From contig NZ_CP139559.1 in the NCBI RefSeq assembly GCF_034263275.1, positions 4,960,001 through 5,024,000 of the forward strand: 64,000 nucleotides of DNA, in the 5' to 3' direction. The DNA is from Mucilaginibacter sp. cycad4 (GTDB lineage: Bacteria > Bacteroidota > Bacteroidia > Sphingobacteriales > Sphingobacteriaceae). Made by a program: the position numbers and the translations under genes. The notes under the pieces are model-generated. The model did no database searches and was not told where the DNA came from. It worked only from the letters and a program-made list of their open reading frames with translations. Position 1 is the stretch's first letter. Each line of letters starts with the position of its first letter. Of this stretch, positions 1 to 64,000 are shown one piece after another.

Positions 1-276
1 CGCGCTAAACTAACTGCCCTCAAAGGCATCGGTAACTGGACTACAGATGTGTACCTAATGTTTGTACTGCAGCATGCCGATGTTTTTCCTATCGGGGATC
101 TGGCCGCGGTGAATGCGCTTAAACGGGTAAAAAATCTGCCAAAAGATATTACAAAGGAAGAGTTGTTAGCGGTGACCGAACAATGGAAACCTTACCGCAC
201 GGTAGCGGCGATGTTGTTATGGCATTATTATTTAGCCCCCCGGCCCCCTAAAGGGGGAGTTAAAAAGAAAGGTTAA
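1..276 (+). CDS. DNA-3-methyladenine glycosylase II (AlkA-type), 3' end only
   Basis: The reading frame is open from base 1, so only the C-terminal 91 codons are present. The sequence LKGIGNWTTDVY followed by FPIGDLAAVNALKRV matches the helix-hairpin-helix/GPD region of AlkA-like base-excision glycosylases. In this family the HhH binds DNA and the Asp after it (here in TTDVY, or nearby in PIGD) drives base release. The last ~14 codons (LAPRPPKGG...) are encoded by a palindromic repeat and are not part of the family fold, so the repeat seems to have supplied a new stop. A hairpin terminator follows. Family call fairly sure; the exact subfamily cannot be judged from the fragment. Confidence 0.8.
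   Translation, partial: RAKLTALKGIGNWTTDVYLMFVLQHADVFPIGDLAAVNALKRVKNLPKDITKEELLAVTEQWKPYRTVAAMLLWHYYLAPRPPKGGVKKKG
231..262 (+). repeat. CCCCCTAAAGGGGG palindromic repeat, copy 1
   Basis: A C-rich/G-rich palindrome with a TAAA loop lies in the 3' end of the glycosylase gene. A degenerate inverted copy sits about 75 bases downstream. The pair brackets a terminator hairpin. It resembles a dispersed REP-type element. Confidence 0.5.
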
Positions 277-284
277 TAAGCAAA

Positions 285-311
285 AAACGCATTGGCTTTG
301 CCAATGCGTTT
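285..311 (+). terminator. Hairpin terminator between the glycosylase gene and cphA
   Basis: A perfect 11-bp stem (AAACGCATTGG / CCAATGCGTTT) with a 5-base loop, flanked by A-rich and T-rich sides. It can end transcription from both strands, which fits its place between two convergent genes. Confidence 0.65.
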
Positions 312-326
312 GCATGTATTTAGCAA

Positions 327-350
327 AGCTCCCCCTTTAGGTGGCAGGGC
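327..350 (-). repeat. CCCCCTAAAGG-type repeat, copy 2 (inverted, degenerate)
   Basis: The stretch AGCTCCCCCTTTAGG is the reverse complement of copy 1 at 231-262, with the second half degraded. It ends right at the cphA stop codon. Confidence 0.4.
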
Positions 351-352
351 TG

Positions 353-2980
353 TCATACATTAAACAACCCGTTTCTTTCCTGCTCCTGGTAATCCTGTAC
401 AGTTTCAATGGCATTATCAATCACATCACTCAAAGCGGTTATGAAAGTACCGGGCTGGGCCAGGCTCATGGCGTGCTTAATGGCATCAACTTCTTTTGGT
501 ACTACCTCAACCTTTTTATCAGGATCAACCGAGTAAATTCCTTCCTTAAGTAAACCGATAATATTTTCGGCAGTGCGGCCGCGCAGGTGTTTCTCCTGGC
601 GCAGGATAATATAATCAAACATCTCGGCCGATAGCTTGCCCAACTCGCGGATGTCGTCGTCGCGCCTGTCGCCGGTGCCGGCTATGATACCAATTTTAAG
701 CGGCGAATCGATATGCTTTAAAAATTCCTTGATGCCGGTATAGCCATCCGGGTTGTGGGCAAAATCTATCATGAAACGAAAATCCTTAAACTCAAAGATG
801 TTCATACGGCCCGGCGTTTGTGATGCCGATGGGATAAAGGTTTCGAGCGAGATCTTGATGTCTTCAGTTTTAAATCCCCATAAAAAAGTAGCCAGCGTTG
901 CTGCAAGCACATTCTCAATCATGAAGGGCACAGTACCACCAAATGTAAGCGGGATCAGGATAGTACGCTGTACGCGGATCTTCCAGTCGCCTTTTAAAAT
1001 GGTGATAAAGCCGTTTTCACAAATGGCAGCAATGCCCCCTTTTTTGCAATGCGATTTAATGATCGGGTTATTTTCATTGCGGCTAAAGTAGGCGATGTTA
1101 CATTCGGCCTTTTTGCCGATGCGTACGCAATATTCATTGTCGGCATTTAAAACTCCCCAGCCATCCTTCTTAACCGAGTTAAGCACCACGCTTTTCACGC
1201 GGGAAAGGTCTTCCAATGAGTGGATATCCGATAAGCCAAGGTGATCTTCCTGGATATTGGTAACTACACCTATATCGCAAAATCCAAAACCGAGGCCCGA
1301 GCGCAGGATGCCTCCGCGGGCGGTTTCCAATACCGCGAAATCAACTGTCGGGTCTTTTAAAATAAACTCGGAACTTACCGGACCGGTGGTATCGCCCTTC
1401 AGCATCATGTTGTTTTGTACGTAGATCCCATCTGATGTAGTAAAACCTACCCTGTGCCCGTTGTTTTTAACAATGTGCGCTATTAAGCGGGTGGTAGTGG
1501 TTTTACCGTTGGTGCCCGTAATGGCGATGATAGGGATCCGGGCCGATTTACCGGCCGGGTAAAGCATATCAATCACGTGCCCGGCTACGTTACGTGGCAG
1601 GCCCTCACTTGGCGCGATGTGCATCCTGAAGCCCGGCGCGGCATTAACTTCCAGTATCACGCCACCGGTATCGGTAAGCGGCTCGGTAAGGTTTTGCGCC
1701 ATAATGTCGATTCCGCAAATATCCAGGCCGATGATTTTGGAGATGCGTTCGCAAATAAAAATATTTTGCGGGTGTATATGATCGGTAACATCAACCGAAG
1801 TACCGCCGGTGCTAAGGTTAGCTGTCGATTTTACGTAAACCACCTCATCCTTCGCTGGTATGGTTTCCAGTGTGTAACCTTTCTTTTCCAGCAGGTCGAG
1901 CGTATCACGGTCGATAGAAATTTCGGTAAGCACATTTTCATGACCATAACCACGGCGCGGGTCGGTATTTTCCAGGTCGATCAATTCCTGGATATTCGAC
2001 CTTCCGTCGCCGGTAATATGGGCCGGTTTGCGGAGGGCGGCGGCAACCATTTTATTATCGATCACCAACACCCTGAAGTCAAAGCCGGTAACATAACGCT
2101 CCACAATTACACGGCGCGAAATTTTGGCGGCGTGCTCATAGGCTTCAATAGCCTCCTCTTCAGTTTTTATGTTGATAGAAATGCCACGGCCATGGTTGCC
2201 ATCAAGCGGTTTAAATACCAGCGGGAAGCCCACTTTGCGGATGGCATCAGGCACAGCCGATGCTGATGATATGGTTACGCCTTTAGCTACAGGGATAGCC
2301 TGCTCCTGTAATAAACGCTTGGTTTCTTCCTTATTACTGGCAATATCAACGGCTATACTGCTGGTTTTTTCGGTCATGGTAGCGCGGAAACGTACCTGGT
2401 TTTTGCCGTAACCCAGCTGCACCAACGATTGATTGTTAAGCCTGATCCATGGGATATCCCTTGCAATAGCTTCTTCCACAATTGACCCGGTACTTGGCCC
2501 CAGGCGGGTATTTTCCCTGATCTCGCGCATTTGCTGAATATCAGCGTCCAGGTTGTAATCCTCGCCTTTTATCAGCGCTTCGGTTATGCGTACGGCAGAT
2601 TCGGCTGCAAAAACGCCAACTTTCTCTTCCAGGTAAGCAAACACTACATTGTACACGCCCCTTGTTTTGGTTTCGCGGGTACGGCCGAAACCGGTATCCA
2701 TACCGGCAAGGGTTTGGATCTCTAAGGCGATGTGCTCAATAACATGGCCCATCCAGGTGCCGGCAATCACCCGCTGAAAAAAACCGCCGGGTACACCGGG
2801 CGAGCAGCGGTGGCTGTATAACGATGGCAGCAGCTTTTCAAGCCGCTCATAAAAGCCTTCTATTTCGTTGGAGGGGCGGTGTTCCATCTCCTGCAGATCA
2901 AGCCGCATTTGTATTAATTTTTTGCGCCTGATGCTCCAAATGTTGGGTCCGCGTAGTACCTGGATATTCTCGATCTTCAT
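353..2980 (-). CDS. cphA: Cyanophycin synthetase
   Basis: ATP-dependent synthesis of cyanophycin (multi-L-arginyl-poly-L-aspartate), a cytoplasmic nitrogen and carbon store. The 875 aa are near the usual length of CphA1. An N-terminal domain (about 1-200) is followed by an ATP-grasp domain (about 215-475) with DGNHGRGI and the metal-binding ILEVNAAPGFRMH, and then a Mur-ligase-like half with P-loop ITGTNGKTTTTR near residue 490. ATP-grasp adds Asp and the Mur half adds Arg in the known family. It is divergent from cphB, with about 170 bases between the starts. The neighbours degrade the same polymer, which supports the call. No frameshift or loss of key motifs was seen. Confidence 0.95.
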   Translation of the reverse strand: MKIENIQVLRGPNIWSIRRKKLIQMRLDLQEMEHRPSNEIEGFYERLEKLLPSLYSHRCSPGVPGGFFQRVIAGTWMGHVIEHIALEIQTLAGMDTGFGRTRETKTRGVYNVVFAYLEEKVGVFAAESAVRITEALIKGEDYNLDADIQQMREIRENTRLGPSTGSIVEEAIARDIPWIRLNNQSLVQLGYGKNQVRFRATMTEKTSSIAVDIASNKEETKRLLQEQAIPVAKGVTISSASAVPDAIRKVGFPLVFKPLDGNHGRGISINIKTEEEAIEAYEHAAKISRRVIVERYVTGFDFRVLVIDNKMVAAALRKPAHITGDGRSNIQELIDLENTDPRRGYGHENVLTEISIDRDTLDLLEKKGYTLETIPAKDEVVYVKSTANLSTGGTSVDVTDHIHPQNIFICERISKIIGLDICGIDIMAQNLTEPLTDTGGVILEVNAAPGFRMHIAPSEGLPRNVAGHVIDMLYPAGKSARIPIIAITGTNGKTTTTRLIAHIVKNNGHRVGFTTSDGIYVQNNMMLKGDTTGPVSSEFILKDPTVDFAVLETARGGILRSGLGFGFCDIGVVTNIQEDHLGLSDIHSLEDLSRVKSVVLNSVKKDGWGVLNADNEYCVRIGKKAECNIAYFSRNENNPIIKSHCKKGGIAAICENGFITILKGDWKIRVQRTILIPLTFGGTVPFMIENVLAATLATFLWGFKTEDIKISLETFIPSASQTPGRMNIFEFKDFRFMIDFAHNPDGYTGIKEFLKHIDSPLKIGIIAGTGDRRDDDIRELGKLSAEMFDYIILRQEKHLRGRTAENIIGLLKEGIYSVDPDKKVEVVPKEVDAIKHAMSLAQPGTFITALSDVIDNAIETVQDYQEQERNGLFNV

Positions 2981-3152
2981 TATGTAGAATGCTATTTTTT
3001 TGTCAGTCTAATTTTCCCCTTAAAACTATAAAACATAACACGGGAATAAAATTTTTGATGGCAAAAAGCCATTATTTATTATTAGTTCCTGTGTTTGTGC
3101 ATGTTTTTGTCGTAATTTGTATATAGTTGTATTAAGATATTGTGAAATAATC

Positions 3153-4073
3153 ATGATTGTCCCGAAAGGTAAACTAATAATTATAGGTGGCGCGGTTGAT
3201 ATGGGGAGTAATGTTACTCTTCAGGAGCACATTTTGCAACCGGATTATATCAAATTTTTTGAACAGGGCATATTAAGGCGGATAATTAACGAATCGGCAA
3301 AGCATGAAGGCTCACAAATTGAAGTAATCACCACTGCTTCACAAATTCCGGAGCTTGTAGGTGCGGAGTATATTAAAGCCTTCGGCCAGCTCAACGTTAC
3401 TAATGTTAATGTACTGCACATCAAAAGCCGCGAGGATGCGGGCAATAAAGTTTATCTCGACCGTATTCGCAAAGCCGATGTGGTGATGTTCAGCGGCGGC
3501 GACCAGCTCCGGCTTACAGCTATTTTTGGCGGTACCGAATTTTTACAGATCCTTAAACAGCGTTATCAAAAAGAAGATTTCGTTATCGCCGGTACTTCGG
3601 CAGGTGCTGCGGCAGCTTCAACACACATGATTTACCGCGGGCAAAGCAACGAAGCCCTTGTAAAAGGCGAGGTACAGATAACCGCCGGCCTTGGCTTTAT
3701 CGACTCGGTTATTGTTGATACACACTTTGTACAGCGCGGCCGCATAGGCCGGTTAATGTATGCTGTAGCAACCAACCCGGGTATTTTAGGAATAGGTTTG
3801 GGCGAGGATACAGGCTTGCTTATTACCGAAGGTTATATGATGGAAGCTATCGGCTCGGGCCTCATCATTTTGGTTGATGGCCGCAACATCGTATCAACCA
3901 ATATTTATGATGTGGAGCTCGGCTCGCCAATATCTATCGAAAACCTGAGGGTGCATGTCATGTCGATATTTGATAAGTACGACCTGATCCAGCACCGTTT
4001 AATCATAAAAAAGAGCGTGAAAGTTGAAGAAGGTGTTTTTATACATGCACCGGGCAGCAATCTTTTACAATAA
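3153..4073 (+). CDS. cphB: Cyanophycinase (peptidase family S51)
   Basis: Hydrolyses cyanophycin to beta-Asp-Arg dipeptides. The S51 nucleophile elbow GTSAGAA is clear (Ser at about residue 149), with GGDQLRL upstream and DTHFVQRGRIGRL downstream, as in CphB. I chose the ATG at 3153 because MIVPKGKLIIIGG starts the first beta strand of the fold. An in-frame ATG at 3117 would add 12 residues of unlikely sequence. No export signal is visible from this start, so it is probably cytoplasmic like its substrate. It lies 71 bases before iaaA, likely in one transcript. Confidence 0.93.
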   Translation: MIVPKGKLIIIGGAVDMGSNVTLQEHILQPDYIKFFEQGILRRIINESAKHEGSQIEVITTASQIPELVGAEYIKAFGQLNVTNVNVLHIKSREDAGNKVYLDRIRKADVVMFSGGDQLRLTAIFGGTEFLQILKQRYQKEDFVIAGTSAGAAAASTHMIYRGQSNEALVKGEVQITAGLGFIDSVIVDTHFVQRGRIGRLMYAVATNPGILGIGLGEDTGLLITEGYMMEAIGSGLIILVDGRNIVSTNIYDVELGSPISIENLRVHVMSIFDKYDLIQHRLIIKKSVKVEEGVFIHAPGSNLLQ

Positions 4074-4144
4074 TTTAAACTGCATAAAGTTCTTATAAAC
4101 ACCCTGGCCTTATTTATGCAGGTACATCTACTTAATTTATAATT

Positions 4145-4987
4145 ATGAAAATAATTATTCACGGCGGTTTTTTTAGCGAATCGCATACCAACCAGGAAGT
4201 AAAGCTGGCCAAACAGGAGGCCCTGAACGGCATAGTGCAGTTAGGATATAACTACCTGCAACATCATACCGCTGCAGAAACAGTGGTTTATGCTGTGAGG
4301 CTGCTTGAAGACTGCGAGCTTTTTAACGCAGGCACCGGCTCACAGATCCAAAGCGATGGCAAGATCCGTTTGAGTGCTGCGCTAATGGATGGTAAAACCC
4401 AGCGTTTTTCGGGCGTTATTAATATTGAGGACGTTAAAAACCCTATCTGCGTAGCTGAAAAACTACAAGCCTATGATGACCGTGTATTGAGCGGCAAAGG
4501 AGCATGCGATTTTGCTATAGAAAACGGTCATAAATATTATAACCCCGAAATCCCGCAGCGCCGTCACGAATACGAACAAAAGCTCAGCGATTCCATCAGG
4601 CTTGGCACCGTGGGCTGCGTTGCATTGGATGTACATGGCAACCTGGCTGCCGCAACGAGTACCGGCGGCAAAGGTTTTGAAATCCCCGGCCGTGTTAGTG
4701 ATTCGGCCACTACTGCAGGAAATTATGCCAATGAGTTTGCCGGCGTTTCATGTACCGGCGTAGGTGAAGATATTGTAAGCGGCTCGGTAGCTGTTAAAAT
4801 TGTTACACGCGTAACCGATGGCATGACCCTTATGGCCGCTACCGAAAAAACTCTCGATGAAATGAAGCCTTACGATGGCTTTGCCGGTGTGATAGGGATT
4901 ACTACAGACGGACAGATCTATCACTCCGATACCCACCCTTATATGGTTTGGGCCCTGCACGACGGCGATATTGAGATCTTTAACTAA
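4145..4987 (+). CDS. iaaA: Isoaspartyl peptidase / L-asparaginase (plant-type, Ntn hydrolase)
   Basis: Family T2 Ntn hydrolase that would split the beta-Asp-Arg released by cyanophycinase into Asp and Arg. The self-cleavage site is visible as LGTVGCVALD, giving Thr155 as the new N-terminal nucleophile of the beta chain. The N-terminal HGG and the GNLAAATSTGG segment after the nucleophile are also family features. The 280 aa are slightly short for the family but complete. Being third in the cyanophycin locus makes dipeptide cleavage a better guess than general asparaginase activity. No signal peptide. Confidence 0.93.
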   Translation: MKIIIHGGFFSESHTNQEVKLAKQEALNGIVQLGYNYLQHHTAAETVVYAVRLLEDCELFNAGTGSQIQSDGKIRLSAALMDGKTQRFSGVINIEDVKNPICVAEKLQAYDDRVLSGKGACDFAIENGHKYYNPEIPQRRHEYEQKLSDSIRLGTVGCVALDVHGNLAAATSTGGKGFEIPGRVSDSATTAGNYANEFAGVSCTGVGEDIVSGSVAVKIVTRVTDGMTLMAATEKTLDEMKPYDGFAGVIGITTDGQIYHSDTHPYMVWALHDGDIEIFN

Positions 4988-5096
4988 AACCTAAATTTAT
5001 TTTTCCCGTAGAAAGGCATAAGTTCAGCATCTGTAAAATAACGGTGGCATTTAGGCGTTTACGTATTTACTGCTTTTTACAGGTATTGTTTTCCCG

Positions 5097-5120
5097 TTAA
5101 CAAATATTTACATTTGTTAA
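5097..5120. promoter_or_regulatory. Short inverted repeat upstream of the TPR-like gene
   Basis: TTAACAAAT and ATTTGTTAA form a perfect 9-bp inverted repeat with a 6-base spacer, about 50 bases before the ATG at 5168. It may be an operator or a weak hairpin of the iaaA transcript; no T-tract follows. Confidence 0.3.
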
Positions 5121-5167
5121 GCTGATTAATTTAAAATTACACAGTTTAAACCCAGGAAAAAGATTAA

Positions 5168-5791
5168 ATGAGATATTTCCTACTTATTATTTTATGCGCT
5201 GTTGGGTTCGATGCATCAGCGCAATGGTATTACAAGCCGTTCAATAAGCGTACCCGGTCTCCGCAAATGGCTTATGCACAAAGCCATTCTATCAAAAGGC
5301 TGCCCGTTCCTGCAATGGCTAAAGTAAAGATCCGCCCGTTTACCATTGAACATACCCCATATGTGCTGGCCATGATCGAGGAATCGGTGATGAAAACCGC
5401 GCAGCACAATATGCGTTTTCATGTGTACAATGCCGCCAGCTACAACTTTAGCGACCTGGCCCAGATGTATATGAAGCAGAACCGCCTGGCCGAGGCCAAA
5501 TGGTTCCTGCTGCAAAGCATTTCTATATCGCGCCAGCAAAACGACGACAGGCATACCATAGCCAACCTGCTTGACCTTGCAACTGTAAAAGCTGATTACG
5601 GCGATTACGCACAGGCCAAACAGGATCTGGCCGAAGCCCGCCAACTTGCTGTTGCCCGCGGTTTAACTTTTGACCTGGCTACTGTAGAGAAAAAAACGCG
5701 CTATTTACAGGACAATAAATTTAACACGCTGCGCACCGAAACCCACTTTGCCGAAACCGCCGATGCAGGCACGAAAACAGTTAACAAATAA
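5168..5791 (+). CDS. Secreted TPR-like protein, function unknown
   Basis: Starts with a typical signal peptide, MRYFLLIILCAVGFDASAQ, with cleavage likely after ASA, so it is probably periplasmic. Residues about 90-190 are helical with tetratricopeptide-like pairs (AEAKWFLLQS, ADYGDYAQAKQDLAEARQ), a protein-binding scaffold. The first ~60 residues after the signal are basic and extended. No enzyme motif was seen. It stands alone between iaaA and the protease gene and is closed by a terminator. Confidence 0.7.
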   Translation: MRYFLLIILCAVGFDASAQWYYKPFNKRTRSPQMAYAQSHSIKRLPVPAMAKVKIRPFTIEHTPYVLAMIEESVMKTAQHNMRFHVYNAASYNFSDLAQMYMKQNRLAEAKWFLLQSISISRQQNDDRHTIANLLDLATVKADYGDYAQAKQDLAEARQLAVARGLTFDLATVEKKTRYLQDNKFNTLRTETHFAETADAGTKTVNK

Positions 5792-5873
5792 TATTTATTT
5801 GTAACAAAAGCGTAAAATGGTGCTGCCTGCATACTATTAGTAAAACATAATCGTATTATTGTTATTAGTAATT

Positions 5874-5908
5874 AAGAGACAGCATATTGACTGTCTCTTT
5901 TTTATTTT
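5874..5908 (+). terminator. Rho-independent terminator after the TPR-like gene
   Basis: Perfect 9-bp stem AAGAGACAG / CTGTCTCTT with an 8-base loop, followed at once by a run of T. It separates the TPR-like gene from the protease gene. Confidence 0.85.
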
Positions 5909-5980
5909 ACATTAGCAAATTAATAATAGGCACAAGTATTGATGTTTTACACCAACCCCGATTTAACTACAGTAAAAGAT

Positions 5981-8125
5981 ATGTTTAAGAAAGTATATTT
6001 GTTATTGGTGCTGGGCGCAGCCCTCGCCTGTAAAGCATCACCATCCAAACCTGTTAAAGTAGCAGGTTCAAATGATTTACAGCCCGATGAACAGCAAAGC
6101 CTTGTTTGTAAGCAGGTAGCATCATTAATCTCCAACTATAACTATAAAAAAGTTCCGTTAAACGATTCAGTATCTGCTATCATTTATGACCGGTATATCA
6201 AATCGCTTGACGAAAACCACAGCTATTTTTTAGCATCTGATATCAAGGATTTTGAAAAATATAAAACCGTGCTTGATGATGATATTAAAGCCGGCAACCT
6301 GGCCGATGCTTTTTATATTTTCAACGTTTTTCAGAAAAGGTATATCGAGCATATAAAATATTCAATTGAGCAAATCAGCAAAAACTTTGATTTCAATAAA
6401 ACTGAAACATTTGTTTATGATCGGGACAAACTGCCATGGATCGCTACACAAAGCGATATGGATGCCATGTGGACCAAGCGTGTTAAATACGATTTGCTGA
6501 ACCTGAAACTGGCCAATGCAGATATGGCCAAAAACAAGGAAACCCTTAAAAAACGATATGAAAACCTGTTAACACAAAGCAACAAGCTATCAAACCAGGA
6601 TGTTTTCCAGTATTTTATGGATGCCTTTACCGAGGCTATCGATCCGCATACCAATTACTTTAACCCGTCAAACGCTGCTAATTTCAATATCGAAATGTCG
6701 CGCCAGGTTGAAGGGATCGGTGCTTCATTACTGGTGGAAAACGAATACGTAACTATTAAAACGATTGTACCGGGCGGCCCGGCCGATAAAAGCCACCAGA
6801 TAAGCGTTGACGACCGCATTGTTGCAGTAGCCCAGGGTAAAACCGGCGAATTCCAGAACGTGGTGGGATGGCGTGTTGATAATGCTATCGCCATCATCCG
6901 CGGTACTAAAGGCACCACGGTAAGGCTTGAAATATTGCCTGCCGGTGCAAACGCATCAAGCAAACCCAAAGTGGTTGAAATGGTACGTGAGAAGATCATC
7001 CTGAAAGATCAATCGGCCAAGAAGGAGATCCGTACTTATAACAGCAATGGTAAAACAGTTAAGATAGGCGTAATATCTATCCCTGCCTTCTACATTGATT
7101 TTAATGATTATAAAGCGGGTAACCCTAACTATAAAAGTACCACGCATGATGTTAAGGCGATCCTTGACTCATTAAAGAAAGAAAACGTAGACGGCCTGGT
7201 GATCGACCTGCGTGAAAATGGCGGTGGTTCATTGATGGAAGCTATTGAGCTTACAGGTTTGTTCATTAAAACCGGCCCGGTAGTACAGGTACGCGACACT
7301 AAAGACCAGGTTGAAATTGATAAAGACGAAGATGCGGATATTACCTACAGCGGCCCTATGGCTGTACTGGTTGACCGTTTCAGCGCCTCAGCTTCTGAAA
7401 TTTTCTCAGGTGCTATCCAGGATTATGGCCGCGGGTTGATCCTGGGTACCCAAACCTATGGTAAAGGCTCGGTACAAAGCGCTATCGATCTTGACAGGGT
7501 GATAGGATCTTCGCTCCGCGATAAAATTGCAGGTGTAGTTGGCGGTGCTAAAAAAACAACCTCTACCGGCAGCCAAAGCACTTATGGCCAGCTTAACCTT
7601 ACTATAGCTAAGTTCTATCGCATCAGCGGTAACTCAACCCAGCACAAGGGTGTAACACCAGATATCTCTTTTCCATCGGTTATTCCTTTGGATAAATATG
7701 GCGAAGATACTGAGCCTTCAGCGATGCCATTTGATGTCATTGCCAAAACAGATTATACCAAAACAGGCGATTTTACCGGTGTGCTGCCGCAATTGAAAAA
7801 ATTGCACGATCAGCGTATGACCGGCAGCGATAGTTACAAATATTTGCTTGAAGATATTGCTGATTTTAAAAAGCACGATGCTGATGACAGCGTGTCCTTA
7901 AAAGAGTCGGATTTGAAGAAACAGCGTGACGATGATGAAACAAAAACATTTGAGCGTAATAACCTGCGCCGCGTAGCATTAGGCTTGCCAGCCCTTAAAA
8001 AAGGACAAACCAAACCTAAAAACGAAGACCTTGACTTTGTAAAACGCGAAGCCGGCCAAATCATGACCGATTATATCAGCCTTGATAACAAGTATACAAG
8101 TGTTGGCTCACAGCCGGTTAACTAA
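5981..8125 (+). CDS. prc: C-terminal processing (tail-specific) protease, S41, lipoprotein
   Basis: Periplasmic serine protease of the Prc/CtpA family, which trims C-termini of envelope proteins. The start at 5981 gives MFKKVYLLLVLGAALAC, a lipoprotein signal with Cys17 as lipid anchor; a TTG/ATG pair 37-42 bases upstream would bury this signal and was not used. After an N-terminal helical domain come a PDZ domain (about residues 230-330) and the S41 core with RFSASASEIFSGA and YGKGSVQ. By alignment with E. coli Prc the catalytic pair should be Ser470 and Lys495, spaced 25 residues as in that enzyme. A charged C-terminal domain follows. It is monocistronic between two terminators. Confidence 0.93.
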   Translation: MFKKVYLLLVLGAALACKASPSKPVKVAGSNDLQPDEQQSLVCKQVASLISNYNYKKVPLNDSVSAIIYDRYIKSLDENHSYFLASDIKDFEKYKTVLDDDIKAGNLADAFYIFNVFQKRYIEHIKYSIEQISKNFDFNKTETFVYDRDKLPWIATQSDMDAMWTKRVKYDLLNLKLANADMAKNKETLKKRYENLLTQSNKLSNQDVFQYFMDAFTEAIDPHTNYFNPSNAANFNIEMSRQVEGIGASLLVENEYVTIKTIVPGGPADKSHQISVDDRIVAVAQGKTGEFQNVVGWRVDNAIAIIRGTKGTTVRLEILPAGANASSKPKVVEMVREKIILKDQSAKKEIRTYNSNGKTVKIGVISIPAFYIDFNDYKAGNPNYKSTTHDVKAILDSLKKENVDGLVIDLRENGGGSLMEAIELTGLFIKTGPVVQVRDTKDQVEIDKDEDADITYSGPMAVLVDRFSASASEIFSGAIQDYGRGLILGTQTYGKGSVQSAIDLDRVIGSSLRDKIAGVVGGAKKTTSTGSQSTYGQLNLTIAKFYRISGNSTQHKGVTPDISFPSVIPLDKYGEDTEPSAMPFDVIAKTDYTKTGDFTGVLPQLKKLHDQRMTGSDSYKYLLEDIADFKKHDADDSVSLKESDLKKQRDDDETKTFERNNLRRVALGLPALKKGQTKPKNEDLDFVKREAGQIMTDYISLDNKYTSVGSQPVN

Positions 8126-8144
8126 GCTAATTTAGATAATATGC

Positions 8145-8181
8145 AGCGCCCGGTATTGAAAGATGCCGGGCGCTTTTATTT
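8145..8181 (+). terminator. Rho-independent terminator after prc
   Basis: Perfect 9-bp GC-rich stem AGCGCCCGG / CCGGGCGCT, a 12-base loop and a following T-rich tail. Confidence 0.9.
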
Positions 8182-8200
8182 ACCTAATTACACTCTAACC

Positions 8201-8294
8201 CGTCATTGCGAGGTACGAAGCAATCCCAAACTTTACAGAGAGACTTTCAAAACGGCTCTACTAATCGGGGATTGCTTCGTACCTCGCAATGACG
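8201..8294. repeat. Long inverted repeat (CGTCATTGCGAGGTACGAAGC type)
   Basis: Two perfect 26-base arms (8201-8226 and 8269-8294) around a 42-base spacer, read as GTCATTGCGAGGTACGAAGC and its complement. It codes for nothing and lies between prc and the dehydrogenase gene. Similar GTCATTGCGAG...GAAGCAATC palindromes are scattered as intergenic repeats in many bacteria. The name of the family is from general knowledge; the arms are seen directly. Confidence 0.8.
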
Positions 8295-8363
8295 CTTTTA
8301 TATTCACTCTGTAAAAATTGTCTGTCATTATAAAACCCTGTCGGCTAATACCCTTGCATTTTG

Positions 8364-8371
8364 TAAATTTG
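8364..8371 (+). promoter_or_regulatory. Possible -7 box (TAAATTTG) for the dehydrogenase gene
   Basis: Matches the Bacteroidetes -7 consensus TAnnTTTG and lies 26 bases before the TTG start at 8398. No good -33 TTG at the usual spacing was found, so this is tentative. Confidence 0.35.
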
Positions 8372-8397
8372 GCCTTTTATAAAAAATCGATACAACG

Positions 8398-9327
8398 TTG
8401 AAAAATAATATTCTTATTGTTGATGATGTGCACGCCATATTTATGGAGCAGGCCGAGGCCAAAGGTTATACCTGCGATTACCGCCCCCTGATTAAGGCTG
8501 ACGAAGCTATGCAGATCATAGGCGACTATGCAGGCCTGGTGATCCGCTCAAAATTCAGGGTGGATCAAGCTGTGCTTGATGCTGCCACTAACTTACAATT
8601 CATAGCCCGCGCGGGCGCCGGTATGGATAATATTGATGAAGATTATGCTGCTCAAAAAGGCATAACCCTCATTAACGCACCCGAAGGCAACTCGGACGCC
8701 GTTGGTGAACATGCCATAGGTTTACTGCTGTCATTAATGAACAACCTGAACCGCGGCGATGCCGAAATTCGCGGGGGCAAATGGCAGCGCGAAGCTAACC
8801 GGGGTTACGAACTTAAAGGCAAAACCGTTGGTATTATTGGCTATGGCCACATGGGCAGCAGCTTTGCCCGTAAGCTTTCGGGCTTCCAGGTAAATGTGAT
8901 TGCTTATGACAAATATAAAACCGGCTTCAGCGATAAATATGCGCGCGAGGTAAGCATGGAAGAAATTGTAAAGCACAGCGATGTGTTAAGCCTGCACATT
9001 CCGTTAACAACCGAAACCAATGGACTGGTTGATGATGAATACCTGTTCCATTTTAAAAAACCTATATTTTTCTTAAATACGTCGCGCGGCAAAACTGCTA
9101 AAGTAAGTGCCGTACTGAACGCCCTGCGCGAAGGCAAAATTTTAGGAGCAGGTTTAGATGTACTGGAAGTTGAAAAATTCCCTGCCCTTGCCGAACAACA
9201 ATGGTTTGAGGAATTAAAACAAAGCGGCAAAGTACTGTTAAGCCCTCACGTTGCCGGCTGGACATTTGATTCATACCGGAAGATCAGCGAGGTAATGGCC
9301 GAGAAGCTGGTTGATTTGAAGGAGTAG
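8398..9327 (+). CDS. D-2-hydroxyacid dehydrogenase, probable D-3-phosphoglycerate dehydrogenase
   Basis: NAD-dependent oxidoreductase of the SerA/hydroxyacid family; the likely substrate is 3-phosphoglycerate (serine synthesis). The Rossmann motif GIIGYGHMG lies near residue 145, the substrate-binding Arg in LNTSRGKT near 230, and the catalytic His in LLSPHVAGW near 284, with a Glu between them in VLEVEKFP. The 309 aa lack the C-terminal ACT domain of long SerA forms. The start is TTG; the first in-frame ATG would cut off the first beta strand ILIVDD. Substrate is inferred, not shown. Confidence 0.85.
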   Translation: MKNNILIVDDVHAIFMEQAEAKGYTCDYRPLIKADEAMQIIGDYAGLVIRSKFRVDQAVLDAATNLQFIARAGAGMDNIDEDYAAQKGITLINAPEGNSDAVGEHAIGLLLSLMNNLNRGDAEIRGGKWQREANRGYELKGKTVGIIGYGHMGSSFARKLSGFQVNVIAYDKYKTGFSDKYAREVSMEEIVKHSDVLSLHIPLTTETNGLVDDEYLFHFKKPIFFLNTSRGKTAKVSAVLNALREGKILGAGLDVLEVEKFPALAEQQWFEELKQSGKVLLSPHVAGWTFDSYRKISEVMAEKLVDLKE

Positions 9328-9507
9328 GCAGGTTATCAGGCCACATATCTTTAATAATTTGACAGCGCATGAATGGCCGGTGAGCGGCACGAAAAAGAAA
9401 TCGTCTACACCATGCATAGTTAATAAGGCATGGTGCAGAAGATTTCCGCTCACATACATTTCCGGGCTGGGTTTGTAGAAATGACAACCGGATATTTGAT
9501 ATATTCG

Positions 9508-9786
9508 TTACGCTGTTTCCTTGTACAATACCATGCCGGCGTGGTAAAACACGCCATCCCTGAAATCGCCTTCGGCGGTAAAGCCGGTATCATCAAGATA
9601 TTCAACGTGGTTCCCTAATACGCTGTAATAACCTGTGTAGGCATTTTGTTTGTCGCCCCGGGCCTCAGTGTAGCGACCGTTAGGCAAAAATTCGTGACGG
9701 ATAAACCCGTCGCGGGTAATCCACACACCTATATAATGGTGAGCATTTATTGTTGTATTGCTGTTGAAAGCGTTAGTTCTTTCCAT
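9508..9786 (-). CDS. Atu4866-family small protein
   Basis: A 92-aa protein with YIGVWITRDGFIRHEFLPNGRYTEARG and YLDDTGFTAEGDF, typical of the Atu4866 family (a small beta-barrel often found beside oxidoreductases). Its biochemical role is not known. The start overlaps the 3' end of the upstream dehydrogenase gene by 40 bases, so the two are probably translated from one message. No signal peptide. Confidence 0.8.
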   Translation of the reverse strand: MERTNAFNSNTTINAHHYIGVWITRDGFIRHEFLPNGRYTEARGDKQNAYTGYYSVLGNHVEYLDDTGFTAEGDFRDGVFYHAGMVLYKETA

Positions 9787-10592
9787 GTTTCTAATTCGTT
9801 TTGAACGAATGCCAGCTTTTGTTCTGCCAGGCCATACGCATCCTCGCCCAAAAACAAATTAAGCGGCGGCTTGGCTTCTGTGGTTATGCTGATCATGGCT
9901 GCGGCTGCCTTTTCAGGGTCGCCGGCCTGTTGCTGGTCCATGTCGTTCTGGTGAAAATTAATTGCATCGCGTACATTCTGATAGTCGGCTATCTGGTTTT
10001 GAGGCACTGCCAATGAACCGGTTGAAAGGAAGTTAGTCCTGAAATAACCTGGCTGTACAATAGTAACCTTAATGCCAAAGGGCGCCACTTCGGCCGATAA
10101 TGTTTCGGAGAAACCATTAACGGCAAATTTGGTAGCACAATAAATACCTGCACCCGCGAACGCCCCTGTGAATCCGCCTATCGATGATACATTTAAAATA
10201 TGACCTGATTTTTGAGCACGCAAATAAGGCAGCACTTTGCGGATCACATTCAATGATCCAAATACGTTAACCTCAAAGTTATCACGGGCCTCGCGGTCGG
10301 TCAATTCTTCAATACCGCCCAATAAGCCGTAACCGGCGTTGTTGACAATAACGTCAATTTTTCCGAAGGTTTTTACAGTATGCTCAACCGCTTCCTGTAC
10401 ACTATCTTCGCTGGTTAAGTTAACGGCGAGTGGCAAAAACTGCTCGTTTTGCGTGTCAACTGCTTTGGTCAGATCGCTTAAATTGCGCGATGTAGCGGCT
10501 ACTTTATAGCCTTCATTCAATAGCTTTTTTATTAAGGCAAGTCCCAGTCCTTTTGAGGCACCAGTTACAAACCATACTTTGTTGTTTTCCAT
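9747..10592 (-). CDS. Short-chain dehydrogenase/reductase 1
   Basis: Classical SDR of 281 aa. The cofactor motif TGASKGLGLALIKKL is near the N-terminus, NNAGYG near residue 86, and the catalytic Ser-Tyr-Lys is seen as NVSSIGG then YCATKFAV. An Arg in the second strand (ATSRN) suggests NADP use. It is close in sequence to the SDR at 11455-12288, sharing MxNNKVWFxTGASKG and the FGKIDVVINNAGYG-type segment, so the two are paralogues. Substrate unknown. Third of a minus-strand run that begins at the AraC gene. Confidence 0.9.
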   Translation of the reverse strand: MENNKVWFVTGASKGLGLALIKKLLNEGYKVAATSRNLSDLTKAVDTQNEQFLPLAVNLTSEDSVQEAVEHTVKTFGKIDVIVNNAGYGLLGGIEELTDREARDNFEVNVFGSLNVIRKVLPYLRAQKSGHILNVSSIGGFTGAFAGAGIYCATKFAVNGFSETLSAEVAPFGIKVTIVQPGYFRTNFLSTGSLAVPQNQIADYQNVRDAINFHQNDMDQQQAGDPEKAAAAMISITTEAKPPLNLFLGEDAYGLAEQKLAFVQNELETWKELTLSTAIQQ

Positions 10593-10680
10593 ATGTTGTA
10601 TTTTGATAGATTTTGATTTTACTTGTTACGATTTTAGTGATTGTTTATGATTTTCACCTATTTTGACAGGATGACTGATA

Positions 10681-11412
10681 TTAGCGTGTTTGCCCAAGCG
10701 GCCGTACCACCACCTCGTTAACAGAGATATTACCCGGCTGGCTTATAGCGTAAATCACCGCGTTGGCTATAGCCTCCTCATCAAGTTTTGGCATGTTGGC
10801 AAGGTTGCCGTACAAGCGCCTAATCTTCGGACTGGTAATGTCATACCCTAACTCGGATTTTGTAGCACCGGGGTAAATGGTTGTTACCTTAATGGTTTGG
10901 GCCACTTCCTCGCGCAGGGTTTCCATAATAGCCTTAACCGCGAATTTGGTGCCGCTGTAAACCCCGATGCCCGGCGAGGTTTTTAAACCGCCAACCGATG
11001 ATGTGGAGAGGATATGCCCCTGGCCGCGTTCAAGCATGTGGGGCAGTACAGCATTAATCCCGTACAATACACCCTTAATATTAATGTCGATCATTTTGTC
11101 CCACTCATCAACATGACCTTCTTCAAAAAAAGATATGGGCATGATGCCGGCATTGTTCCACATTACATCAACGCGGCCAAATTTGGCTATGGCTTGTTGG
11201 ATGACGTTATCCAGGTCGGTTCGCCTGGCAACATCAGTTAATACATAAATGGCATTTTCGCCAATTTCCTGTACCAGGTCTTTCAACTGACTTTCGCGGC
11301 GGGCAGCCAAAACCACTTTGGCTCCAAGTTGTGCCAGCTTGCGGGCAGCAGATGCACCGATGCCACTGCTGGCACCGGTTATTACAATCACTTTATCCTT
11401 GATACTTTCCAT
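10681..11412 (-). CDS. Short-chain dehydrogenase/reductase 2
   Basis: Classical SDR of 243 aa with TGASSGIGASAARKL, WNNAGIMP, STSSVGG and the catalytic YSGTKFAVK. The second-strand motif AARRES suggests NADP. Less like its two neighbours than they are like each other; it resembles the YdfG/oxidoreductase branch of the family. It lies 42 bases after the next upstream SDR gene and probably shares its transcript. Substrate unknown. Confidence 0.9.
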   Translation of the reverse strand: MESIKDKVIVITGASSGIGASAARKLAQLGAKVVLAARRESQLKDLVQEIGENAIYVLTDVARRTDLDNVIQQAIAKFGRVDVMWNNAGIMPISFFEEGHVDEWDKMIDINIKGVLYGINAVLPHMLERGQGHILSTSSVGGLKTSPGIGVYSGTKFAVKAIMETLREEVAQTIKVTTIYPGATKSELGYDITSPKIRRLYGNLANMPKLDEEAIANAVIYAISQPGNISVNEVVVRPLGQTR

Positions 11413-11454
11413 TTATTGTTTATATAGGTAGATATAGGGTAAACGGAATTAAAT

Positions 11455-12288
11455 TTAGAAATCAGTTGAGCAGGTTACATCCTCCCACTGCCTTATTTCA
11501 CTGTGTAAAGTATCAAGCTTTGCCAAAGCGCGATTGTATGCATCGCCGCCTAATAACAGGTATAATGGTGGGTTTTCTTCATAAACTGTGTTGATAATAG
11601 CAGTCGCCGCTTTTTCCGGGTCACCGGCTTGCTTGCCGTCCATTTTGAGATATTTGTTATGAGTGGCACGTACTTCTGTATAATCATCAATTTGATTGTC
11701 AGTAATTGAAAGTGACCCTGCAGTAAGAAAACTCGTGCGAAAAGCGCCCGGAGCAACTACGGTTACCTTAATGCCAAATTCTTTAACATCCGCAGCAAGT
11801 ACTTCCGAAATACCGATCACCGCGTATTTAGCTCCGGCATAAATTGCCCAGCCTGTGTTGGCTGTAATACCGGCAATAGATGAAATGTTGATGATATGGC
11901 CTGAGCGCTGCCTACGCAGGTAAGGCATTACCGCACGGACCACGTTCAGCGTTCCAAATACGTTTACATCAAATGCCATGCGTGTTTCGGCATCACTAAG
12001 TTCTTCAATAGCGCCACCTATGCCATAACCGGCATTGTTGATAACTACATCGATACGGCCAAAAGCTTCATAAGTGTGTTGTAATGCGAGCGATACGCTG
12101 CTATCGTTTACCAGATCGACCTGTAGGGGTAAAAAACTATTGCTTGTTGTATTAACCGCAGCGGTTAATTCCTGTAAATTTCTGGAAGTAGCGGCAACAA
12201 GCTGTCCTGCACCCAGTAGTTGTTTTACTAAGCTGAGGCCAAAACCTTTCGAAGCCCCGGTAATAAACCATACTTTGTTGTTGTCCAT
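11455..12288 (-). CDS. Short-chain dehydrogenase/reductase 3
   Basis: Classical SDR of 277 aa, with TGASKGFGLSLVKQL, INNAGYGIGG, NISSIAG and YAGAKYAVIG (catalytic Tyr and Lys). It is the first SDR after the AraC gene and a paralogue of the SDR at 9747-10592. A TAACTTTG box lies 34 bases upstream. The AraC regulator next door on the same strand is the natural candidate for its control. Substrate unknown. Confidence 0.9.
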   Translation of the reverse strand: MDNNKVWFITGASKGFGLSLVKQLLGAGQLVAATSRNLQELTAAVNTTSNSFLPLQVDLVNDSSVSLALQHTYEAFGRIDVVINNAGYGIGGAIEELSDAETRMAFDVNVFGTLNVVRAVMPYLRRQRSGHIINISSIAGITANTGWAIYAGAKYAVIGISEVLAADVKEFGIKVTVVAPGAFRTSFLTAGSLSITDNQIDDYTEVRATHNKYLKMDGKQAGDPEKAATAIINTVYEENPPLYLLLGGDAYNRALAKLDTLHSEIRQWEDVTCSTDF

Positions 12289-12321
12289 AAAAATTGTTTG
12301 CTTTGTTTATTTGAGATAAAA

Positions 12322-12329
12322 CAAAGTTA
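12322..12329 (-). promoter_or_regulatory. Possible -7 box (TAACTTTG) for the SDR cluster
   Basis: On the minus strand the sequence reads TAACTTTG, matching TAnnTTTG, 33 bases before the start of the first SDR gene. No convincing -33 element at 19-21 bases was seen. Confidence 0.4.
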
Positions 12330-12381
12330 CAGCAGCAACAAAGGGGGCGCATTACATTAATCAAACCAAAGGTTACAAAAT

Positions 12382-13284
12382 TCAAACATTTCGAAATGAA
12401 CTTGGCGTTTGTTGGGTTTGTTTCTTGAAAAAGTTATTAAAATGTGTAGGCTCCTCAAAGCCCAGGCAGTAGCCAATTTCAGAAATATTCCAGTCGGTAT
12501 GCCTTAATAATGATTTGGCTTCGCTCAGCAGCCTGTCGGCAATATGATCGGTAGTGGTCTTGCCTGTGGTGTCGCGAATGGCCCTGTTGAGGTGGTTTAC
12601 ATGCACCGAAAGCCGTTGTGCAAAATCATTTGCCGATCGCAATGCAAACCGTTGCGAAGGGGTTTCAATAGGAAACTGCCGTTCCAGCAACTCGGTAAAT
12701 ACCGATGTTATGCGCGATTTGGCATCTACATGTTTATAAACATTTTCGGATGGTTCCGTTTTAAGCGCATAATAAATTACCTCCGTAACATAATTGCGGA
12801 GCAGATCATATTTAAAGGCATACTCGGTATTGATCTCAGACAGCATTTTCTGAAAAAGAGCGGTTACATAGGCATCCTGTTCATCATTTAAGGCGTAAAC
12901 CGGCTTGGCATTAAGGCCAAACATCGGGAACTCGCTTAACCCTGTCCTGAATTTCTCCAGAAAAAACTCCTCGGTAAATATGCAGAAGAAACCTGTTCGA
13001 TCATCAGACATGTGCTCAAATGTATAAGGTACCATGGCGCTGAAGAACATCAGCGTTGAGCCCGAAAGCTTGATACTTTTATCGGCATAGTGAATGATGT
13101 TATCGCCGCGCATCAGGCTGATCTTATAAAAGGTACGGCGGCTGTAGGTTACCTGCTTGGCGTTAGGGCCAATACAATCCTCTATCCTGAATACATTAAA
13201 GTGACCGATGCTTTGCTGAAGGTTACCGGGCAGCCAGTTAACCTTTCTTTGATAAAAATCTTGAAGTGTTTCTGCTTTCGACAT
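12382..13284 (-). CDS. AraC-family transcriptional regulator
   Basis: A 300-aa regulator with an N-terminal cupin-like sensing domain (about 1-170) and a C-terminal AraC/XylS double helix-turn-helix (about 200-298), seen as FAQRLSVHVNHLNRAIRDTTGKTT and WNISEIGYCLGFEEPTHFNNFFKK. The last segment is the typical second HTH of the family. It is followed by three SDR genes on the same strand and likely controls them. A strong -33/-7 promoter lies directly upstream and ends only five bases before the ATG. Confidence 0.9.
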   Translation of the reverse strand: MSKAETLQDFYQRKVNWLPGNLQQSIGHFNVFRIEDCIGPNAKQVTYSRRTFYKISLMRGDNIIHYADKSIKLSGSTLMFFSAMVPYTFEHMSDDRTGFFCIFTEEFFLEKFRTGLSEFPMFGLNAKPVYALNDEQDAYVTALFQKMLSEINTEYAFKYDLLRNYVTEVIYYALKTEPSENVYKHVDAKSRITSVFTELLERQFPIETPSQRFALRSANDFAQRLSVHVNHLNRAIRDTTGKTTTDHIADRLLSEAKSLLRHTDWNISEIGYCLGFEEPTHFNNFFKKQTQQTPSSFRNV

Positions 13285-13288
13285 GTAA

Positions 13289-13321
13289 CAAAGTTACAAA
13301 AATCAAACCGAGGCGTCAAAA
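13289..13321 (-). promoter_or_regulatory. Bacteroidetes-type promoter of the AraC gene
   Basis: Read on the minus strand: a TTTTG -33 element, exactly 20 bases, then TAACTTTG. This matches the TTG-N19-21-TAnnTTTG pattern closely. The -7 box is four bases from the start codon, so transcription should begin at or within a few bases of the ATG, giving a leaderless or nearly leaderless message. Confidence 0.65.
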
Positions 13322-13352
13322 CAAGGATAATTTATTGTTCTTTTGCAAATAA

Positions 13353-13385
13353 AAAAGCCTGTAAATCGATAATTTACAGGCTTTT
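13353..13385. terminator. Bidirectional hairpin terminator
   Basis: Perfect 14-bp stem AAAAGCCTGTAAAT / ATTTACAGGCTTTT with a 5-base loop. A and T runs on the two sides make it usable from either strand. It shields the AraC promoter from transcription coming from fic. Confidence 0.75.
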
Positions 13386-13811
13386 AGGCAATTTTGACAT
13401 CTTTTAGCGGAATGGACGGAACCGGTTTTGGCTAGCCTACTCACAACTATATACCTCATTGAGAAGTGATTATAAAATCAACTACCGCCCTTGTTACCCG
13501 AAAAGTTACCCTATAACTTTGGTTCTATTTTGACGATTCTTGGAAAGAACATGTTTCTTAATTCAAAATTAACGATTTTTTTTAACACTATGCAGTTTTT
13601 AGCCCCGCAATAATCATCTCAATTTCTCTCACTAAAAATAGTAACCCGGAATAAATTAAAAAAACGCACCCTCTTGCCAATTTGATTTATTCTACGTAAA
13701 GATATGAGCGGCATATTCACCAATTACCGGTAGCTTTTTTTGATCCATTGAGGTCGCTTATTTCTCATTTATAGCGTTGGTAGTTAACACTTCCGGTAGG
13801 TAATGACTACC
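13386..13811. other. Non-coding stretch between the AraC promoter region and fic
   Basis: About 425 bases without a credible gene. It holds scattered poly-T and poly-A runs and two partial TACCGGTAG-like palindromes near 13720 and 13790. No conserved gene remnant was recognised in any frame. Confidence 0.5.
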
Positions 13812-14951
13812 CTACTCACCTAATATGCGATATAGTTCAAGATTTAAATAATAGTTATTCCCCTCCATGCTCCTCTTTTCAAGAATACGCATTTTGGCTA
13901 ATTCATCTAGATATTTCCTCGCCGTATTTTCCGCATAAATCCCCGACGTTGTCAAGTGTTTCACCTTGGTATAAGGTTGGGTAAATAGTGCGTTTACCAA
14001 TGATTCGGGCCGTGCTATATTTGAGTCGGCGACCACTGCCTGTAAAATCGAATCCTTTGCATTAATAATATCATTGATTTTGTCGTAGGTAAGGTTCGCT
14101 GTCGCTTCAATGGCTTTCAATATATAAATTAGCCAAGTTTTCCAATCCCCTCTTTGAGTTACTCCGGCCAGCCCGCTGTAGTAATCATCTTTATGATCCA
14201 TGATATATTTACTTAAGAATAGGATAGGATAGTCCAATAAGCCCTTTTGTGTGAGGTAATGAATATTAAATATCCGGCCAGCCCGGCCATTCCCATCTGT
14301 GAAAGGGTGGATTGCCTCGAATTGCAAGTGTCCGATACCCATTTTCAGAAGCGGGTCTACCGGAAATTGTTTATCATCGTTTACAAATTCTATCAGGTTA
14401 GCTAGCTTCGCTTCGACAATACCCGGCCCCCTCGGAGGAGTATAAAATGCTTTACCGGCATTGGAGCCTGATCCTCCTTGTTTAATATATATTCCGGATG
14501 AGGGCAGGCGTATGCCATCGTTTAATTCTTTGATTTCTCTATATATGGATATAAAATATGCTTCGTCGAATGTATCGTTCCTTTTCAGATAATCGTATCC
14601 TTTCCAAAGTGCTTCCCGGTACTTCAGGACTTCTTTTGATGCCCCATGCAGCTGCTCTATACGCTGTTCGCTAAAAGCTTTATACAATTCATCATCAGTT
14701 GTAAAAATATTTTCAATAGCACTTGACGCTTTGGCCTCCTGCAAACTAATGGAATTAATGAGTAATCCCTGATTAGGAATTGCAATGCTTCGCCCTTGTA
14801 ACCTCCCCAACGCGGCCTTTGCATTGCCTAATTGCGCATATACTTCTACGGTTTCGTAAAGGGTTTTATCTATAGGTAATTCGGGTAAACCGTTCCAAGG
14901 GATATTACGATCAGGATTAACTTGGTAGGGCATGCTATTGTTTTTATACAT
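13812..14951 (-). CDS. Fic-family protein, class II, with C-terminal winged helix
   Basis: Fic enzymes transfer AMP or related groups to target proteins. The active-site motif HPFTDGNGRAGR lies at residues 215-226 (His215 catalytic). The inhibitory helix motif (S/T)xxxE(G/N) is present N-terminal to it as SSAIEN (Ser76 to Asn81, Glu80 blocking ATP), which makes this a class II, self-inhibited Fic. Residues about 300-379 look like a winged helix-turn-helix (YTKVKHLTTSGIYAENTARKYLDEL). An ATG six codons later is an alternative start. The upstream inverted-repeat array overlaps its start codon, pointing to self-regulation. Target protein unknown. Confidence 0.9.
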   Translation of the reverse strand: MYKNNSMPYQVNPDRNIPWNGLPELPIDKTLYETVEVYAQLGNAKAALGRLQGRSIAIPNQGLLINSISLQEAKASSAIENIFTTDDELYKAFSEQRIEQLHGASKEVLKYREALWKGYDYLKRNDTFDEAYFISIYREIKELNDGIRLPSSGIYIKQGGSGSNAGKAFYTPPRGPGIVEAKLANLIEFVNDDKQFPVDPLLKMGIGHLQFEAIHPFTDGNGRAGRIFNIHYLTQKGLLDYPILFLSKYIMDHKDDYYSGLAGVTQRGDWKTWLIYILKAIEATANLTYDKINDIINAKDSILQAVVADSNIARPESLVNALFTQPYTKVKHLTTSGIYAENTARKYLDELAKMRILEKRSMEGNNYYLNLELYRILGE

Positions 14952-15121
14952 TAAAAATCAATAATTTTAATGTTAGAGTGGTTTTATGACATCAAATATA
15001 CATATAATCAATAGGGCTAACATTAAAGTATTTAAATTTTAATGTTAGTCTACATTATGCCCTTTAAACAGGTACGCCTATCTATGCCTAACATCATTTT
15101 TTTTCTATTTTAATGTTAGGC
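14948..15121. promoter_or_regulatory. Array of three spaced inverted repeats (TTTTAATGTTAG) upstream of fic
   Basis: TTTTAATGTTAG occurs three times in one orientation at 14965, 15037 and 15108, 71-72 bases apart. Each copy has an inverted partner upstream: ACATTAAAA at 14948, CTAACATTAAA at 15017 and GCCTAACAT at 15086. The first pair covers the fic start codon (14949-14951 on the minus strand). The regular spacing is close to seven helical turns. This looks like an operator array, perhaps for the winged helix of Fic itself; that link is inference. Confidence 0.6.
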
Positions 15122-15458
15122 GGGATAAACCGCACTTGATCGACCTACTTGCCAATCTTAAAAATGACCACCTTCAGTACTTGTATTTAAATCCCTACGG
15201 TGAGAAAATAATTGGTAAAAAGGGGGTTAGTGCTATTGATTCGTCCATATAGACAGGCAAACCGTAGTGCTGAAAAAGAGTGTGCTAAATAGTTTAGAGG
15301 CAATTGTTTTAAAAGCGATCAATTGCTTGTAATCAAATCGTCGGAATAAGCTAAACGTCCGAGTTCCCCTGATATGCTGTCGTTAAACCAAACAAACATG
15401 CTATCATATAACGCCATTATATTATTCCAATGTTTAAAGGATGTAAAAACGAATTTAC
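15122..15458. other. Non-coding stretch between the operator array and the wecA relic
   Basis: About 340 bases. No open frame of note, no terminator and no recognisable gene fragment were found. Confidence 0.5.
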
Positions 15459-16543
15459 TTATTCATTTCCAGTTACACGACGAAAAACGGCATCCCGGCG
15501 TTTCTTCCTGCGTAACAATATGCTAATGCCCCAATCAGCGCCTGCAGATGTAAAAAATATAAGACTGATCAACAACGAATTGCCGAGTCCCTTAACAAAA
15601 AGACGCTCCCCTATCAATAATAAACTTATTACCGAAAGAAATAAAGTGGTCTGACCGTGGCTTAAGCCAAATTTTAATAACCAGCGATGAATATGGTTCC
15701 GGTCTGCTTTAAAAGGAGATTTTCCTTTCGACAGCCTTAATAAAAAACCCTTAACGTATCAAACACAGGTCCAGCCAGGATCGCGATAACCATAGAGGCA
15801 ATCCATTACTTGGCACCGTGCTTAACGAAATAAATTTCAGTGCCATTACCGCGGAAATCAAACCGATCATCAGGGCTCCGGTATCTCCCATGAAAATCTT
15901 GGCAGGTGCCAGGTTAAAACACAAAAAGCCAAGTATTGCACCCGACATAGTCAGACCAATTGCAGCAAGTTCGTATTGCCGGAGGTATATAAACAAAAAT
16001 GCGAAAGTACAATTCACAATAATACCTGTTGTGGCAACTAAGCCGTCTATACCATCAATCAGATTAAAGGAATTGACAATCAACATAATCAGCAAAATTG
16101 ATAATAAGGCACTTGGGATATAAGGCAAATTATAAATACCGAAGATACCGTACATACTGGTAACGCGGATATCGGCAGGCAAAACGACGCCCCCTGCGGC
16201 AAAAGCCTGAATCATAAATTTTGTGCTCGAATTTACTCCGTAAAGATCATCTTTTAATCCCATGGCAAACAAAATAATACATGCTGCCAACATATAATTA
16301 ACCAGCAGTGATTTATCAATTATTCCAACTATAAGCAATGTGATATTGAAGCTGACAAAAATCGCCACGCCGCCAAGACGTGGTATCCCATGATCATGCT
16401 CCTTCCGGAAATGCCCGACATCGTCGCACAAATGCCAGGCCCGCGCTACGTGCAAAACAGATGGAATACACATCCGGGTGACCAAGGTTGATAAACCACA
16501 ACGAGTAAATTGTAAAAAAAATGATACGGTCGTAAAAATTCAA
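15459..16543 (-). pseudogene. WecA/MraY-like polyprenyl-phosphate phosphoglycosyl transferase, three frameshifts
   Basis: An intact member would move a sugar-1-phosphate to undecaprenyl phosphate and start glycan synthesis at the membrane. The central frame (down from 16485) keeps RKEHDHGIPRLGG, MGLKDDLYG, NSFNLIDGIDGL and AKIFMGDTGA, with many membrane helices. It breaks three times. Near 16483 one extra base separates MNFYDRIIFFTIYSLWFINL from the rest. Near 15796-15800 one base is missing, and SMVIAILAGPVFDTLRV continues in another frame. At the A-run 15742-15747 one more base is missing, after which LLRLSKGKSPFKADRNHIHRWLL continues to a stop at 15459. The start is a TTG at 16543. Three independent breaks make sequencing error unlikely. 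Confidence 0.85.
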
Positions 16544-16614
16544 GCATAAACCGTATTTGATTAGCGTAAAAACTATTGCATCTTAATTATCAACGTAAAA
16601 TCGACGTCAGGTTT

Positions 16615-17361
16615 TCAAAAAAAATGTAAATACTGCCCCAATTTCCTGGCCGGCTTCAATAACAGCGCGACCAATGGAAATCTGATACCATTTTTACGCA
16701 TTGCCCGCAAGTCCGAACTCCAGGCTTTCACCCTGCCTTTGAAACTACCGTTGCTTACCCCTCCCAAATGCATTTTCACCATCACCCTATTCAAATAAAA
16801 AATACTCGCGCGAAACCTATGCACAAATCTTACCATCAATTCGTAGTCAGCCGCAGAACCGTATTCCAGGCTGTAAAAACCATATTTTTCAAACAGATCG
16901 CGCTTACAATAAAAGGTAGGATGGGGGGGCATAAAACCCCGGTTAAAGGAACTTCTTCCACACTTGTGGCTTTTCCATCTACGGATGATTTTGCCTGATG
17001 AATTGATATAGTCAAGATTCCCGTAAATAACATCAACCGCATTCTCCGAAAAGCCGGTGGCTATCGCAGATATAACTTCCTGATCAGCAAAAAAATCATC
17101 AGCGTTGAGAGTACCCACTATTGTGCCTGTTGCTAAACGGATCCCCTTATTCATCGCATCATAAATACCATGATCTGGCTCGGATACCAAAATATTGATA
17201 TGCGATTTATATTGGCTAATAATTTGCAAGGATCCATCGGTTGAGCCTCCGTCAATTATAATATACTCAATGTTATTGTAATCCTGACCGATGACTGATT
17301 CGATACATTTTTTTATAGTATCCTGTGCATTATAGATAATAGTGATAACCGAGATCTTCAA
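16615..17361 (-). CDS. Glycosyltransferase family 2
   Basis: A 248-aa GT-A enzyme of the WcaA-like type. SVITIIYNAQDTIKKCIESV opens the nucleotide-binding fold, IIDGGSTDGS gives the first Asp, and LNADDFF is the DXD-like metal site near residue 87. A YDAMNKGIRLATG segment sits between them. Start is TTG at 17361, divergent from the Wza-like gene with about 105 bases between. It is the only intact glycosyltransferase of the locus on the minus strand. Sugar donor and acceptor unknown. Confidence 0.88.
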   Translation of the reverse strand: MKISVITIIYNAQDTIKKCIESVIGQDYNNIEYIIIDGGSTDGSLQIISQYKSHINILVSEPDHGIYDAMNKGIRLATGTIVGTLNADDFFADQEVISAIATGFSENAVDVIYGNLDYINSSGKIIRRWKSHKCGRSSFNRGFMPPHPTFYCKRDLFEKYGFYSLEYGSAADYELMVRFVHRFRASIFYLNRVMVKMHLGGVSNGSFKGRVKAWSSDLRAMRKNGIRFPLVALLLKPARKLGQYLHFF

Positions 17362-17467
17362 CCTTGCAACTTTGGGAAAAATACAACGTATTAATACCCC
17401 GAAATTATGTAATTTTGACTTTGAAGCCTAATTATATTAAATATAACGTGGAACTTTATAGCTGAAC

Positions 17468-18244
17468 ATGCGCAATTATATACTTCCCTGCCTGATTATC
17501 GGGGTGCTTTTTTTATTCACCTCTTGCTCAAGCAAACAATATCAATATCTTTTTGAACAAAAGTATAATGTTACTGATACCGCATCAAAAGGAAGCGATG
17601 CTGCTACAGGCCCATACCGCATTAAAGCACAGGATATATTGCAGATCAGGAACCTGCAAAACATAAAGTATATAGTAGATGAAGCGCCCTCCTCTAATGC
17701 GGGCGGAGGGGGAGGCACTACCGGGCAAACGTTTCAGGTTGAAGACGACGGTACTGTTGCACTGCCTGTTATCGGCCACGTAAAAGTAGCAGGCCTTACC
17801 CGGCCCGAAGCTGCAAAACAAATTGAGGAACTTTACCGTAAAAACCTGCTGAAAGACCCCATAATTGAACTAAAGATAGTTAATCTTAAGGTAACCATAC
17901 TTGGCGAGATAAAAGGGCAGGGAAACTATCCGTTAACAAAAGACAGGACCACTTTGGTTGAAATGATTGGAGAAGCAGGAGGCCTGACAGATAAGGCTAA
18001 TGAAGCAAATGTAAAAATAATAAGAGGTGATCAAAGAAACCCGCAGATTACTGAAATTAACCTCCGGGATATCCAATCAATAAATGATCCCCGTGCCATA
18101 CTTCAAAGCGGTGATGTTATTTATATAGCACAAAACAAGCGCGCCGTACGCAATGATAAATTGCAAAACCTGTCGGTAATAACGCAGCCGGTTTTACTGC
18201 TGCTTAATACCGCACTGATTATTTTTACGCTTTCTCATCGGTAA
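17468..18244 (+). CDS. Polysaccharide export lipoprotein (Wza-like)
   Basis: Outer-membrane export component. The lipoprotein signal MRNYILPCLIIGVLFLFTSC gives Cys20 as anchor. A Poly_export domain (about residues 45-125, with YRIKAQDILQI and FQVEDDGTVALPVIGHVKV) is followed by an SLBB-type domain (VTILGEIKGQGNYPL). At 258 aa it is shorter than E. coli Wza and ends in a hydrophobic segment (VLLLLNTALIIF), as in Bacteroidetes forms. First gene of the plus-strand operon; the kinase gene starts on the next base. Confidence 0.9.
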   Translation: MRNYILPCLIIGVLFLFTSCSSKQYQYLFEQKYNVTDTASKGSDAATGPYRIKAQDILQIRNLQNIKYIVDEAPSSNAGGGGGTTGQTFQVEDDGTVALPVIGHVKVAGLTRPEAAKQIEELYRKNLLKDPIIELKIVNLKVTILGEIKGQGNYPLTKDRTTLVEMIGEAGGLTDKANEANVKIIRGDQRNPQITEINLRDIQSINDPRAILQSGDVIYIAQNKRAVRNDKLQNLSVITQPVLLLLNTALIIFTLSHR

Positions 18245-20665
18245 ATGGAAGAGTTAGAAAAAGTACAAAGAAAGCTGCCCAACCAGGAAATTGATTATTT
18301 TAAGATCGGTAAAATACTATTCAGCCGCTGGTACTGGATATTAGCATCCGTCGTTATTACATCTGCTATTTCCTATACCTACCTGTGGTATACCCCTAAA
18401 ACATATGCCACCGGGGGCACGCTTAAGGTGGAAGAAAAAAAGTCAGAGATCTCTGACATTATCAGTGTAATGACCACGCCCGAACGCGGGCCATCAAAAA
18501 TTCAAAGTATAACTTCGGTATTAACCAGCCGTACCCTCATTCTTACGGCAATAAAAGACCTCGACTATCGTATCAGCTTTTATATCTCGGGCAGGGTACG
18601 TACCTCCGAGACCTACCCACAAAAACCTCTTGATATTGGCCTTGTAAAGTTTGATAGCCTAAACTTTTTCCGTAGCCTGATAAGTTTTAAACCGGTCAAC
18701 CCGCAAACTTTTAACCTTAGCTATACCGTCAATGGTAAGGAGATCCAAAGCAACTGCAATTACGGAGGCCTTGTAACCATAGGCAATACCAGTTTCCGGA
18801 TAAGATACCCTGGCGTAATTCCCTCCAAAACCATTTATTTGTTTAAGTTCAATACCCCCGAAGATTTTGTTGGCCGTGTCCAGGGTAGTTTATATGCAGG
18901 TGAAACAGCAAAAAACTCAAATATAATTGCCATTCAGCAAACAGATTCAAATCCGCAGTTTGCCGCAGACGCGCTTAATGCCATCATGAATGAATATGTG
19001 ATTTTTGACAGGAACCAAAAAGCCCAGTCAGCCTCACAAATGATCGATTTTATTGACAGCCAGCTGGATTACCTGTCGACCGAAGTAAAAGGCTCCGAAA
19101 ACTCGATAGAAAAATACAAGAAAAAATCCAAGATACTTGATGTTACATCCGCATCAACTATGTCAGCAAATAAGGCAGCGGAGTTTGAATCAAAAAAATC
19201 ATTATTAAAAATACAATTAATAGCACTTGACCAGCTTAGCAGTCAAATAACAAAAGAAAAGAACAATGTAACCTTAAACTTTAATGTTGGCAGTGATAAT
19301 CTTCCTTCCCTAGAGGCTATGGTGGTTCGTTTGGATAACCTGATCACCGAACGGGCAAGTTTATTGACAACGTATAATCCCGATTCGCAGCCCATTCAAA
19401 ACATTAACCAAAGCATTATCCAAATTAAAACCACTGCTTTAAACAATATCAAACAGATCCGGTCGGGAATTGAAAAAAACATCCAATATCTTGATAGCCA
19501 GCTTGGACAAGTTAACTCAACTATAGCTGCCCTTCCTGCAGCCCAGCGCGATATGGTGAGCCTGCAGCGTGACTTTGACATTAATGATAAAGTGTATTCC
19601 TTCCTGTCTGAAAAGAAACTGGAAGCCCAGATCAGCCGTGCCGGGATCCTGCCGGGCGCCACTATCATCGAGCTGGCCCAGCCAAACTTTAACCCGGTTT
19701 CGCCCAATGAACATAGTATCCACCGTACGGCAATTATTTTAGGGTTGGCTATAGGCCTTGGCCTTATCATCCTCATCAGGGTATTAAACCCCTATATCTA
19801 TGACAAGGAAACTATTGAAAGCCTCACGACTATACCTATCCTGGGCGTTATCAGGAAGTTTCCTGAAGATCTTGATGAAGGCAGCGAGCAGATCCTGGCC
19901 ATCAGCAAACCCAAATCCATTTTTGCAGAATCGGTCCGGTCCGTGCGTACCAACCTCAGCTTTCTTTCTTCAGAAAAAGCCAGCAAGGTCATCTGCATAA
20001 CCTCCGAGGTGGCCGGTGAAGGCAAATCATTCGTGGCAGTAAATCTATCAAGTACACTATCACTTATAGACAAGAAGGTGATATTAATAGGAGCCGATTT
20101 ACGGCGTTCGAGAATTCATAAAACTTTTCATGTTTCCAATGATATTGGCTTAACCAATTACCTGGCTCACCAAACAGAAATTGACAATATCATTCATCAT
20201 TCAGAACAGGACAATCTTGATTTTATAGTTTCGGGGCCGGTACCGCCGAATCCATCTGAGCTGTTACACAGCCAAAGGATGAGCCTTTTGATTGAAACCC
20301 TTAAAACGAAATATGACGTGGTCATGATTGATACTGCTCCTATCGGTCTGGTATCAGACGCCATACCGCTGATCAGGGCAAGTGATATCAATGTTTTTGT
20401 AATCCGCTCCGGTAAATCAAAATATTATGCTGCAACTGTGCCGCAACGCATAGCACAGGAGTATCATCTGGATAATACAGTAATTGTTTTAAATGCCTTT
20501 GAAGAAGATTTGTTACACTCAAGATATTACACCACCAAGTTTACCGGCGAAAATACAGGCTCACGCTATTACTATTATTCAGATTACAGTGGCTATGAAG
20601 GTTCGGGCTATTATCTCGACGATGAAAAGAAAAAATGGTGGAATTTAAAACGATGGTTTAAATAA
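18245..20665 (+). CDS. Polysaccharide co-polymerase with tyrosine autokinase domain (Wzc-like)
   Basis: Inner-membrane protein that controls chain length and export. A Wzz domain with a first membrane helix (WYWILASVVITSAISY, about 31-47) leads to a long periplasmic coiled coil (about 270-470) and a second helix (AIILGLAIGLGLIILI, near 497-512). The cytoplasmic BY-kinase has Walker A SEVAGEGKS near 588, Walker A' ILIGADLRRS near 612 and Walker B VVMIDTAP near 692. The C-terminus is a tyrosine cluster (RYYYYSDYSGYEGSGYY), the usual autophosphorylation tail. No cognate phosphatase gene lies in the window. It starts right after the stop of the Wza-like gene. Confidence 0.93.
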   Translation: MEELEKVQRKLPNQEIDYFKIGKILFSRWYWILASVVITSAISYTYLWYTPKTYATGGTLKVEEKKSEISDIISVMTTPERGPSKIQSITSVLTSRTLILTAIKDLDYRISFYISGRVRTSETYPQKPLDIGLVKFDSLNFFRSLISFKPVNPQTFNLSYTVNGKEIQSNCNYGGLVTIGNTSFRIRYPGVIPSKTIYLFKFNTPEDFVGRVQGSLYAGETAKNSNIIAIQQTDSNPQFAADALNAIMNEYVIFDRNQKAQSASQMIDFIDSQLDYLSTEVKGSENSIEKYKKKSKILDVTSASTMSANKAAEFESKKSLLKIQLIALDQLSSQITKEKNNVTLNFNVGSDNLPSLEAMVVRLDNLITERASLLTTYNPDSQPIQNINQSIIQIKTTALNNIKQIRSGIEKNIQYLDSQLGQVNSTIAALPAAQRDMVSLQRDFDINDKVYSFLSEKKLEAQISRAGILPGATIIELAQPNFNPVSPNEHSIHRTAIILGLAIGLGLIILIRVLNPYIYDKETIESLTTIPILGVIRKFPEDLDEGSEQILAISKPKSIFAESVRSVRTNLSFLSSEKASKVICITSEVAGEGKSFVAVNLSSTLSLIDKKVILIGADLRRSRIHKTFHVSNDIGLTNYLAHQTEIDNIIHHSEQDNLDFIVSGPVPPNPSELLHSQRMSLLIETLKTKYDVVMIDTAPIGLVSDAIPLIRASDINVFVIRSGKSKYYAATVPQRIAQEYHLDNTVIVLNAFEEDLLHSRYYTTKFTGENTGSRYYYYSDYSGYEGSGYYLDDEKKKWWNLKRWFK

Positions 20666-20700
20666 GCTTGTTTATTTAAAAAACTGTTACAAATATTAAT

Positions 20701-21198
20701 ATGGCAGTAAACAGATGGTACCCGGTTTACACCAACCCACGGGCCGAAAAAAAAGCTTATGAAGCATTAATGGGCAAAGGCATTAATGTTTACCTGCCCC
20801 TGCACCGCCAGCTTAAACAATGGAGCGACCGCAGGAAATGGGTGGAAGAACCGTTTTTAAAATCATACCTGTTTGTACATATTACAGAACAAGAACAGGC
20901 CGAAGTATTAATGACGAAAGGTATCGCGCGGTTCCTTTATTTTTCGGGCAAGCCCGCTGTTATGCCCGATAAGCAGATCGATGAACTTAAATTACTCATG
21001 GCGAGTCCGTATGAATTGGAAATAACCGAGGAGGACCTGCAGCCGGGCGAAAAGATCAGGATCAGGGCGGGCGCTTTAAAGGGAATGACCGGAGAAGTGG
21101 TGTCGCTCAGATCGCAAAAACAACTGATATTGCGCCTGGAAAGTATTGGCTACTCTATTATTGTTAATGTTGCGGCATCGCTTATTCAGCGGTTTTAA
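20701..21198 (+). CDS. UpxY/NusG-like transcription antiterminator
   Basis: A 165-aa paralogue of NusG. The NGN domain (about 1-100) begins WYPVYTNPRAEKKAYEAL and contains KSYLFVHI, typical of the loop-binding face. A KOW motif follows (about 110-150: GEKIRIRAGALKGMTGEVV). In Bacteroides, UpxY proteins allow polymerase to read through their own long capsule operons. Here it is third in the operon, not first as in Bacteroides. A strong hairpin lies just downstream of its stop. Confidence 0.88.
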   Translation: MAVNRWYPVYTNPRAEKKAYEALMGKGINVYLPLHRQLKQWSDRRKWVEEPFLKSYLFVHITEQEQAEVLMTKGIARFLYFSGKPAVMPDKQIDELKLLMASPYELEITEEDLQPGEKIRIRAGALKGMTGEVVSLRSQKQLILRLESIGYSIIVNVAASLIQRF

Positions 21199-21210
21199 AA
21201 TAAAAGATAT

Positions 21211-21252
21211 TTTTTGGGCAATAGCTAATATTTTATTACTATCGCCCAAAAA
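21211..21252 (+). promoter_or_regulatory. Strong hairpin downstream of the UpxY-like gene
   Basis: TTTTTGGGC pairs with GCCCAAAAA, extended inward by ATAG/CTAT past one mismatch, with a 14-base loop. No T-run follows on the plus strand, so it is not a plain terminator there. It could be a pause or attenuation site for the antiterminator. A second inverted repeat (AAGTTACA / TGTAACTT, 21304-21328) follows before asnB. Confidence 0.4.
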
Positions 21253-21358
21253 TCCAATTAATATACAGCTTGTGCCCTGCAATATAAGCTATTAATAACT
21301 AATAAGTTACAATAAATCAATGTAACTTAGGGGGCGAAGCTATGAAATTTGATGAACC

Positions 21359-23146
21359 ATGTGCCGTATAGCAGGAATCGTTTCTGAAAAACGATCCTCA
21401 AACGAGATCAGAGACAAAGTAAAATTGATGTGCAGTGCATTACAGCACGGCGGCCCCGATGATGAAGGCATATTTGAGGATGAAGAGCTTCATCTCGCCT
21501 TCGGCCACCGCAGGTTATCAATTATTGACCTCAGCAGCAACGGGCATCAGCCTATGGCGGATGTTGGGAAAAACGCATGGATCACTTTCAATGGCGAAAT
21601 TTACAACTACCCTGAATTAAAACAGGAATTGCTAAGATCAGGAGTACAATTTAGGTCGGGTACGGACACCGAAGTTATTCTCCAGGCCTACCTGAGCTGG
21701 GGTGCTGCGGCCTTTGCAAGGTTCAGGGGCATGTTCGCTTTTGCCCTATATGATGTCAGCAAGGCTCTTACCTACCTGGTACGCGATACCGCGGGTATAA
21801 AGCCGCTGTATTATTCGGCTGTCAACGGTGAACTTTGTTTTGCATCTGAAGTACGGTCGTTTAAGCAGGCTGGCCTGGCTACAGAAAATGATCCAAACTG
21901 GCAGGTGAGGTTACTGGCATTTGGCCATATACCCGAACCAGATACTACATTAAAAAACGTATTCAGCCTGCCCAAGGGACATTTTTTATGTTGGAACCAC
22001 CGGAACGCCGGTTATGTTTTAAACAAATATGAGGCAGACAGCTTCCCAGATGCAGTAACCAGTGACAACAACGCGCGAGAATCGATCCATCATGCACTTC
22101 GCCAAAGTGTAAACAGGCAATTAATTGCCGATGCTCCTATTGGTGTCTTTTTAAGCGGAGGAATTGATTCAAGCCTGCTTACATTGCTGGCCCACCAGCA
22201 AAAAAAAGAGCAGCTTAAAACCATTTCTATATTTTTTGATGAAAAAAGTTATGACGAACGCCGCTTTCAAAGCATCATCAATAATAAAATAAACGGTCAA
22301 AATTTTTCGCACTTGGTAAAAGAGCCGGATTTCCAGGCATTTCTGCCGCAGATCATCAGTGCCATGGACATGCCCACCACCGACGGGATCAATAGTTGGT
22401 TTATCAGCAAATATGCCCATGACGATGGCTTGAAGTCCGTATTATCGGGTGTCGGCGCCGACGAGTTGTTCGGGGGCTACCCCTCATTCAACAGGATAAA
22501 ATATCTCGGTTACCTGCGCAGGTTACCTTCATCGATATTTAATGTATCCGGTCATTTTTTGCCCGATCATTATAAGAGGTTAACACTCCTTACAGTGGAG
22601 CATCCTGCCGCCGATTATCTTGCTTTACGAGGGTTGTTTTCCCTGGCAGATATCTCCGCTGTACTGGATACCAGTGAAGGTTACATCAAAGACGTATTGT
22701 TCGGCGCAGCGCCAGCCCAGGCACCATGCAGTTATAATTATGAGCATGCCGAATGGTTTGAGACACATTTTTATATGCAAAATCAACTGCTCCGGGATAC
22801 CGACATCATGAGTATGCACCATGGCCTTGAAGTGAGGGTACCGTTTTTGGATGAAGATTTCATCCTGGCTGCCAGAAGCATAGCACCGGGTATCAGGTTT
22901 AATAAGAAGCAGCCAAAAAAACTCCTTATTGACAGTTTCAACAACCTTATTCCTTCCGAAATCTGGAACAGGCCTAAAATGGGGTTTACCTTCCCTTTAC
23001 AAAACTGGATGAACAGGCATAAACAAATAAGCAATACTGATAGTTATAAAGGCAAAGCGGCACAAGATATCATAAGGCAATTCAAAAACAACAGAGTCCA
23101 TTGGTCAAAGGCATTTGCTTTGTACCATGTTCAAAATAATGGCTAA
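21359..23146 (+). CDS. asnB: AsnB-like glutamine-dependent amidotransferase
   Basis: Class II amidotransferase plus synthetase. Cys2 (MCRIAGIV) is the glutaminase nucleophile, with HRRLSIIDLS, FNGEIYNY and GTDTEV typical of the N-terminal half. The synthetase half has the PP-loop FLSGGIDSS and SGVGADELFGGY. The 595 aa are about normal. In exosortase-type glycan loci, AsnB relatives are thought to amidate sugar acids or a linked amino acid, so free asparagine synthesis may not be the role here. A short overlapping frame, ATGAAATTTGATGAA... (21342-21371, 9 codons), lies across its start. Confidence 0.9.
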   Translation: MCRIAGIVSEKRSSNEIRDKVKLMCSALQHGGPDDEGIFEDEELHLAFGHRRLSIIDLSSNGHQPMADVGKNAWITFNGEIYNYPELKQELLRSGVQFRSGTDTEVILQAYLSWGAAAFARFRGMFAFALYDVSKALTYLVRDTAGIKPLYYSAVNGELCFASEVRSFKQAGLATENDPNWQVRLLAFGHIPEPDTTLKNVFSLPKGHFLCWNHRNAGYVLNKYEADSFPDAVTSDNNARESIHHALRQSVNRQLIADAPIGVFLSGGIDSSLLTLLAHQQKKEQLKTISIFFDEKSYDERRFQSIINNKINGQNFSHLVKEPDFQAFLPQIISAMDMPTTDGINSWFISKYAHDDGLKSVLSGVGADELFGGYPSFNRIKYLGYLRRLPSSIFNVSGHFLPDHYKRLTLLTVEHPAADYLALRGLFSLADISAVLDTSEGYIKDVLFGAAPAQAPCSYNYEHAEWFETHFYMQNQLLRDTDIMSMHHGLEVRVPFLDEDFILAARSIAPGIRFNKKQPKKLLIDSFNNLIPSEIWNRPKMGFTFPLQNWMNRHKQISNTDSYKGKAAQDIIRQFKNNRVHWSKAFALYHVQNNG

Positions 23147-24257
23147 AAAAGTAATACTTTTTACTTTACAAACATTTAGTTCCACCGGCGGCATTCAGAA
23201 AATGACACGCACACTTGGGCATTCTTTGCACCGTGCGGCAGCAATAAATAAATGGGACTTTGAGCTTTGGTCGGCCTATGACAAGCAAAACGACCTGATG
23301 GAACAATATTTACCTGCAGCCAATTTCAAAGGGTTTGGCATAAATCGGGCCGGTTTTGTTTTGGAAACCATCGGCCATTCCACAAAGCCTCATGTTGCCA
23401 TATTAAGCCATATTAACCTGGCCATCATTGGACTGTTAATTAAACTGATTAATCCTAAATGCCGGTTATGGCTTGTAGCACACGGCATTGAGGTTTGGCG
23501 TCCGCTTTCATTTTTAAAGCGCCGGATGCTTAAACACTGCGACAGCGTAATTTGTGTAAGCAATTATACCAAACAGCAAATGATAAAACGGCATAACCTC
23601 AATGCAGAGAAATGTATTGTGCTGAATAATGCCATTGACCCTTTTATGCGTCTGCCCGATATCTTCACGAAGCCCCAAAAACTGTTGCGGCGTTATGGTT
23701 TAAACAACGATGATTTTATCCTATTTTCGCTAACACGACTGGCATCTACCGAGCAATATAAAGGGTATGACCAGGTTATCAGCGTGCTTGGCAGTCTAAA
23801 ATCAAAATTCCCGCAATTAAAATATGTGCTTTCGGGCAAATATGATGACCAGGAACACATCCGCATAAAAAAATTAATTGCCGCGCATGACGTAGGCGAA
23901 CATGTAATTTTAACCGGCTTCATTGATGAAGCTGAACTTACCGAACATTTCCTGCTTGCCGACCTCTTTGTTTTACCGAGCAAAAAAGAAGGTTTCGGCA
24001 TAGCGTTTATAGAAGCCCTTGCCTGCGGTTTACCGGTTATTTGCGGTAATGCCGATGGTAGTATTGATGCCATCCGGAACGGTGAACTGGGCGAAGCCAT
24101 TGATCCCGATAATCTTGCGGAACTTCACAATGCGATAACAAGGCATTTGCAAAAACACATAGCTGCTGATACCCGCAAAAGCTTACAGGAGAAATGTATA
24201 AGACATTTTAACGAACACGATTATATGACAAAACTTCAGCTGCTAATAAATGAGTGA
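23139..24257 (+). CDS. Glycosyltransferase family 4
   Basis: GT-B enzyme of about 372 aa. The N-terminal half has the TFSSTGGIQKM loop and the C-terminal half has GKYDDQEHI, GFIDEAELTEHF and KKEGFGIAFIEALACGLPVI, the EX7E nucleotide-sugar site of GT4. The ATG at 23139 (MAKKVILFTL) was chosen; it overlaps the asnB stop by 8 bases. Donor sugar unknown. Next gene overlaps by 8 bases. Confidence 0.9.
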   Translation: MAKKVILFTLQTFSSTGGIQKMTRTLGHSLHRAAAINKWDFELWSAYDKQNDLMEQYLPAANFKGFGINRAGFVLETIGHSTKPHVAILSHINLAIIGLLIKLINPKCRLWLVAHGIEVWRPLSFLKRRMLKHCDSVICVSNYTKQQMIKRHNLNAEKCIVLNNAIDPFMRLPDIFTKPQKLLRRYGLNNDDFILFSLTRLASTEQYKGYDQVISVLGSLKSKFPQLKYVLSGKYDDQEHIRIKKLIAAHDVGEHVILTGFIDEAELTEHFLLADLFVLPSKKEGFGIAFIEALACGLPVICGNADGSIDAIRNGELGEAIDPDNLAELHNAITRHLQKHIAADTRKSLQEKCIRHFNEHDYMTKLQLLINE

Positions 24258-25113
24258 TCAGCAAACGGAACATTGGGACATTGAAATAAACGCCAAAAGC
24301 AGCCTGCTTGACCTTAAGCTGAAAGAGGTGTGGCACTACCGCGACCTGCTTGTGCTACTGGTTCGGCGCGATTTTGTTTCCTTTTACAAACAGACCATTT
24401 TAGGGCCGGTGTGGTTTTTTGTTCAACCTGTTGTTACCATTCTGTTTTATACCCTGATATTTGGTAACCTGGCAGGTATTCCCGTTGACGGCTTGCCCAA
24501 ACCGCTTTTTTATCTTGCCGGTACTATCATTTGGAACTATTTTGCCGATTGCCTGAACAAAACTTCAACTGTTTTTAAAGACAATGCCGGCATGCTGGGC
24601 AAAGTATATTTTCCAAGGCTTATTATGCCCTTAAGTATCGTACTGTCCAACCTGATCCGGTTTGGTGTTCAATTCCTGCTCTTTATTATCTTGTATATCA
24701 TATTTGTTTTAAAAGGCCAATATATTGTTCCTAATTTGGCAGCCCTGCTGTTGCCGCTGCTTATAATTATGATAGCATCTTTGGGCTTGGGGCTGGGCAT
24801 GATCATATCAGCAGTTACTACCAAATACCGGGACCTTGCCTTTATAGTAACTTTTGGCGTACCGCTTTTAATGTATGCAACAACGGTAATATACCCCTTA
24901 TCGGTAGCACAAACCAAATACCCTCAATATAGCTGGCTCATTAAATTTAATCCAATTACCGCTGTTATTGAAACTTTCAGATACGGCTTATTGGGTAAGG
25001 GTAGTTTTAGTTGGGAGCTATTGAGCTACAGTATTGTCAGCACCGTTTTAATACTGCTGGCGGGTATAGTGATATTTAATAAGGTTGAAAAAACTTTTGT
25101 TGATACCGTATAA
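24250..25113 (+). CDS. ABC-2 type polysaccharide export permease (Wzm-like)
   Basis: A 287-aa inner-membrane protein with six predicted helices and an N-terminal amphipathic region (ELRDLLVLLVRRDF-type sequence, here HYRDLLVLLVRRDF), typical of permeases that export O-antigen or teichoic acid. The motif GPVWFFVQPVVTILFY is characteristic. It overlaps the GT4 gene by 8 bases and the ATPase gene by one base, as expected for the pair. Confidence 0.92.
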   Translation: MSDQQTEHWDIEINAKSSLLDLKLKEVWHYRDLLVLLVRRDFVSFYKQTILGPVWFFVQPVVTILFYTLIFGNLAGIPVDGLPKPLFYLAGTIIWNYFADCLNKTSTVFKDNAGMLGKVYFPRLIMPLSIVLSNLIRFGVQFLLFIILYIIFVLKGQYIVPNLAALLLPLLIIMIASLGLGLGMIISAVTTKYRDLAFIVTFGVPLLMYATTVIYPLSVAQTKYPQYSWLIKFNPITAVIETFRYGLLGKGSFSWELLSYSIVSTVLILLAGIVIFNKVEKTFVDTV

Positions 25114-26387
25114 TGGGCAAGGCGATCAAAGTTGAAAACCTCTCAAAAGCCTACCAGTTAGGGGATTTTGGCACAGGCACCATCTCCCGTGACCTTGAAC
25201 GCTTCTGGGCGCGTCTGCGTGGCAAGGAGGACCCTTTTTTAAAAATAGGCGAAATCAATGACCGTACTACTAAAGGCGAAAGTGATGTGGTATGGAGTTT
25301 AAACGATATTAATTTTGAGATTGAACAAGGCGATGCGGTTGGCATTATTGGCCGCAATGGCGCAGGCAAAAGCACCCTGCTCAAAATATTAAGCCGTGTG
25401 ACCTCCCCCACTACCGGCTCGGTAAAATTACGGGGCAGAATAGCCAGTTTACTTGAGGTAGGCACCGGTTTTCACCCGGAGCTGAGCGGCCGGGAAAATA
25501 TTTACCTCAATGGAGCCATCCTGGGTATGCGCAAAGCCGAGATCAAACGAAAATTTGACGAGATCGTCAATTTTTCGGGCGTTGAAAGATATATCGACAC
25601 ACCAGTTAAACGCTACTCATCGGGTATGTACGTACGCCTGGCCTTTGCTGTGGCAGCCCACCTCGAAAGTGAGATCCTGATAGTTGATGAGGTGTTGGCC
25701 GTTGGAGATGCCGAATTTCAAAAAAAATGCCTGGGCAAAATAGGCGAGGTAAGCAGCGGCGAAGGCCGTACGGTTTTGTTCGTTAGCCATAACATGGCCG
25801 CAGTTCAAAAGCTATGCAACAATGCAATATTGCTCCATAATGGCACCATTAATTCAATAGGCCGTAGCGCCGATATTATCAGTTCATACTTAACCAGTTC
25901 ATCATTTAATAAATCGGTTTTTGAACTATCCGGTCATGAAGAAACCGCCGATTTGCCGGGCTACGCATACAGGCTCCAAATAGAAGATACCGAATCAAAT
26001 ATCATAAACGAAATAACTGTAGGACAACAATGGCAGCTACGTGTTTTTTTCAAAATAAACAAAGAGATCGATCATTTTATTATCGGTTTAGGATTAACAA
26101 ACTCGATGGATGTAAACCTAAGATCAACCTGGAGCGAGGCGGCTACGATACAACCGGGAATTTATGAGGCAGTTTTTACAGAAGATACCCTGACATTTGC
26201 TGCCGGCACTTATTCCCTTATCCTGGGGTTATCGGCCTATGAAAAAACCTTTCAGTATATTGATAACGCAGCCTCATTTACCATCACGCAGGTGGCCCAC
26301 AAAAGTCTCGATAAAAAAATAATACGCACAAACGATGCAGGTATCATACTGAATCAAATGTCTGTTCAATTAACTAAAACTGACTGA
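25113..26387 (+). CDS. ABC-type polysaccharide export ATPase with C-terminal binding domain (Wzt-like)
   Basis: Walker A GIIGRNGAGKST near residue 78, signature YSSGMYVRLAF near 168 and Walker B ILIVDEVLAVGD near 190. Residues about 250-424 form a Wzt_C-like beta-sandwich (with VGQQWQLRVFFKI and FAAGTYSLILGL), which in known systems reads the modified end of the glycan to be exported. That suggests a capped chain end, perhaps set by the FkbM methyltransferases that follow. Overlaps the permease gene by one base. Confidence 0.92.
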   Translation: MGKAIKVENLSKAYQLGDFGTGTISRDLERFWARLRGKEDPFLKIGEINDRTTKGESDVVWSLNDINFEIEQGDAVGIIGRNGAGKSTLLKILSRVTSPTTGSVKLRGRIASLLEVGTGFHPELSGRENIYLNGAILGMRKAEIKRKFDEIVNFSGVERYIDTPVKRYSSGMYVRLAFAVAAHLESEILIVDEVLAVGDAEFQKKCLGKIGEVSSGEGRTVLFVSHNMAAVQKLCNNAILLHNGTINSIGRSADIISSYLTSSSFNKSVFELSGHEETADLPGYAYRLQIEDTESNIINEITVGQQWQLRVFFKINKEIDHFIIGLGLTNSMDVNLRSTWSEAATIQPGIYEAVFTEDTLTFAAGTYSLILGLSAYEKTFQYIDNAASFTITQVAHKSLDKKIIRTNDAGIILNQMSVQLTKTD

Positions 26388-26393
26388 TGCGCT

Positions 26394-27149
26394 ATGTTTG
26401 ACCGTCATAAAATACTCGATATTGATCTGCCCATAAAAAAAGACCTGCTCCGTTTTTTTAGAAAACAGGAAAAGCTGCTGATATTTGATATCGGCAGTTG
26501 TGAGGGCGAAGATGCAATCAGATACTCGAGGCTTTTCCCTAACGCCCGGATTTTTGCGTTCGAACCCCTGCCTAAAAACCAGCAACTCATCCTTGATAAC
26601 ATCAGTCAATACCATGCTTCCAATGTCCGGCTTTTTGAAATGGCACTTTCCAAAACCGAAGGGATGCAGGATTTTCATGTATCATCGGGCCATCCATCTG
26701 ATACAAATCCACCTGATAACTGGGATTTTGGAAATAAATCAAGTTCGCTGCTTGCACCACAAGAAGTTTTAGATGCTGTTAAGTGGCTAAAATTTGATAA
26801 CAAAATTGAGGTTTACACCAATACTTTGCAAAATATAATAACCGGCAACCAAGTAAATACAATTGACTTTGTTCATATGGATGTACAGGGTGCTGAGCTT
26901 GACGTTCTTATCGGGGCCGGAGACTGCATTCAAAATATAAAACTGATATGGCTTGAAGTTGCCGAAACCTCGCTTTATAGGAACCAACCCTTGCGAAAGG
27001 ATATCGAGGATTTCATGAGTGCACATTCATTTAAACTATTAAAAACACAGCTTGAAAACGGTGTGGGCGATCAGCTTTATATGAATACACATTACTTTAC
27101 CGAACACGCTTTTTTAGGCTTAACCAAGTATAAACGCAATAGGCTTTAA
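26394..27149 (+). CDS. FkbM-family methyltransferase 1
   Basis: SAM-dependent O-methyltransferase, 251 aa. The SAM-binding segment LLIFDIGSCEGEDAIRYSR and the acidic loop FAFEPLPKN are followed by the FkbM signature FVHMDVQGAELDVL. It lies 6 bases after the Wzt-like gene, so a link with chain-end methylation and export is plausible. Target hydroxyl unknown. Confidence 0.85.
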   Translation: MFDRHKILDIDLPIKKDLLRFFRKQEKLLIFDIGSCEGEDAIRYSRLFPNARIFAFEPLPKNQQLILDNISQYHASNVRLFEMALSKTEGMQDFHVSSGHPSDTNPPDNWDFGNKSSSLLAPQEVLDAVKWLKFDNKIEVYTNTLQNIITGNQVNTIDFVHMDVQGAELDVLIGAGDCIQNIKLIWLEVAETSLYRNQPLRKDIEDFMSAHSFKLLKTQLENGVGDQLYMNTHYFTEHAFLGLTKYKRNRL

Positions 27150-27157
27150 ATTTAAAA

Positions 27158-27841
27158 ATGTTGTTTTCTAAAATAAAACAGTGGAAAAAATCCTCGTTTT
27201 CGCAATCAGGGGAAGATTTGATCGTGAGATTCATCTTTGATGAATTACAAATCAAAAATCCTTCATATATCGATATCGGCGCACACCATCCATGTTACCT
27301 GAGCAACACCGCATTGTTTTATCAATCGGGCAGCACGGGTATCAATATCGAACCTGATCCCCTCCTTTTTAAAAAATTCACCAAATACCGAAAAAAAGAC
27401 ATCAATTTAAATATCGGCGTTGGTGAAACTGAAGGCGAAGCCGATTTTTATCTTATTTCATCACCAACATTAAATACTTTTTCAAAGCAGGAGGCCGAAA
27501 ATTATATACATGAGGGCGATTACAGGATTACAGCGGTAATTAAAACTAAAATAAACTCGCTTCATCATATCATTGAAGAAATAAATCATGGCATGTTTCC
27601 CCAGTTTTTAAATTTAGATGCCGAAGGGATTGACGAGTTGATTATTAAATCGATAAACTACTCAAAAAAATACCCGATAGTAATGTGCGTTGAAACCATT
27701 TCATTCTCAACCTCGCGTAAGGGTGTTAAGAATAAAGTGCTTATTGATTTTATCGTCGCATGTGGCTATATCATTTACGCCGATACCTATATCAATACAA
27801 TTTTTGTGAGGAAAGACGCCTGGGAAACTCCCCCCTTTTAA
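27158..27841 (+). CDS. FkbM-family methyltransferase 2
   Basis: A 227-aa protein starting with SFSQSGEDLIVRFIFDEL, typical of the FkbM branch in glycan loci, then YIDIGAHHPCYLSNTALFY (SAM site) and LNLDAEGIDELII. It is distinct in sequence from the preceding methyltransferase, so the two probably act on different positions. It overlaps the fucosyltransferase start by one base. Confidence 0.85.
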   Translation: MLFSKIKQWKKSSFSQSGEDLIVRFIFDELQIKNPSYIDIGAHHPCYLSNTALFYQSGSTGINIEPDPLLFKKFTKYRKKDINLNIGVGETEGEADFYLISSPTLNTFSKQEAENYIHEGDYRITAVIKTKINSLHHIIEEINHGMFPQFLNLDAEGIDELIIKSINYSKKYPIVMCVETISFSTSRKGVKNKVLIDFIVACGYIIYADTYINTIFVRKDAWETPPF

Positions 27842-28719
27842 TGACCATTACCAAACTGCAGGGCGGCTTAGGCAACCAGATGTTTCAATACGCAACGGCG
27901 CGTGGCTGCTCGCCTAATGAAATTATTACCGTTGATCTTTCTTTCTTAGAAAATAATACAACCTCAACAGATGCTTTTACCAGCCGAAAATACAGGCTCG
28001 ATGTTTTTGAGCATATAAGCGTTAATGTGCTTAAGCCCTTTCGGCGAAAAATAATCACGGACAGCGGCTTGGGGTACCGGCTTTTAAAAAAACTGATGTG
28101 GAACGGCCTTAAAACCATCGGCGACCATAACACATCGCCTGCTGTTCATCTTAATTTAAAAGGTAAAAGTGCTATTTACCTGGACGGATATTTTCAAAAC
28201 GAGGCTTACTTTAACCACATCAGGCCATTGCTGCTGCATGAGTTTAGCTTTCCTGAATTGCCTGAAAAACTTGCACTGATGATGAACAACATAAAAGCAC
28301 ATAAAACATCGGTAGCAATTCACGTAAGGCAAGGCGACTATTTGAAACCGGGGATAGTTAGTTATCACGGCGTTTTGCCGCTTTCATATTATACCAACGC
28401 CATCGCATACATGGGCAAGCTTACAACTGATGCACATTATTTCATTTTCTCCGATAATATGCCATGGTGCCGGGGATGCTTTGCCTTTTTAAAGGATAGC
28501 GTAACTTTTACAGATGCCGGCGAACAGGATTGGATAGATATGGCGCTCATGAGCAGCTGCAGTCACCAGGTTATAGCCAATAGTTCCTTCAGCTGGTGGG
28601 CGGCGTGGCTAAACCCTTCCTGCGAAAAAATTGTTATCGCACCCAAAAAGTGGTTTGCGGATAGCAGCGCCATCAATCAGGCGGAAAATATAGTGCCCAA
28701 CAACTGGATAAAAATTTGA
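27841..28719 (+). CDS. Alpha-1,2-fucosyltransferase-like protein (GT11)
   Basis: The start at 27841 gives MTITKLQGGLGNQMFQYATARG, the usual N-terminus of GT11. The GDP-fucose motif HVRQGDYL matches HxRxGDY of the family near residue 161. The C-terminal NSSFSWWAAWLN is also conserved. The longer open frame from 27760 was rejected because it runs inside the previous gene. Linkage type is inferred from the family. No GDP-fucose synthesis genes are in the window. Confidence 0.9.
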   Translation: MTITKLQGGLGNQMFQYATARGCSPNEIITVDLSFLENNTTSTDAFTSRKYRLDVFEHISVNVLKPFRRKIITDSGLGYRLLKKLMWNGLKTIGDHNTSPAVHLNLKGKSAIYLDGYFQNEAYFNHIRPLLLHEFSFPELPEKLALMMNNIKAHKTSVAIHVRQGDYLKPGIVSYHGVLPLSYYTNAIAYMGKLTTDAHYFIFSDNMPWCRGCFAFLKDSVTFTDAGEQDWIDMALMSSCSHQVIANSSFSWWAAWLNPSCEKIVIAPKKWFADSSAINQAENIVPNNWIKI

Positions 28720-29612
28720 CCAAGCAACAGGACCAGATCAGTATTATTATGCCGGCTTACAACGCTTCGGCATTTATTAAGGATTCAATTGAAACTGTAC
28801 TTCAGCAAACCTACCGCAACTGGGAACTCATTGTTATTGACGATGGCTCTACGGATGATACGCCAACAATAGTCAGGGAACTCCGTGATCGGGACGACAG
28901 GATAATTTATCACCGCCAGGAAAACCGGAGGCTGGGGCCCGCCAGGAATACCGGTTTTAGGCTCGCCGCCGGCACATGGATAGCATTTTTAGATGCTGAC
29001 GATCTGTGGATGTGCGATAAGCTGGAAATCCAAATGGAGGCAGCAACCAGCCATCATATACCCGTTGACATAATTTTTACAGCAGGGTACTATCTAACCG
29101 GGCGTGGTGCCGAATTAAAACCTTACGATAGTTTAAGCGGGTTTTATACCGGACAAGAGCTGTATCCTGTGTTAATGAAACATAATTATATTCCCGTGCT
29201 TTCGGTAATGATAAGGCGAACATTTTTGAGGCAGATAGGCTGGCAGGATACCGAACCAATCGTTTATGGCAATGAAGATTGGGACTACTGGCTGAGGGCA
29301 AGCCGGGCAGGAGGCAGGTTTTTAGGGTTAAAGCAAAGGCTGTTCAAATACCGGGTTCACAACAGCGCTATGTCGGCCAAACGAGCCACAATGATAACGG
29401 CAGGCTGCTATGTGATCTGTAAAAATTATAAAAAGGTCTTATTAAGCCCTTCCGACCGTCTTTATCATCAAACAGAACTGTTGGAAAAAATCCCCTTTAT
29501 TTCAAAAAGGATCCTCAAAACAGGTTTCAGCAGCGATCTTATCAGCCTTCTGTTCAGGATGATATCTATTGCTTTTCCGGTGCTGTTTGCATTAAAGAAA
29601 AAGCAGAAATAA
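28716..29612 (+). CDS. Glycosyltransferase family 2
   Basis: A 298-aa GT-A enzyme: SIIMPAYNASAFIKDSIETVLQQTYRNWEL, IDDGSTDDT and LDADDLW (DXD) within the first 100 residues, then GNEDWDYWLR, the likely catalytic base region. A C-terminal hydrophobic helix (LISLLFRMISIAFPVLFAL) may hold it at the membrane. Start TTG at 28716 overlaps the previous stop (TTGA). Confidence 0.88.
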   Translation: MTKQQDQISIIMPAYNASAFIKDSIETVLQQTYRNWELIVIDDGSTDDTPTIVRELRDRDDRIIYHRQENRRLGPARNTGFRLAAGTWIAFLDADDLWMCDKLEIQMEAATSHHIPVDIIFTAGYYLTGRGAELKPYDSLSGFYTGQELYPVLMKHNYIPVLSVMIRRTFLRQIGWQDTEPIVYGNEDWDYWLRASRAGGRFLGLKQRLFKYRVHNSAMSAKRATMITAGCYVICKNYKKVLLSPSDRLYHQTELLEKIPFISKRILKTGFSSDLISLLFRMISIAFPVLFALKKKQK

Positions 29613-29624
29613 TCTTAACCGGTA

Positions 29625-30401
29625 ATGGAGGACGCCCAAAAAAAAAATTATATCGCTTACAGTCTTTGGGGAGACAAAGCCATTTACAATACCGGTATGT
29701 TGCGCAACATAGCACAGGCCAATACGATCTATCCCGGCTGGCAGGTTGTAGTTTATTATGACAATACTGTTCCCAGTCAGTCTCTGGAACAAATCCGAGC
29801 GGCAGGAGCCCATCCCATTGATATGACCGGAGGCATTTACGGCATGTTCTGGCGTTTTTTGGCCACCGATCTGCCCCATTGCAACCGTGTTATCTTTCGT
29901 GACAGTGATTCGCGGTTATCCGAGCGAGAGCGCTTGGCGGTGAACGAATGGATAGCAAACGATCATGCGATTCATATCATGCGCGATCATCCCTATCATC
30001 TTGACCCTGTAGATCACAGCCCCCATTATATTTTGGGAGGCATGTGGGGGATCAAAGGCGGCCTTGTTAATATGACAACGCTCATTGATCATTATGCTGC
30101 AAAAAAAGAGCTCAGTTACGGCAGCGACCAGGTATTTCTGAACCAGATCTACGACCTGTTCAGGGATTCGGCAACCATCCATGACGAATTTTTCTCCGGC
30201 CTGCCCTTTCCCCAAAAACGGAAAGGGTACCGGTTTGTAGGCGAAAGAATTGATACTGACGAAAAACCTGCAGGCGATGACTGGAAGGCCGTCAGGGCAT
30301 TTTATGCAGATAAAAAACCTTTGAATATTTTGATCAGGAAGATAAAAAAACTGATCCGAGGATTATTCCGGCAATTAAACCCAACAAATGTCTTTTCCTA
30401 A
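29625..30401 (+). CDS. Putative GT-A glycosyltransferase, family not recognised
   Basis: A 258-aa protein beginning NYIAYSLWGDKAIYNTGMLRNI. The segment GMFWRFLATD..CNRVIFRDSDSRLS has a DSD (DXD-like) site and resembles enzymes that glycosylate nucleotide-sugar-bound acceptors with a GT8-like fold. HIMRDHPYH and ILGGMWGIKGG are likely conserved in its family. I cannot name the family. It starts 12 bases after one GT2 and overlaps the next by 14 bases. Confidence 0.7.
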   Translation: MEDAQKKNYIAYSLWGDKAIYNTGMLRNIAQANTIYPGWQVVVYYDNTVPSQSLEQIRAAGAHPIDMTGGIYGMFWRFLATDLPHCNRVIFRDSDSRLSERERLAVNEWIANDHAIHIMRDHPYHLDPVDHSPHYILGGMWGIKGGLVNMTTLIDHYAAKKELSYGSDQVFLNQIYDLFRDSATIHDEFFSGLPFPQKRKGYRFVGERIDTDEKPAGDDWKAVRAFYADKKPLNILIRKIKKLIRGLFRQLNPTNVFS

Positions 30402-31299
30402 AATATCTGTTATAACCCCGTCATACAACCAGGGCGCTTTTATCGAACAAACGATATTATCGGTAATAGGACAGCAATACCCTAACCTGGAATATATCAT
30501 TATCGATGGCGGTAGTACCGACAGTACCCTGGAGGTGATTAAAAAACATGAGGATCACATAACATATTGGGTTAGTGAGCCAGACAGCGGACAAAGCCAG
30601 GCCATCAACAAAGGCTTTGCATTAGCCACCGGAGATATCCTGTGCTGGCTGAACTCCGATGATTACTACCTCCCGGGCGCGTTGCTCGATATCAGCAGTA
30701 AAATTTCGGTTAACCGGACGGACCTGCTGTACGGGAACTGCATCCATTTAAATGAAAAGGACAACCAGGCATACGGCAGCCCCTTTGATCCGTTAAAAAA
30801 CTGGGACATTACCCACGGCGATTATATTATACAGCCCAGCAGTTTTTGGACAAAACAAGCTTTTGAGTGCATAGGTCCCTTAAGAGAAGACCTGCATTTT
30901 GGTTTCGACTGGGAATGGTATGCCCGCGCCCTTGCAAAAGGCGTAAACTTTATCCCTTCGGCAAAATATTACTCGGTATACAGGCTACATGGCGACCAAA
31001 AATCCAATGACAACAACGTGTCCCGGTTTATTGAACTGATAAACATTGAACGGTCGTTGAACCCCGATAAATTTGCGTGGCTTGATAATTATCTGAAAAA
31101 ACATATTGGTAACATCCGGCTGCTTTATCATGTTACCGGTAACCGTTTACTTAAGCCGTTTGAATATAAACTATTAAAAACAGCACATCCTCAATTACTT
31201 CGATTAATTGACCGTATAAGCCTGAAAAAATATATCCGTCACTGCTTTACGAAAGATACAGAAAATGGACCTGCCCGATCTGAACCAATACCGGAATAA
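30388..31299 (+). CDS. Glycosyltransferase family 2
   Basis: A 303-aa GT-A enzyme with SVITPSYNQGAFIEQTILSVIGQQYPNLEYIIIDGG split over the first 45 residues, EPDSGQSQAINKGFALATG and LNSDDYY as metal site. It is closely similar to the next gene over the catalytic half (TPSYNQ, NLEYIIIDGGS, GQSQAIN, NSDDYY), so the two look like a tandem duplication that diverged in the C-terminal part. Confidence 0.9.
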   Translation: MSFPKISVITPSYNQGAFIEQTILSVIGQQYPNLEYIIIDGGSTDSTLEVIKKHEDHITYWVSEPDSGQSQAINKGFALATGDILCWLNSDDYYLPGALLDISSKISVNRTDLLYGNCIHLNEKDNQAYGSPFDPLKNWDITHGDYIIQPSSFWTKQAFECIGPLREDLHFGFDWEWYARALAKGVNFIPSAKYYSVYRLHGDQKSNDNNVSRFIELINIERSLNPDKFAWLDNYLKKHIGNIRLLYHVTGNRLLKPFEYKLLKTAHPQLLRLIDRISLKKYIRHCFTKDTENGPARSEPIPE

Positions 31300-32188
31300 C
31301 TTTCTTGACCGAGGTGTAAAGCTACCTCTTAGAGCCGTGCCGGCCGATGTTACAGGTTTGCTCAGGGAACTCCCCGCCCCTGCTGCCGGCAAAACGGGAT
31401 GGCCCTGGGACCAGGAAACCGATCCTGCAATTTATGACCCGAAAGTAAACTGGCCAAAGCTTACCATCGTAACCCCCTCTTATAACCAGGCCGGTTTTTT
31501 AGAAGAGACCATAAGGGCGGTGCTTTTACAAAATTATCCCAACCTGGAGTATATCATCATCGATGGCGGCAGCAATGATCAATCCGAACAGCTCATTAAA
31601 AAATATGCTTCCTGGCTCAGCTATTACCAAAGCGAAAAAGATAAGGGGCAAAGCCAGGCCATCAATATGGGGTTCAGCCTTTCATCCGGCAGGTACCATG
31701 CATGGATCAACAGCGACGATTATTACCTCAAAGACGTTTTCCATAAAGTGATAAGTAAATTTATGCATACCAAAGTCGATTTTATATATGGCTATGGCAA
31801 CGACCATAATGTGCTGTCCGGCAAAACAAACACAACCGTGGTATTGCCTTTCATTGACTATTTTATCAAGATCCCCAGCCTTGTTCAACCTTCTACTTTT
31901 TGGAGTGCGGCTATCCATGAACCGGTCTGGGAAGAGCTTCATTGTTCCCTTGATTTTGAATTGTGGCTCCGGCTGGTAAAAGGCCACAGCAGGGCCTTGA
32001 TCAAAGAACCGCTTTCCGTGGCCCACGTGCACGACCAGGCCAAAACCCATTCGCCCAAAACGAAGGCATTGTGGGAGGCCGATCATCAAAAAATATGGGC
32101 AGCCGATGCACACGGCACCGTGCATGAATGGAAAAAAATATTTTTTTTAAACCGGATCAGGATAAAGCTTTATAGCTGGTTCCACTGA
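31265..32188 (+). CDS. Glycosyltransferase family 2 (paralogue of the preceding gene)
   Basis: A 307-aa enzyme with about 75 extra N-terminal residues before TIVTPSYNQAGFLEETI. IIIDGGSNDQS, GQSQAINMGF and NSDDYY match the gene before it. The ATG at 31265 lies inside that gene (35-base overlap), which suggests coupled translation. Sugar unknown. Confidence 0.88.
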   Translation: MDLPDLNQYRNNFLDRGVKLPLRAVPADVTGLLRELPAPAAGKTGWPWDQETDPAIYDPKVNWPKLTIVTPSYNQAGFLEETIRAVLLQNYPNLEYIIIDGGSNDQSEQLIKKYASWLSYYQSEKDKGQSQAINMGFSLSSGRYHAWINSDDYYLKDVFHKVISKFMHTKVDFIYGYGNDHNVLSGKTNTTVVLPFIDYFIKIPSLVQPSTFWSAAIHEPVWEELHCSLDFELWLRLVKGHSRALIKEPLSVAHVHDQAKTHSPKTKALWEADHQKIWAADAHGTVHEWKKIFFLNRIRIKLYSWFH

Positions 32189-32204
32189 TCACCTAAACCA
32201 TGGG

Positions 32205-32918
32205 ATGAATAAATATTACAGCCAGTACCAGCAAGATAAGTTTTTGAATGAGGTACTATTTAGAAGTAAAAAAAACGGCGTATTTGTAGATATCGGCGCA
32301 AACGATGGGGTTACAATAAGTAATTCTTACTTTTTTGAAAAAAACTTATACTGGACCGGGATCTGCTTTGAACCGCTTATCGAAGCATTTAATAAACTTG
32401 AAAAAAACCGAAGTTCAGTTAATATCAATGGTTGTGCTTCTGATAGAAATCACCTGGATATATTTTACAATGTACACGGTTATGGTGAAATGTTAAGCGG
32501 CTTAAAATCTAAATATGATGAAAGACATATAGAAAGAATTAACAAAACCATTAAGGAATACGGTGGCCATATTACCGAAACGAAAGTGCAATGTTTTGAT
32601 GTTAATGATATATTGGAAGAAAACGGTATCAAAAAAATTGATTTTGTAAGTATTGATACCGAAGGCGGTGAATTAAATATTTTGCATGCAATCGACTTTG
32701 ACGCGTTTAAAATCAAGGCGGTTGTGGTAGAAAACAATTATTCTACCCCCGACATTTTTCACTTCATGAGCAGCAAAGGCTATTTCAGGGTGGCCTATTT
32801 ATCAACCGATGAAATTTATCTGCACCCCAGATATTATGGTTACTTAAGCGCATTTATAATCAGGTGCAGGATAAAATTCACTAAACTCGGTTCCAAATTT
32901 AACACTGTAAGCCACTAG
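32205..32918 (+). CDS. FkbM-family methyltransferase 3
   Basis: A 237-aa protein with YSQYQQDKFLNEVLF, VFVDIGANDGVTISNSYFFE (SAM site), FEPLIEAF and FVSIDTEGGELNIL. It belongs to the same branch as the methyltransferase at 27158-27841 but is not a recent copy. Probably O-methylates one sugar of the repeat unit. Confidence 0.85.
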   Translation: MNKYYSQYQQDKFLNEVLFRSKKNGVFVDIGANDGVTISNSYFFEKNLYWTGICFEPLIEAFNKLEKNRSSVNINGCASDRNHLDIFYNVHGYGEMLSGLKSKYDERHIERINKTIKEYGGHITETKVQCFDVNDILEENGIKKIDFVSIDTEGGELNILHAIDFDAFKIKAVVVENNYSTPDIFHFMSSKGYFRVAYLSTDEIYLHPRYYGYLSAFIIRCRIKFTKLGSKFNTVSH

Positions 32919-32922
32919 CCAT

Positions 32923-33714
32923 TTGAAACTCCCCGTATCAGCTATTGTTGTTGGTTATAATGAAGCCCGGCTGTTAAAGAACTCGTTGCCTATGCTGGCC
33001 TTTTGCAGCGAGATCCTTTACTTTGACCTAGGCTCTGAAGACGATTCAAGAGAAGTTGCAGCAAGTTTTGGCGCAAGCGTTATCCTTCACGAAAAGGTGG
33101 ACAGCTGTGAGTGGATTCACGCAAAGTTTGCCAACAGTATCCAACATGAATGGCTGCTGATTACTGATCCGGACGAGCTATTAAGTCAGGAATTGATTGA
33201 TGAGATCTCGATGTTGTTTAACGAGCCTGATCAGCTTAAGGAAGTGGGTGAAATTACCGCCCCCTGGATATTTTACTTTAAAAACAGAAAGCTGACCGGC
33301 ACCCATTGGGGAGGCATTAGCCGGAGGACTTTACTGGTACATCATAAACGTTTTGAATTCAAAACGCTGATACATGTTGGCCGCAAAGTTCTGCCGGGTT
33401 ATTCGACTTTTCATATTGAATATACCGGCAAAAATTTCATTCATCATTATTGGATGTCGGGCTATAAAAAGTTATTCGAAAAGCACCTGAGATATTTAAG
33501 GAACGAGGGCGAGGCGCGTTATAAAACAGGAAGGCGGGCAACCATTAAGGGGATCATAACCGAACCTTACCGCTCTTTTAAATACAGTTATAAATCCAGG
33601 CAAGGATATAAAGATGGTTTTACGGGCCTGTTCCTTTCTGCATTTTGGGCATGGTATGAATGTACCGCGCAAATAAAAAACTACAATTATCAACGCTCTG
33701 CCAAAAAAAAATAA
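32923..33714 (+). CDS. Glycosyltransferase family 2, WaaE/KdtX-like
   Basis: A 263-aa enzyme: VSAIVVGYNEARLLKNSL, a degenerate YFDLGSEDDS, and ITDPDELL in place of the usual DXD. The C-terminal HWGGISRRTLLVHHKRF and HHYWMSGY region is typical of WaaE-like transferases (lipopolysaccharide core or similar). Start is TTG at 32923. Its relative at 50784-51644 lies late in the same locus. Confidence 0.8.
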   Translation: MKLPVSAIVVGYNEARLLKNSLPMLAFCSEILYFDLGSEDDSREVAASFGASVILHEKVDSCEWIHAKFANSIQHEWLLITDPDELLSQELIDEISMLFNEPDQLKEVGEITAPWIFYFKNRKLTGTHWGGISRRTLLVHHKRFEFKTLIHVGRKVLPGYSTFHIEYTGKNFIHHYWMSGYKKLFEKHLRYLRNEGEARYKTGRRATIKGIITEPYRSFKYSYKSRQGYKDGFTGLFLSAFWAWYECTAQIKNYNYQRSAKKK

Positions 33715-33728
33715 TATCAAGCCCATAA

Positions 33729-35117
33729 ATGCTTTTTAACTCCCTGCTGTTCCTTATATTTTTTGTAATAGTTACCATTACCTATTACCTGCTGCCGCAT
33801 AAATTAAGGTGGATATGGCTTTTAGCCGCAAGCAGCTATTTTTACATGTACTTTAAGCCGGTATATATCCTTATCATTCTTTTTACCATTATTGTTGATT
33901 ACTGTGCCGGCATTCTGATAGAAAAAGCAGCAGGCAAAACCCGCAGGTTTTATCTCGTTTTAAGCTTGGTTACCAATATTGGCGTACTTGCGTTTTATAA
34001 ATATTTTAATTTTTTTGGAGTTAACCTGAATTTGTTATCCGGCATATTTCATGGTCCGCAAATGCCACTGCTTGATTTTATCTTGCCTATCGGCCTGTCA
34101 TTCCATACCTTCCAGGCCATGAGTTATACCATCGAGGTTTACCGGGGCAACCAGCCTGCCGAGCGGCATTTTGGCCTGTATGCTTTATATGTAATGTTTT
34201 ACCCGCAAATGGTGGCAGGTCCAATTGAACGGCCACAGCATATTTTGCCCCAGTTGCACCGGGTTAATTATTTCCAAAGCAATACTTTCATAACAGGGTT
34301 ACTTTTCATGGCGATGGGCATTTTTAAAAAAGTCGTGATTGCCGACAGGCTGGGTTTGTATGTCGATCCGGTTTTTACAAACCCGCATGGCCATTCAGCA
34401 CTTGAACTCCTGATTGCCACCTATTTTTTTGCTTTCCAGATCTATTGTGATTTTAGCGGTTACTCAGATATTGCCATTGGCGCGGCCCTGGTGTTGGGTA
34501 TCGAACTGATGCAGAACTTTAACTTCCCATACCTGGCATCCAATGTTTCTGATTTTTGGAAGCGCTGGCATATTTCCCTTTCCACCTGGTTTCGTGACTA
34601 TCTGTATATCCCCCTGGGGGGCAGCCGGGTTAATTTTTTAAAAACCGGCGCAAACCTGCTCATCGTGTTTATGATAAGCGGCTTATGGCATGGCGCCAAC
34701 TGGAAATACCTGATTTGGGGATTAATCCACGGCCTGTTACTTGTTGCTTACCAGTTATTACATAAGCTCAACATCCGCATTAAAGGCTTTACCTTTTTTA
34801 AATGGTTCATCACCTTTAACCTGGTTTGCCTTGCTTGGGTATTTTTCAGAGCCGGTACGGTGGCCGATGCATTTTTCATCTTAAATAAAATATGCAGGGG
34901 CAATAATTTAACCTATACAGCAGGCAGCCTCATGTCGGTACCTGAGCTTTCGTATTGCGCCTTCATTATTACAGCCCTGTTCCTAGGCGAACGCTATGTA
35001 CGAAAAGCGAAAGATTGTTCAAACACAGGCAAGTTGTTCCTGATAGGCGGCTTAATGCTTGCCTGCTACTTTTTAGGGATCTTTAATGAAGCACAGTTCA
35101 TTTATTTCCAGTTTTGA
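33729..35117 (+). CDS. MBOAT-family O-acyltransferase (AlgI-like)
   Basis: A 462-aa multi-pass membrane protein. WKRWHISLSTWFRDYLYIPLGG and SGLWHGANWKYLIWGLIHG hold the two conserved histidines of AlgI/DltB-type enzymes, the second being catalytic. It would carry acyl (usually acetyl) groups across the membrane. The next gene, an SGNH-type protein overlapping by one base, is the expected periplasmic partner. Confidence 0.92.
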   Translation: MLFNSLLFLIFFVIVTITYYLLPHKLRWIWLLAASSYFYMYFKPVYILIILFTIIVDYCAGILIEKAAGKTRRFYLVLSLVTNIGVLAFYKYFNFFGVNLNLLSGIFHGPQMPLLDFILPIGLSFHTFQAMSYTIEVYRGNQPAERHFGLYALYVMFYPQMVAGPIERPQHILPQLHRVNYFQSNTFITGLLFMAMGIFKKVVIADRLGLYVDPVFTNPHGHSALELLIATYFFAFQIYCDFSGYSDIAIGAALVLGIELMQNFNFPYLASNVSDFWKRWHISLSTWFRDYLYIPLGGSRVNFLKTGANLLIVFMISGLWHGANWKYLIWGLIHGLLLVAYQLLHKLNIRIKGFTFFKWFITFNLVCLAWVFFRAGTVADAFFILNKICRGNNLTYTAGSLMSVPELSYCAFIITALFLGERYVRKAKDCSNTGKLFLIGGLMLACYFLGIFNEAQFIYFQF

Positions 35118-36229
35118 TGCGTAAGATCGCCGGTCTGTTCCTATTGGCTATATGTATTATGTTGCTAGGCAGTGCCATGAACAGGTCGTTTGTTAATAAA
35201 ATAAAATTTGAAAAATATTTCGACCACCTGAATCCATATATCATACAGGAAAACATCCTCTACAAAGCAGCATTCGTACATTCGGACAGGTGGCGTTACG
35301 GCGACTTGTATGGTGTCTGCTTTCTTCCCCAGTACAAATTTGAACTCGAACCTTTTAAACAATACCCGTACAAGCCCGGAAGGCTAAACACCAACAAAGT
35401 ATTATACATCATAGGCGATAGCTTTTTAGCCGACAAAACGCTTTCCGGTGCTTTTGAGGCCTTTGATCATGTAATTTTCCTTGATCGCCGGTTCGCCTTC
35501 GGCCCGATTAAACTGGACACTACGCGACAGAATTACCTGATGATGGAATTTGCCGAACGTAACCTTAATGGTTATGACATTGTCAAAACCGATGAAATTC
35601 GCTGGGCAACAGGTGAGATCAAAAGCGGGATCAAAATCAGCAATTCCTCTACCCCGCAAACAAGTCAACCAAGTCCCCTATCGCTTTTTGAACGTCTGAA
35701 TAAGATCATTTTTAATAAGGATCTAAGCAGGAACCTCGAATTGATTCTTTTTGATAACAGACTGGTAAGCCCTTTCAAAGAGGTAAAAGCTTCGCTGAAC
35801 TATAAACTTTTCGATCGCGTAGCTAACGAGGTGGTTGTAAGCTCTGATAAAAAAAGACTGCTTTTTAATATTACTGTCGATACTGCCAGTGCACAATCGG
35901 CCTTCAGGCCAAAGACAGAATCTGGCATAGATTCTATCGTGAACAATCTGGACATCGCAAAAAGATACTATCTGAGTATCGGCTTTAAAAAAGTTTTCCT
36001 TTCGGTGATCCCCAATCCGGTTTCTGTTTACGATGACAAAAGGATGCCTTATAATCACCTGCTGGAAAGAGTGGAACAAAACACCGATCTCACAGTAGTG
36101 TCATTATATCATATTTTCAAAGCCGACAAGCGCAATCTATTCTACCGCAGCGATTCGCATTGGAATCCGCAGGGACTGGACATCTGGGTCAATGAGGTTA
36201 ATAAAACGTTAACATCAAGCGTTAAGTGA
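35117..36229 (+). CDS. AlgJ/AlgX-like SGNH acyltransferase partner
   Basis: Starts with one membrane anchor (KIAGLFLLAICIMLLGSAM), the rest lying outside the membrane. YIIGDSFLADK gives the GDS nucleophile, and SDSHWNPQGLDIW near the C-terminus gives the Asp/His pair (DSHW) of the AlgJ/X group. It would accept acyl groups from the MBOAT protein and place them on the glycan. The ATG at 35117 overlaps the previous TGA; a TTG codon just before it is a less likely start. Confidence 0.82.
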   Translation: MRKIAGLFLLAICIMLLGSAMNRSFVNKIKFEKYFDHLNPYIIQENILYKAAFVHSDRWRYGDLYGVCFLPQYKFELEPFKQYPYKPGRLNTNKVLYIIGDSFLADKTLSGAFEAFDHVIFLDRRFAFGPIKLDTTRQNYLMMEFAERNLNGYDIVKTDEIRWATGEIKSGIKISNSSTPQTSQPSPLSLFERLNKIIFNKDLSRNLELILFDNRLVSPFKEVKASLNYKLFDRVANEVVVSSDKKRLLFNITVDTASAQSAFRPKTESGIDSIVNNLDIAKRYYLSIGFKKVFLSVIPNPVSVYDDKRMPYNHLLERVEQNTDLTVVSLYHIFKADKRNLFYRSDSHWNPQGLDIWVNEVNKTLTSSVK

Positions 36230-37092
36230 ATACTTTTTTTTCCATCATTATGCCGTTGTATAACTGTGAAGGTACCTTACAGCGGGCATTAGACAGCATT
36301 AACAACCAGGCTTTTAAAACCTATGAATTAATTTTGATTGATGGCGGCTCAAACGATAATACACAGTTTATTATCAGCAACTTTAAAAAAACCGGCAATT
36401 GCCATATCCAGTTCAGCTCTGAACCAGATGGGGGCATTTACGACGCCATGAACAAGGGCATTGACATGGCAACCGGGCAATGGCTTTATTTTATGGGAGG
36501 CGATGACATTTTAAGCAGTCCTGCAATATTAGATCAGATTTATAACGCCATTCAAAACGAGCCTGTCCATCTCATATATGGCAATGTAACAGGGGCTATA
36601 TCAAATACAAAATACGCCTATGATACTATTAACAAAGCATTATCGCACGGCATCCATCACCAAAGTATTTTCTATAAACGAGAAGTGTTTAACTACACCG
36701 GCAAGTACAACCTGAAGTTCAGGGTTGCTGCCGACTATCATTTAACACTCAAAATATTTTGCAACCGGGCTTTTAAAACCCGGTATATCGACTTGGATAT
36801 TGCACGCTTTGGGGAGGCAGGTTTAAGTTCTACAGTCTACGACTACCGTTTTTACAGCTATCATTATAAATTCTTATCTGTAAATAAAGCTTTAGATAAA
36901 ATTGCGGACAGAACAACCCTCTTGCAGCAATCCATATACTGCTGCCTGTGGTTGGTAAAAGAAAAGCAAAACATGACTTTTGCCTGGGCGAACATCTTCT
37001 ATTACATAACCGGAGCGGAAGCGCTCGGCATCTCATTCAGGTTTAAAACTTTTTTAAGGATGGTATACTGGAGCCTGAAACCCAAACCATGA
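36226..37092 (+). CDS. Glycosyltransferase family 2
   Basis: A 288-aa GT-A enzyme: SIIMPLYNCEGTLQRALDSI, IDGGSNDNTQ, SEPDGGIYDAMNKGIDMATG, and MGGDDIL as metal site. It resembles the WcaA-type GT2 on the minus strand at 16615 (shared GIYDAMNKG). Start is GTG at 36226, giving a GTGA overlap with the upstream stop. Confidence 0.88.
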   Translation: MNTFFSIIMPLYNCEGTLQRALDSINNQAFKTYELILIDGGSNDNTQFIISNFKKTGNCHIQFSSEPDGGIYDAMNKGIDMATGQWLYFMGGDDILSSPAILDQIYNAIQNEPVHLIYGNVTGAISNTKYAYDTINKALSHGIHHQSIFYKREVFNYTGKYNLKFRVAADYHLTLKIFCNRAFKTRYIDLDIARFGEAGLSSTVYDYRFYSYHYKFLSVNKALDKIADRTTLLQQSIYCCLWLVKEKQNMTFAWANIFYYITGAEALGISFRFKTFLRMVYWSLKPKP

Positions 37093-38300
37093 CGATAGGG
37101 CTGATAACACCTTACTTCCCTGATGAGCACACTATCGACAGTGGTATAGCTAATCACTATCTGCTGCTGGCACAAAGTTTAGGAGCCAAAGGGAATAAGG
37201 TTGTCGTGGTCCACGTCCGGCCGCTCCGTAATGATGAGCATGGTATCTTTAGTAAACAGATCCTTGCAGAAGGCATTACCGTACTTACCTATAAGGTTAA
37301 AGCACCTGTTATTATCGACAAGTTTTTTAAACATCAATGGGCAATCATTGATTTTGTGTTGAAGATCAGATCCATGCGTGTTACATCGCAGGTTTTGAAT
37401 AAAATCATACAACAATATGGCATTGAGGTAATCGAAACAAGCAGTTATTTTTCGCTGTGCTATTTTTCGCTTTACAAAAAAAACAAGGCTCCCGTAGCTG
37501 TGAGGGTGAGTACTACCTTTTCGCAGATCATGAACGAGCACTATCCTTTTAAATCGAGGGTAATGGATATGATAGCCAAAATGGAGATAGCCTTTGTTAA
37601 AAGGAGTGAGTACGTTATTACCCATGCGCACAGCCACGCCCTGGAACTGGAACGCCTTTATGACATTGCAACTGAAAGGTTCGAAATTATTCCGCACGGC
37701 ATTAACCTGCCTGTTATGACTGAGTATCCAACTACAGGCCTGGTCATTAAAGTATTATACACTGGTAGGTTGGAATACCGCAAAGGCACCGATGTTTTGC
37801 TTGAGGCAATCCCGCTGGTATTACAGCAAAAGCCCGATATTTTGTTTGAATTGATTGGTAATGACACCAGTAATGATTATCAGAACAGGTTCAAGACCGA
37901 TAATCCCGAAGAGGTTTTGCAAAGGGTGATTTTCAGCGGGAAAGTTGATCATGAAACCTTATGCCGGGCCTACCAGGCATGCGATATTTTTGTTGCACCA
38001 TCAAGATATGAATCGTTCGGGCTGATATTTATCGAGGCTATGAGCTATGGCAAACCCGTTATTAGCTGCAACGTTGGTGGCGTACCCGAAATTATCACCG
38101 ACAATTACAACGGCTTCTTTGCCGAAACCGGCGATGTGCAAAGCCTCGCAGATAAGATTCTTCGACTGGCCGACAATGGTGATTTAAGAAAGCAAATGGG
38201 CCTAAATGCCCGCAAAACAATTGAAGAAAAATTTAACAGTGATCAGTTAGCTGATAACTCATTAACATATTACAACAAGATCATTACTGATTTCAACTAA
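37089..38300 (+). CDS. Glycosyltransferase family 4
   Basis: A 403-aa GT-B enzyme. N-terminal YFPDEHTIDSGIANHY loop; C-terminal LYTGRLEYRKGTDVLLEAI, FSGKVDHETL and SRYESFGLIFIEAMSYGKPVI with the EX7E motif; then CNVGGVPEII. Start ATG overlaps the previous stop (ATGA). Donor sugar unknown. Confidence 0.92.
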   Translation: MTIGLITPYFPDEHTIDSGIANHYLLLAQSLGAKGNKVVVVHVRPLRNDEHGIFSKQILAEGITVLTYKVKAPVIIDKFFKHQWAIIDFVLKIRSMRVTSQVLNKIIQQYGIEVIETSSYFSLCYFSLYKKNKAPVAVRVSTTFSQIMNEHYPFKSRVMDMIAKMEIAFVKRSEYVITHAHSHALELERLYDIATERFEIIPHGINLPVMTEYPTTGLVIKVLYTGRLEYRKGTDVLLEAIPLVLQQKPDILFELIGNDTSNDYQNRFKTDNPEEVLQRVIFSGKVDHETLCRAYQACDIFVAPSRYESFGLIFIEAMSYGKPVISCNVGGVPEIITDNYNGFFAETGDVQSLADKILRLADNGDLRKQMGLNARKTIEEKFNSDQLADNSLTYYNKIITDFN

Positions 38301-39220
38301 TGCAGCTTTCGGTAATTATCCCGACTTACAATCCCGACGTCACAAGGCTGGAACAAACGCTTACGGGTTTAAAGAGCCAATCGCTGCCGGTTAATCAGTG
38401 GGAATTAATTGTCATCGACAATAACTCATCTAATAATTTCTGGCAGCAGCTTAACCTAGGCTGGCACCCTGCTTCCAAAATTGTAAAGGAAACAAAACAA
38501 GGCCTCACTTTTGCACGGCTTAAAGGTTTTAATGAATTAACAAGCGATATCATTGTCTTGGTTGATGACGATAATATCCTTAATGCGGGTTATCTTGAAA
38601 AAGCATTGAATATATTTCGTCAAAATCCTCAAATAGGAGCTATAGGTGGTAAATCAATCCCGCTGTTTGAAACTACTCCGCCCGAATGGCTGGGCGAATT
38701 TTATGGCAGTCTGGCCCTGCGCGATCTGGGCGATGAGCCCTTACTGGCCACATGGAATAATCAATATCCTGCCTGTGCTCCCATCGGTGCAGGGATGGCC
38801 ATACAACGCAAAGCCCTCACATCCTATATCGAAAAAATAACATCGGGCAACAGTAATATCAGCGACCGGACTGGTAATTCCCTAAGTTCGGGCGGCGACA
38901 ATGACATGATAATCGAAATCCTCAAAAGCGGCTGGCAGGTTGGCTATTTTCCGGAGCTTACGTTACAGCATATTATTACCGCTCAACGGATGAAGGCAGA
39001 TTATCTTGCCCGCCTGCTTAATAATACCAATAAATCATGGGTACAGTTATTACAAAGCCATGGTATAAATCCCAGGCAACAGGTGACAAAAGCAGGCGCT
39101 TTATTGCGGAAAGCAAAAGCCTGGTTTCGCTACAAGGCGTGGAAAAGCAAACCAGATTATATCAAATGGCAGGGAGCGTGCGGCACGTTTGACGGCCTGG
39201 CATCCTTGCCCCATAAATAA
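38300..39220 (+). CDS. Glycosyltransferase family 2
   Basis: A 306-aa GT-A enzyme with SVIIPTYNPDVTRLEQTL, VIDNNSSNNF, GLTFARLKGF and the metal site LVDDDNIL. A later SGGDNDMII segment carries the likely catalytic acidic pair. The ATG overlaps the previous TAA by one base. Confidence 0.87.
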   Translation: MQLSVIIPTYNPDVTRLEQTLTGLKSQSLPVNQWELIVIDNNSSNNFWQQLNLGWHPASKIVKETKQGLTFARLKGFNELTSDIIVLVDDDNILNAGYLEKALNIFRQNPQIGAIGGKSIPLFETTPPEWLGEFYGSLALRDLGDEPLLATWNNQYPACAPIGAGMAIQRKALTSYIEKITSGNSNISDRTGNSLSSGGDNDMIIEILKSGWQVGYFPELTLQHIITAQRMKADYLARLLNNTNKSWVQLLQSHGINPRQQVTKAGALLRKAKAWFRYKAWKSKPDYIKWQGACGTFDGLASLPHK

Positions 39221-39224
39221 CCAG

Positions 39225-40142
39225 ATGCAATCGCTCATCAATTTTTTATATCGCAACCCGCGTTCACAACTGCAAAAGTTCAGGCATTTTGGTGGGTATC
39301 TTAACTACCGGAGCATGATGAACGGGCGCAAGGAAATGGAAAAGCGCTCGGTTGACTTGCCTCCGGTAGTTTCACATGCCAACGGGTTACCGCTTTACTT
39401 TTTAACAGGCAAAAACTACCTGTACCAAACACTTTATTGCATCCAATCATTAATTAAAATATCCGCTGTACAGTTTAAATTTATATTAGTTGATGACGGC
39501 AGCTTTAATACCATGCTGATGGAAAGGGTAGCAAAACAGTTGCCCGGCGCGCAGGTAATTACGGCCGAGCAGATCAGCAAAAACCTGCAAAATGCGTTGC
39601 CCGAGGCCCGATATCCGTATTTGCATAAAAAAAGAGCGGTTTATCCTCACATCAAAAAACTGACTGACGTGCACACCATTCCCAGTCATGCCTGGAAACT
39701 GGTACTGGATTCAGACATGCTTTTTTGGCATGAGCCTGCGAAGATGATCAACTGGCTTAACGACCCGCAACAGCCCCTCCACATGATTGATTGCACAGAA
39801 GCTTACGGCTATTCGCGGCAATTGATGGAACAATTGGCGGGTTCACCAGTAAAAGCATTGCTTAATGTTGGAGCTATCGGCTTAAAAAGCGAAGCTATCG
39901 TTTGGGACAAACTTGAAAACTGGGTTAAAACACTTGAAGAGCAGGAAGGTACTTCTTATTATTTAGAGCAGGCGCTCTCGGCCATGCTGATAGAGAATAC
40001 TGATTCCCTTGTTTTGAAAGCAGAAGATTATATTGTAAATCCCAGTCAGTACCAGATCAAAGATAAAACAGGCATTCTTCATCACTATGTCGACCTCTCC
40101 AAAGAAGGCTACTTTAAACAAGCATGGAAACACTTTTTATAG
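39225..40142 (+). CDS. Putative GT-A glycosyltransferase, paralogue A
   Basis: A 305-aa protein; the ATG at 39225 follows the previous stop by four bases. LYFLTGKNYLYQTLYCIQSL, ILVDDGSF and the DXD-like VLDSDMLFWHEP mark a GT8-like fold. It aligns along its length with the next gene (shared LTGxxYxxQT, DIHTxPS/DVHTIPS, LDSDMxFxxxP). I do not recognise a named family. A local duplication in the locus is the simple view. Confidence 0.7.
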   Translation: MQSLINFLYRNPRSQLQKFRHFGGYLNYRSMMNGRKEMEKRSVDLPPVVSHANGLPLYFLTGKNYLYQTLYCIQSLIKISAVQFKFILVDDGSFNTMLMERVAKQLPGAQVITAEQISKNLQNALPEARYPYLHKKRAVYPHIKKLTDVHTIPSHAWKLVLDSDMLFWHEPAKMINWLNDPQQPLHMIDCTEAYGYSRQLMEQLAGSPVKALLNVGAIGLKSEAIVWDKLENWVKTLEEQEGTSYYLEQALSAMLIENTDSLVLKAEDYIVNPSQYQIKDKTGILHHYVDLSKEGYFKQAWKHFL

Positions 40143-40145
40143 TCC

Positions 40146-41078
40146 ATGGCATTAGGTAAAGTGGCATACAAGTATTTTTTCAAACCTACTTTTTCGGTGA
40201 GATACCATATCCGTCACTTCGGGCTGACGGGCTGGCTGCGCATGCAGCGGGGTGAGGAGCAAATGAAAAAAGCGGCCTCAAAATTGCCCCCTGTTAATTT
40301 ACCCACAGATAAAATACTGGAAGTTAGCTTCCTGACGGGGGCAAAATACTGGCATCAAACCATCTTTTGCGCATATACGCTGTCCCGCTGCCTGGATGGC
40401 CGGTTGGGAATTAAACTATATTCGGACGGAACACTGACCGATGAACATATTGGGTTTATAAACAAGGTATTGCCGGGTATTAAAGCTATATCCGAAAAGC
40501 AGGTGCTAAAGCACCTTGATAGTGTTTTACCACAACATCAATTTCCAACATTAAGGCATTTGCGTAACTGGCACCCGTTTTTTCGCCGGTTGATAGATAT
40601 TCATACCGCCCCTTCATGGACCATTCATTTGGATAGCGACATGATCTTTTTCGGTCAACCCCGCCAAATTCTGGAGGCGTATCAACACAAAACAGCTGTT
40701 TACATGAAAGAACAACTGGAAAACTCCTACTTTGTTGATAGCGAGGACGTATTGAGGGATAAATATGATATCAATTGTATAAAAAGCGTTAACGGTGGTA
40801 TCATAGCTTACGATAACGACAGAATTGATTATGCCGATCTTGAAGAGAAAGCCAAACTGCTGTTGCAGCATTATCCTCTCGCCGGCCCGGCACAGGTGGA
40901 ACAAACATTGATGAGCTATGTGCTTTACCGACAAACGGCAATGGCGCTCGATGAAAAAACATATACCATCTTTTACGACGACAAACCTGATCCGGGCAGT
41001 CTGCAGATTGTAAGACATTATATTTTCAAGGCCAAGCTGCCTTATTTTACAACGGAATGGAAAAAAGCGGTCCTTTAG
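40146..41078 (+). CDS. Putative GT-A glycosyltransferase, paralogue B
   Basis: A 310-aa protein with FLTGAKYWHQTIFCAYTL, LYSDGTLT, RLIDIHTAPSWTIHLDSDMIFFGQP (DSD metal site) and INGGIIAYD-like sequence (SVNGGIIAYDNDR). It is a paralogue of the gene before it. It overlaps the next gene by 22 bases. Donor and acceptor unknown. Confidence 0.7.
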   Translation: MALGKVAYKYFFKPTFSVRYHIRHFGLTGWLRMQRGEEQMKKAASKLPPVNLPTDKILEVSFLTGAKYWHQTIFCAYTLSRCLDGRLGIKLYSDGTLTDEHIGFINKVLPGIKAISEKQVLKHLDSVLPQHQFPTLRHLRNWHPFFRRLIDIHTAPSWTIHLDSDMIFFGQPRQILEAYQHKTAVYMKEQLENSYFVDSEDVLRDKYDINCIKSVNGGIIAYDNDRIDYADLEEKAKLLLQHYPLAGPAQVEQTLMSYVLYRQTAMALDEKTYTIFYDDKPDPGSLQIVRHYIFKAKLPYFTTEWKKAVL

Positions 41079-42019
41079 TTTCTGTTTGCATGCCTGCCTA
41101 TGACGCAGGTAAATATATTGCCGACGCCGTTCGTTCAATACTCAAGCAAACCTATTCTTACTGGGAGCTCATTATTGTTAATGACGGCTCTACCGATGAT
41201 ACGTCCCTCATACTTAAACAATTTACCGACCCGCGCATCAGCGTTCATCAGCAGGAAAACTGCGGACAATGCGCTGCTGCAAACAAGGCCTTTAGCCTTT
41301 CAAAAGGCAGGCTCGTTAAATTTATGGACGCTGATGATATGATCTCACCCGGTTATCTTGCAGCGCAGGTAAACTGCATTGGTGATCGTGAAGATACAGT
41401 AGCTTCAGCTGCCTGGGGCCGTTTTTATAACGACGATATCAACACCTTTAAACTGAATGAAGAGGTCATCAGAGAGGATTGCCAACCCATCGACTGGCTG
41501 GTATCCTCGATGGACGGCAAACAAGCGATGATGCAGTGCGCCATTTGGCTTATCCCGAGGGCAATACTTCAAAAATCGGGACTATGGAACGAGCGTTTGA
41601 GTCTCATTAATGATTTTGAATTTATCATCAGAGTAGTATTGAATGCCCGCGAAATACGTTTTGCCGAAAATTCAGTGCTATACTACAGAAGCGGCCTCCA
41701 AAATTCCTTGTCCTCCTTAAAATCACAAAAAGGCGCTCAATCTGCCTTTGATTCCATCAATATGGGTACTTCGTACATGCTGGACTTTGAACCCAGCGAC
41801 CGCGTAAAAAAGGTATGTGCTGCCTGCTTTCAAAATTTTGTATACTCTTTTTATCCCTTTCATAAAACGCTTATCAAATTAGCAGAACATAAAATAAAAG
41901 AACTCGGCGGCACAACATCAGCATTTCCGTCGGGCGGTTATACCCGGTTACTTCAAAAAATTATCGGCTGGAAAAACGTAAAAAAAATAAAACTGTTGCT
42001 ACCAGGAGATTTAAAATAA
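41057..42019 (+). CDS. Glycosyltransferase family 2
   Basis: A 320-aa GT-A enzyme: SVCMPAYDAGKYIADAVRSIL, VNDGSTDDTS, ENCGQCAAANKAF and MDADDMI (DXD). The ATG lies in the 3' end of the previous gene (22-base overlap). The C-terminal region (SFYPFHKTLIKLAEHKIKEL) is helical and basic. Confidence 0.88.
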   Translation: MEKSGPLVSVCMPAYDAGKYIADAVRSILKQTYSYWELIIVNDGSTDDTSLILKQFTDPRISVHQQENCGQCAAANKAFSLSKGRLVKFMDADDMISPGYLAAQVNCIGDREDTVASAAWGRFYNDDINTFKLNEEVIREDCQPIDWLVSSMDGKQAMMQCAIWLIPRAILQKSGLWNERLSLINDFEFIIRVVLNAREIRFAENSVLYYRSGLQNSLSSLKSQKGAQSAFDSINMGTSYMLDFEPSDRVKKVCAACFQNFVYSFYPFHKTLIKLAEHKIKELGGTTSAFPSGGYTRLLQKIIGWKNVKKIKLLLPGDLK

Positions 42020-43017
42020 TGGCGCATTGCCGTGTTTACCTGTTTACTTATAAAAGAAACGAACTTTTCCAACGCGCTGTAAAAAGCTTGCTTGACCAAA
42101 CATTCACCAGCTGGATTTGCGAAGTACATAATGATTGTCCCGACGATCCATTTCCGGGGGAGTTTATATCGTCCTTAAACGACCAGCGTTTTATCATGAA
42201 AACCCACACCGAAAACCTTGGTGCTGTCGCCAGCTTTAACCTCGCGTTTGCCGGTTGCAATGAGCCATACGCCAGTATCTTAGAAGACGACAACTGGTGG
42301 GAGCCGCACTTTTTGAAAGAGATGACAGCAGTTATGGATAACGACCCAAAGATAAAAGTTTCCTGGAGCAACATGGCGCTATGGCGCGAAGAACAGGGCA
42401 ACCTTTGGACAGATACGCGTCAGACTATCTGGCCGGATAAGCAATCGCAACTTTTTGAATGGCCGCAAGTCAGGCAAACCTTGGGTGCTTTGCACTCGAA
42501 CGGAGCTATGTTATACCGCGGGCAGCATGCATCAAAGTACCTCGTGCCACCTGGTATATTATTCAACGCCGTCGAGCTAATCAGGGAGCGTTCGTTTGAG
42601 CATCCTATTTATCTGCATGGGAAACCACTGGCTAATTTTGCCATTACACTGGCTACAGCCCGCAACAGCGATCCTTATAGCTGGATTGCTACGCAGACCA
42701 TGCTGGTAGCAAGCTTCATGGCGGCATCGCCTGACAAAAAGAAAACCATGAAGGAAAGCCTTGCATACCATCGGGCACAAAGACCCGTCCCCACAGCCTC
42801 CTTTTTTCTTGCCAATATGCTTATCCTGAAGAACAAGGGGCTGTATAAATGCTTTACGATTACCGACTGGTTACATTTTGGCAAATGGTTGCTTGGCAAT
42901 GGCCGTCAATTAAATTACATTAAACGATATATCGCATCGCAATCAGATACCTACCGCTTCCTTCTTAAACAAACCGGGCTGCGATACCGGGAGGCTGAAC
43001 AAAACACACGAAATTGA
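42019..43017 (+). CDS. Glycosyltransferase family 2-like protein
   Basis: A 332-aa protein. VYLFTYKRNELFQRAVKSLLDQTF begins the GT-A fold, and LEDDNWWEPHFL holds an EDD site. The second half (RERSFEHPIYLHGKPLANF) differs from common GT2 members. The ATG overlaps the previous TAA by one base. Family fairly sure, role unknown. Confidence 0.8.
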   Translation: MAHCRVYLFTYKRNELFQRAVKSLLDQTFTSWICEVHNDCPDDPFPGEFISSLNDQRFIMKTHTENLGAVASFNLAFAGCNEPYASILEDDNWWEPHFLKEMTAVMDNDPKIKVSWSNMALWREEQGNLWTDTRQTIWPDKQSQLFEWPQVRQTLGALHSNGAMLYRGQHASKYLVPPGILFNAVELIRERSFEHPIYLHGKPLANFAITLATARNSDPYSWIATQTMLVASFMAASPDKKKTMKESLAYHRAQRPVPTASFFLANMLILKNKGLYKCFTITDWLHFGKWLLGNGRQLNYIKRYIASQSDTYRFLLKQTGLRYREAEQNTRN

Positions 43018-44042
43018 AAATAGCCCTTATCGTAAACCCGCTGATCGCTGTACCACCTGAGCAATACGGTGGTATTGAGCGCATTGTTTTTATGCTGATC
43101 CGGGAGCTTAAAAAAAGCGGACATGATGTCACCTTATACGCCAATGAATATTCGCAACCCGGCTGTAAACTCATCGGTTACCGGGAATCGGCTCATTACG
43201 GCGCTAAAGATCTGGTAAAGATCAACCGGCTCACGTCAAAAATTGCTTTTCAGCATTTTGATCTTGTACATACCTTCGGCCGAATGAGCAATATCGCATT
43301 GCTGATGTTCAGCCGAATCCCCAAGATTGTATCCTATCAATTACCGCCAACCATATCGCAGGTAAAAAAGGCGGTCAGTATCGCTCATGAAAATTCATTG
43401 AGATTTACGGCATGCAGCAAGTACATCGCTAACCAGATCACTGCTTTTGCTGATGTAACTACCATTTACAACGGGGTTGACATTAAAGACTATGATTTCA
43501 ATGCCGATGTTGCAGAGGGCGCCCCTCTTACTTTTCTAGGACGCATTCAACAGGAAAAAGGGACAGCTATTGCCATAAATGCAGCAAAAAAAACAAACCA
43601 AAAGCTGGTGATAGCTGGCAATGTGCCTAATGAGCCAAAACACCAGCAATACTTTAACGAGCAGGTAAAACCATACATCGACGGAGAGCAGATCAAGTAC
43701 ATAGGCCCGGTTAATAACAGCCAGAAAAATCACTTGCTCCGTAACTCCAAAGCTTTCCTGATGCCGGTAACCTGGGATGAGCCCTTCGGCATTGTAATGG
43801 CCGAAGCCCTGGCCTGCGGTACACCCGTTATCGGTTTTAATCGCGGCGCCGTGCCGGAAGTGGTAACCAATGGATCAAACGGTTTTGTCTGCGCTACCGA
43901 AGCTGACATGCAAACAGCAATCAATAACATTGATGGCATCAGCAGGGCAACGTGCCGGCAGGTTGCCGAACAAAAATTCAGTGCCGGGGTGTTGGCCAAA
44001 CAATACGAGGAATTATACAGACTGGCAACAGGCAAAAATTGA
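43014..44042 (+). CDS. Glycosyltransferase family 4
   Basis: A 342-aa GT-B enzyme with PPEQYGGIERIVFMLIREL (glycine-rich acceptor loop), FLGRIQQEKGTAIAI and WDEPFGIVMAEALACGTPVIGF (EX7E), then GAVPEVV. It is like the GT4s that work early on lipid-linked glycans. Start TTG overlaps the previous stop (TTGA). Confidence 0.92.
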   Translation: MKIALIVNPLIAVPPEQYGGIERIVFMLIRELKKSGHDVTLYANEYSQPGCKLIGYRESAHYGAKDLVKINRLTSKIAFQHFDLVHTFGRMSNIALLMFSRIPKIVSYQLPPTISQVKKAVSIAHENSLRFTACSKYIANQITAFADVTTIYNGVDIKDYDFNADVAEGAPLTFLGRIQQEKGTAIAINAAKKTNQKLVIAGNVPNEPKHQQYFNEQVKPYIDGEQIKYIGPVNNSQKNHLLRNSKAFLMPVTWDEPFGIVMAEALACGTPVIGFNRGAVPEVVTNGSNGFVCATEADMQTAINNIDGISRATCRQVAEQKFSAGVLAKQYEELYRLATGKN

Positions 44043-45256
44043 AGAACGTTACTTTTATAACTACCGGCCAGCCGACTACCAACCCGCGCCTGGTTAAAGA
44101 GGCTGAAACCCTGCAAAAACTTGGATACAACGTTAAAGTGATCTGCTGCTTTTACCAGCAATGGGCCCAAAAAGCTGATGTGGTTTTAATCGACAGGTAT
44201 CCTGGCATGTATATTTATTGCGGAGGTGACCCTATAGTACAAAGAGGAGCTTACCTTAAAACCCGCCTCCGCCAAAAGCTAAGTGCGCTATTATTTAAAT
44301 ATATCAGGAATTTCGGAATACCGGAAAACGCCATTAGCCGCAGCCATACGGAAGCCCTGACTATTGCAAGAAAAATAAAAACCGATCTCTACATAGCCCA
44401 TAATCTCGGCGCGCTGCCAGCTGCAGTATTAGCGGCAAAACACAATGGCGCCAAAGTTGGTTACGATGCAGAGGATATGCATTCGGGCCAGTTTACTTCC
44501 ACCGATGATGAAAATTATCGACTTAATAAATACATCGAAGAAAAATATTTTAGCCGGGTCAATTACTTTACCGCTGCAAGCCCGCTCATAGCCAAGTTTT
44601 ACAAAGGCGAGTACAGCTATCTGAAACCTGTTGTGATAAATAACGTGTTTCCTAAAACGGCGCTAAACGTCAGGCAAAATTATAAAGCCAATGACCCGTT
44701 AAAACTGTTTTGGTTTTCGCAGACTATAGGCCCCGAAAGAGGATTGGAAGATGTGATCAAAGCAATGTCCGCAGTTAAAGGCAATATACAGCTACACCTG
44801 TTAGGCAGTTGCCATGAAGGTCACAAAGCAGCATTATTAAACCTTGCCGGTACACTTAATTTGAACCCGGATCAACTTTGGTTTCATGAGCCTATCGGTG
44901 CTGGTGAGATTTTTGCCTTCGCAAGCCGGTTTGATATAGGGATGGCTACCGAAACCGGCGTACCTTTAAACAGGGACATCTGCCTTACCAATAAGATCTT
45001 TACTTACATACAATGCGGTTTGGCTATGATAGTGAGCGATACGCAAGCGCAAACTTTGTTTATGGAACAATATCCGAACACCGGAAAATTGTATCAGAAA
45101 AACAACCTGCAGTCATTAATGGATTGCATCGGCTTTTACCTCCAAAACCCCGATGCTTTATACCGAACCCGATTGCAAAATCACCAGTTAGGCCAAGTTG
45201 AATTAAACTGGGAAACAGAACGCCATCAGTTTTTAAATCTTGTTGAAAACCTCTAA
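44039..45256 (+). CDS. Glycosyltransferase family 4-like protein
   Basis: The chosen TTG at 44039 gives 405 aa starting LKNVTFITTGQPTTNPRLVKEA; the longer frame from 43952 lies inside the previous gene. It has a TSTDDENYRLNKYIEEKYF-like midsection and FWFSQTIGPERGLEDVI, HLLGSCHEG and TNKIFTYIQCGLAMIVSD in the C-terminal half. The EX7E motif is weak, so donor binding may differ from typical GT4. TTGA overlap with the previous gene. Confidence 0.8.
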   Translation: MKNVTFITTGQPTTNPRLVKEAETLQKLGYNVKVICCFYQQWAQKADVVLIDRYPGMYIYCGGDPIVQRGAYLKTRLRQKLSALLFKYIRNFGIPENAISRSHTEALTIARKIKTDLYIAHNLGALPAAVLAAKHNGAKVGYDAEDMHSGQFTSTDDENYRLNKYIEEKYFSRVNYFTAASPLIAKFYKGEYSYLKPVVINNVFPKTALNVRQNYKANDPLKLFWFSQTIGPERGLEDVIKAMSAVKGNIQLHLLGSCHEGHKAALLNLAGTLNLNPDQLWFHEPIGAGEIFAFASRFDIGMATETGVPLNRDICLTNKIFTYIQCGLAMIVSDTQAQTLFMEQYPNTGKLYQKNNLQSLMDCIGFYLQNPDALYRTRLQNHQLGQVELNWETERHQFLNLVENL

Positions 45257-45259
45257 GCA

Positions 45260-46543
45260 TTGAATAAAAAGCTGCTTGTCATTTCGCCCTACTTCCCACC
45301 GGTAAATGCGGCGGATATGCAGCGCGTGAGGATGAGCCTCCCCTATTTTGCATCTTGTGGCTGGGATGCCGAGGTAGTTACCATTGATGAGCAACATGCC
45401 GACCTGGCGAAGGATAAATTATTGCTGCAAAGCATATCTCCGGATCTTAAAGTTCATAAAGTAAAAGCATTGAGCAAAACGCTCACTTCAAAAATCGGGT
45501 TGGGTAGTATCGCTATCCGCTCGCTATGGTATTACCGCAAAACAGTTAACCGCTTGCTGACGAACAACAAATTCGATCTCATCTATTTTTCAACGACCCA
45601 GTTCCCGGTTTGTACCTTGGGCGCCTACTGGAAAAAACGTTTCGGGGTTCCCTATGTTATCGATATGCAGGACCCCTGGCATTCCGATTATTACATCAAC
45701 AAGCCCAAAAGCGAACAGCCCCCGAAATATTGGTTCGCCTATCGCTTAAACAAATACCTGGAACCCATCGCCATAAAAAATGCAGACGGACTGATCAGTG
45801 TATCATCTGCCTATATCGATGATCTCAAATCCCGATATCCTGTAATTCAGCATATCCCGGCAGCAACCATAACTTTCGGTGCTTTCGAGCCGGATTTGCA
45901 AATAGCGAACAACAATCAAAAGCTTTTTCCCAGTTTGCTTGACGAGCACTCAATCAATGTCGTATATATCGGCCGGGGTGGTAAGGATATGCACAAGGCC
46001 ATCAGCCCGGTGTTTGAAGCATTGCAAACCGGGTTAAAGAAAAACAGCGGGCAATGCACTAAAATAAAACTCTGCTTCATCGGTACCAGCTACGCCCCTG
46101 CCGGGCAGGGAAAAGCAACGATACTGCCTTTGGCCGAACAATATGGCATTGCGGACCATGTCGTTGAAATAACCGACAGGATCAGCTACTACCAAACATT
46201 GCTCACACTGCAACAAGCCGATGCACTATTTATCCCGGGATCTGACGATCCAAAATATACGGCATCAAAAATATTTCCCTACCTGCTCGCAAAAAAACCG
46301 GTGTTGGCCATATTTAATGCTGCCAGCTCTGCAATACCCATTATGCAGCAATATGGTGTACACCACGTTTATAGCTACGATAATATTACTTCTGAAAACG
46401 TATTTACATTTTTTGAGCAATTGACACAAGGCGGTCTAAAACCGGTTGAATATAATCCTGATGCCCTAAAAAACTACTCAGCACGGGAAATGACGCTGGC
46501 GCAGTGCCACTTATTTGATAGAGTTATTTATGAATGCCATTAA
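45260..46543 (+). CDS. Glycosyltransferase family 4-like protein
   Basis: A 427-aa GT-B-like protein: LLVISPYFPPVNAADMQRVRMSL, VIDMQDPWHSDYY, YIGRGGKDMHKAI and the C-terminal PGSDDPKYTASKIFPYLLAKKPVLAIF. The last region matches transferases with a SKxFxYLA-type donor loop. Start is TTG at 45260. Sugar unknown. Confidence 0.82.
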   Translation: MNKKLLVISPYFPPVNAADMQRVRMSLPYFASCGWDAEVVTIDEQHADLAKDKLLLQSISPDLKVHKVKALSKTLTSKIGLGSIAIRSLWYYRKTVNRLLTNNKFDLIYFSTTQFPVCTLGAYWKKRFGVPYVIDMQDPWHSDYYINKPKSEQPPKYWFAYRLNKYLEPIAIKNADGLISVSSAYIDDLKSRYPVIQHIPAATITFGAFEPDLQIANNNQKLFPSLLDEHSINVVYIGRGGKDMHKAISPVFEALQTGLKKNSGQCTKIKLCFIGTSYAPAGQGKATILPLAEQYGIADHVVEITDRISYYQTLLTLQQADALFIPGSDDPKYTASKIFPYLLAKKPVLAIFNAASSAIPIMQQYGVHHVYSYDNITSENVFTFFEQLTQGGLKPVEYNPDALKNYSAREMTLAQCHLFDRVIYECH

Positions 46544-47420
46544 ACGAACACTCGGTTTTATTTTGAGCCATCCTTTAGGAAAAAAACACCCTGTAAAAGC
46601 AATATGGCGGTTTGTATGGTGGCAGGTCCAGTCCAGGCTTTCAAAATCTAAATTTATTGTAAAGCCTTTTATTGGAGATGTCAGATTTTATGCAGCAAAG
46701 AGACTAAGCGGCATTACCGGTAATATATACACCGGTTTGCATGAATTTCATGACATGGCCTTTCTGCTTCATTTTTTAAAGCCGGGCGATACCTTTTTTG
46801 ATATCGGCGCAAATGTTGGTTCATACACCTTACTGGCCTCCGGTATCACCAAAGCCAACAGTGTTACATTGGAGCCCGTCAAAGCAACTTTCGATATTTT
46901 AAGCCGTAATATCATGCTTAATAACTTGCAGGATAAAGTAAAACTCATTAACGCAGGCGCAGGTGCGGCAGCAGGCATGATCAAATTTTCGGCAGATGAA
47001 GATACCGGGAACCATGTCGTTTCTGAGGATGAAACAGGCAAAAAAACTGTTGAGGTGCCCCTGATCACCATTGATTCGTTACCGGACGAATACCAACCCA
47101 TGCTTATCAAAATAGACGTTGAAGGCTTCGAAACTGAAGTATTGAAGGGCATGACCACCATATTGGATTCGCCGGCATTGAAAGCCATCATTATCGAGTT
47201 AAATGGCAGCGGTGCACGTTATGGATTCAAAGATATTGACATCCATAACCTACTGCTATCCAAAAGCTTTAATGCATACTATTACGATCCGTTTAAAAGG
47301 CAACTAAAAAGCGCCCCTTCCTATGGCACGCACAATACGATTTATTGCCGCGATCTTTCTTTTGTCAGGGACCGGGTTGAAAACGCAGGAGCTTTCAAAA
47401 TTATGGGCGAAAGTATTTAA
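46530..47420 (+). CDS. FkbM-family methyltransferase 4
   Basis: A 296-aa protein with FFDIGANVGSYTLLASG (SAM site), LEPVKATFDIL and LIKIDVEGFETEVLKGM, the classic FkbM signature. The ATG at 46530 overlaps the preceding gene by 14 bases; a TTG 15 bases earlier is less likely. It is the most typical FkbM of the four in the locus. Confidence 0.88.
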   Translation: MNAIKRTLGFILSHPLGKKHPVKAIWRFVWWQVQSRLSKSKFIVKPFIGDVRFYAAKRLSGITGNIYTGLHEFHDMAFLLHFLKPGDTFFDIGANVGSYTLLASGITKANSVTLEPVKATFDILSRNIMLNNLQDKVKLINAGAGAAAGMIKFSADEDTGNHVVSEDETGKKTVEVPLITIDSLPDEYQPMLIKIDVEGFETEVLKGMTTILDSPALKAIIIELNGSGARYGFKDIDIHNLLLSKSFNAYYYDPFKRQLKSAPSYGTHNTIYCRDLSFVRDRVENAGAFKIMGESI

Positions 47421-48578
47421 ATGAAGAAACTGGCCGTTGTAATCACCCACCCCATACAGTACTATGCCCCGGTATTTAAGCTGCTGCATGAACGGCGGCA
47501 AATTGCTGTCCGGGTATTTTACACCTGGGGCGAGGGGGGAGCAGAAAAGTTTGATCCCGGTTTTGGCAAAAACATCCGCTGGGATATTCCCTTGCTTGAG
47601 GGCTATCCATATGAATGGGTGAAAAATATTTCGGCCGATCCGGGCTCGCATCATTCAAAAGGGATTGATAACCCTGATCTTATCAGCCGGATAAATACCT
47701 GGCAGCCTGACACTATATTGGTGTATGGCTGGTTTTATAAAAGCCACCTCAAAATCCTTAAATATTTTAAAGGCAAAGTATCCGTCATTTTCCGGGGCGA
47801 TTCAACGTTACTTGACGATACCGGCGGGGTTAAATCATTATTGCGAAGCCTGTTTTTAAGGCGGGTTTACGCAAATATTGATTATGCGCTGTACACCGGT
47901 TCAAACAATAAGGCCTATTTTAAAAAATGCGGCTTAAACGAAACGCAATTATTTTTTGCACCGCATGCCATAGATAATGACCGCTTCGCTGCTGACAGGA
48001 CCAACGAAGCCGCTGCTCTGCGCTATCAATTAGGCGTAGCTGAAGATGAAAAGCTCCTCCTTTTCGCAGGCAAGTTTGAAAGTAAAAAAGACCCATTGTT
48101 ACTGCTTGAGGCATTTATTGATGTAAAGCAGCCTGGTACTCACCTGCTGCTTGCAGGAAATGGTATTTTAGAGACAGAACTAAAAACCAAGGCCAGCCGG
48201 CACAAAAGCGTGCACTTTATTGATTTCCAAAACCAGCATCATATGCCAGTAGTTTACCAGGCATGCGATATTTTTTGCCTGCCCTCAAAAGGCCCGGGTG
48301 AAACCTGGGGGCTGGCTGTAAATGAAGCTATGGCCTGCAGCAAAACCATACTGATATCAAATAAGGTCGGCGCGGGCACCGATCTGGTAAAGGATTACAA
48401 AAACGGCCTGATCTTTAATGCCGGCGACCTTACCGATCTAAAAAGCAAGCTAAAAACATTGCTTCTGTATAATAAAACCGCTTTATTTACAATGGGACAG
48501 CAGTCCGGGGAAATTATCAAAGGGTGGAGCTTTGGCAAGCAGGTTGAAGCGATAGAACAACTGGTGCTGAGTCAATAG
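47421..48578 (+). CDS. Glycosyltransferase family 4
   Basis: A 385-aa GT-B enzyme. It begins KKLAVVITHPIQYYAPVFKLL, a frequent N-terminus in Bacteroidetes EPS loci, and has LFAGKFESKKDPLLLLEAF and GPGETWGLAVNEAMACSKTIL (EX7E). It starts on the base after the previous stop. A hairpin with a T-tract follows it. Confidence 0.9.
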   Translation: MKKLAVVITHPIQYYAPVFKLLHERRQIAVRVFYTWGEGGAEKFDPGFGKNIRWDIPLLEGYPYEWVKNISADPGSHHSKGIDNPDLISRINTWQPDTILVYGWFYKSHLKILKYFKGKVSVIFRGDSTLLDDTGGVKSLLRSLFLRRVYANIDYALYTGSNNKAYFKKCGLNETQLFFAPHAIDNDRFAADRTNEAAALRYQLGVAEDEKLLLFAGKFESKKDPLLLLEAFIDVKQPGTHLLLAGNGILETELKTKASRHKSVHFIDFQNQHHMPVVYQACDIFCLPSKGPGETWGLAVNEAMACSKTILISNKVGAGTDLVKDYKNGLIFNAGDLTDLKSKLKTLLLYNKTALFTMGQQSGEIIKGWSFGKQVEAIEQLVLSQ

Positions 48579-48585
48579 CCCGAGG

Positions 48586-48611
48586 TCAAAAGTCAGGTTT
48601 CTGACCTTTTT
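48586..48611 (+). terminator. Weak terminator or attenuator inside the EPS locus
   Basis: AAAGTCAG and CTGACCTTT form an imperfect stem around GTTT, followed by a short T-run. It lies in the 93-base gap before the Wzy-like gene, one of the few breaks in the operon. Partial readthrough is likely if the locus is one transcript. Confidence 0.4.
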
Positions 48612-48671
48612 ACTTGGAACTTATAACTAAAAACAAAGGCAATTGATTAATAGCTTGATATTAACTACTAA

Positions 48672-50081
48672 ATGCAGCAAAGCAAATCGATAGAGCGGTA
48701 TATTGTATTGTTTATACCATGGTTGTTGGCACTGACCTGTAAAAGTGATAACATATTATCCTATTTTGTGGCGTGGGGCGGTTCATTTTTTATATTCCTG
48801 ATTACGCTTACCGGCTGGGTGCGCCCGATCCCCAATGATCGTCCCATGGCCGAGCAACTGATGAGGCCTTTATTTATCATCCAGATCATTTTTGCGGGAT
48901 ACATGTGCTGCACATCGATCTTTTATTTTATGAATACCATCGGCTATGAAAATTTCAGGCACGTATTTATTCATACACTGAATGACAAGGACACCTTAAG
49001 CCTGATTGCTCGGTGTCAGCGTTATTACTGCCTGGCACATGCTTCCTTTGTCGCGGGCTTACTCATTTTCATGAACTATCCGGTGGCAAAAAAATATTAT
49101 ATAGAAACCGAAAAGCTGGCCAATCTGCTCATGATGGCAGCAATTATCAGCTTTCCGTTATCGCTGCTGTTTATCACAATTCCGGGCCTGTCGCAATTTT
49201 ATTACCAGTTTAGCTCGCTAAGCTTTATTGCCGGCACTTTGGCCCTGGCGTTTGCCATACCTTTAAAAAAAGCAGGCAATACACTCATCTGTTTTTTACT
49301 GTATGCCTTTAACTTCTACCAGGCCCTTACGTCAGGGTTTAAAGAACCGATCATTATCAGCGTACTGGTTTTGGGCATCTTTCTGTATCCTACTTATAAA
49401 ACACTGGTAACCCTTACCTTCGTTCCTATTATCCTCTTGTTGTTTACTGTGTTGCCAACCTATAACCATATTTTTAGGGCCAACGCCTGGAATGGAGAGA
49501 CCAACAGCGACGAAGCTTCGCAACTGGCACTCGATGCAGCGCTGAATGGCGATAACAGTGATGTTCAGGATACCAACTGGGATTTCCTGGTATACCGCTT
49601 AAGCGAGATCGATATGTTTACCCGCTTTGTGCAGTCGACACCTAAAAATGTTGGTTTTTATGGTCTGGATCTTGTTAAACAATCGGCTATCGCTTTGGTA
49701 CCAAGAGCAATATGGCCTTCTAAACCGATTACCGAAGACCTGGTCATGCAACGCGTTTATGATGCCGGGGTGGTTAACCGCAATTCAACCGTATCAGCCA
49801 AACCCGCTTATATTGTGGATGCCTATCTTTCAGGAGGCGATTTCGGGATTTTCATCTTCCTTTTTGCTTACGGCGCCCTCGCGCAGCTCATAGCCGTCAA
49901 AGCCGAAAAACTTTTTGGAGGATATATCTTAGGCACCGCACTTATATTTTCGGGCCTGTTCCAGATCATGTGGCGGGGCATCAGCTTTGAGTTTTTGTTC
50001 AACACCGTTTTCTGGAGCTATATCAGTATGCTGGTTATTCATAAGGTATTGATAAGCTCCAAAATTTTAAAAGAGGTTTGA
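48672..50081 (+). CDS. Wzy-like polymerase / exosortase-locus membrane protein
   Basis: A 469-aa protein with about ten membrane helices, a short C-terminus and one large loop (about residues 270-330, with NHIFRANAWNGETNSDEAS). SGFKEPIIISVLVLGIFLYP and ISKPAYIVDAYLSGGDFGIF-like segments are typical of the Wzy-like proteins coded beside Bacteroidetes exosortases. It would join lipid-linked repeat units at the periplasmic face. Topology is seen; polymerase activity is inferred from context. Confidence 0.7.
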   Translation: MQQSKSIERYIVLFIPWLLALTCKSDNILSYFVAWGGSFFIFLITLTGWVRPIPNDRPMAEQLMRPLFIIQIIFAGYMCCTSIFYFMNTIGYENFRHVFIHTLNDKDTLSLIARCQRYYCLAHASFVAGLLIFMNYPVAKKYYIETEKLANLLMMAAIISFPLSLLFITIPGLSQFYYQFSSLSFIAGTLALAFAIPLKKAGNTLICFLLYAFNFYQALTSGFKEPIIISVLVLGIFLYPTYKTLVTLTFVPIILLLFTVLPTYNHIFRANAWNGETNSDEASQLALDAALNGDNSDVQDTNWDFLVYRLSEIDMFTRFVQSTPKNVGFYGLDLVKQSAIALVPRAIWPSKPITEDLVMQRVYDAGVVNRNSTVSAKPAYIVDAYLSGGDFGIFIFLFAYGALAQLIAVKAEKLFGGYILGTALIFSGLFQIMWRGISFEFLFNTVFWSYISMLVIHKVLISSKILKEV

Positions 50082-50163
50082 AATTCCGCAACTGATTAAT
50101 CCGATTATGAGAGAGTTGCGTTAATGAAAAAACATAAAATATGTACCTGCAAATGACCACCAC

Positions 50164-50787
50164 ATGAGCGCTTATAAAGATTACGATTATCCTGATGCAA
50201 GTCCCTGCCATGTATTTAAGGAGCTCGAGAAACCGCTTATGTCGTTATTAAATAAAGATATCAACAGCAGTATCCTTGATCTTGGCTGCGGCAACGGTCA
50301 CCTGGTAAATTATTTATTGGCCAGGGGATTTAACGCTTACGGTATCGATGCATCCAAACCAGGCATTGCCATTGCCGATAAAATAAATCCCGGCAGGTTT
50401 TTCGTTCATGATCTTTCGATTGAAGGGTTACCGGAGCCATTAAGAGCTATGCAGTTTAATACCATTATATCAACTGAGGTTATTGAGCACTTGTACGACC
50501 CCTACGCGTTTATACGCCTTTGCCGCGATGTTTTAAGTGAATCAAAAGGAGAGCTCATCATCTCAACGCCATATCATGGTTATTTAAAAAATCTGTTTTT
50601 GAGTATTTTAAATAAATGGGATAACCATATCAGCCCTTTATGGCAGGGCGGGCATATCAAATTCTGGTCGGTTAAAACGCTTACGCAAATCCTCAACGAA
50701 CACGGGTTTGAGGTAACCGCATTCAGGGGCTGTGGCAGGTTTTCTTATTTTTGGATGACCATGATCATTAAAGCAAAACTCAAGTGA
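50164..50787 (+). CDS. Class I SAM-dependent methyltransferase
   Basis: A 207-aa protein: ILDLGCGNGHLVNYLLARGF (motif I), YGIDASKPG, and TIISTEVIEHLYDP in place of the central acidic motif. Like UbiG/Cfa-type small-molecule methyltransferases in fold. The next gene overlaps its stop (GTGA). Substrate, probably a sugar of the glycan, is unknown. Confidence 0.88.
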   Translation: MSAYKDYDYPDASPCHVFKELEKPLMSLLNKDINSSILDLGCGNGHLVNYLLARGFNAYGIDASKPGIAIADKINPGRFFVHDLSIEGLPEPLRAMQFNTIISTEVIEHLYDPYAFIRLCRDVLSESKGELIISTPYHGYLKNLFLSILNKWDNHISPLWQGGHIKFWSVKTLTQILNEHGFEVTAFRGCGRFSYFWMTMIIKAKLK

Positions 50788-51644
50788 GCGAAAGCCTGGA
50801 TATTATTATCTTAACTTTTAACGAGGAAAAGAACATCGGCGACTGTCTGCAAAACGCGGCGGCGCTTAAGGGCAATATCTATATTGTTGATTCAGGTTCA
50901 ACAGATAACACCCTGGACATTTGCCAAAGGTACACGCAAAACATCTTCAGTCATCCGTTTGAAAATTATGCAGCCCAGCGTAACTGGGCTTTGGATAACC
51001 TGCCTTTAACAGGTACCTGGGTACTTAACCTTGACGCCGATCACCGGGTAACACCAGAGCTTGCAGCGCAGCTCAATGATATTTTCAGCACACCGGTCAA
51101 TACCGAAACTAACGGCTTCCTGATCAGCAGGCGTACTATATTTATGGGTGAATGGATTAAGCATGGCGGTCACTATCCTGCCTATCACGCCAACTTGTTT
51201 AGGCAGGGTTTCGGGCGCTGCGAGGAAAAGCTCTACGATCAACATTTTAAGGTTACCGGCAAAACACAGGTGCTTAAAACCGACATTATTGATGTGATAA
51301 CCGATTCGCTTACCAGCTTCATTGCCCGGCATAACCACTGGGCAACCCTGGAAGCGCAATACCTGGTTGAGCAGCAAAATGCTCCGATTGTTGATAATAA
51401 CAGCAAGCTGGTACATCCGCGATTATTTGGTAACCCGATGGAACGCCGCCGGTATATGAAAAAGCGATACGAGTCGTTTCCTTTATTCGTAAGGCCCGTA
51501 ATTTACTTTATCATAAGATACTTTATAAAATTGGGATTTTTAGATGGAAAAACCGGGCTGGTATTCCATTTTTTACAAGGTTTTTGGTTCAGGTTTCTGA
51601 TTGATGCTAAAATTTATGAGTTACGAAAGGAGAGCAAAAAATAA
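50784..51644 (+). CDS. Glycosyltransferase family 2, WaaE/KdtX-like
   Basis: A 286-aa enzyme: DIIILTFNEEKNIGDCLQNA, IVDSGSTDNT, YAAQRNWALDNLPL and LNLDADHRVTPEL. It carries the WaaE-like C-terminal part (RRYMKKRYESFPLFVRPVIYF). Start is GTG at 50784. It sits directly before the exosortase gene, a position often taken by an exosortase-associated glycosyltransferase. Confidence 0.88.
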   Translation: MSESLDIIILTFNEEKNIGDCLQNAAALKGNIYIVDSGSTDNTLDICQRYTQNIFSHPFENYAAQRNWALDNLPLTGTWVLNLDADHRVTPELAAQLNDIFSTPVNTETNGFLISRRTIFMGEWIKHGGHYPAYHANLFRQGFGRCEEKLYDQHFKVTGKTQVLKTDIIDVITDSLTSFIARHNHWATLEAQYLVEQQNAPIVDNNSKLVHPRLFGNPMERRRYMKKRYESFPLFVRPVIYFIIRYFIKLGFLDGKTGLVFHFLQGFWFRFLIDAKIYELRKESKK

Positions 51645-52210
51645 TGAAACAGCCTGCTTTTTTAAATAACCCGGCAATACGGTTCATGCTGCTGTTTGTA
51701 CCGCTGTTTGCTATTTTTTACAGCTTTAATATCTTCTTTTTTGGCATTACCAGTCCCGGCGGAAATTATAACGCTTTTTTAGCCGAACACCTAAATTATA
51801 TTGCGGCTTTGAGACAAGTTTTATTGGATTGCAGTGTCATGATCCTGAAGTGGCTTGGCTATGCTGCCATCGATAATAATTTTGAGTTATTGGTTGCAGG
51901 TAAAGGAACACTGGCTATTGTATATAGTTGCCTTGGTTTGGGATTGATCAGCTTCTTTTCGGCTTTTGTGCTGGCCTACCCGTCCCCGTTGCGGTCAAAA
52001 TTGGTATTCCTGATCTCTGGCATTTTAGTTATCGAATTTTTAAATGTGATGCGTTTTGTTTTGCTGGCCATCTTCTGGTCGAAAAAGGCAAACAGGATAG
52101 TTGATCATCATACCATTTTTAATATACTTCTTTACATTATTATAGCGGTTAGCCTGTATATTTGGATTAAACGTAATGATAAGCTTACCGGCACTGATGT
52201 CCAGAACTGA
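51644..52210 (+). CDS. Exosortase (XrtY-like cysteine transpeptidase family)
   Basis: A 188-aa membrane protein with about six helices and the exosortase triad: Cys in VYSCLGLGLISFF, Arg in LNVMRFVLL and His in DHHTIFN, each at a membrane edge. Exosortases cleave C-terminal sorting tails and pass the protein to an acceptor, by analogy with sortase. The Wzy-like gene, methyltransferase and WaaE-like GT beside it match Bacteroidetes exosortase loci. The XrtY label rests on context and size. No obvious target with a C-terminal sorting tail is coded in the window. Confidence 0.82.
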   Translation: MKQPAFLNNPAIRFMLLFVPLFAIFYSFNIFFFGITSPGGNYNAFLAEHLNYIAALRQVLLDCSVMILKWLGYAAIDNNFELLVAGKGTLAIVYSCLGLGLISFFSAFVLAYPSPLRSKLVFLISGILVIEFLNVMRFVLLAIFWSKKANRIVDHHTIFNILLYIIIAVSLYIWIKRNDKLTGTDVQN

Positions 52211-52748
52211 TCTTTCAACTTATAATAATCATCCTTATCATCCTGGCGGCAGTGCTTTAAAACGTATTTTATGGTACTACTTTAATACTGTATTCTTTAA
52301 AACAAGCATTATACCGTCAAGTGGGTTCAAAGTATTTTTCCTGAAGCTATTTGGTGCCAGGATAGGTAAAAACGTAACTATCAAACCCTGTGTAAATATC
52401 AAATATCCCTGGAACCTACATATAGGCGATGAAAGCTGGATAGGCGAAAATGTATGGGTAGATAGTTTGGTGCTTATCCATATTGGTGCCCATGTGTGCC
52501 TGTCGCAGGGAGCTGTGTTGTTAACCGGAAATCACGATTACAAAAAAACATCCTTTGATTTGATAACCAAAGGCATAATTTTGGAAGATGGCGTGTGGAT
52601 CTGTGCCGGGGCTATGGTAACCCCGGGCATAACGGCCGCCTCGCACGCTGTATTAACCAGCGGCTCCATCGCCACAAAAAACCTGGAAGCCTACGGCATT
52701 TACCAGGGAAACCCCGCGGTAAAGATCCGGGAACGGGAAATCGGTTAA
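52197..52748 (+). CDS. WcaF-like hexapeptide acetyltransferase
   Basis: A 183-aa left-handed beta-helix protein of the colanic-acid WcaF type. ARIGKNVTIKPCVNIKYPWNLHIGDESWIGENV shows hexapeptide repeats, LTGNHDYKKTSFDL holds the conserved active-site His, and VWICAGAMVTPGI ends the coil. Start ATG at 52197 overlaps the exosortase gene by 14 bases. It would acetylate a sugar before export, apart from the MBOAT system that works outside. Confidence 0.9.
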   Translation: MSRTDLSTYNNHPYHPGGSALKRILWYYFNTVFFKTSIIPSSGFKVFFLKLFGARIGKNVTIKPCVNIKYPWNLHIGDESWIGENVWVDSLVLIHIGAHVCLSQGAVLLTGNHDYKKTSFDLITKGIILEDGVWICAGAMVTPGITAASHAVLTSGSIATKNLEAYGIYQGNPAVKIREREIG

Positions 52749-52779
52749 TACTTATACATCATTTGCTTAAAATAAATCT

Positions 52780-54351
52780 ATGCTGAAACAGAAACTACAA
52801 ACCCACCAAATCATTTTATTGGTTATCAGCGGGATTGTTTTCATTATGGGCATTATGCTGATCATAGCCCCAGCCGCCATTTACCCCGACCCCAGCAAGG
52901 GCTTCCAGGTAATGCGCTCAATGGAAGTGGGTTCGGCATTTAATGTCATGGTTAAACCAGATCAAAATGATATCAGCAAAAACACGTCAGAATTTCTGGC
53001 CTGGTGGTCACCGGGGCAATACCTGGTACCTTATTTTTTTAAGCTTATCTTCGGCGTTAACACCGGTCGCGCTTCTTCAATAGCAACCCTGCTATTTTCG
53101 TTATCAGGCATTTTCGGCTTTTACTATTTCTTTAAAAGAGCAGGGTTTACACCAATGATCTCGGCTTTAAGCGTACTGTTCATCGTAATTCAGTTGTCCT
53201 TTTTTACGCCTTATGTATTTTACAATGGCGGCGAGGTGCTGCTTTTTGGATACACCGGCTGGTTTTTATACGGATGCATAGCCATTGAAAAAACTAACTG
53301 GAAACTGGCCGTATTTCTCTTTATAGGTGGAATATTAGGCTTCATTTGCAAATCGTCATTTTTATGGATGTATGCCGCCACCTGCTGTTTTTTATGGCTT
53401 AGGTTTTCAATGGGGACAAAAGACATCATTGGCTGGATAAAAAATGGCATATGGATAGGGATCCCTGCGGTATTATCCTTATTTATGATCTATCATTTTT
53501 ATCTCTCAAAAGGCGCTAACCCGTCATCGATAACCGGAAGCATAAAGCTGGCTTGGGAAACTTTTGGCTTTCCTTTGGCCTCGCCAATATTAACCGCTTT
53601 TTCGATAGATGACCTTACAAACGGCCTTTTATTTCATGATGACCCTCCCATGTTTACTTATTTGGGGGGGGTGATAATTGTGCTGATCTGTGCTGTATTA
53701 AGTATTTTACTGATTTGGTTTATTGTAAAAAAGGTACCTCATAAAAATTATGCGCTGCTACTGGTGGTTTTTTATGTGGTATCGGTGCTGTTTTTCGGGC
53801 AATCATTTTTAAGGCAGGCCAACATTTCTTATGAAGCAAGGCATTTGAGGCTTATCGGGCTCATCGCCGCTCCCGGCATCATTTACCTGGTAAGCAGACT
53901 GCAAACTGGTTATAAATACCTCTTTTATTTTATATGTTTTGTAATAGCCTACTCAAGCTACAAATACTTTGTGCCAAGTTACTTTCAAAATAAAAATATA
54001 AGCGCAAGGGGATATTCGGGGATAGCACAGTTATTTATCGATCAGCAATCGTTAAACTATATCCGTAACCTGGATAAGCAAAATACCAATGCCATTTTTG
54101 TATTTAACAGCCCTGATCTGAGCCTGGAAATTGAACGCAACCGTACTATAACCGTTGAGACCATTGGCGCTGAAGTGTCTATTGATTACGATGATTATGT
54201 ATACAAAGGCCACGCCGGGCCGCTGTTTATAGTTTTGCCCGCAGATTACATCGGTCCAAAATCAACTATCATGCGCAAATGCTTTCCTGGCTATAGCGGC
54301 TTTAAAATGACGATGCTTAGTAATGACTATATTTTGTGGGAGGCTAAATAA
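52780..54351 (+). CDS. Multi-pass membrane protein, GT-C-like
   Basis: A 523-aa protein with an estimated ten or eleven membrane helices and a soluble C-terminal domain (about 430-523). The first periplasmic loop (IYPDPSKGFQVMRSMEVGSAFN) holds the acidic residues typical of a GT-C catalytic loop. The family cannot be named. Last gene of the EPS run, so a role in late transfer of a sugar from a lipid carrier is a fair guess only. Confidence 0.6.
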   Translation: MLKQKLQTHQIILLVISGIVFIMGIMLIIAPAAIYPDPSKGFQVMRSMEVGSAFNVMVKPDQNDISKNTSEFLAWWSPGQYLVPYFFKLIFGVNTGRASSIATLLFSLSGIFGFYYFFKRAGFTPMISALSVLFIVIQLSFFTPYVFYNGGEVLLFGYTGWFLYGCIAIEKTNWKLAVFLFIGGILGFICKSSFLWMYAATCCFLWLRFSMGTKDIIGWIKNGIWIGIPAVLSLFMIYHFYLSKGANPSSITGSIKLAWETFGFPLASPILTAFSIDDLTNGLLFHDDPPMFTYLGGVIIVLICAVLSILLIWFIVKKVPHKNYALLLVVFYVVSVLFFGQSFLRQANISYEARHLRLIGLIAAPGIIYLVSRLQTGYKYLFYFICFVIAYSSYKYFVPSYFQNKNISARGYSGIAQLFIDQQSLNYIRNLDKQNTNAIFVFNSPDLSLEIERNRTITVETIGAEVSIDYDDYVYKGHAGPLFIVLPADYIGPKSTIMRKCFPGYSGFKMTMLSNDYILWEAK

Positions 54352-54758
54352 CATTCATGTCAAGGCCTGGATTAAAGCGTCGGAAGAAGCTATATCAATG
54401 ATTATCTCCGTTAAAATTTAAATAGCACATTGAAACTTCTTTACGGGATACCGGTTCATTTAACATTCATAACTCGCGACATTGAGTTGACATTAACAAC
54501 GTATAAAAACAGCAGCGTTTCTTTTCAATAGCAGTTCCGAAACTTTACAGGTTTATTAGACACCTGCTGCAATTCCCATTCTTTGGGGATTCAAACCACA
54601 TGTTCCGATATAGTCGGCGGCCCGGAGCGTTTCATCATTTCAAGGTTTCCGGCGCCGGTCATGTTATCAATCTCTGCATCATCCATTATCCAGGATATGA
54701 ACGTAAGTCAAACCTGCCTACCCGGATTGGCAGCTTCCAGGATCTTTTCCCCTCCCGC
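54352..54758. other. Non-coding stretch after the EPS locus
   Basis: About 400 bases without a credible gene. On the minus strand, near 54600-54700, a 33-codon frame (MDDAEIDNMTGAGNLEMMKRS...) looks somewhat protein-like and may belong to the decayed gene next to it. No terminator with a clear T-tract was seen. Confidence 0.4.
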
Positions 54759-55098
54759 TCAATTGAAACAATTCCTGATATAACTTTTTAATCTCCTCAA
54801 ACAATCCTGCCTGTCGATTAACGGTGTATTGATATTGAACAGCGCTTGAATCATGGCATGTATATTCGATGAAATTACTACAGGCCCCTCAACGAAATTC
54901 TTAATCGCTTCCATGAATACTTTTAACACTCCGCGACCTGGTTTAAAGTATCATCTTCGATCCCCCCTTTTGTTCAAGCATGGAGATGCTTTTTCTGATT
55001 CCAAGCGCCCATCATGCACGATACCCGGAACCCTCCTGCATTTCAAGAAAGCTTAATATTGCCTGCCTGATAATTTTTCTGTCTAACACACATATCAT
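54759..55098 (-). pseudogene. Decayed small gene, family unknown
   Basis: Three protein-like segments follow one another on the minus strand, in shifted frames. They are MICVLDRKIIRQAILSFLEM (from 55098), RKSISMLEQKG plus IEDDTLNQVAEC, and LKVFMEAIKNFVEGPVVISS with a tail ending RRLKSYIRNCFN at the stop at 54759. Together they would make about 110 mostly helical residues. At least two frameshifts and one stop break it. I do not recognise the family. That it was once a gene is inferred from the helical pattern and codon-like composition only. Confidence 0.35.
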
Positions 55099-55249
55099 AA
55101 GTAAATACAATTAATGCGTTTAAGATCGATCATATATTAAATACCCGATTTGTCTTATATAGAACTATCGATCGGATTAAATAGGCATCTTATAGTCTCC
55201 GATAGAACGTTACAGAATAGTTTAGCACCTTTTTGACTTCTACTTTTGT

Positions 55250-55462
55250 CCTGCTGCTCAATAAGGAACAGCTTAACAGCAAAACTTCCCATGAACGAAC
55301 GTATGTCCGTACCTGCTTATCGTCCAGACCCCGGCATAGCGGCGTAAGGCGTCGCCCGGACATTCGGAATATAGTTCCGGCAGACCTGTAAATCCGACCG
55401 GCACCAAACGCTGCGAACCCGGAAGAAGCCTTTTGAAATGACTTATTTAACAAATGATATAG
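55250..55462 (+). ncRNA. Candidate bridge-RNA region of the IS110 element
   Basis: The 210 bases before the transposase are GC-rich and full of pairing. GTCC/GGAC (55322-55325 with 55358-55361) encloses GGCG/CGCC (55341-55344 with 55353-55356), and a second hairpin CGGAA/TTCCG lies at 55365-55379. In IS110-group elements this place codes a guide RNA that pairs with donor and target DNA. The structure is seen; the function is inferred from the family. Confidence 0.45.
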
Positions 55463-56563
55463 ATGGTAATCAAGATACCCCCAGCTCCAAAAAAGACAAA
55501 ACATTTTACCTATTTTATTGGAATAGATATTTCTAAGAACAAGCTTGACTACGCAGTATATCTGGAAAAGAAGTTTATATCCCATACGGTGACTGCAAAC
55601 GAAAAAGCGGCAATTCTAGAATTCGTCGGCCGCCTTAAAGAGGCCCCGTCATTTAAAATGTCTAAAGCGGTCTTTTGCATGGAAAACACGGGCATTTATG
55701 GGAATCATTTGTTAAATACCCTCGCAAAGCTAAAAGCAAACATTATCCAGGAGCATCCTTTAAGAATTAAGAGATCCATGGGAGTATCTCACGGGAAAGA
55801 CGATAAACTGGATGCCATGCGGATCGCTGATTACGCCTGGAAAAACAGGACAGAGTTAAAACTATGGACTCCGAAAAGACCAATTATCATTGAGCTTGCT
55901 GATCTAATGGCATCCAGAAACCGGCTATCCACGATCTCTCAAATGCTGAAAACCCCGCAAAAGGAGAAAATGGCTTTTATCAGCAAGACGGCGCACAAGA
56001 AACTTGCAAATATTTGCAAAGACAGTATAGCGGCTATCACAAAGGATTTTTTAGCTATCGAAGAGCAGATGAAATTACTGATCAGCCTGGATCCCTATTT
56101 ACAAAGGTTATTGGAAGTCATCACATCAGTTCCTTTTATCGGATTCATCACAGCCGTTAACATCATCATTTGTACCAATGAATATAAGGATATTACTTCT
56201 CCAAAAAAGTTTGCCTGCTATGCAGGCATAGCGCCATTTCCTAACGAATCAGGTATGATGACCAGACGTAAACGGGTATCTCCGATGGCTAATAAAAAAA
56301 TGAAATCATTATTGCATCTCTGCGCGGTGGGCGCCGGCACCCGCAACGAAGAACTTAAAATTTACTACAGCCGAAAAGTTGCAGAGGGAAAACATAAAAG
56401 ATCAATTATCAATGCAATACGATACAAACTGGTATTAAGGGTATTCGCATGCCTGAAACAGGACCGGCTTTTCACTAAAGATTATCAGCACCCTGAAGCA
56501 ACAGTGAAAAAGGAGGACGTTCTTCCGCACGAAGCTTTCCGAATCGACAGCCAAGCTGGTTAA
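55463..56563 (+). CDS. IS110-family transposase (DEDD recombinase)
   Basis: A 366-aa protein, within the family range. The N-terminal RuvC-like DEDD domain has FIGIDISKNKLDYAV (first Asp, residue 22), FCMENTGIYG and SHGKDDKLDAMRIADYAW. The C-terminal Transposase_20 domain has ITSVPFIGFITAVNII and YAGIAPFPNESG, where Ser263 is the likely nucleophile of strand exchange. No frameshift, so it may be active. The stop lies in the first bases of a tandem repeat unit. Confidence 0.92.
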   Translation: MVIKIPPAPKKTKHFTYFIGIDISKNKLDYAVYLEKKFISHTVTANEKAAILEFVGRLKEAPSFKMSKAVFCMENTGIYGNHLLNTLAKLKANIIQEHPLRIKRSMGVSHGKDDKLDAMRIADYAWKNRTELKLWTPKRPIIIELADLMASRNRLSTISQMLKTPQKEKMAFISKTAHKKLANICKDSIAAITKDFLAIEEQMKLLISLDPYLQRLLEVITSVPFIGFITAVNIIICTNEYKDITSPKKFACYAGIAPFPNESGMMTRRKRVSPMANKKMKSLLHLCAVGAGTRNEELKIYYSRKVAEGKHKRSIINAIRYKLVLRVFACLKQDRLFTKDYQHPEATVKKEDVLPHEAFRIDSQAG

Positions 56564-56979
56564 ATGGTATCATAAAAGGAATAAATATAATTTTGGTAAA
56601 GGGGTGCACTATGCTTTATCCGGAATTTTATCCCCAGGCTATCAGCGCGAGGCACCGGTATATTTAAAGAATCTCAGCGAAGGGGCGAATTATTTTCTCT
56701 CACAAGTTAGGACTTATCACCAGAATAAATCCTCTTCGCTTTTTTCTTTCCGGGCATCGATAGTTAGCGGGTTAAATGGTACTATAATAGAAAATAATTA
56801 TGATATAATAACTGCAATATCCTTTATCCGGCGTTTCATCCCAAACAATGACGCAAAACGCCTGCATATTTAAAGATTCACAAGCGAAGGGGCGAATTAT
56901 TTCTTGGCACAAGTTAGGACTTATCACCAGAATAAATCCTCTTCGCTTTTTTGGTCCAACGCCATCGACATCAGAAGCG
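56559..56979 (+). repeat. Two diverged tandem units of about 211 bases with a 45-base identical core
   Basis: Both units open with GGTTAAATGGTA (56559 and 56770) and share CTTTATCCGG, TATTTAAAGA and AGCGAAGGGGCGAATTATTT. They then share 45 identical bases starting CACAAGTTAGGACTTATCAC and ending CTTCGCTTTTTT (56701-56745 and 56908-56952). Within each, AGCGAAG pairs with CTTCGCT and a T-run follows, like a structured RNA with a terminator. The first unit follows the intact transposase, so the units may be right ends of IS110 copies. Confidence 0.65.
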
Positions 56980-57046
56980 TTGCGGACATCGGTCTGATAG
57001 CGAATATAAAACATTAGCGTATACCCCTGTATCAGGTCGTTCCACC

Positions 57047-57242
57047 CGATCCGGAACTAAAAGGGTATTTTAATGGAAACGAAGCAGTGGAGAAGCATAA
57101 GCATAGATTACCGACACGATGCGATCAAGCTTGTTTTAAAGTTATCTGAGTCTCCGAAGCAAGACCGGCTTTTAAAGATTATTAACACGATGAGGTCATC
57201 GCGGAAAAAGAGGACGTATCTGCAGTTTCCGAACATCAGTAA
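57047..57242 (+). pseudogene. Relic of an IS110 transposase C-terminus
   Basis: DPELKGYFNGNEAVEKHKH matches EELKIYYSRKVAEGKHK of the intact transposase nearby. IKLVLKLSESPKQDRLLK, in another frame, matches YKLVLRVFACLKQDRLFTK. The first frame then resumes with FKDY, a stop, and AEKEDV, matching TKDY...KKEDV. So this is a second, older copy with at least two frameshifts and internal stops. The open frame from 57073 is only a part of it and is not a gene. Confidence 0.75.
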
Positions 57243-57284
57243 CCTACCGGACCAAAGAATGTAAAAAGATAGATGATAACAGTA

Positions 57285-57360
57285 TTAAACATAGCAGGTG
57301 AACTATCCTTTATTCGAAGCTTTGACTTAAGCCATGACTCGAGTGACCTGTTATGTTTAA
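57285..57360. repeat. Imperfect inverted repeat with 46-base spacer
   Basis: TTAAACATAGCAGGT (57285-57299) and ACCTGTTATGTTTAA (57346-57360) pair over 15 bases with one mismatch. It may be the ends of a very small element or a long-range stem. No gene lies inside. Confidence 0.5.
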
Positions 57361-57885
57361 ACTACAACCGTACAGCAAAGAGCGCATATTATTTGTTGAC
57401 ATGAGTAATCACAAACCTACCTTATTAAACAACAGACAAAAAACAGCAGAACTTTACAGGGAAACATCAAGTCGCATTTAGTATATGACAACTATTTTAT
57501 TACCAAAAACTACGAAAAGAATGTTTTTAATTTGCGTCCACTACGCTTAACACACTGGAAATAGTTTTTAACGCTAATGCGATATGTTGTTTTACTTATC
57601 GCGTTCAGCTTCAACTTCTTGTTGGGTATTAATTGTAATAGGAGCAGAAAAAAGGAGACCCAGGTCAGGATTATGAGCGGGGGCAACGGATGCCCCGCTA
57701 AAGGACGATCAGGCCATGCGGCTTGGGCAGGCACCTTCAATCCCACCACGCGCTCCCCGGGCTCCATTACGCCTCGAATCCCACCCTGCGCGTGCAGGAG
57801 TGTATTCGTTTCTCATACGCACCTGCCTTTCCCGCGGCCCTTATTGGCTGATCACAGCACCGCGGTCACAAATTAGCTACGCATA
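57361..57885. other. Non-coding stretch with a GC-rich patch
   Basis: About 525 bases. AT-rich until 57650, then GC-rich to 57850. A 99-codon frame at 57577-57876 begins with a signal-like MRYVVLLIAFSFNFLLG but continues in Pro/Ser/Arg-rich sequence without domain character, so it is not called. Confidence 0.4.
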
Positions 57886-57940
57886 AAAACTGTCAAGTAT
57901 TTATAAACCGGCTATCGCCGGCCCTTGACAGTTTTCATTC
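57886..57940. terminator. Large two-part hairpin terminator
   Basis: AAAACTGTCAAG and CTTGACAGTTTT make a perfect 12-bp outer stem; CCGGC/GCCGG makes an inner hairpin with a 4-base loop. The A and T ends allow use from both sides. It lies just downstream of the XRE gene on the minus strand. Confidence 0.75.
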
Positions 57941-58013
57941 TAAAAGCTCCTGTTTTTTTAAGTGGTGAAAGACTTAATATGCGGCAAAGTAGGAAAGTAG
58001 TGTGAGGCAGTCG

Positions 58014-58415
58014 CTATTTTTCTAATAAGCGTTCATATAGCCTCTTCATTTCACTATGAAGCTGTTTTATTTCTACCAACGATTCCAGCCATTTTTCCAT
58101 CGGGTTGAAAGTACATTTATAATATTGGCTATAAGCAACAGCTTCGTCATTGAATGTATTAGCTATGATGTTTACCGCTTTGCTATCATCTAAGTTTTTG
58201 ATGGCTTCAACCGGTACTTTCAGAATCTCAGCTATTTGATTCAAAAGACCATCTTCAATGACTTCTTTTTGTTCAAGCAATGATACCCTTTTCTGACTCC
58301 ATTCTTCTCCAAGTGCGATAGCCAACGCATCTTGCTTTAATCCAAGCATTTCGCGAAATCGTTTAATATTGCGACCCTGATGGATGTTTTTCGGCATGTC
58401 AGTTGTAGTATTCAT
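58014..58415 (-). CDS. XRE-family helix-turn-helix regulator
   Basis: A 133-aa protein. NIKRFREMLGLKQDALAIALG with RVSLLEQKEVI forms the XRE/Cro HTH (about residues 16-70), and a helical C-terminal part (MEKWLESLVEIKQLHSEMKRLYERL) may form a dimerising coiled coil. It lies between the tail-like genes and the IS remnants, on the same strand as the tail operon. A palindrome 130 bases upstream is a likely operator. Could belong to the prophage or be a stand-alone regulator. Confidence 0.85.
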   Translation of the reverse strand: MNTTTDMPKNIHQGRNIKRFREMLGLKQDALAIALGEEWSQKRVSLLEQKEVIEDGLLNQIAEILKVPVEAIKNLDDSKAVNIIANTFNDEAVAYSQYYKCTFNPMEKWLESLVEIKQLHSEMKRLYERLLEK

Positions 58416-58437
58416 AAATCAGTATGTAGAGTTCGTT

Positions 58438-58445
58438 CAAAATTA
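58438..58445 (-). promoter_or_regulatory. Possible -7 box (TAATTTTG) for the XRE gene
   Basis: Read on the minus strand, TAATTTTG matches TAnnTTTG, 22 bases before the start codon. No good -33 element was found at the usual distance. Confidence 0.35.
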
Positions 58446-58544
58446 AACAAAATAATACAAGCAGTGCTTTACCCAATTTAGAAATAATATCCGGTAATGT
58501 ATATATAGAACAATCACAAGTATATGAACGGAAAGCCGAAAACC

Positions 58545-58577
58545 CAAACTTGATATCGCAAATTGCGATATCAAGTT
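58545..58577. promoter_or_regulatory. Perfect 33-base palindrome (TATCGCAA-A-TTGCGATA core)
   Basis: AAACTTGATATCGCAA and its exact complement flank one central base. Sixteen pairs with almost no loop fit a dimeric-repressor operator better than a terminator, though T-rich sequence follows on the plus strand. It lies 130 bases upstream of the XRE gene, the natural binding partner. Confidence 0.6.
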
Positions 58578-58858
58578 TTATTCTTAAAGATAGCCAGTGC
58601 TATTGCCTGGAAAATTTAAACCTATTTATTAAGAACACCCCACGCGTACTTTAGGCCTAAAAAAATATGGATTGATCAGCACATTTTGCTAACGCCCGCG
58701 ATAAACGGCTGTGCCTGTCGCCTCTAATTCCATTCGTCTACGAAAACCCAAAAAATACATGAACCGGATATCTTTTCAGCAAAAGGAATATGGCAGGCAG
58801 GCGCGTTCCCGGAACCAGGCGCATAAATGACAACCATTTTCACGTATGTCCCATTAAC
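58578..58858. other. Non-coding stretch after the tail operon
   Basis: About 280 bases at the 3' side of the minus-strand tail-like operon. No gene seen. A short imperfect hairpin around GTTCCCGGAAC (near 58805) is the only structure and has no clear T-tract. Confidence 0.4.
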
Positions 58859-59731
58859 TTAGATCCTCATTAACCGCTGAACCATAAACGGCCATCCTCC
58901 TGCTGTCCAGTATCGTTCCGACAGCGGATCCGGATTCATGACAACCATATAATCAGATGGGATCTCCAACGGATTGGTAGACCTGATAAATTCCAAGGTA
59001 TCGCCGTCGTAAAAAGTCAGCACATCTCCTGTGGTATACAGCTCACGCCGGGCCGGATCCGGGTTCCTCCCGATATCGATAGCTGAATTACGCAATTCAA
59101 TGGTGCTGGTGCTGAGATCAGACAGGTTTACGACCCCGAGTGTAGTGCTATTTTTGAGTATATAAAGCCTGTCCGGATTAAATGGGTCCAGTCTGATCAT
59201 GCTGATATTTGTACATACGCTGTCGGAAAGGATTTCAACAGTATTTTGCGATGGGACATCGATGATCTGTAAGTTTTTATTCTGGTTGATCAATATCCAG
59301 CGGCTCCTTACAGCGTCGACCTCCATGCCATAACCAGCAGATGGAACGGGAATCAACGGTCCAAACACGAGTTCGGGATAAGACAACGGATAGACCCCAT
59401 TTGCCCCCCTTGAATAGCACAGGATCCGGTTATTACCAATCCCGTCCCATTTCAGGTCTGAGGCATCGGAACCATTCGGTACAGTTATTTCTCCCGAAAA
59501 CGAGTCCAATAGGGTGTTAAAAATTACAATCCTGCCAAACGGGTATGTATGCATTAACAAGCGATTATTCGCCTGTACATCATTAAAGATAGACGTGGGC
59601 CCTATAAATGGCGCCGACAACCCCGCAAATGACGGAATGGTACCGACATAGCAGGTAGAGGTCCTTGCTCCCATAGCCCCGGACAGGCCGGTTCTGATTC
59701 TGGCCCCGTTAATTTGAATCTCTTTCAACAT
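58859..59731 (-). CDS. Beta-propeller protein of the tail-like operon, paralogue 1
   Basis: A 290-aa all-beta protein with repeating blades such as NRLLMHTYPFGRIVIFNTLLDS, NNRILCYSRGANGVYPL and RWILINQNKNLQIIDV, of the YVTN/NHL kind. It is a paralogue of the next gene upstream: both have a YP(F/T)G(R/K)I(V/I)(I/V)(F/Y)N block and end RY(W/F)(T/I)AGG. No signal peptide, as expected for particle-borne proteins. It is last in the operon, one base after its paralogue. It may be a receptor-binding or decoration protein; this is inferred. Confidence 0.7.
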   Translation of the reverse strand: MLKEIQINGARIRTGLSGAMGARTSTCYVGTIPSFAGLSAPFIGPTSIFNDVQANNRLLMHTYPFGRIVIFNTLLDSFSGEITVPNGSDASDLKWDGIGNNRILCYSRGANGVYPLSYPELVFGPLIPVPSAGYGMEVDAVRSRWILINQNKNLQIIDVPSQNTVEILSDSVCTNISMIRLDPFNPDRLYILKNSTTLGVVNLSDLSTSTIELRNSAIDIGRNPDPARRELYTTGDVLTFYDGDTLEFIRSTNPLEIPSDYMVVMNPDPLSERYWTAGGWPFMVQRLMRI

Positions 59732-59732
59732 A

Positions 59733-60584
59733 TTAAATCTTTATTTTGGTGAGTGCCTTCGGCAGGTATCCTCCAGCGATAAAATAACGTACCCGGTCCG
59801 GTGAATTATCAAAGGCGATAAAAGTGTCCTGCGCTCCCAGGTTATTGCTTAAAAGCGCCCATGTATTGGCATCGAAGGCACTTAATCCCCCGCCGTCACT
59901 ATAACCGGACGCATAGATCCTGTTGGATTCCGGCGACGGATCGAAAGCAATATCATAAATACCATAAGGAAGATTAATCGTCCGCAGGGCCAGAGTAGCC
60001 GCATTCAACTTTATCAACGGCCCGTTCGTAGTAATAATATAGAACTCTTCCGGATTCATCGGATCGGCCTTTATCTTCCGCACTACGGTAGTAAGGCTGC
60101 TGTAGAACCTGTATTTCATATTAAAGTCGGGTAGTCCCAGGATACATAAAGCGCCGGTAAAATCAGCTGTTATTACCTGGTTTCTGTCCCTGTCAAGCTC
60201 GAACGATCGGCTTCCGCCGCCTGGTATCAGTTCCCCGATCCCCAGCGTATCCCGGTCTATAGGATAAAAGCCGCTGAATGTGGAAAACATCAGGTAGCGG
60301 TTGCTTGCCTCGTCCAGCCTGATATCGGTAAAGCCCCGGCCATTGAGATCAATGACCGTGTCGATTTCCAGTGTATCTGCATTATAGACAATTATTTTTC
60401 CTGTCGGATAGGTCCCTACAAAAAGGCGTCTCCTTTCCCTGTCCAAAAGCATTCCCGTAGTATATATCGGGACGCCGCCAGGCACCGGTAACGTTACGAT
60501 ATCCCAGTTCATCCTGTCCCTGAGGTGCAGGGCTGACCCGTTGCTCAAAAAAACAGCGGAATCATTTTTTAATAAATGGCTCAT
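59733..60584 (-). CDS. Beta-propeller protein of the tail-like operon, paralogue 2
   Basis: A 283-aa protein with blades such as RRRLFVGTYPTGKIIVYNADTLEIDTV, SFELDRDRNQVITADF and IYDIAFDPSPESNRIYASGY. The spacing of the blades (about 45 residues) fits a six- or seven-bladed propeller. It starts one base after the stop of the fibre gene, so it is made with it. No enzyme motif and no signal peptide. Confidence 0.72.
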   Translation of the reverse strand: MSHLLKNDSAVFLSNGSALHLRDRMNWDIVTLPVPGGVPIYTTGMLLDRERRRLFVGTYPTGKIIVYNADTLEIDTVIDLNGRGFTDIRLDEASNRYLMFSTFSGFYPIDRDTLGIGELIPGGGSRSFELDRDRNQVITADFTGALCILGLPDFNMKYRFYSSLTTVVRKIKADPMNPEEFYIITTNGPLIKLNAATLALRTINLPYGIYDIAFDPSPESNRIYASGYSDGGGLSAFDANTWALLSNNLGAQDTFIAFDNSPDRVRYFIAGGYLPKALTKIKI

Positions 60585-60585
60585 A

Positions 60586-62424
60586 TCAGGCGATGCTTAT
60601 GGGATATTTGATCCAGTTCGATGCGTCTATTTTTTCATAGACATAATTAATGCCGCGCACATGCTGAAATATCGTCGCCGAAGGATAAGCTGAATTGAGC
60701 TGAACCGATGTCAGGGCACCGGCACCATCGTCGACCCCGGTCGCCAGATAATAATCCTGAACAGTCGCCGCCACCTGCGCAGTCCTGCGCCACTGGTTGA
60801 TCCCCACGCAATAATAAACATACTGGCCGTCTGCACTTTGCTGCCCCGGTTTACCGGGCACACTGGCAATGCCCGAGGAAAAATCGGCTGAGGTAAGCGG
60901 CCCGCTGGCAACCATGATCTCCACAAGATCATAATGCGCTTCAGGTCCCTGATTGGTAACCGACACCACTTTTTCGCCGGTAGGGACTACAGGAACAGCG
61001 TAACCGATCTGCCCGGTTGCGGATTTTTTAAGGACGCTTTCCGAAACCTTGATATGCCCTTCCCTGCTGGGATGTATTCCGTCATTGGAATCTGCGGGAT
61101 TATTCGGATCGTACAGCTCGTTGAAATCAACAACTGTAACCGGGTAACCCGGAAACTGCAACACGGTTTCTTTGATCGCCGCCGTCATAGCCGCGGTGTT
61201 GGCACGGCTTCTGTTGGCAGGGTCTGCCTGGTATTGCGCATCTGAGACTTCCGGGCAGGTCAGTACGAACACAGGCGGATAAACACTGGCAGCACCCAGC
61301 CAGCCGATATAATCAATGATTGTTTTAGCATTGCTGGTGGTCGTTATTTCCAGTGCTGCCACATCATTTACGTAAAAATCCGTGATCAGGACCACCTGCG
61401 GTGTCAGCGAATTATCGGCAAAGGTGTTATCAGTTATCCCGTTCGTCTTACCAACCGGGTCATAGGTATAAATGACATTGCCCCGGTAGGAAACCGTGAA
61501 ACCGCCGAGTTCCCCGGAATTGGCACAACCGTAAGTCCCGATGACCATCGTGCAACGGCCGGGGCGCTGCGAGATCACTATTGAACTTCCACTGACACTG
61601 GAAGAAATAGCGGACGCGTTCGTAAAAGACGCGAGTGTAGCGGCCTTACTTCCCCTTCCGCTCATGTTTTCATCTATCCAGACGCCTGTTTTCGAGCCCG
61701 CATTGAAATTATTTGCGGGATACACTTCTTCCATAAAAGCGCTTGCCAGCAAAGAACCCAGTGTGCCCCGCACTTTATTGGTACTTTTCTCCAAATCGCC
61801 ACCTTTAAAATCGTTAAAGCCGACCTCAACCAGGAAACCGGTGTTACGGTTAGCCATTAAGGGCGAATTAGCGTAAAAACGCTTGAGCGTCTGAAAACTA
61901 TTGGCATTATTTTCGGCGAAATTGAAAAAATCCAAGGTATTTGTAGCTTTGCTGAAGAATAGCGAGCTATAGCTTTCATAATAAACGCCGCCGCTCAAGT
62001 ATGCAGTTATATCAGAGCCATAAGATTGGGCGAATTTGATATTATTGACAGGCATGTTCGGCCAGTATTCGGTTAAAGCGCCGACGTCTTTGATATTGCT
62101 CCAGGCGACGTCCCCCTCTCCTTCCCCTGCTTTTGTCAGTAGCTGGCCAGTTGTCCCCCCGGTGGGAATCCCATTCCCTTTTGCCGCAAGTTCGTCGATC
62201 TGTCCCTGTAATGCACTGTCAATAGCCGAACGGGTAGCCGCTTCGTTGTCCACATCGTTAATAGATGCTTTGCCTGCCAATGCAGAGGAAAGTCCGGCTA
62301 TTTTGCCGGCAGGGATTGTATCTTCATCCTTATGCCAGAACGAATCTATCCAGGACGCAAACTGACCTGCTGTAGGTTTCGCGCCTTTGGTGAAAAATGA
62401 TTTTAATGATAGCCTTGATGCCAT
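60586..62424 (-). CDS. Tail-fibre-like protein with SGNH-type hydrolase domain
   Basis: A 612-aa protein. The N-terminus (FFTKGAKPTAGQFASWIDSFWHKDEDTIP, then GIPTGGTTGQLLTKAG) is typical of Bacteroidetes phage fibres. From about residue 125 comes an SGNH-type domain: FAQSYGSDITAYLSGG in block I, LVEVGFNDFKGG in block III and DGIHPSREGH in block V (near 450). Block I reads Gly-Ser-Asp (136-138) where the family has Gly-Asp-Ser. The last ~100 residues look like a separate binding module. It likely binds and perhaps trims surface glycan of a target cell. Confidence 0.78.
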   Translation of the reverse strand: MASRLSLKSFFTKGAKPTAGQFASWIDSFWHKDEDTIPAGKIAGLSSALAGKASINDVDNEAATRSAIDSALQGQIDELAAKGNGIPTGGTTGQLLTKAGEGEGDVAWSNIKDVGALTEYWPNMPVNNIKFAQSYGSDITAYLSGGVYYESYSSLFFSKATNTLDFFNFAENNANSFQTLKRFYANSPLMANRNTGFLVEVGFNDFKGGDLEKSTNKVRGTLGSLLASAFMEEVYPANNFNAGSKTGVWIDENMSGRGSKAATLASFTNASAISSSVSGSSIVISQRPGRCTMVIGTYGCANSGELGGFTVSYRGNVIYTYDPVGKTNGITDNTFADNSLTPQVVLITDFYVNDVAALEITTTSNAKTIIDYIGWLGAASVYPPVFVLTCPEVSDAQYQADPANRSRANTAAMTAAIKETVLQFPGYPVTVVDFNELYDPNNPADSNDGIHPSREGHIKVSESVLKKSATGQIGYAVPVVPTGEKVVSVTNQGPEAHYDLVEIMVASGPLTSADFSSGIASVPGKPGQQSADGQYVYYCVGINQWRRTAQVAATVQDYYLATGVDDGAGALTSVQLNSAYPSATIFQHVRGINYVYEKIDASNWIKYPISIA

Positions 62425-62513
62425 TGTAATGTATTTTTAAATTGTAGGAAATTAGGATGGTCCAGGTAAACATTCAGCCCGGCTCCCTTTTTTAACGCCG
62501 CTCTGGTCGCCAT
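62403..62513 (-). CDS. Possible 36-residue protein in the tail-like operon
   Basis: A frame of 36 codons (MATRAALKKGAGLNVYLDHP...) fills the only gap of the operon and overlaps the start of the fibre gene by 22 bases. Most genes of this operon overlap or nearly touch, so a small gene here is plausible. No homology recognised. It could also be an untranslated spacer. Confidence 0.3.
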   Translation of the reverse strand: MATRAALKKGAGLNVYLDHPNFLQFKNTLQWHQGYH

Positions 62514-62548
62514 CGTTCTGTAATGATTCAGGGATAGTAAATTTTAAT

Positions 62549-63349
62549 TTAAAAAGTCCCTGGGATCGGTTCAATCCAGCACCCTGTCTTATAAGGGTTT
62601 AAAATATTCATCGGATCTGGAGTAGCGCTCCCTGTTGTTTTCGTTCTGCCAAATAGTTTTGCCCACAATCCCCTGCCGCTTCCGCCATCGAGATGGTTCG
62701 CTTCGACCTGGATACCGGTGGTGTCTGTCACAGAAACATACTGCTCGTGGTCGTGTTCGATCAGGTTGCCGCTCGTCATGGTCACTTTTTTTGCACCACC
62801 GGTCGTTCCTTCTGCAAAATCAGGATCGTCAGGGTTAAAATGTACGGGGAACCGTCCGCGCCAACCGGGGACCTCCCGCCAGCCAGCCGGGATATTGCTG
62901 ACTCCTCCCGTCCACCACCAGGCACCGCCACCAGTCTTAAAAGGCGCTGTCAATTTTTCGATCCGGTCGAGCCTGGCCAGCACACCTTCAGGCGTATTCC
63001 TTTTAAAATCAGCCCACGAATAGCTGCTAACCCCGTTATCGCCGAATTTAGCGGTACGGACATACTTCACGGTCCGGGAGACATTATCGTCGAAAGTCAG
63101 CGCGGTAGCTTCTTCCGTGATGATCACTTTAGCCTGTGCCACACCGCCCGTAAAAGGCAGGATCTCACCGTTAATGACCACTAAGCCGTTGCTGACCGAC
63201 CCGCCGCTGACCACGCAGCCGGACAGGATCGACAGCGGTCCCGAAAGATTTGCGGCCGAGGCCGCGGTATTGATGCAATCCTGCATAAATTGCAGGACAC
63301 CCTGGTCAAATGGAAAGCCGCCAGGTTGTGTAAAATCATATCTGTTCAT
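62549..63349 (-). CDS. Phage tail-collar-like fibre protein
   Basis: A 266-aa protein. It begins NRYDFTQPGGFPFDQGVLQFMQD, a start often seen in Bacteroidetes prophage tail genes. The C-terminal IPAGWREVPGWRGRFPVHFNPDDPDF, GGAKKVTMT and IEHDHEQYV match the collar-type fold in which His pairs in HDH bind metal along a fibre. It overlaps the preceding gene by 4 bases. Confidence 0.75.
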   Translation of the reverse strand: MNRYDFTQPGGFPFDQGVLQFMQDCINTAASAANLSGPLSILSGCVVSGGSVSNGLVVINGEILPFTGGVAQAKVIITEEATALTFDDNVSRTVKYVRTAKFGDNGVSSYSWADFKRNTPEGVLARLDRIEKLTAPFKTGGGAWWWTGGVSNIPAGWREVPGWRGRFPVHFNPDDPDFAEGTTGGAKKVTMTSGNLIEHDHEQYVSVTDTTGIQVEANHLDGGSGRGLWAKLFGRTKTTGSATPDPMNILNPYKTGCWIEPIPGTF

Positions 63350-63834
63350 ATCGTTCTGTATATTAAAAATCGTTTTCCTGCCAGTTTATAGTATTTCACC
63401 AGCGCGTTCATCTCTACCAGGTCCTGTTCTCCGAGGGGAACCGATGAGGGTATGTTGACGATAAAGTCAACGCCCGTGTCGCCGTAATCGCCGGGGTTAT
63501 GAAGTGCTATGGTACCGGTATACAAAGGTTTGTTTTCGTCAGTCCTGAAAATAAACGTCCGGTCAAAAGCGAAAGCATCAGCTAGGGAGATCCGCCGTTC
63601 AGTTGGATCAAAACGGTCATTGAGCACCGCCCGGAGACTAAATACCCTCCCGTCATGCACAAGATTATAAAGGTCTGCCGCACGACGTACCAGCAAGCGG
63701 TTATACAGCAGGACAAAGGGACTACAAAGTGCGCGCAACCAGGCAAAGGTCACTGGTTTCCGCTTGAACCCCGGTATGGATTCCATAATCAGCCTGTCAT
63801 AGCTGATATTGAAAAGCTTATCATAATCAGGCAT
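63346..63834 (-). CDS. Phage-like structural protein, function unknown
   Basis: A 162-aa protein: DRLIMESIPGFKRKPVTFAWLRALCSPFVLLYNRLLVRR, then a beta-rich half (FIFRTDENKPLYTGTIALHNPG). It lies between a putative baseplate gene and the collar-like gene, overlapping both by 4-8 bases, and so is probably part of the baseplate or tail tip. I do not recognise a named family. Confidence 0.6.
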   Translation of the reverse strand: MPDYDKLFNISYDRLIMESIPGFKRKPVTFAWLRALCSPFVLLYNRLLVRRAADLYNLVHDGRVFSLRAVLNDRFDPTERRISLADAFAFDRTFIFRTDENKPLYTGTIALHNPGDYGDTGVDFIVNIPSSVPLGEQDLVEMNALVKYYKLAGKRFLIYRTI

Positions 63835-64000
63835 ACGGATAATAATTTATAGTAAAACCATCTTCGATGACTCTCAGGTACCCCGCATCCGGTATGAGCC
63901 GCTCTTCAATCTCGGTGAATGGCCGAATCCCATATCGTGATTGCGCGCTTAAAATCCCCACCAGTGCTACGCCTTCCACAGCCTGTAACTGGTCCATCAG
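63827..64000 (-). CDS. Phage-like structural protein, 3' end only
   Basis: An open frame enters from the right edge and ends at 63827. The 57 codons seen read LMDQLQAVEGVALVGILSAQ...IEERLIPDAGYLRVIEDGF, ending NYYPYA. The GYLRV ending resembles Bacteroidetes baseplate proteins, but this is a weak resemblance. It overlaps the next gene by 8 bases. It shows that the operon continues beyond the window. Confidence 0.55.
   Translation of the reverse strand: MMDQLQAVEGVALVGILSAQSRYGIRPFTEIEERLIPDAGYLRVIEDGFTINYYPYA

Follow-up and report, generated by a model that had tools for sequence, protein, structure and literature searches.

A helically phased half-site lattice upstream of SoFic genes as the probable operator of an autorepressing Fic protein

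Introduction

Upstream of a fic gene in Mucilaginibacter sp. cycad4, within the 64,000 nucleotides of DNA analysed here (the window), a 12-nucleotide word recurs at almost equal steps, each time with an inverted partner. The locus raises the question of whether these repeats are an operator, which protein reads them and what their occupancy would do to the gene. We examined the gene and its product, the array in the window and the corresponding regions of related Fic genes.

Results

The fic gene and its product

On its domains, motifs and modelled fold, the fic product is a SoFic, a class II Fic AMP-transferase of a known anti-phage family. It contains the Pfam domains Fic_N, Fic and SoFic-like_C (PF13784, PF02661, PF21248), and residues 25-377 match the full-length SoFic profile of PADLOC (PDLC03963, E 4.9e-97). 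The features of the gene are the following:

13812..14933, minus strand: fic (SoFic), 373 aa from the ATG at 14931-14933; an alternative ATG at 14949-14951 gives 379 aa
14709..14726, minus strand: class II inhibitory motif SSAIEN in the N-terminal helix (motif search)
14274..14309, minus strand: FIC catalytic motif HPFTDGNGRAGR (motif search)
13833..14003, minus strand: C-terminal winged helix (SoFic-like_C), the proposed operator reader (PF21248; AF2 model)
13893..13931, minus strand: recognition helix ENTARKYLDELAK, window residues 341-353 (helix 335-347 of the 373-aa AF2 model)
13926-13928, minus strand: codon of Asn342, which covaries with operator sequence

SSAIEN agrees with the N-terminal inhibitory motif of class II Fic proteins, [ST]xxxE[GN], and HPFTDGNGRAGR with the pattern of an intact active site, HxFx[DE]GNGRxxR; motif searches found the inhibitory motif in 95 of 101 homologues and the catalytic motif in 100. 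The C-terminal domain scores 46.2 bits against PF21248 (cut-off 27) and appears as a winged helix, with three helices and a two-strand wing, in an AF2 model built from a 30-sequence alignment of proviral loci (pLDDT 90). An AF2 run on a two-sequence alignment (pLDDT 32) was discarded. Family and domain order are those of the SoFic proteins of S. oneidensis (SO_4266) and E. coli (EcSofic, PDB 9vjc), which share with the window protein the FIC motif, the inhibitory motif and the C-terminal winged helix; Foldseek aligned our model with S. oneidensis SoFic (3zcn) at a TM-score of 0.91.

The position of the start codon decides how the repeats lie relative to the gene. Close homologues begin with MPYxINPDR, which corresponds to the ATG at 14931-14933, and in a relative 88% identical (L033) the equivalent of this ATG is the only one, a stop codon standing in frame at -21. 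We rejected the alternative ATG within site 1 (14949-14951) as a start on the basis of the homologue starts and its absence from L033, and the real start is probably 14931-14933. Site 1 would therefore lie upstream of the start codon and not over it, so that the earlier note, which had the first repeat covering the start codon, was probably wrong on this point.

Upstream of fic, a WecA/MraY-like glycosyltransferase gene (15480-16600, minus strand) changes frame near 15757 and probably a second time near 16430; these breaks may reflect either a pseudogene or assembly indels.

The repeat array in the window

The 12-mer TTTTAATGTTAG occurs exactly on the plus strand at 14965-14976, 15037-15048 and 15108-15119, in steps of 72 and 71; it reads CTAACATTAAAA on the fic strand, and each copy has an inverted partner about 20 bp further. 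With exact copies and partners located, the three inverted repeats at 71-72-base steps that had been described upstream of fic are confirmed. The elements of the array are:

15108-15119, minus strand: half-site CTAACATTAAAA, 12/12
15088-15099, minus strand: inverted partner half-site AAATGATGTTAG, 8/12; outer arms GCCTAACAT/ATGTTAGGC perfect
15037-15048, minus strand: half-site CTAACATTAAAA, 12/12
15017-15028, minus strand: inverted partner half-site CTTTAATGTTAG, 11/12
14993-15000, minus strand: Bacteroidota-type -7 promoter element TATATTTG, a match to the consensus TAnnTTTG
14986-14997, minus strand: weak half-site ATTTGATGTCAT at a lattice position, 8/12; overlaps the -7 element
14965-14976, minus strand: half-site CTAACATTAAAA, 12/12
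14945-14956, minus strand: inverted partner half-site TTTTAATGTATA, 9/12 to consensus; just 5' of the likely start codon

These three dyads are the only strong ones in the window, the half-sites between them being weak, and they represent every second element of a denser 30/40-bp lattice that is clearest in relatives. The array region has the highest copy number of any single 12-mer among 278 window stretches of 230 bp, and no second occurrence of the dyad pattern was found across the 7.1 Mb genome. Chance, or AT-rich low complexity, has in its favour that the region is AT-rich and that 8 of 1500 dinucleotide shuffles reach the window copy number on this single measure. By itself the window array is suggestive, and it is the comparative evidence that settles the matter.

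A lattice shared by SoFic relatives

Homologues were sampled by genus, class, family and phylum searches. A single-protein search of genome contigs returned one close relative (L031) and a single-protein query against viral contigs gave zero matches; an alignment query against viral contigs gave 36 loci, which were used for AF2 modelling. Most of 101 SoFic homologues have tandem inverted repeats upstream, in letters that vary by clade; absence of the array from close fic homologues, the outcome that the earlier note had named as counting against its proposal, was checked in this way, and an array was found upstream of most. Strong inverted repeats average 1.04 per 250 bp upstream, compared with 0.09 inside the gene and 0.07 for shuffled sequence; the mean downstream of the fic homologues is 0.51 per 250 bp, and these repeats are perhaps terminators.

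In a half-site search made ab initio and blind to spacing, the distances between same-orientation half-sites peak sharply at 30, 40-41 and 70-71 bp. Across 121 SoFic loci thinned to <85% identity, 349 of 407 same-orientation pairs (86%) are spaced by 29-31, 39-41 or 69-72 bp, compared with 16% in the in-gene control and 14-22% across three shuffles. The means of the three clusters (30.0, 40.4 and 70.4 bp) are near multiples of 10.05 bp, from which we infer that the half-sites face the same side of the helix. In a small sample from other Fic families, 7 of 20 pairs are at lattice spacings, and the half-site method found no clear array in distant homologues such as L089, L091, L092 and L119. EM half-site models of groups D1, D2, E, F, G and A_out were uninformative and are left out of the results.

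Chance is refuted by these comparative data, as the lattice of the 121 loci stands out from both shuffled and in-gene controls and recurs in relatives of very different composition; the array is indeed too regular for chance, as had been claimed, and we regard that explanation as practically negligible. The repeats could also be structural or mobile elements, namely RNA hairpins, integron attC sites or REP-like repeats, given that CTAAC...GTTAG is similar to attC outer boxes and that hairpins are possible for some dyads. However, an Rfam search gave no match, the dyad is single-copy in the genome, which together with the comparative data makes attC unlikely, and same-orientation single half-sites on a 10-bp lattice do not form paired hairpins. 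Moreover, the letters change with the protein while the spacing stays constant, and an origin of this kind is very improbable.

The lattice is common to Bacteroidota, Fusobacteriota and Pseudomonadota, and its half-site letters differ among clades. Plasmid SoFic genes have upstream spacings of 40, 69 and 29 in Ilyobacter, 41 in Asticcacaulis, 40 and 30 in Sinorhizobium and 40 in Psychrobacter, and 11 proviral loci taken with Cedecea and Mesorhizobium have 26 of 32 pairs at lattice spacings. On an Azotobacter chroococcum plasmid (L198), the SoFic gene has a gene for a class I SAM-dependent DNA methyltransferase on one side and one for a restriction subunit S on the other; another Fic-family gene follows, and the setting is that of a type I restriction-modification island.

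The E. coli SoFic locus (L244) has lattice spacings of 70, 141, 71, 40 and 30 upstream, with half-sites ATGTCGAT at -236, -166, -95, -55 and -25 and inverted half-sites at -255, -185, -114 and -44. Its protein is identical in 351 of 352 residues to the aligned stretch of the solved EcSofic chain 9vjc, and the EcSofic gene carries the putative operator lattice upstream as the window fic does. The E. coli SoFic gene was found in 278 of 5426 E. coli genomes (word-11 search), always on the chromosome; a megablast of the Cedecea fic against E. coli gave zero matches. The recognition helix of S. oneidensis SO_4266 (AKRQTA) agrees with that of EcSofic, from which ATGTCGAT-like half-sites spaced by 30/40/70 bp are predicted upstream of the S. 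oneidensis gene.

Which protein reads the array

Residue 342, the second of the modelled recognition helix, changes together with the half-site. In clade A (63 loci), Asn occurs with C[AC]TTAA (52/52), Lys with CGGTAA (7/7) and Val with CACTAA (4/4), and in clade B the sole Thr-to-Val change (L047) coincides with TGTACA in place of TGTCCA or TGTTCA; the independent changes behind this covariation are few, with two in clade A and one in clade B. Contacts of Asn with adenine and of Lys with guanine are established protein-DNA chemistry and would match the altered base. When about 360 alignment columns were scanned blindly against operator similarity, with a correction for identity and only partly for phylogeny, position 342 ranked highest in clade A; among the other loci, 340 came first, 342 third and 341 seventh. 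In 26 divergent pairs of paralogues from the same genome, mean operator similarity is 0.093, against a background of 0.082 (sd 0.029), and this near-background value indicates that operators follow the protein and not the host.

These results bear on the possibility that the repeats are the operator of some other regulator controlling fic, either encoded by a neighbour or a global transcription factor. On this view the winged helix might do no more than regulate the enzyme from within the same molecule, as shown for the EcSofic C-terminal domain (CTD; PMC12249575). Against this, operators follow the Fic protein clade and differ among same-genome paralogues, the best-covarying protein column falls in the Fic recognition helix, and the annotated SoFic loci inspected have no neighbour gene in common, so that we consider another regulator distinctly improbable. 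Judging from sequence covariation, the SoFic winged helix almost certainly binds the array; that it could be the ligand had been suggested earlier, and the covariation and the differing operators of same-genome paralogues now support this strongly. Two genomes (G073 and G464) were seen to hold four SoFic paralogues each, and in G073 copies from different protein clades carry different operators.

The promoter and proposed autorepression

In 31 of 63 close homologues (e.g. L035, L037, L127) the TAnnTTTG -7 element begins 11-12 bp upstream of the ATG, and a nearly leaderless fic mRNA is predicted from this position; in the window and in L033 it is instead at about -67. The window element is overlapped by a half-site, so that filling of the array should block the promoter. 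The array is very probably fic's own operator, at which Fic dimers would bind cooperatively and repress their own promoter. In the mechanism that we propose, dimers would read the half-sites (CTAACATTAAAA in the window) through their C-terminal winged helices; the half-sites alternate in orientation at intervals of about 20 bp, those of like orientation recur at about 30, 40 and 70 bp, and these spacings, near multiples of 10 bp, would line up the protein on one face of the DNA. Cooperative occupancy, which would fit the helically phased lattice, would then cover the leader and the promoter, with the -7 element inside the array, and physical binding there would repress fic and keep a toxic AMP-transferase scarce until repression is lost.

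Fic autorepression is known for one protein, CccR of Yersinia pseudotuberculosis, a class II Fic that acts through a C-terminal HTH on inverted repeats and requires dimerisation, as proposed here; footprint, EMSA and lacZ assays showed that this Fic-HTH protein represses its own promoter via a palindrome (PMC9755527). The window fic likewise has inverted repeats in its own promoter. However, CccR has one palindrome (AGATAATCAT-N26-ATGATAATCT), whose half-sites, 36 bp apart centre to centre, do not fit the SoFic lattice spacings, whereas the window has several dyads with half-sites about 20 bp apart and a period of about 70 bp. CccR is a T6SS-secreted effector and does not serve here as a member of the family. 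Type II/IV toxin-antitoxin systems (e.g. AbiEi) work in a similar way, through cooperative negative autoregulation at operators made of multiple inverted repeats, but there a separate antitoxin binds DNA, while SoFic combines toxin and DNA-binding domain in one protein.

For SoFic itself, DNA binding had not yet been shown as of 2023 (PMC10628234). Wild-type EcSofic is toxic, and its cloning failed under a single lac operator and worked only under three (PMC12249575), as expected of a toxin removed from its own control. CbFic2 of Coxiella burnetii, a class II Fic with a DNA-binding C-terminal winged helix and thus an architecture like that of the window Fic, differs from SoFic in its reported target, host histone H3; it bound random DNA with nanomolar affinity, which counts against a sequence-specific SoFic operator (PMC10628234).

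Fic might instead bind the array to activate or tether itself, the DNA mainly setting an inactive or deAMPylating state. DNA binding promotes CbFic2 dimerisation and deAMPylation and shifts the balance between AMPylation and deAMPylation (PMC10628234), and EcSofic needs its CTD, which touches the AMPylase domain, for toxicity (PMC12249575). That half-sites overlap or abut the promoter fits repression, however, and CccR represses; a role confined mainly to activation or tethering is unlikely, although the two roles are not exclusive. Alongside autorepression, DNA binding may also influence AMP-transfer activity, in view of the CTD contacts of EcSofic and of the behaviour of CbFic2, and might thus provide the link between this activity and fic expression that the earlier note had proposed. 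A more speculative and rather unlikely idea is that the lattice is also a safety catch for the enzyme: SoFic on its own promoter would be held inactive and the promoter would serve as an infection sensor, loss or remodelling of this DNA during infection (e.g. when T5 or another phage breaks down the host's DNA) both freeing the toxin and lifting repression.

Novelty and significance

The array had been put forward as a candidate undescribed control module. This holds in part: an autorepressing Fic was already published in CccR (PMC9755527), but a phased multi-site lattice, a co-changing residue, or any operator or DNA binding of SoFic was not found in the open-access papers searched, subscription papers and preprints lying outside this set. 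A 2026 copy of the PDB contains SoFic structures (9tch, 9tc4, 9tcl, 9tb0) to which no paper was matched, and given this and the scope of the literature search, unpublished or unseen work could already cover the lattice.

SoFic is a widespread anti-phage toxin, and the comparison gives its C-terminal domain a specific candidate ligand, half-sites on a conserved lattice. It also singles out a residue as a candidate for recognition and predicts the operators of many SoFic copies, including the purified and tested E. coli protein. The lattice and its co-changing residue make SoFic self-control directly testable. The loci also provide proteins and operators matched by nature, in which the half-sites change in sequence and the geometry is fixed; they are suited to asking how paralogous regulators that move horizontally escape cross-talk.

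Repeats of unusual form or position at single loci

In L057, at about -111 to -52 from the fic start, one operator dyad forms part of a longer palindrome whose arms measure 26 bp (GTCATCGGTAGTGGCTAACCTTAAAA), far more than at the other loci. The first 320 bases of L010, 3' of its fic, contain operator-like dyads (CTATACAT...ATGTATAG) that resemble the operators of its clade elsewhere and are perhaps the promoter of a further gene. Finally, upstream of a Fic gene of another family (L021), six copies of the 8-mer TCGGCTCA follow one another in steps of 44-45 bp, possibly marking another Fic with its own array.
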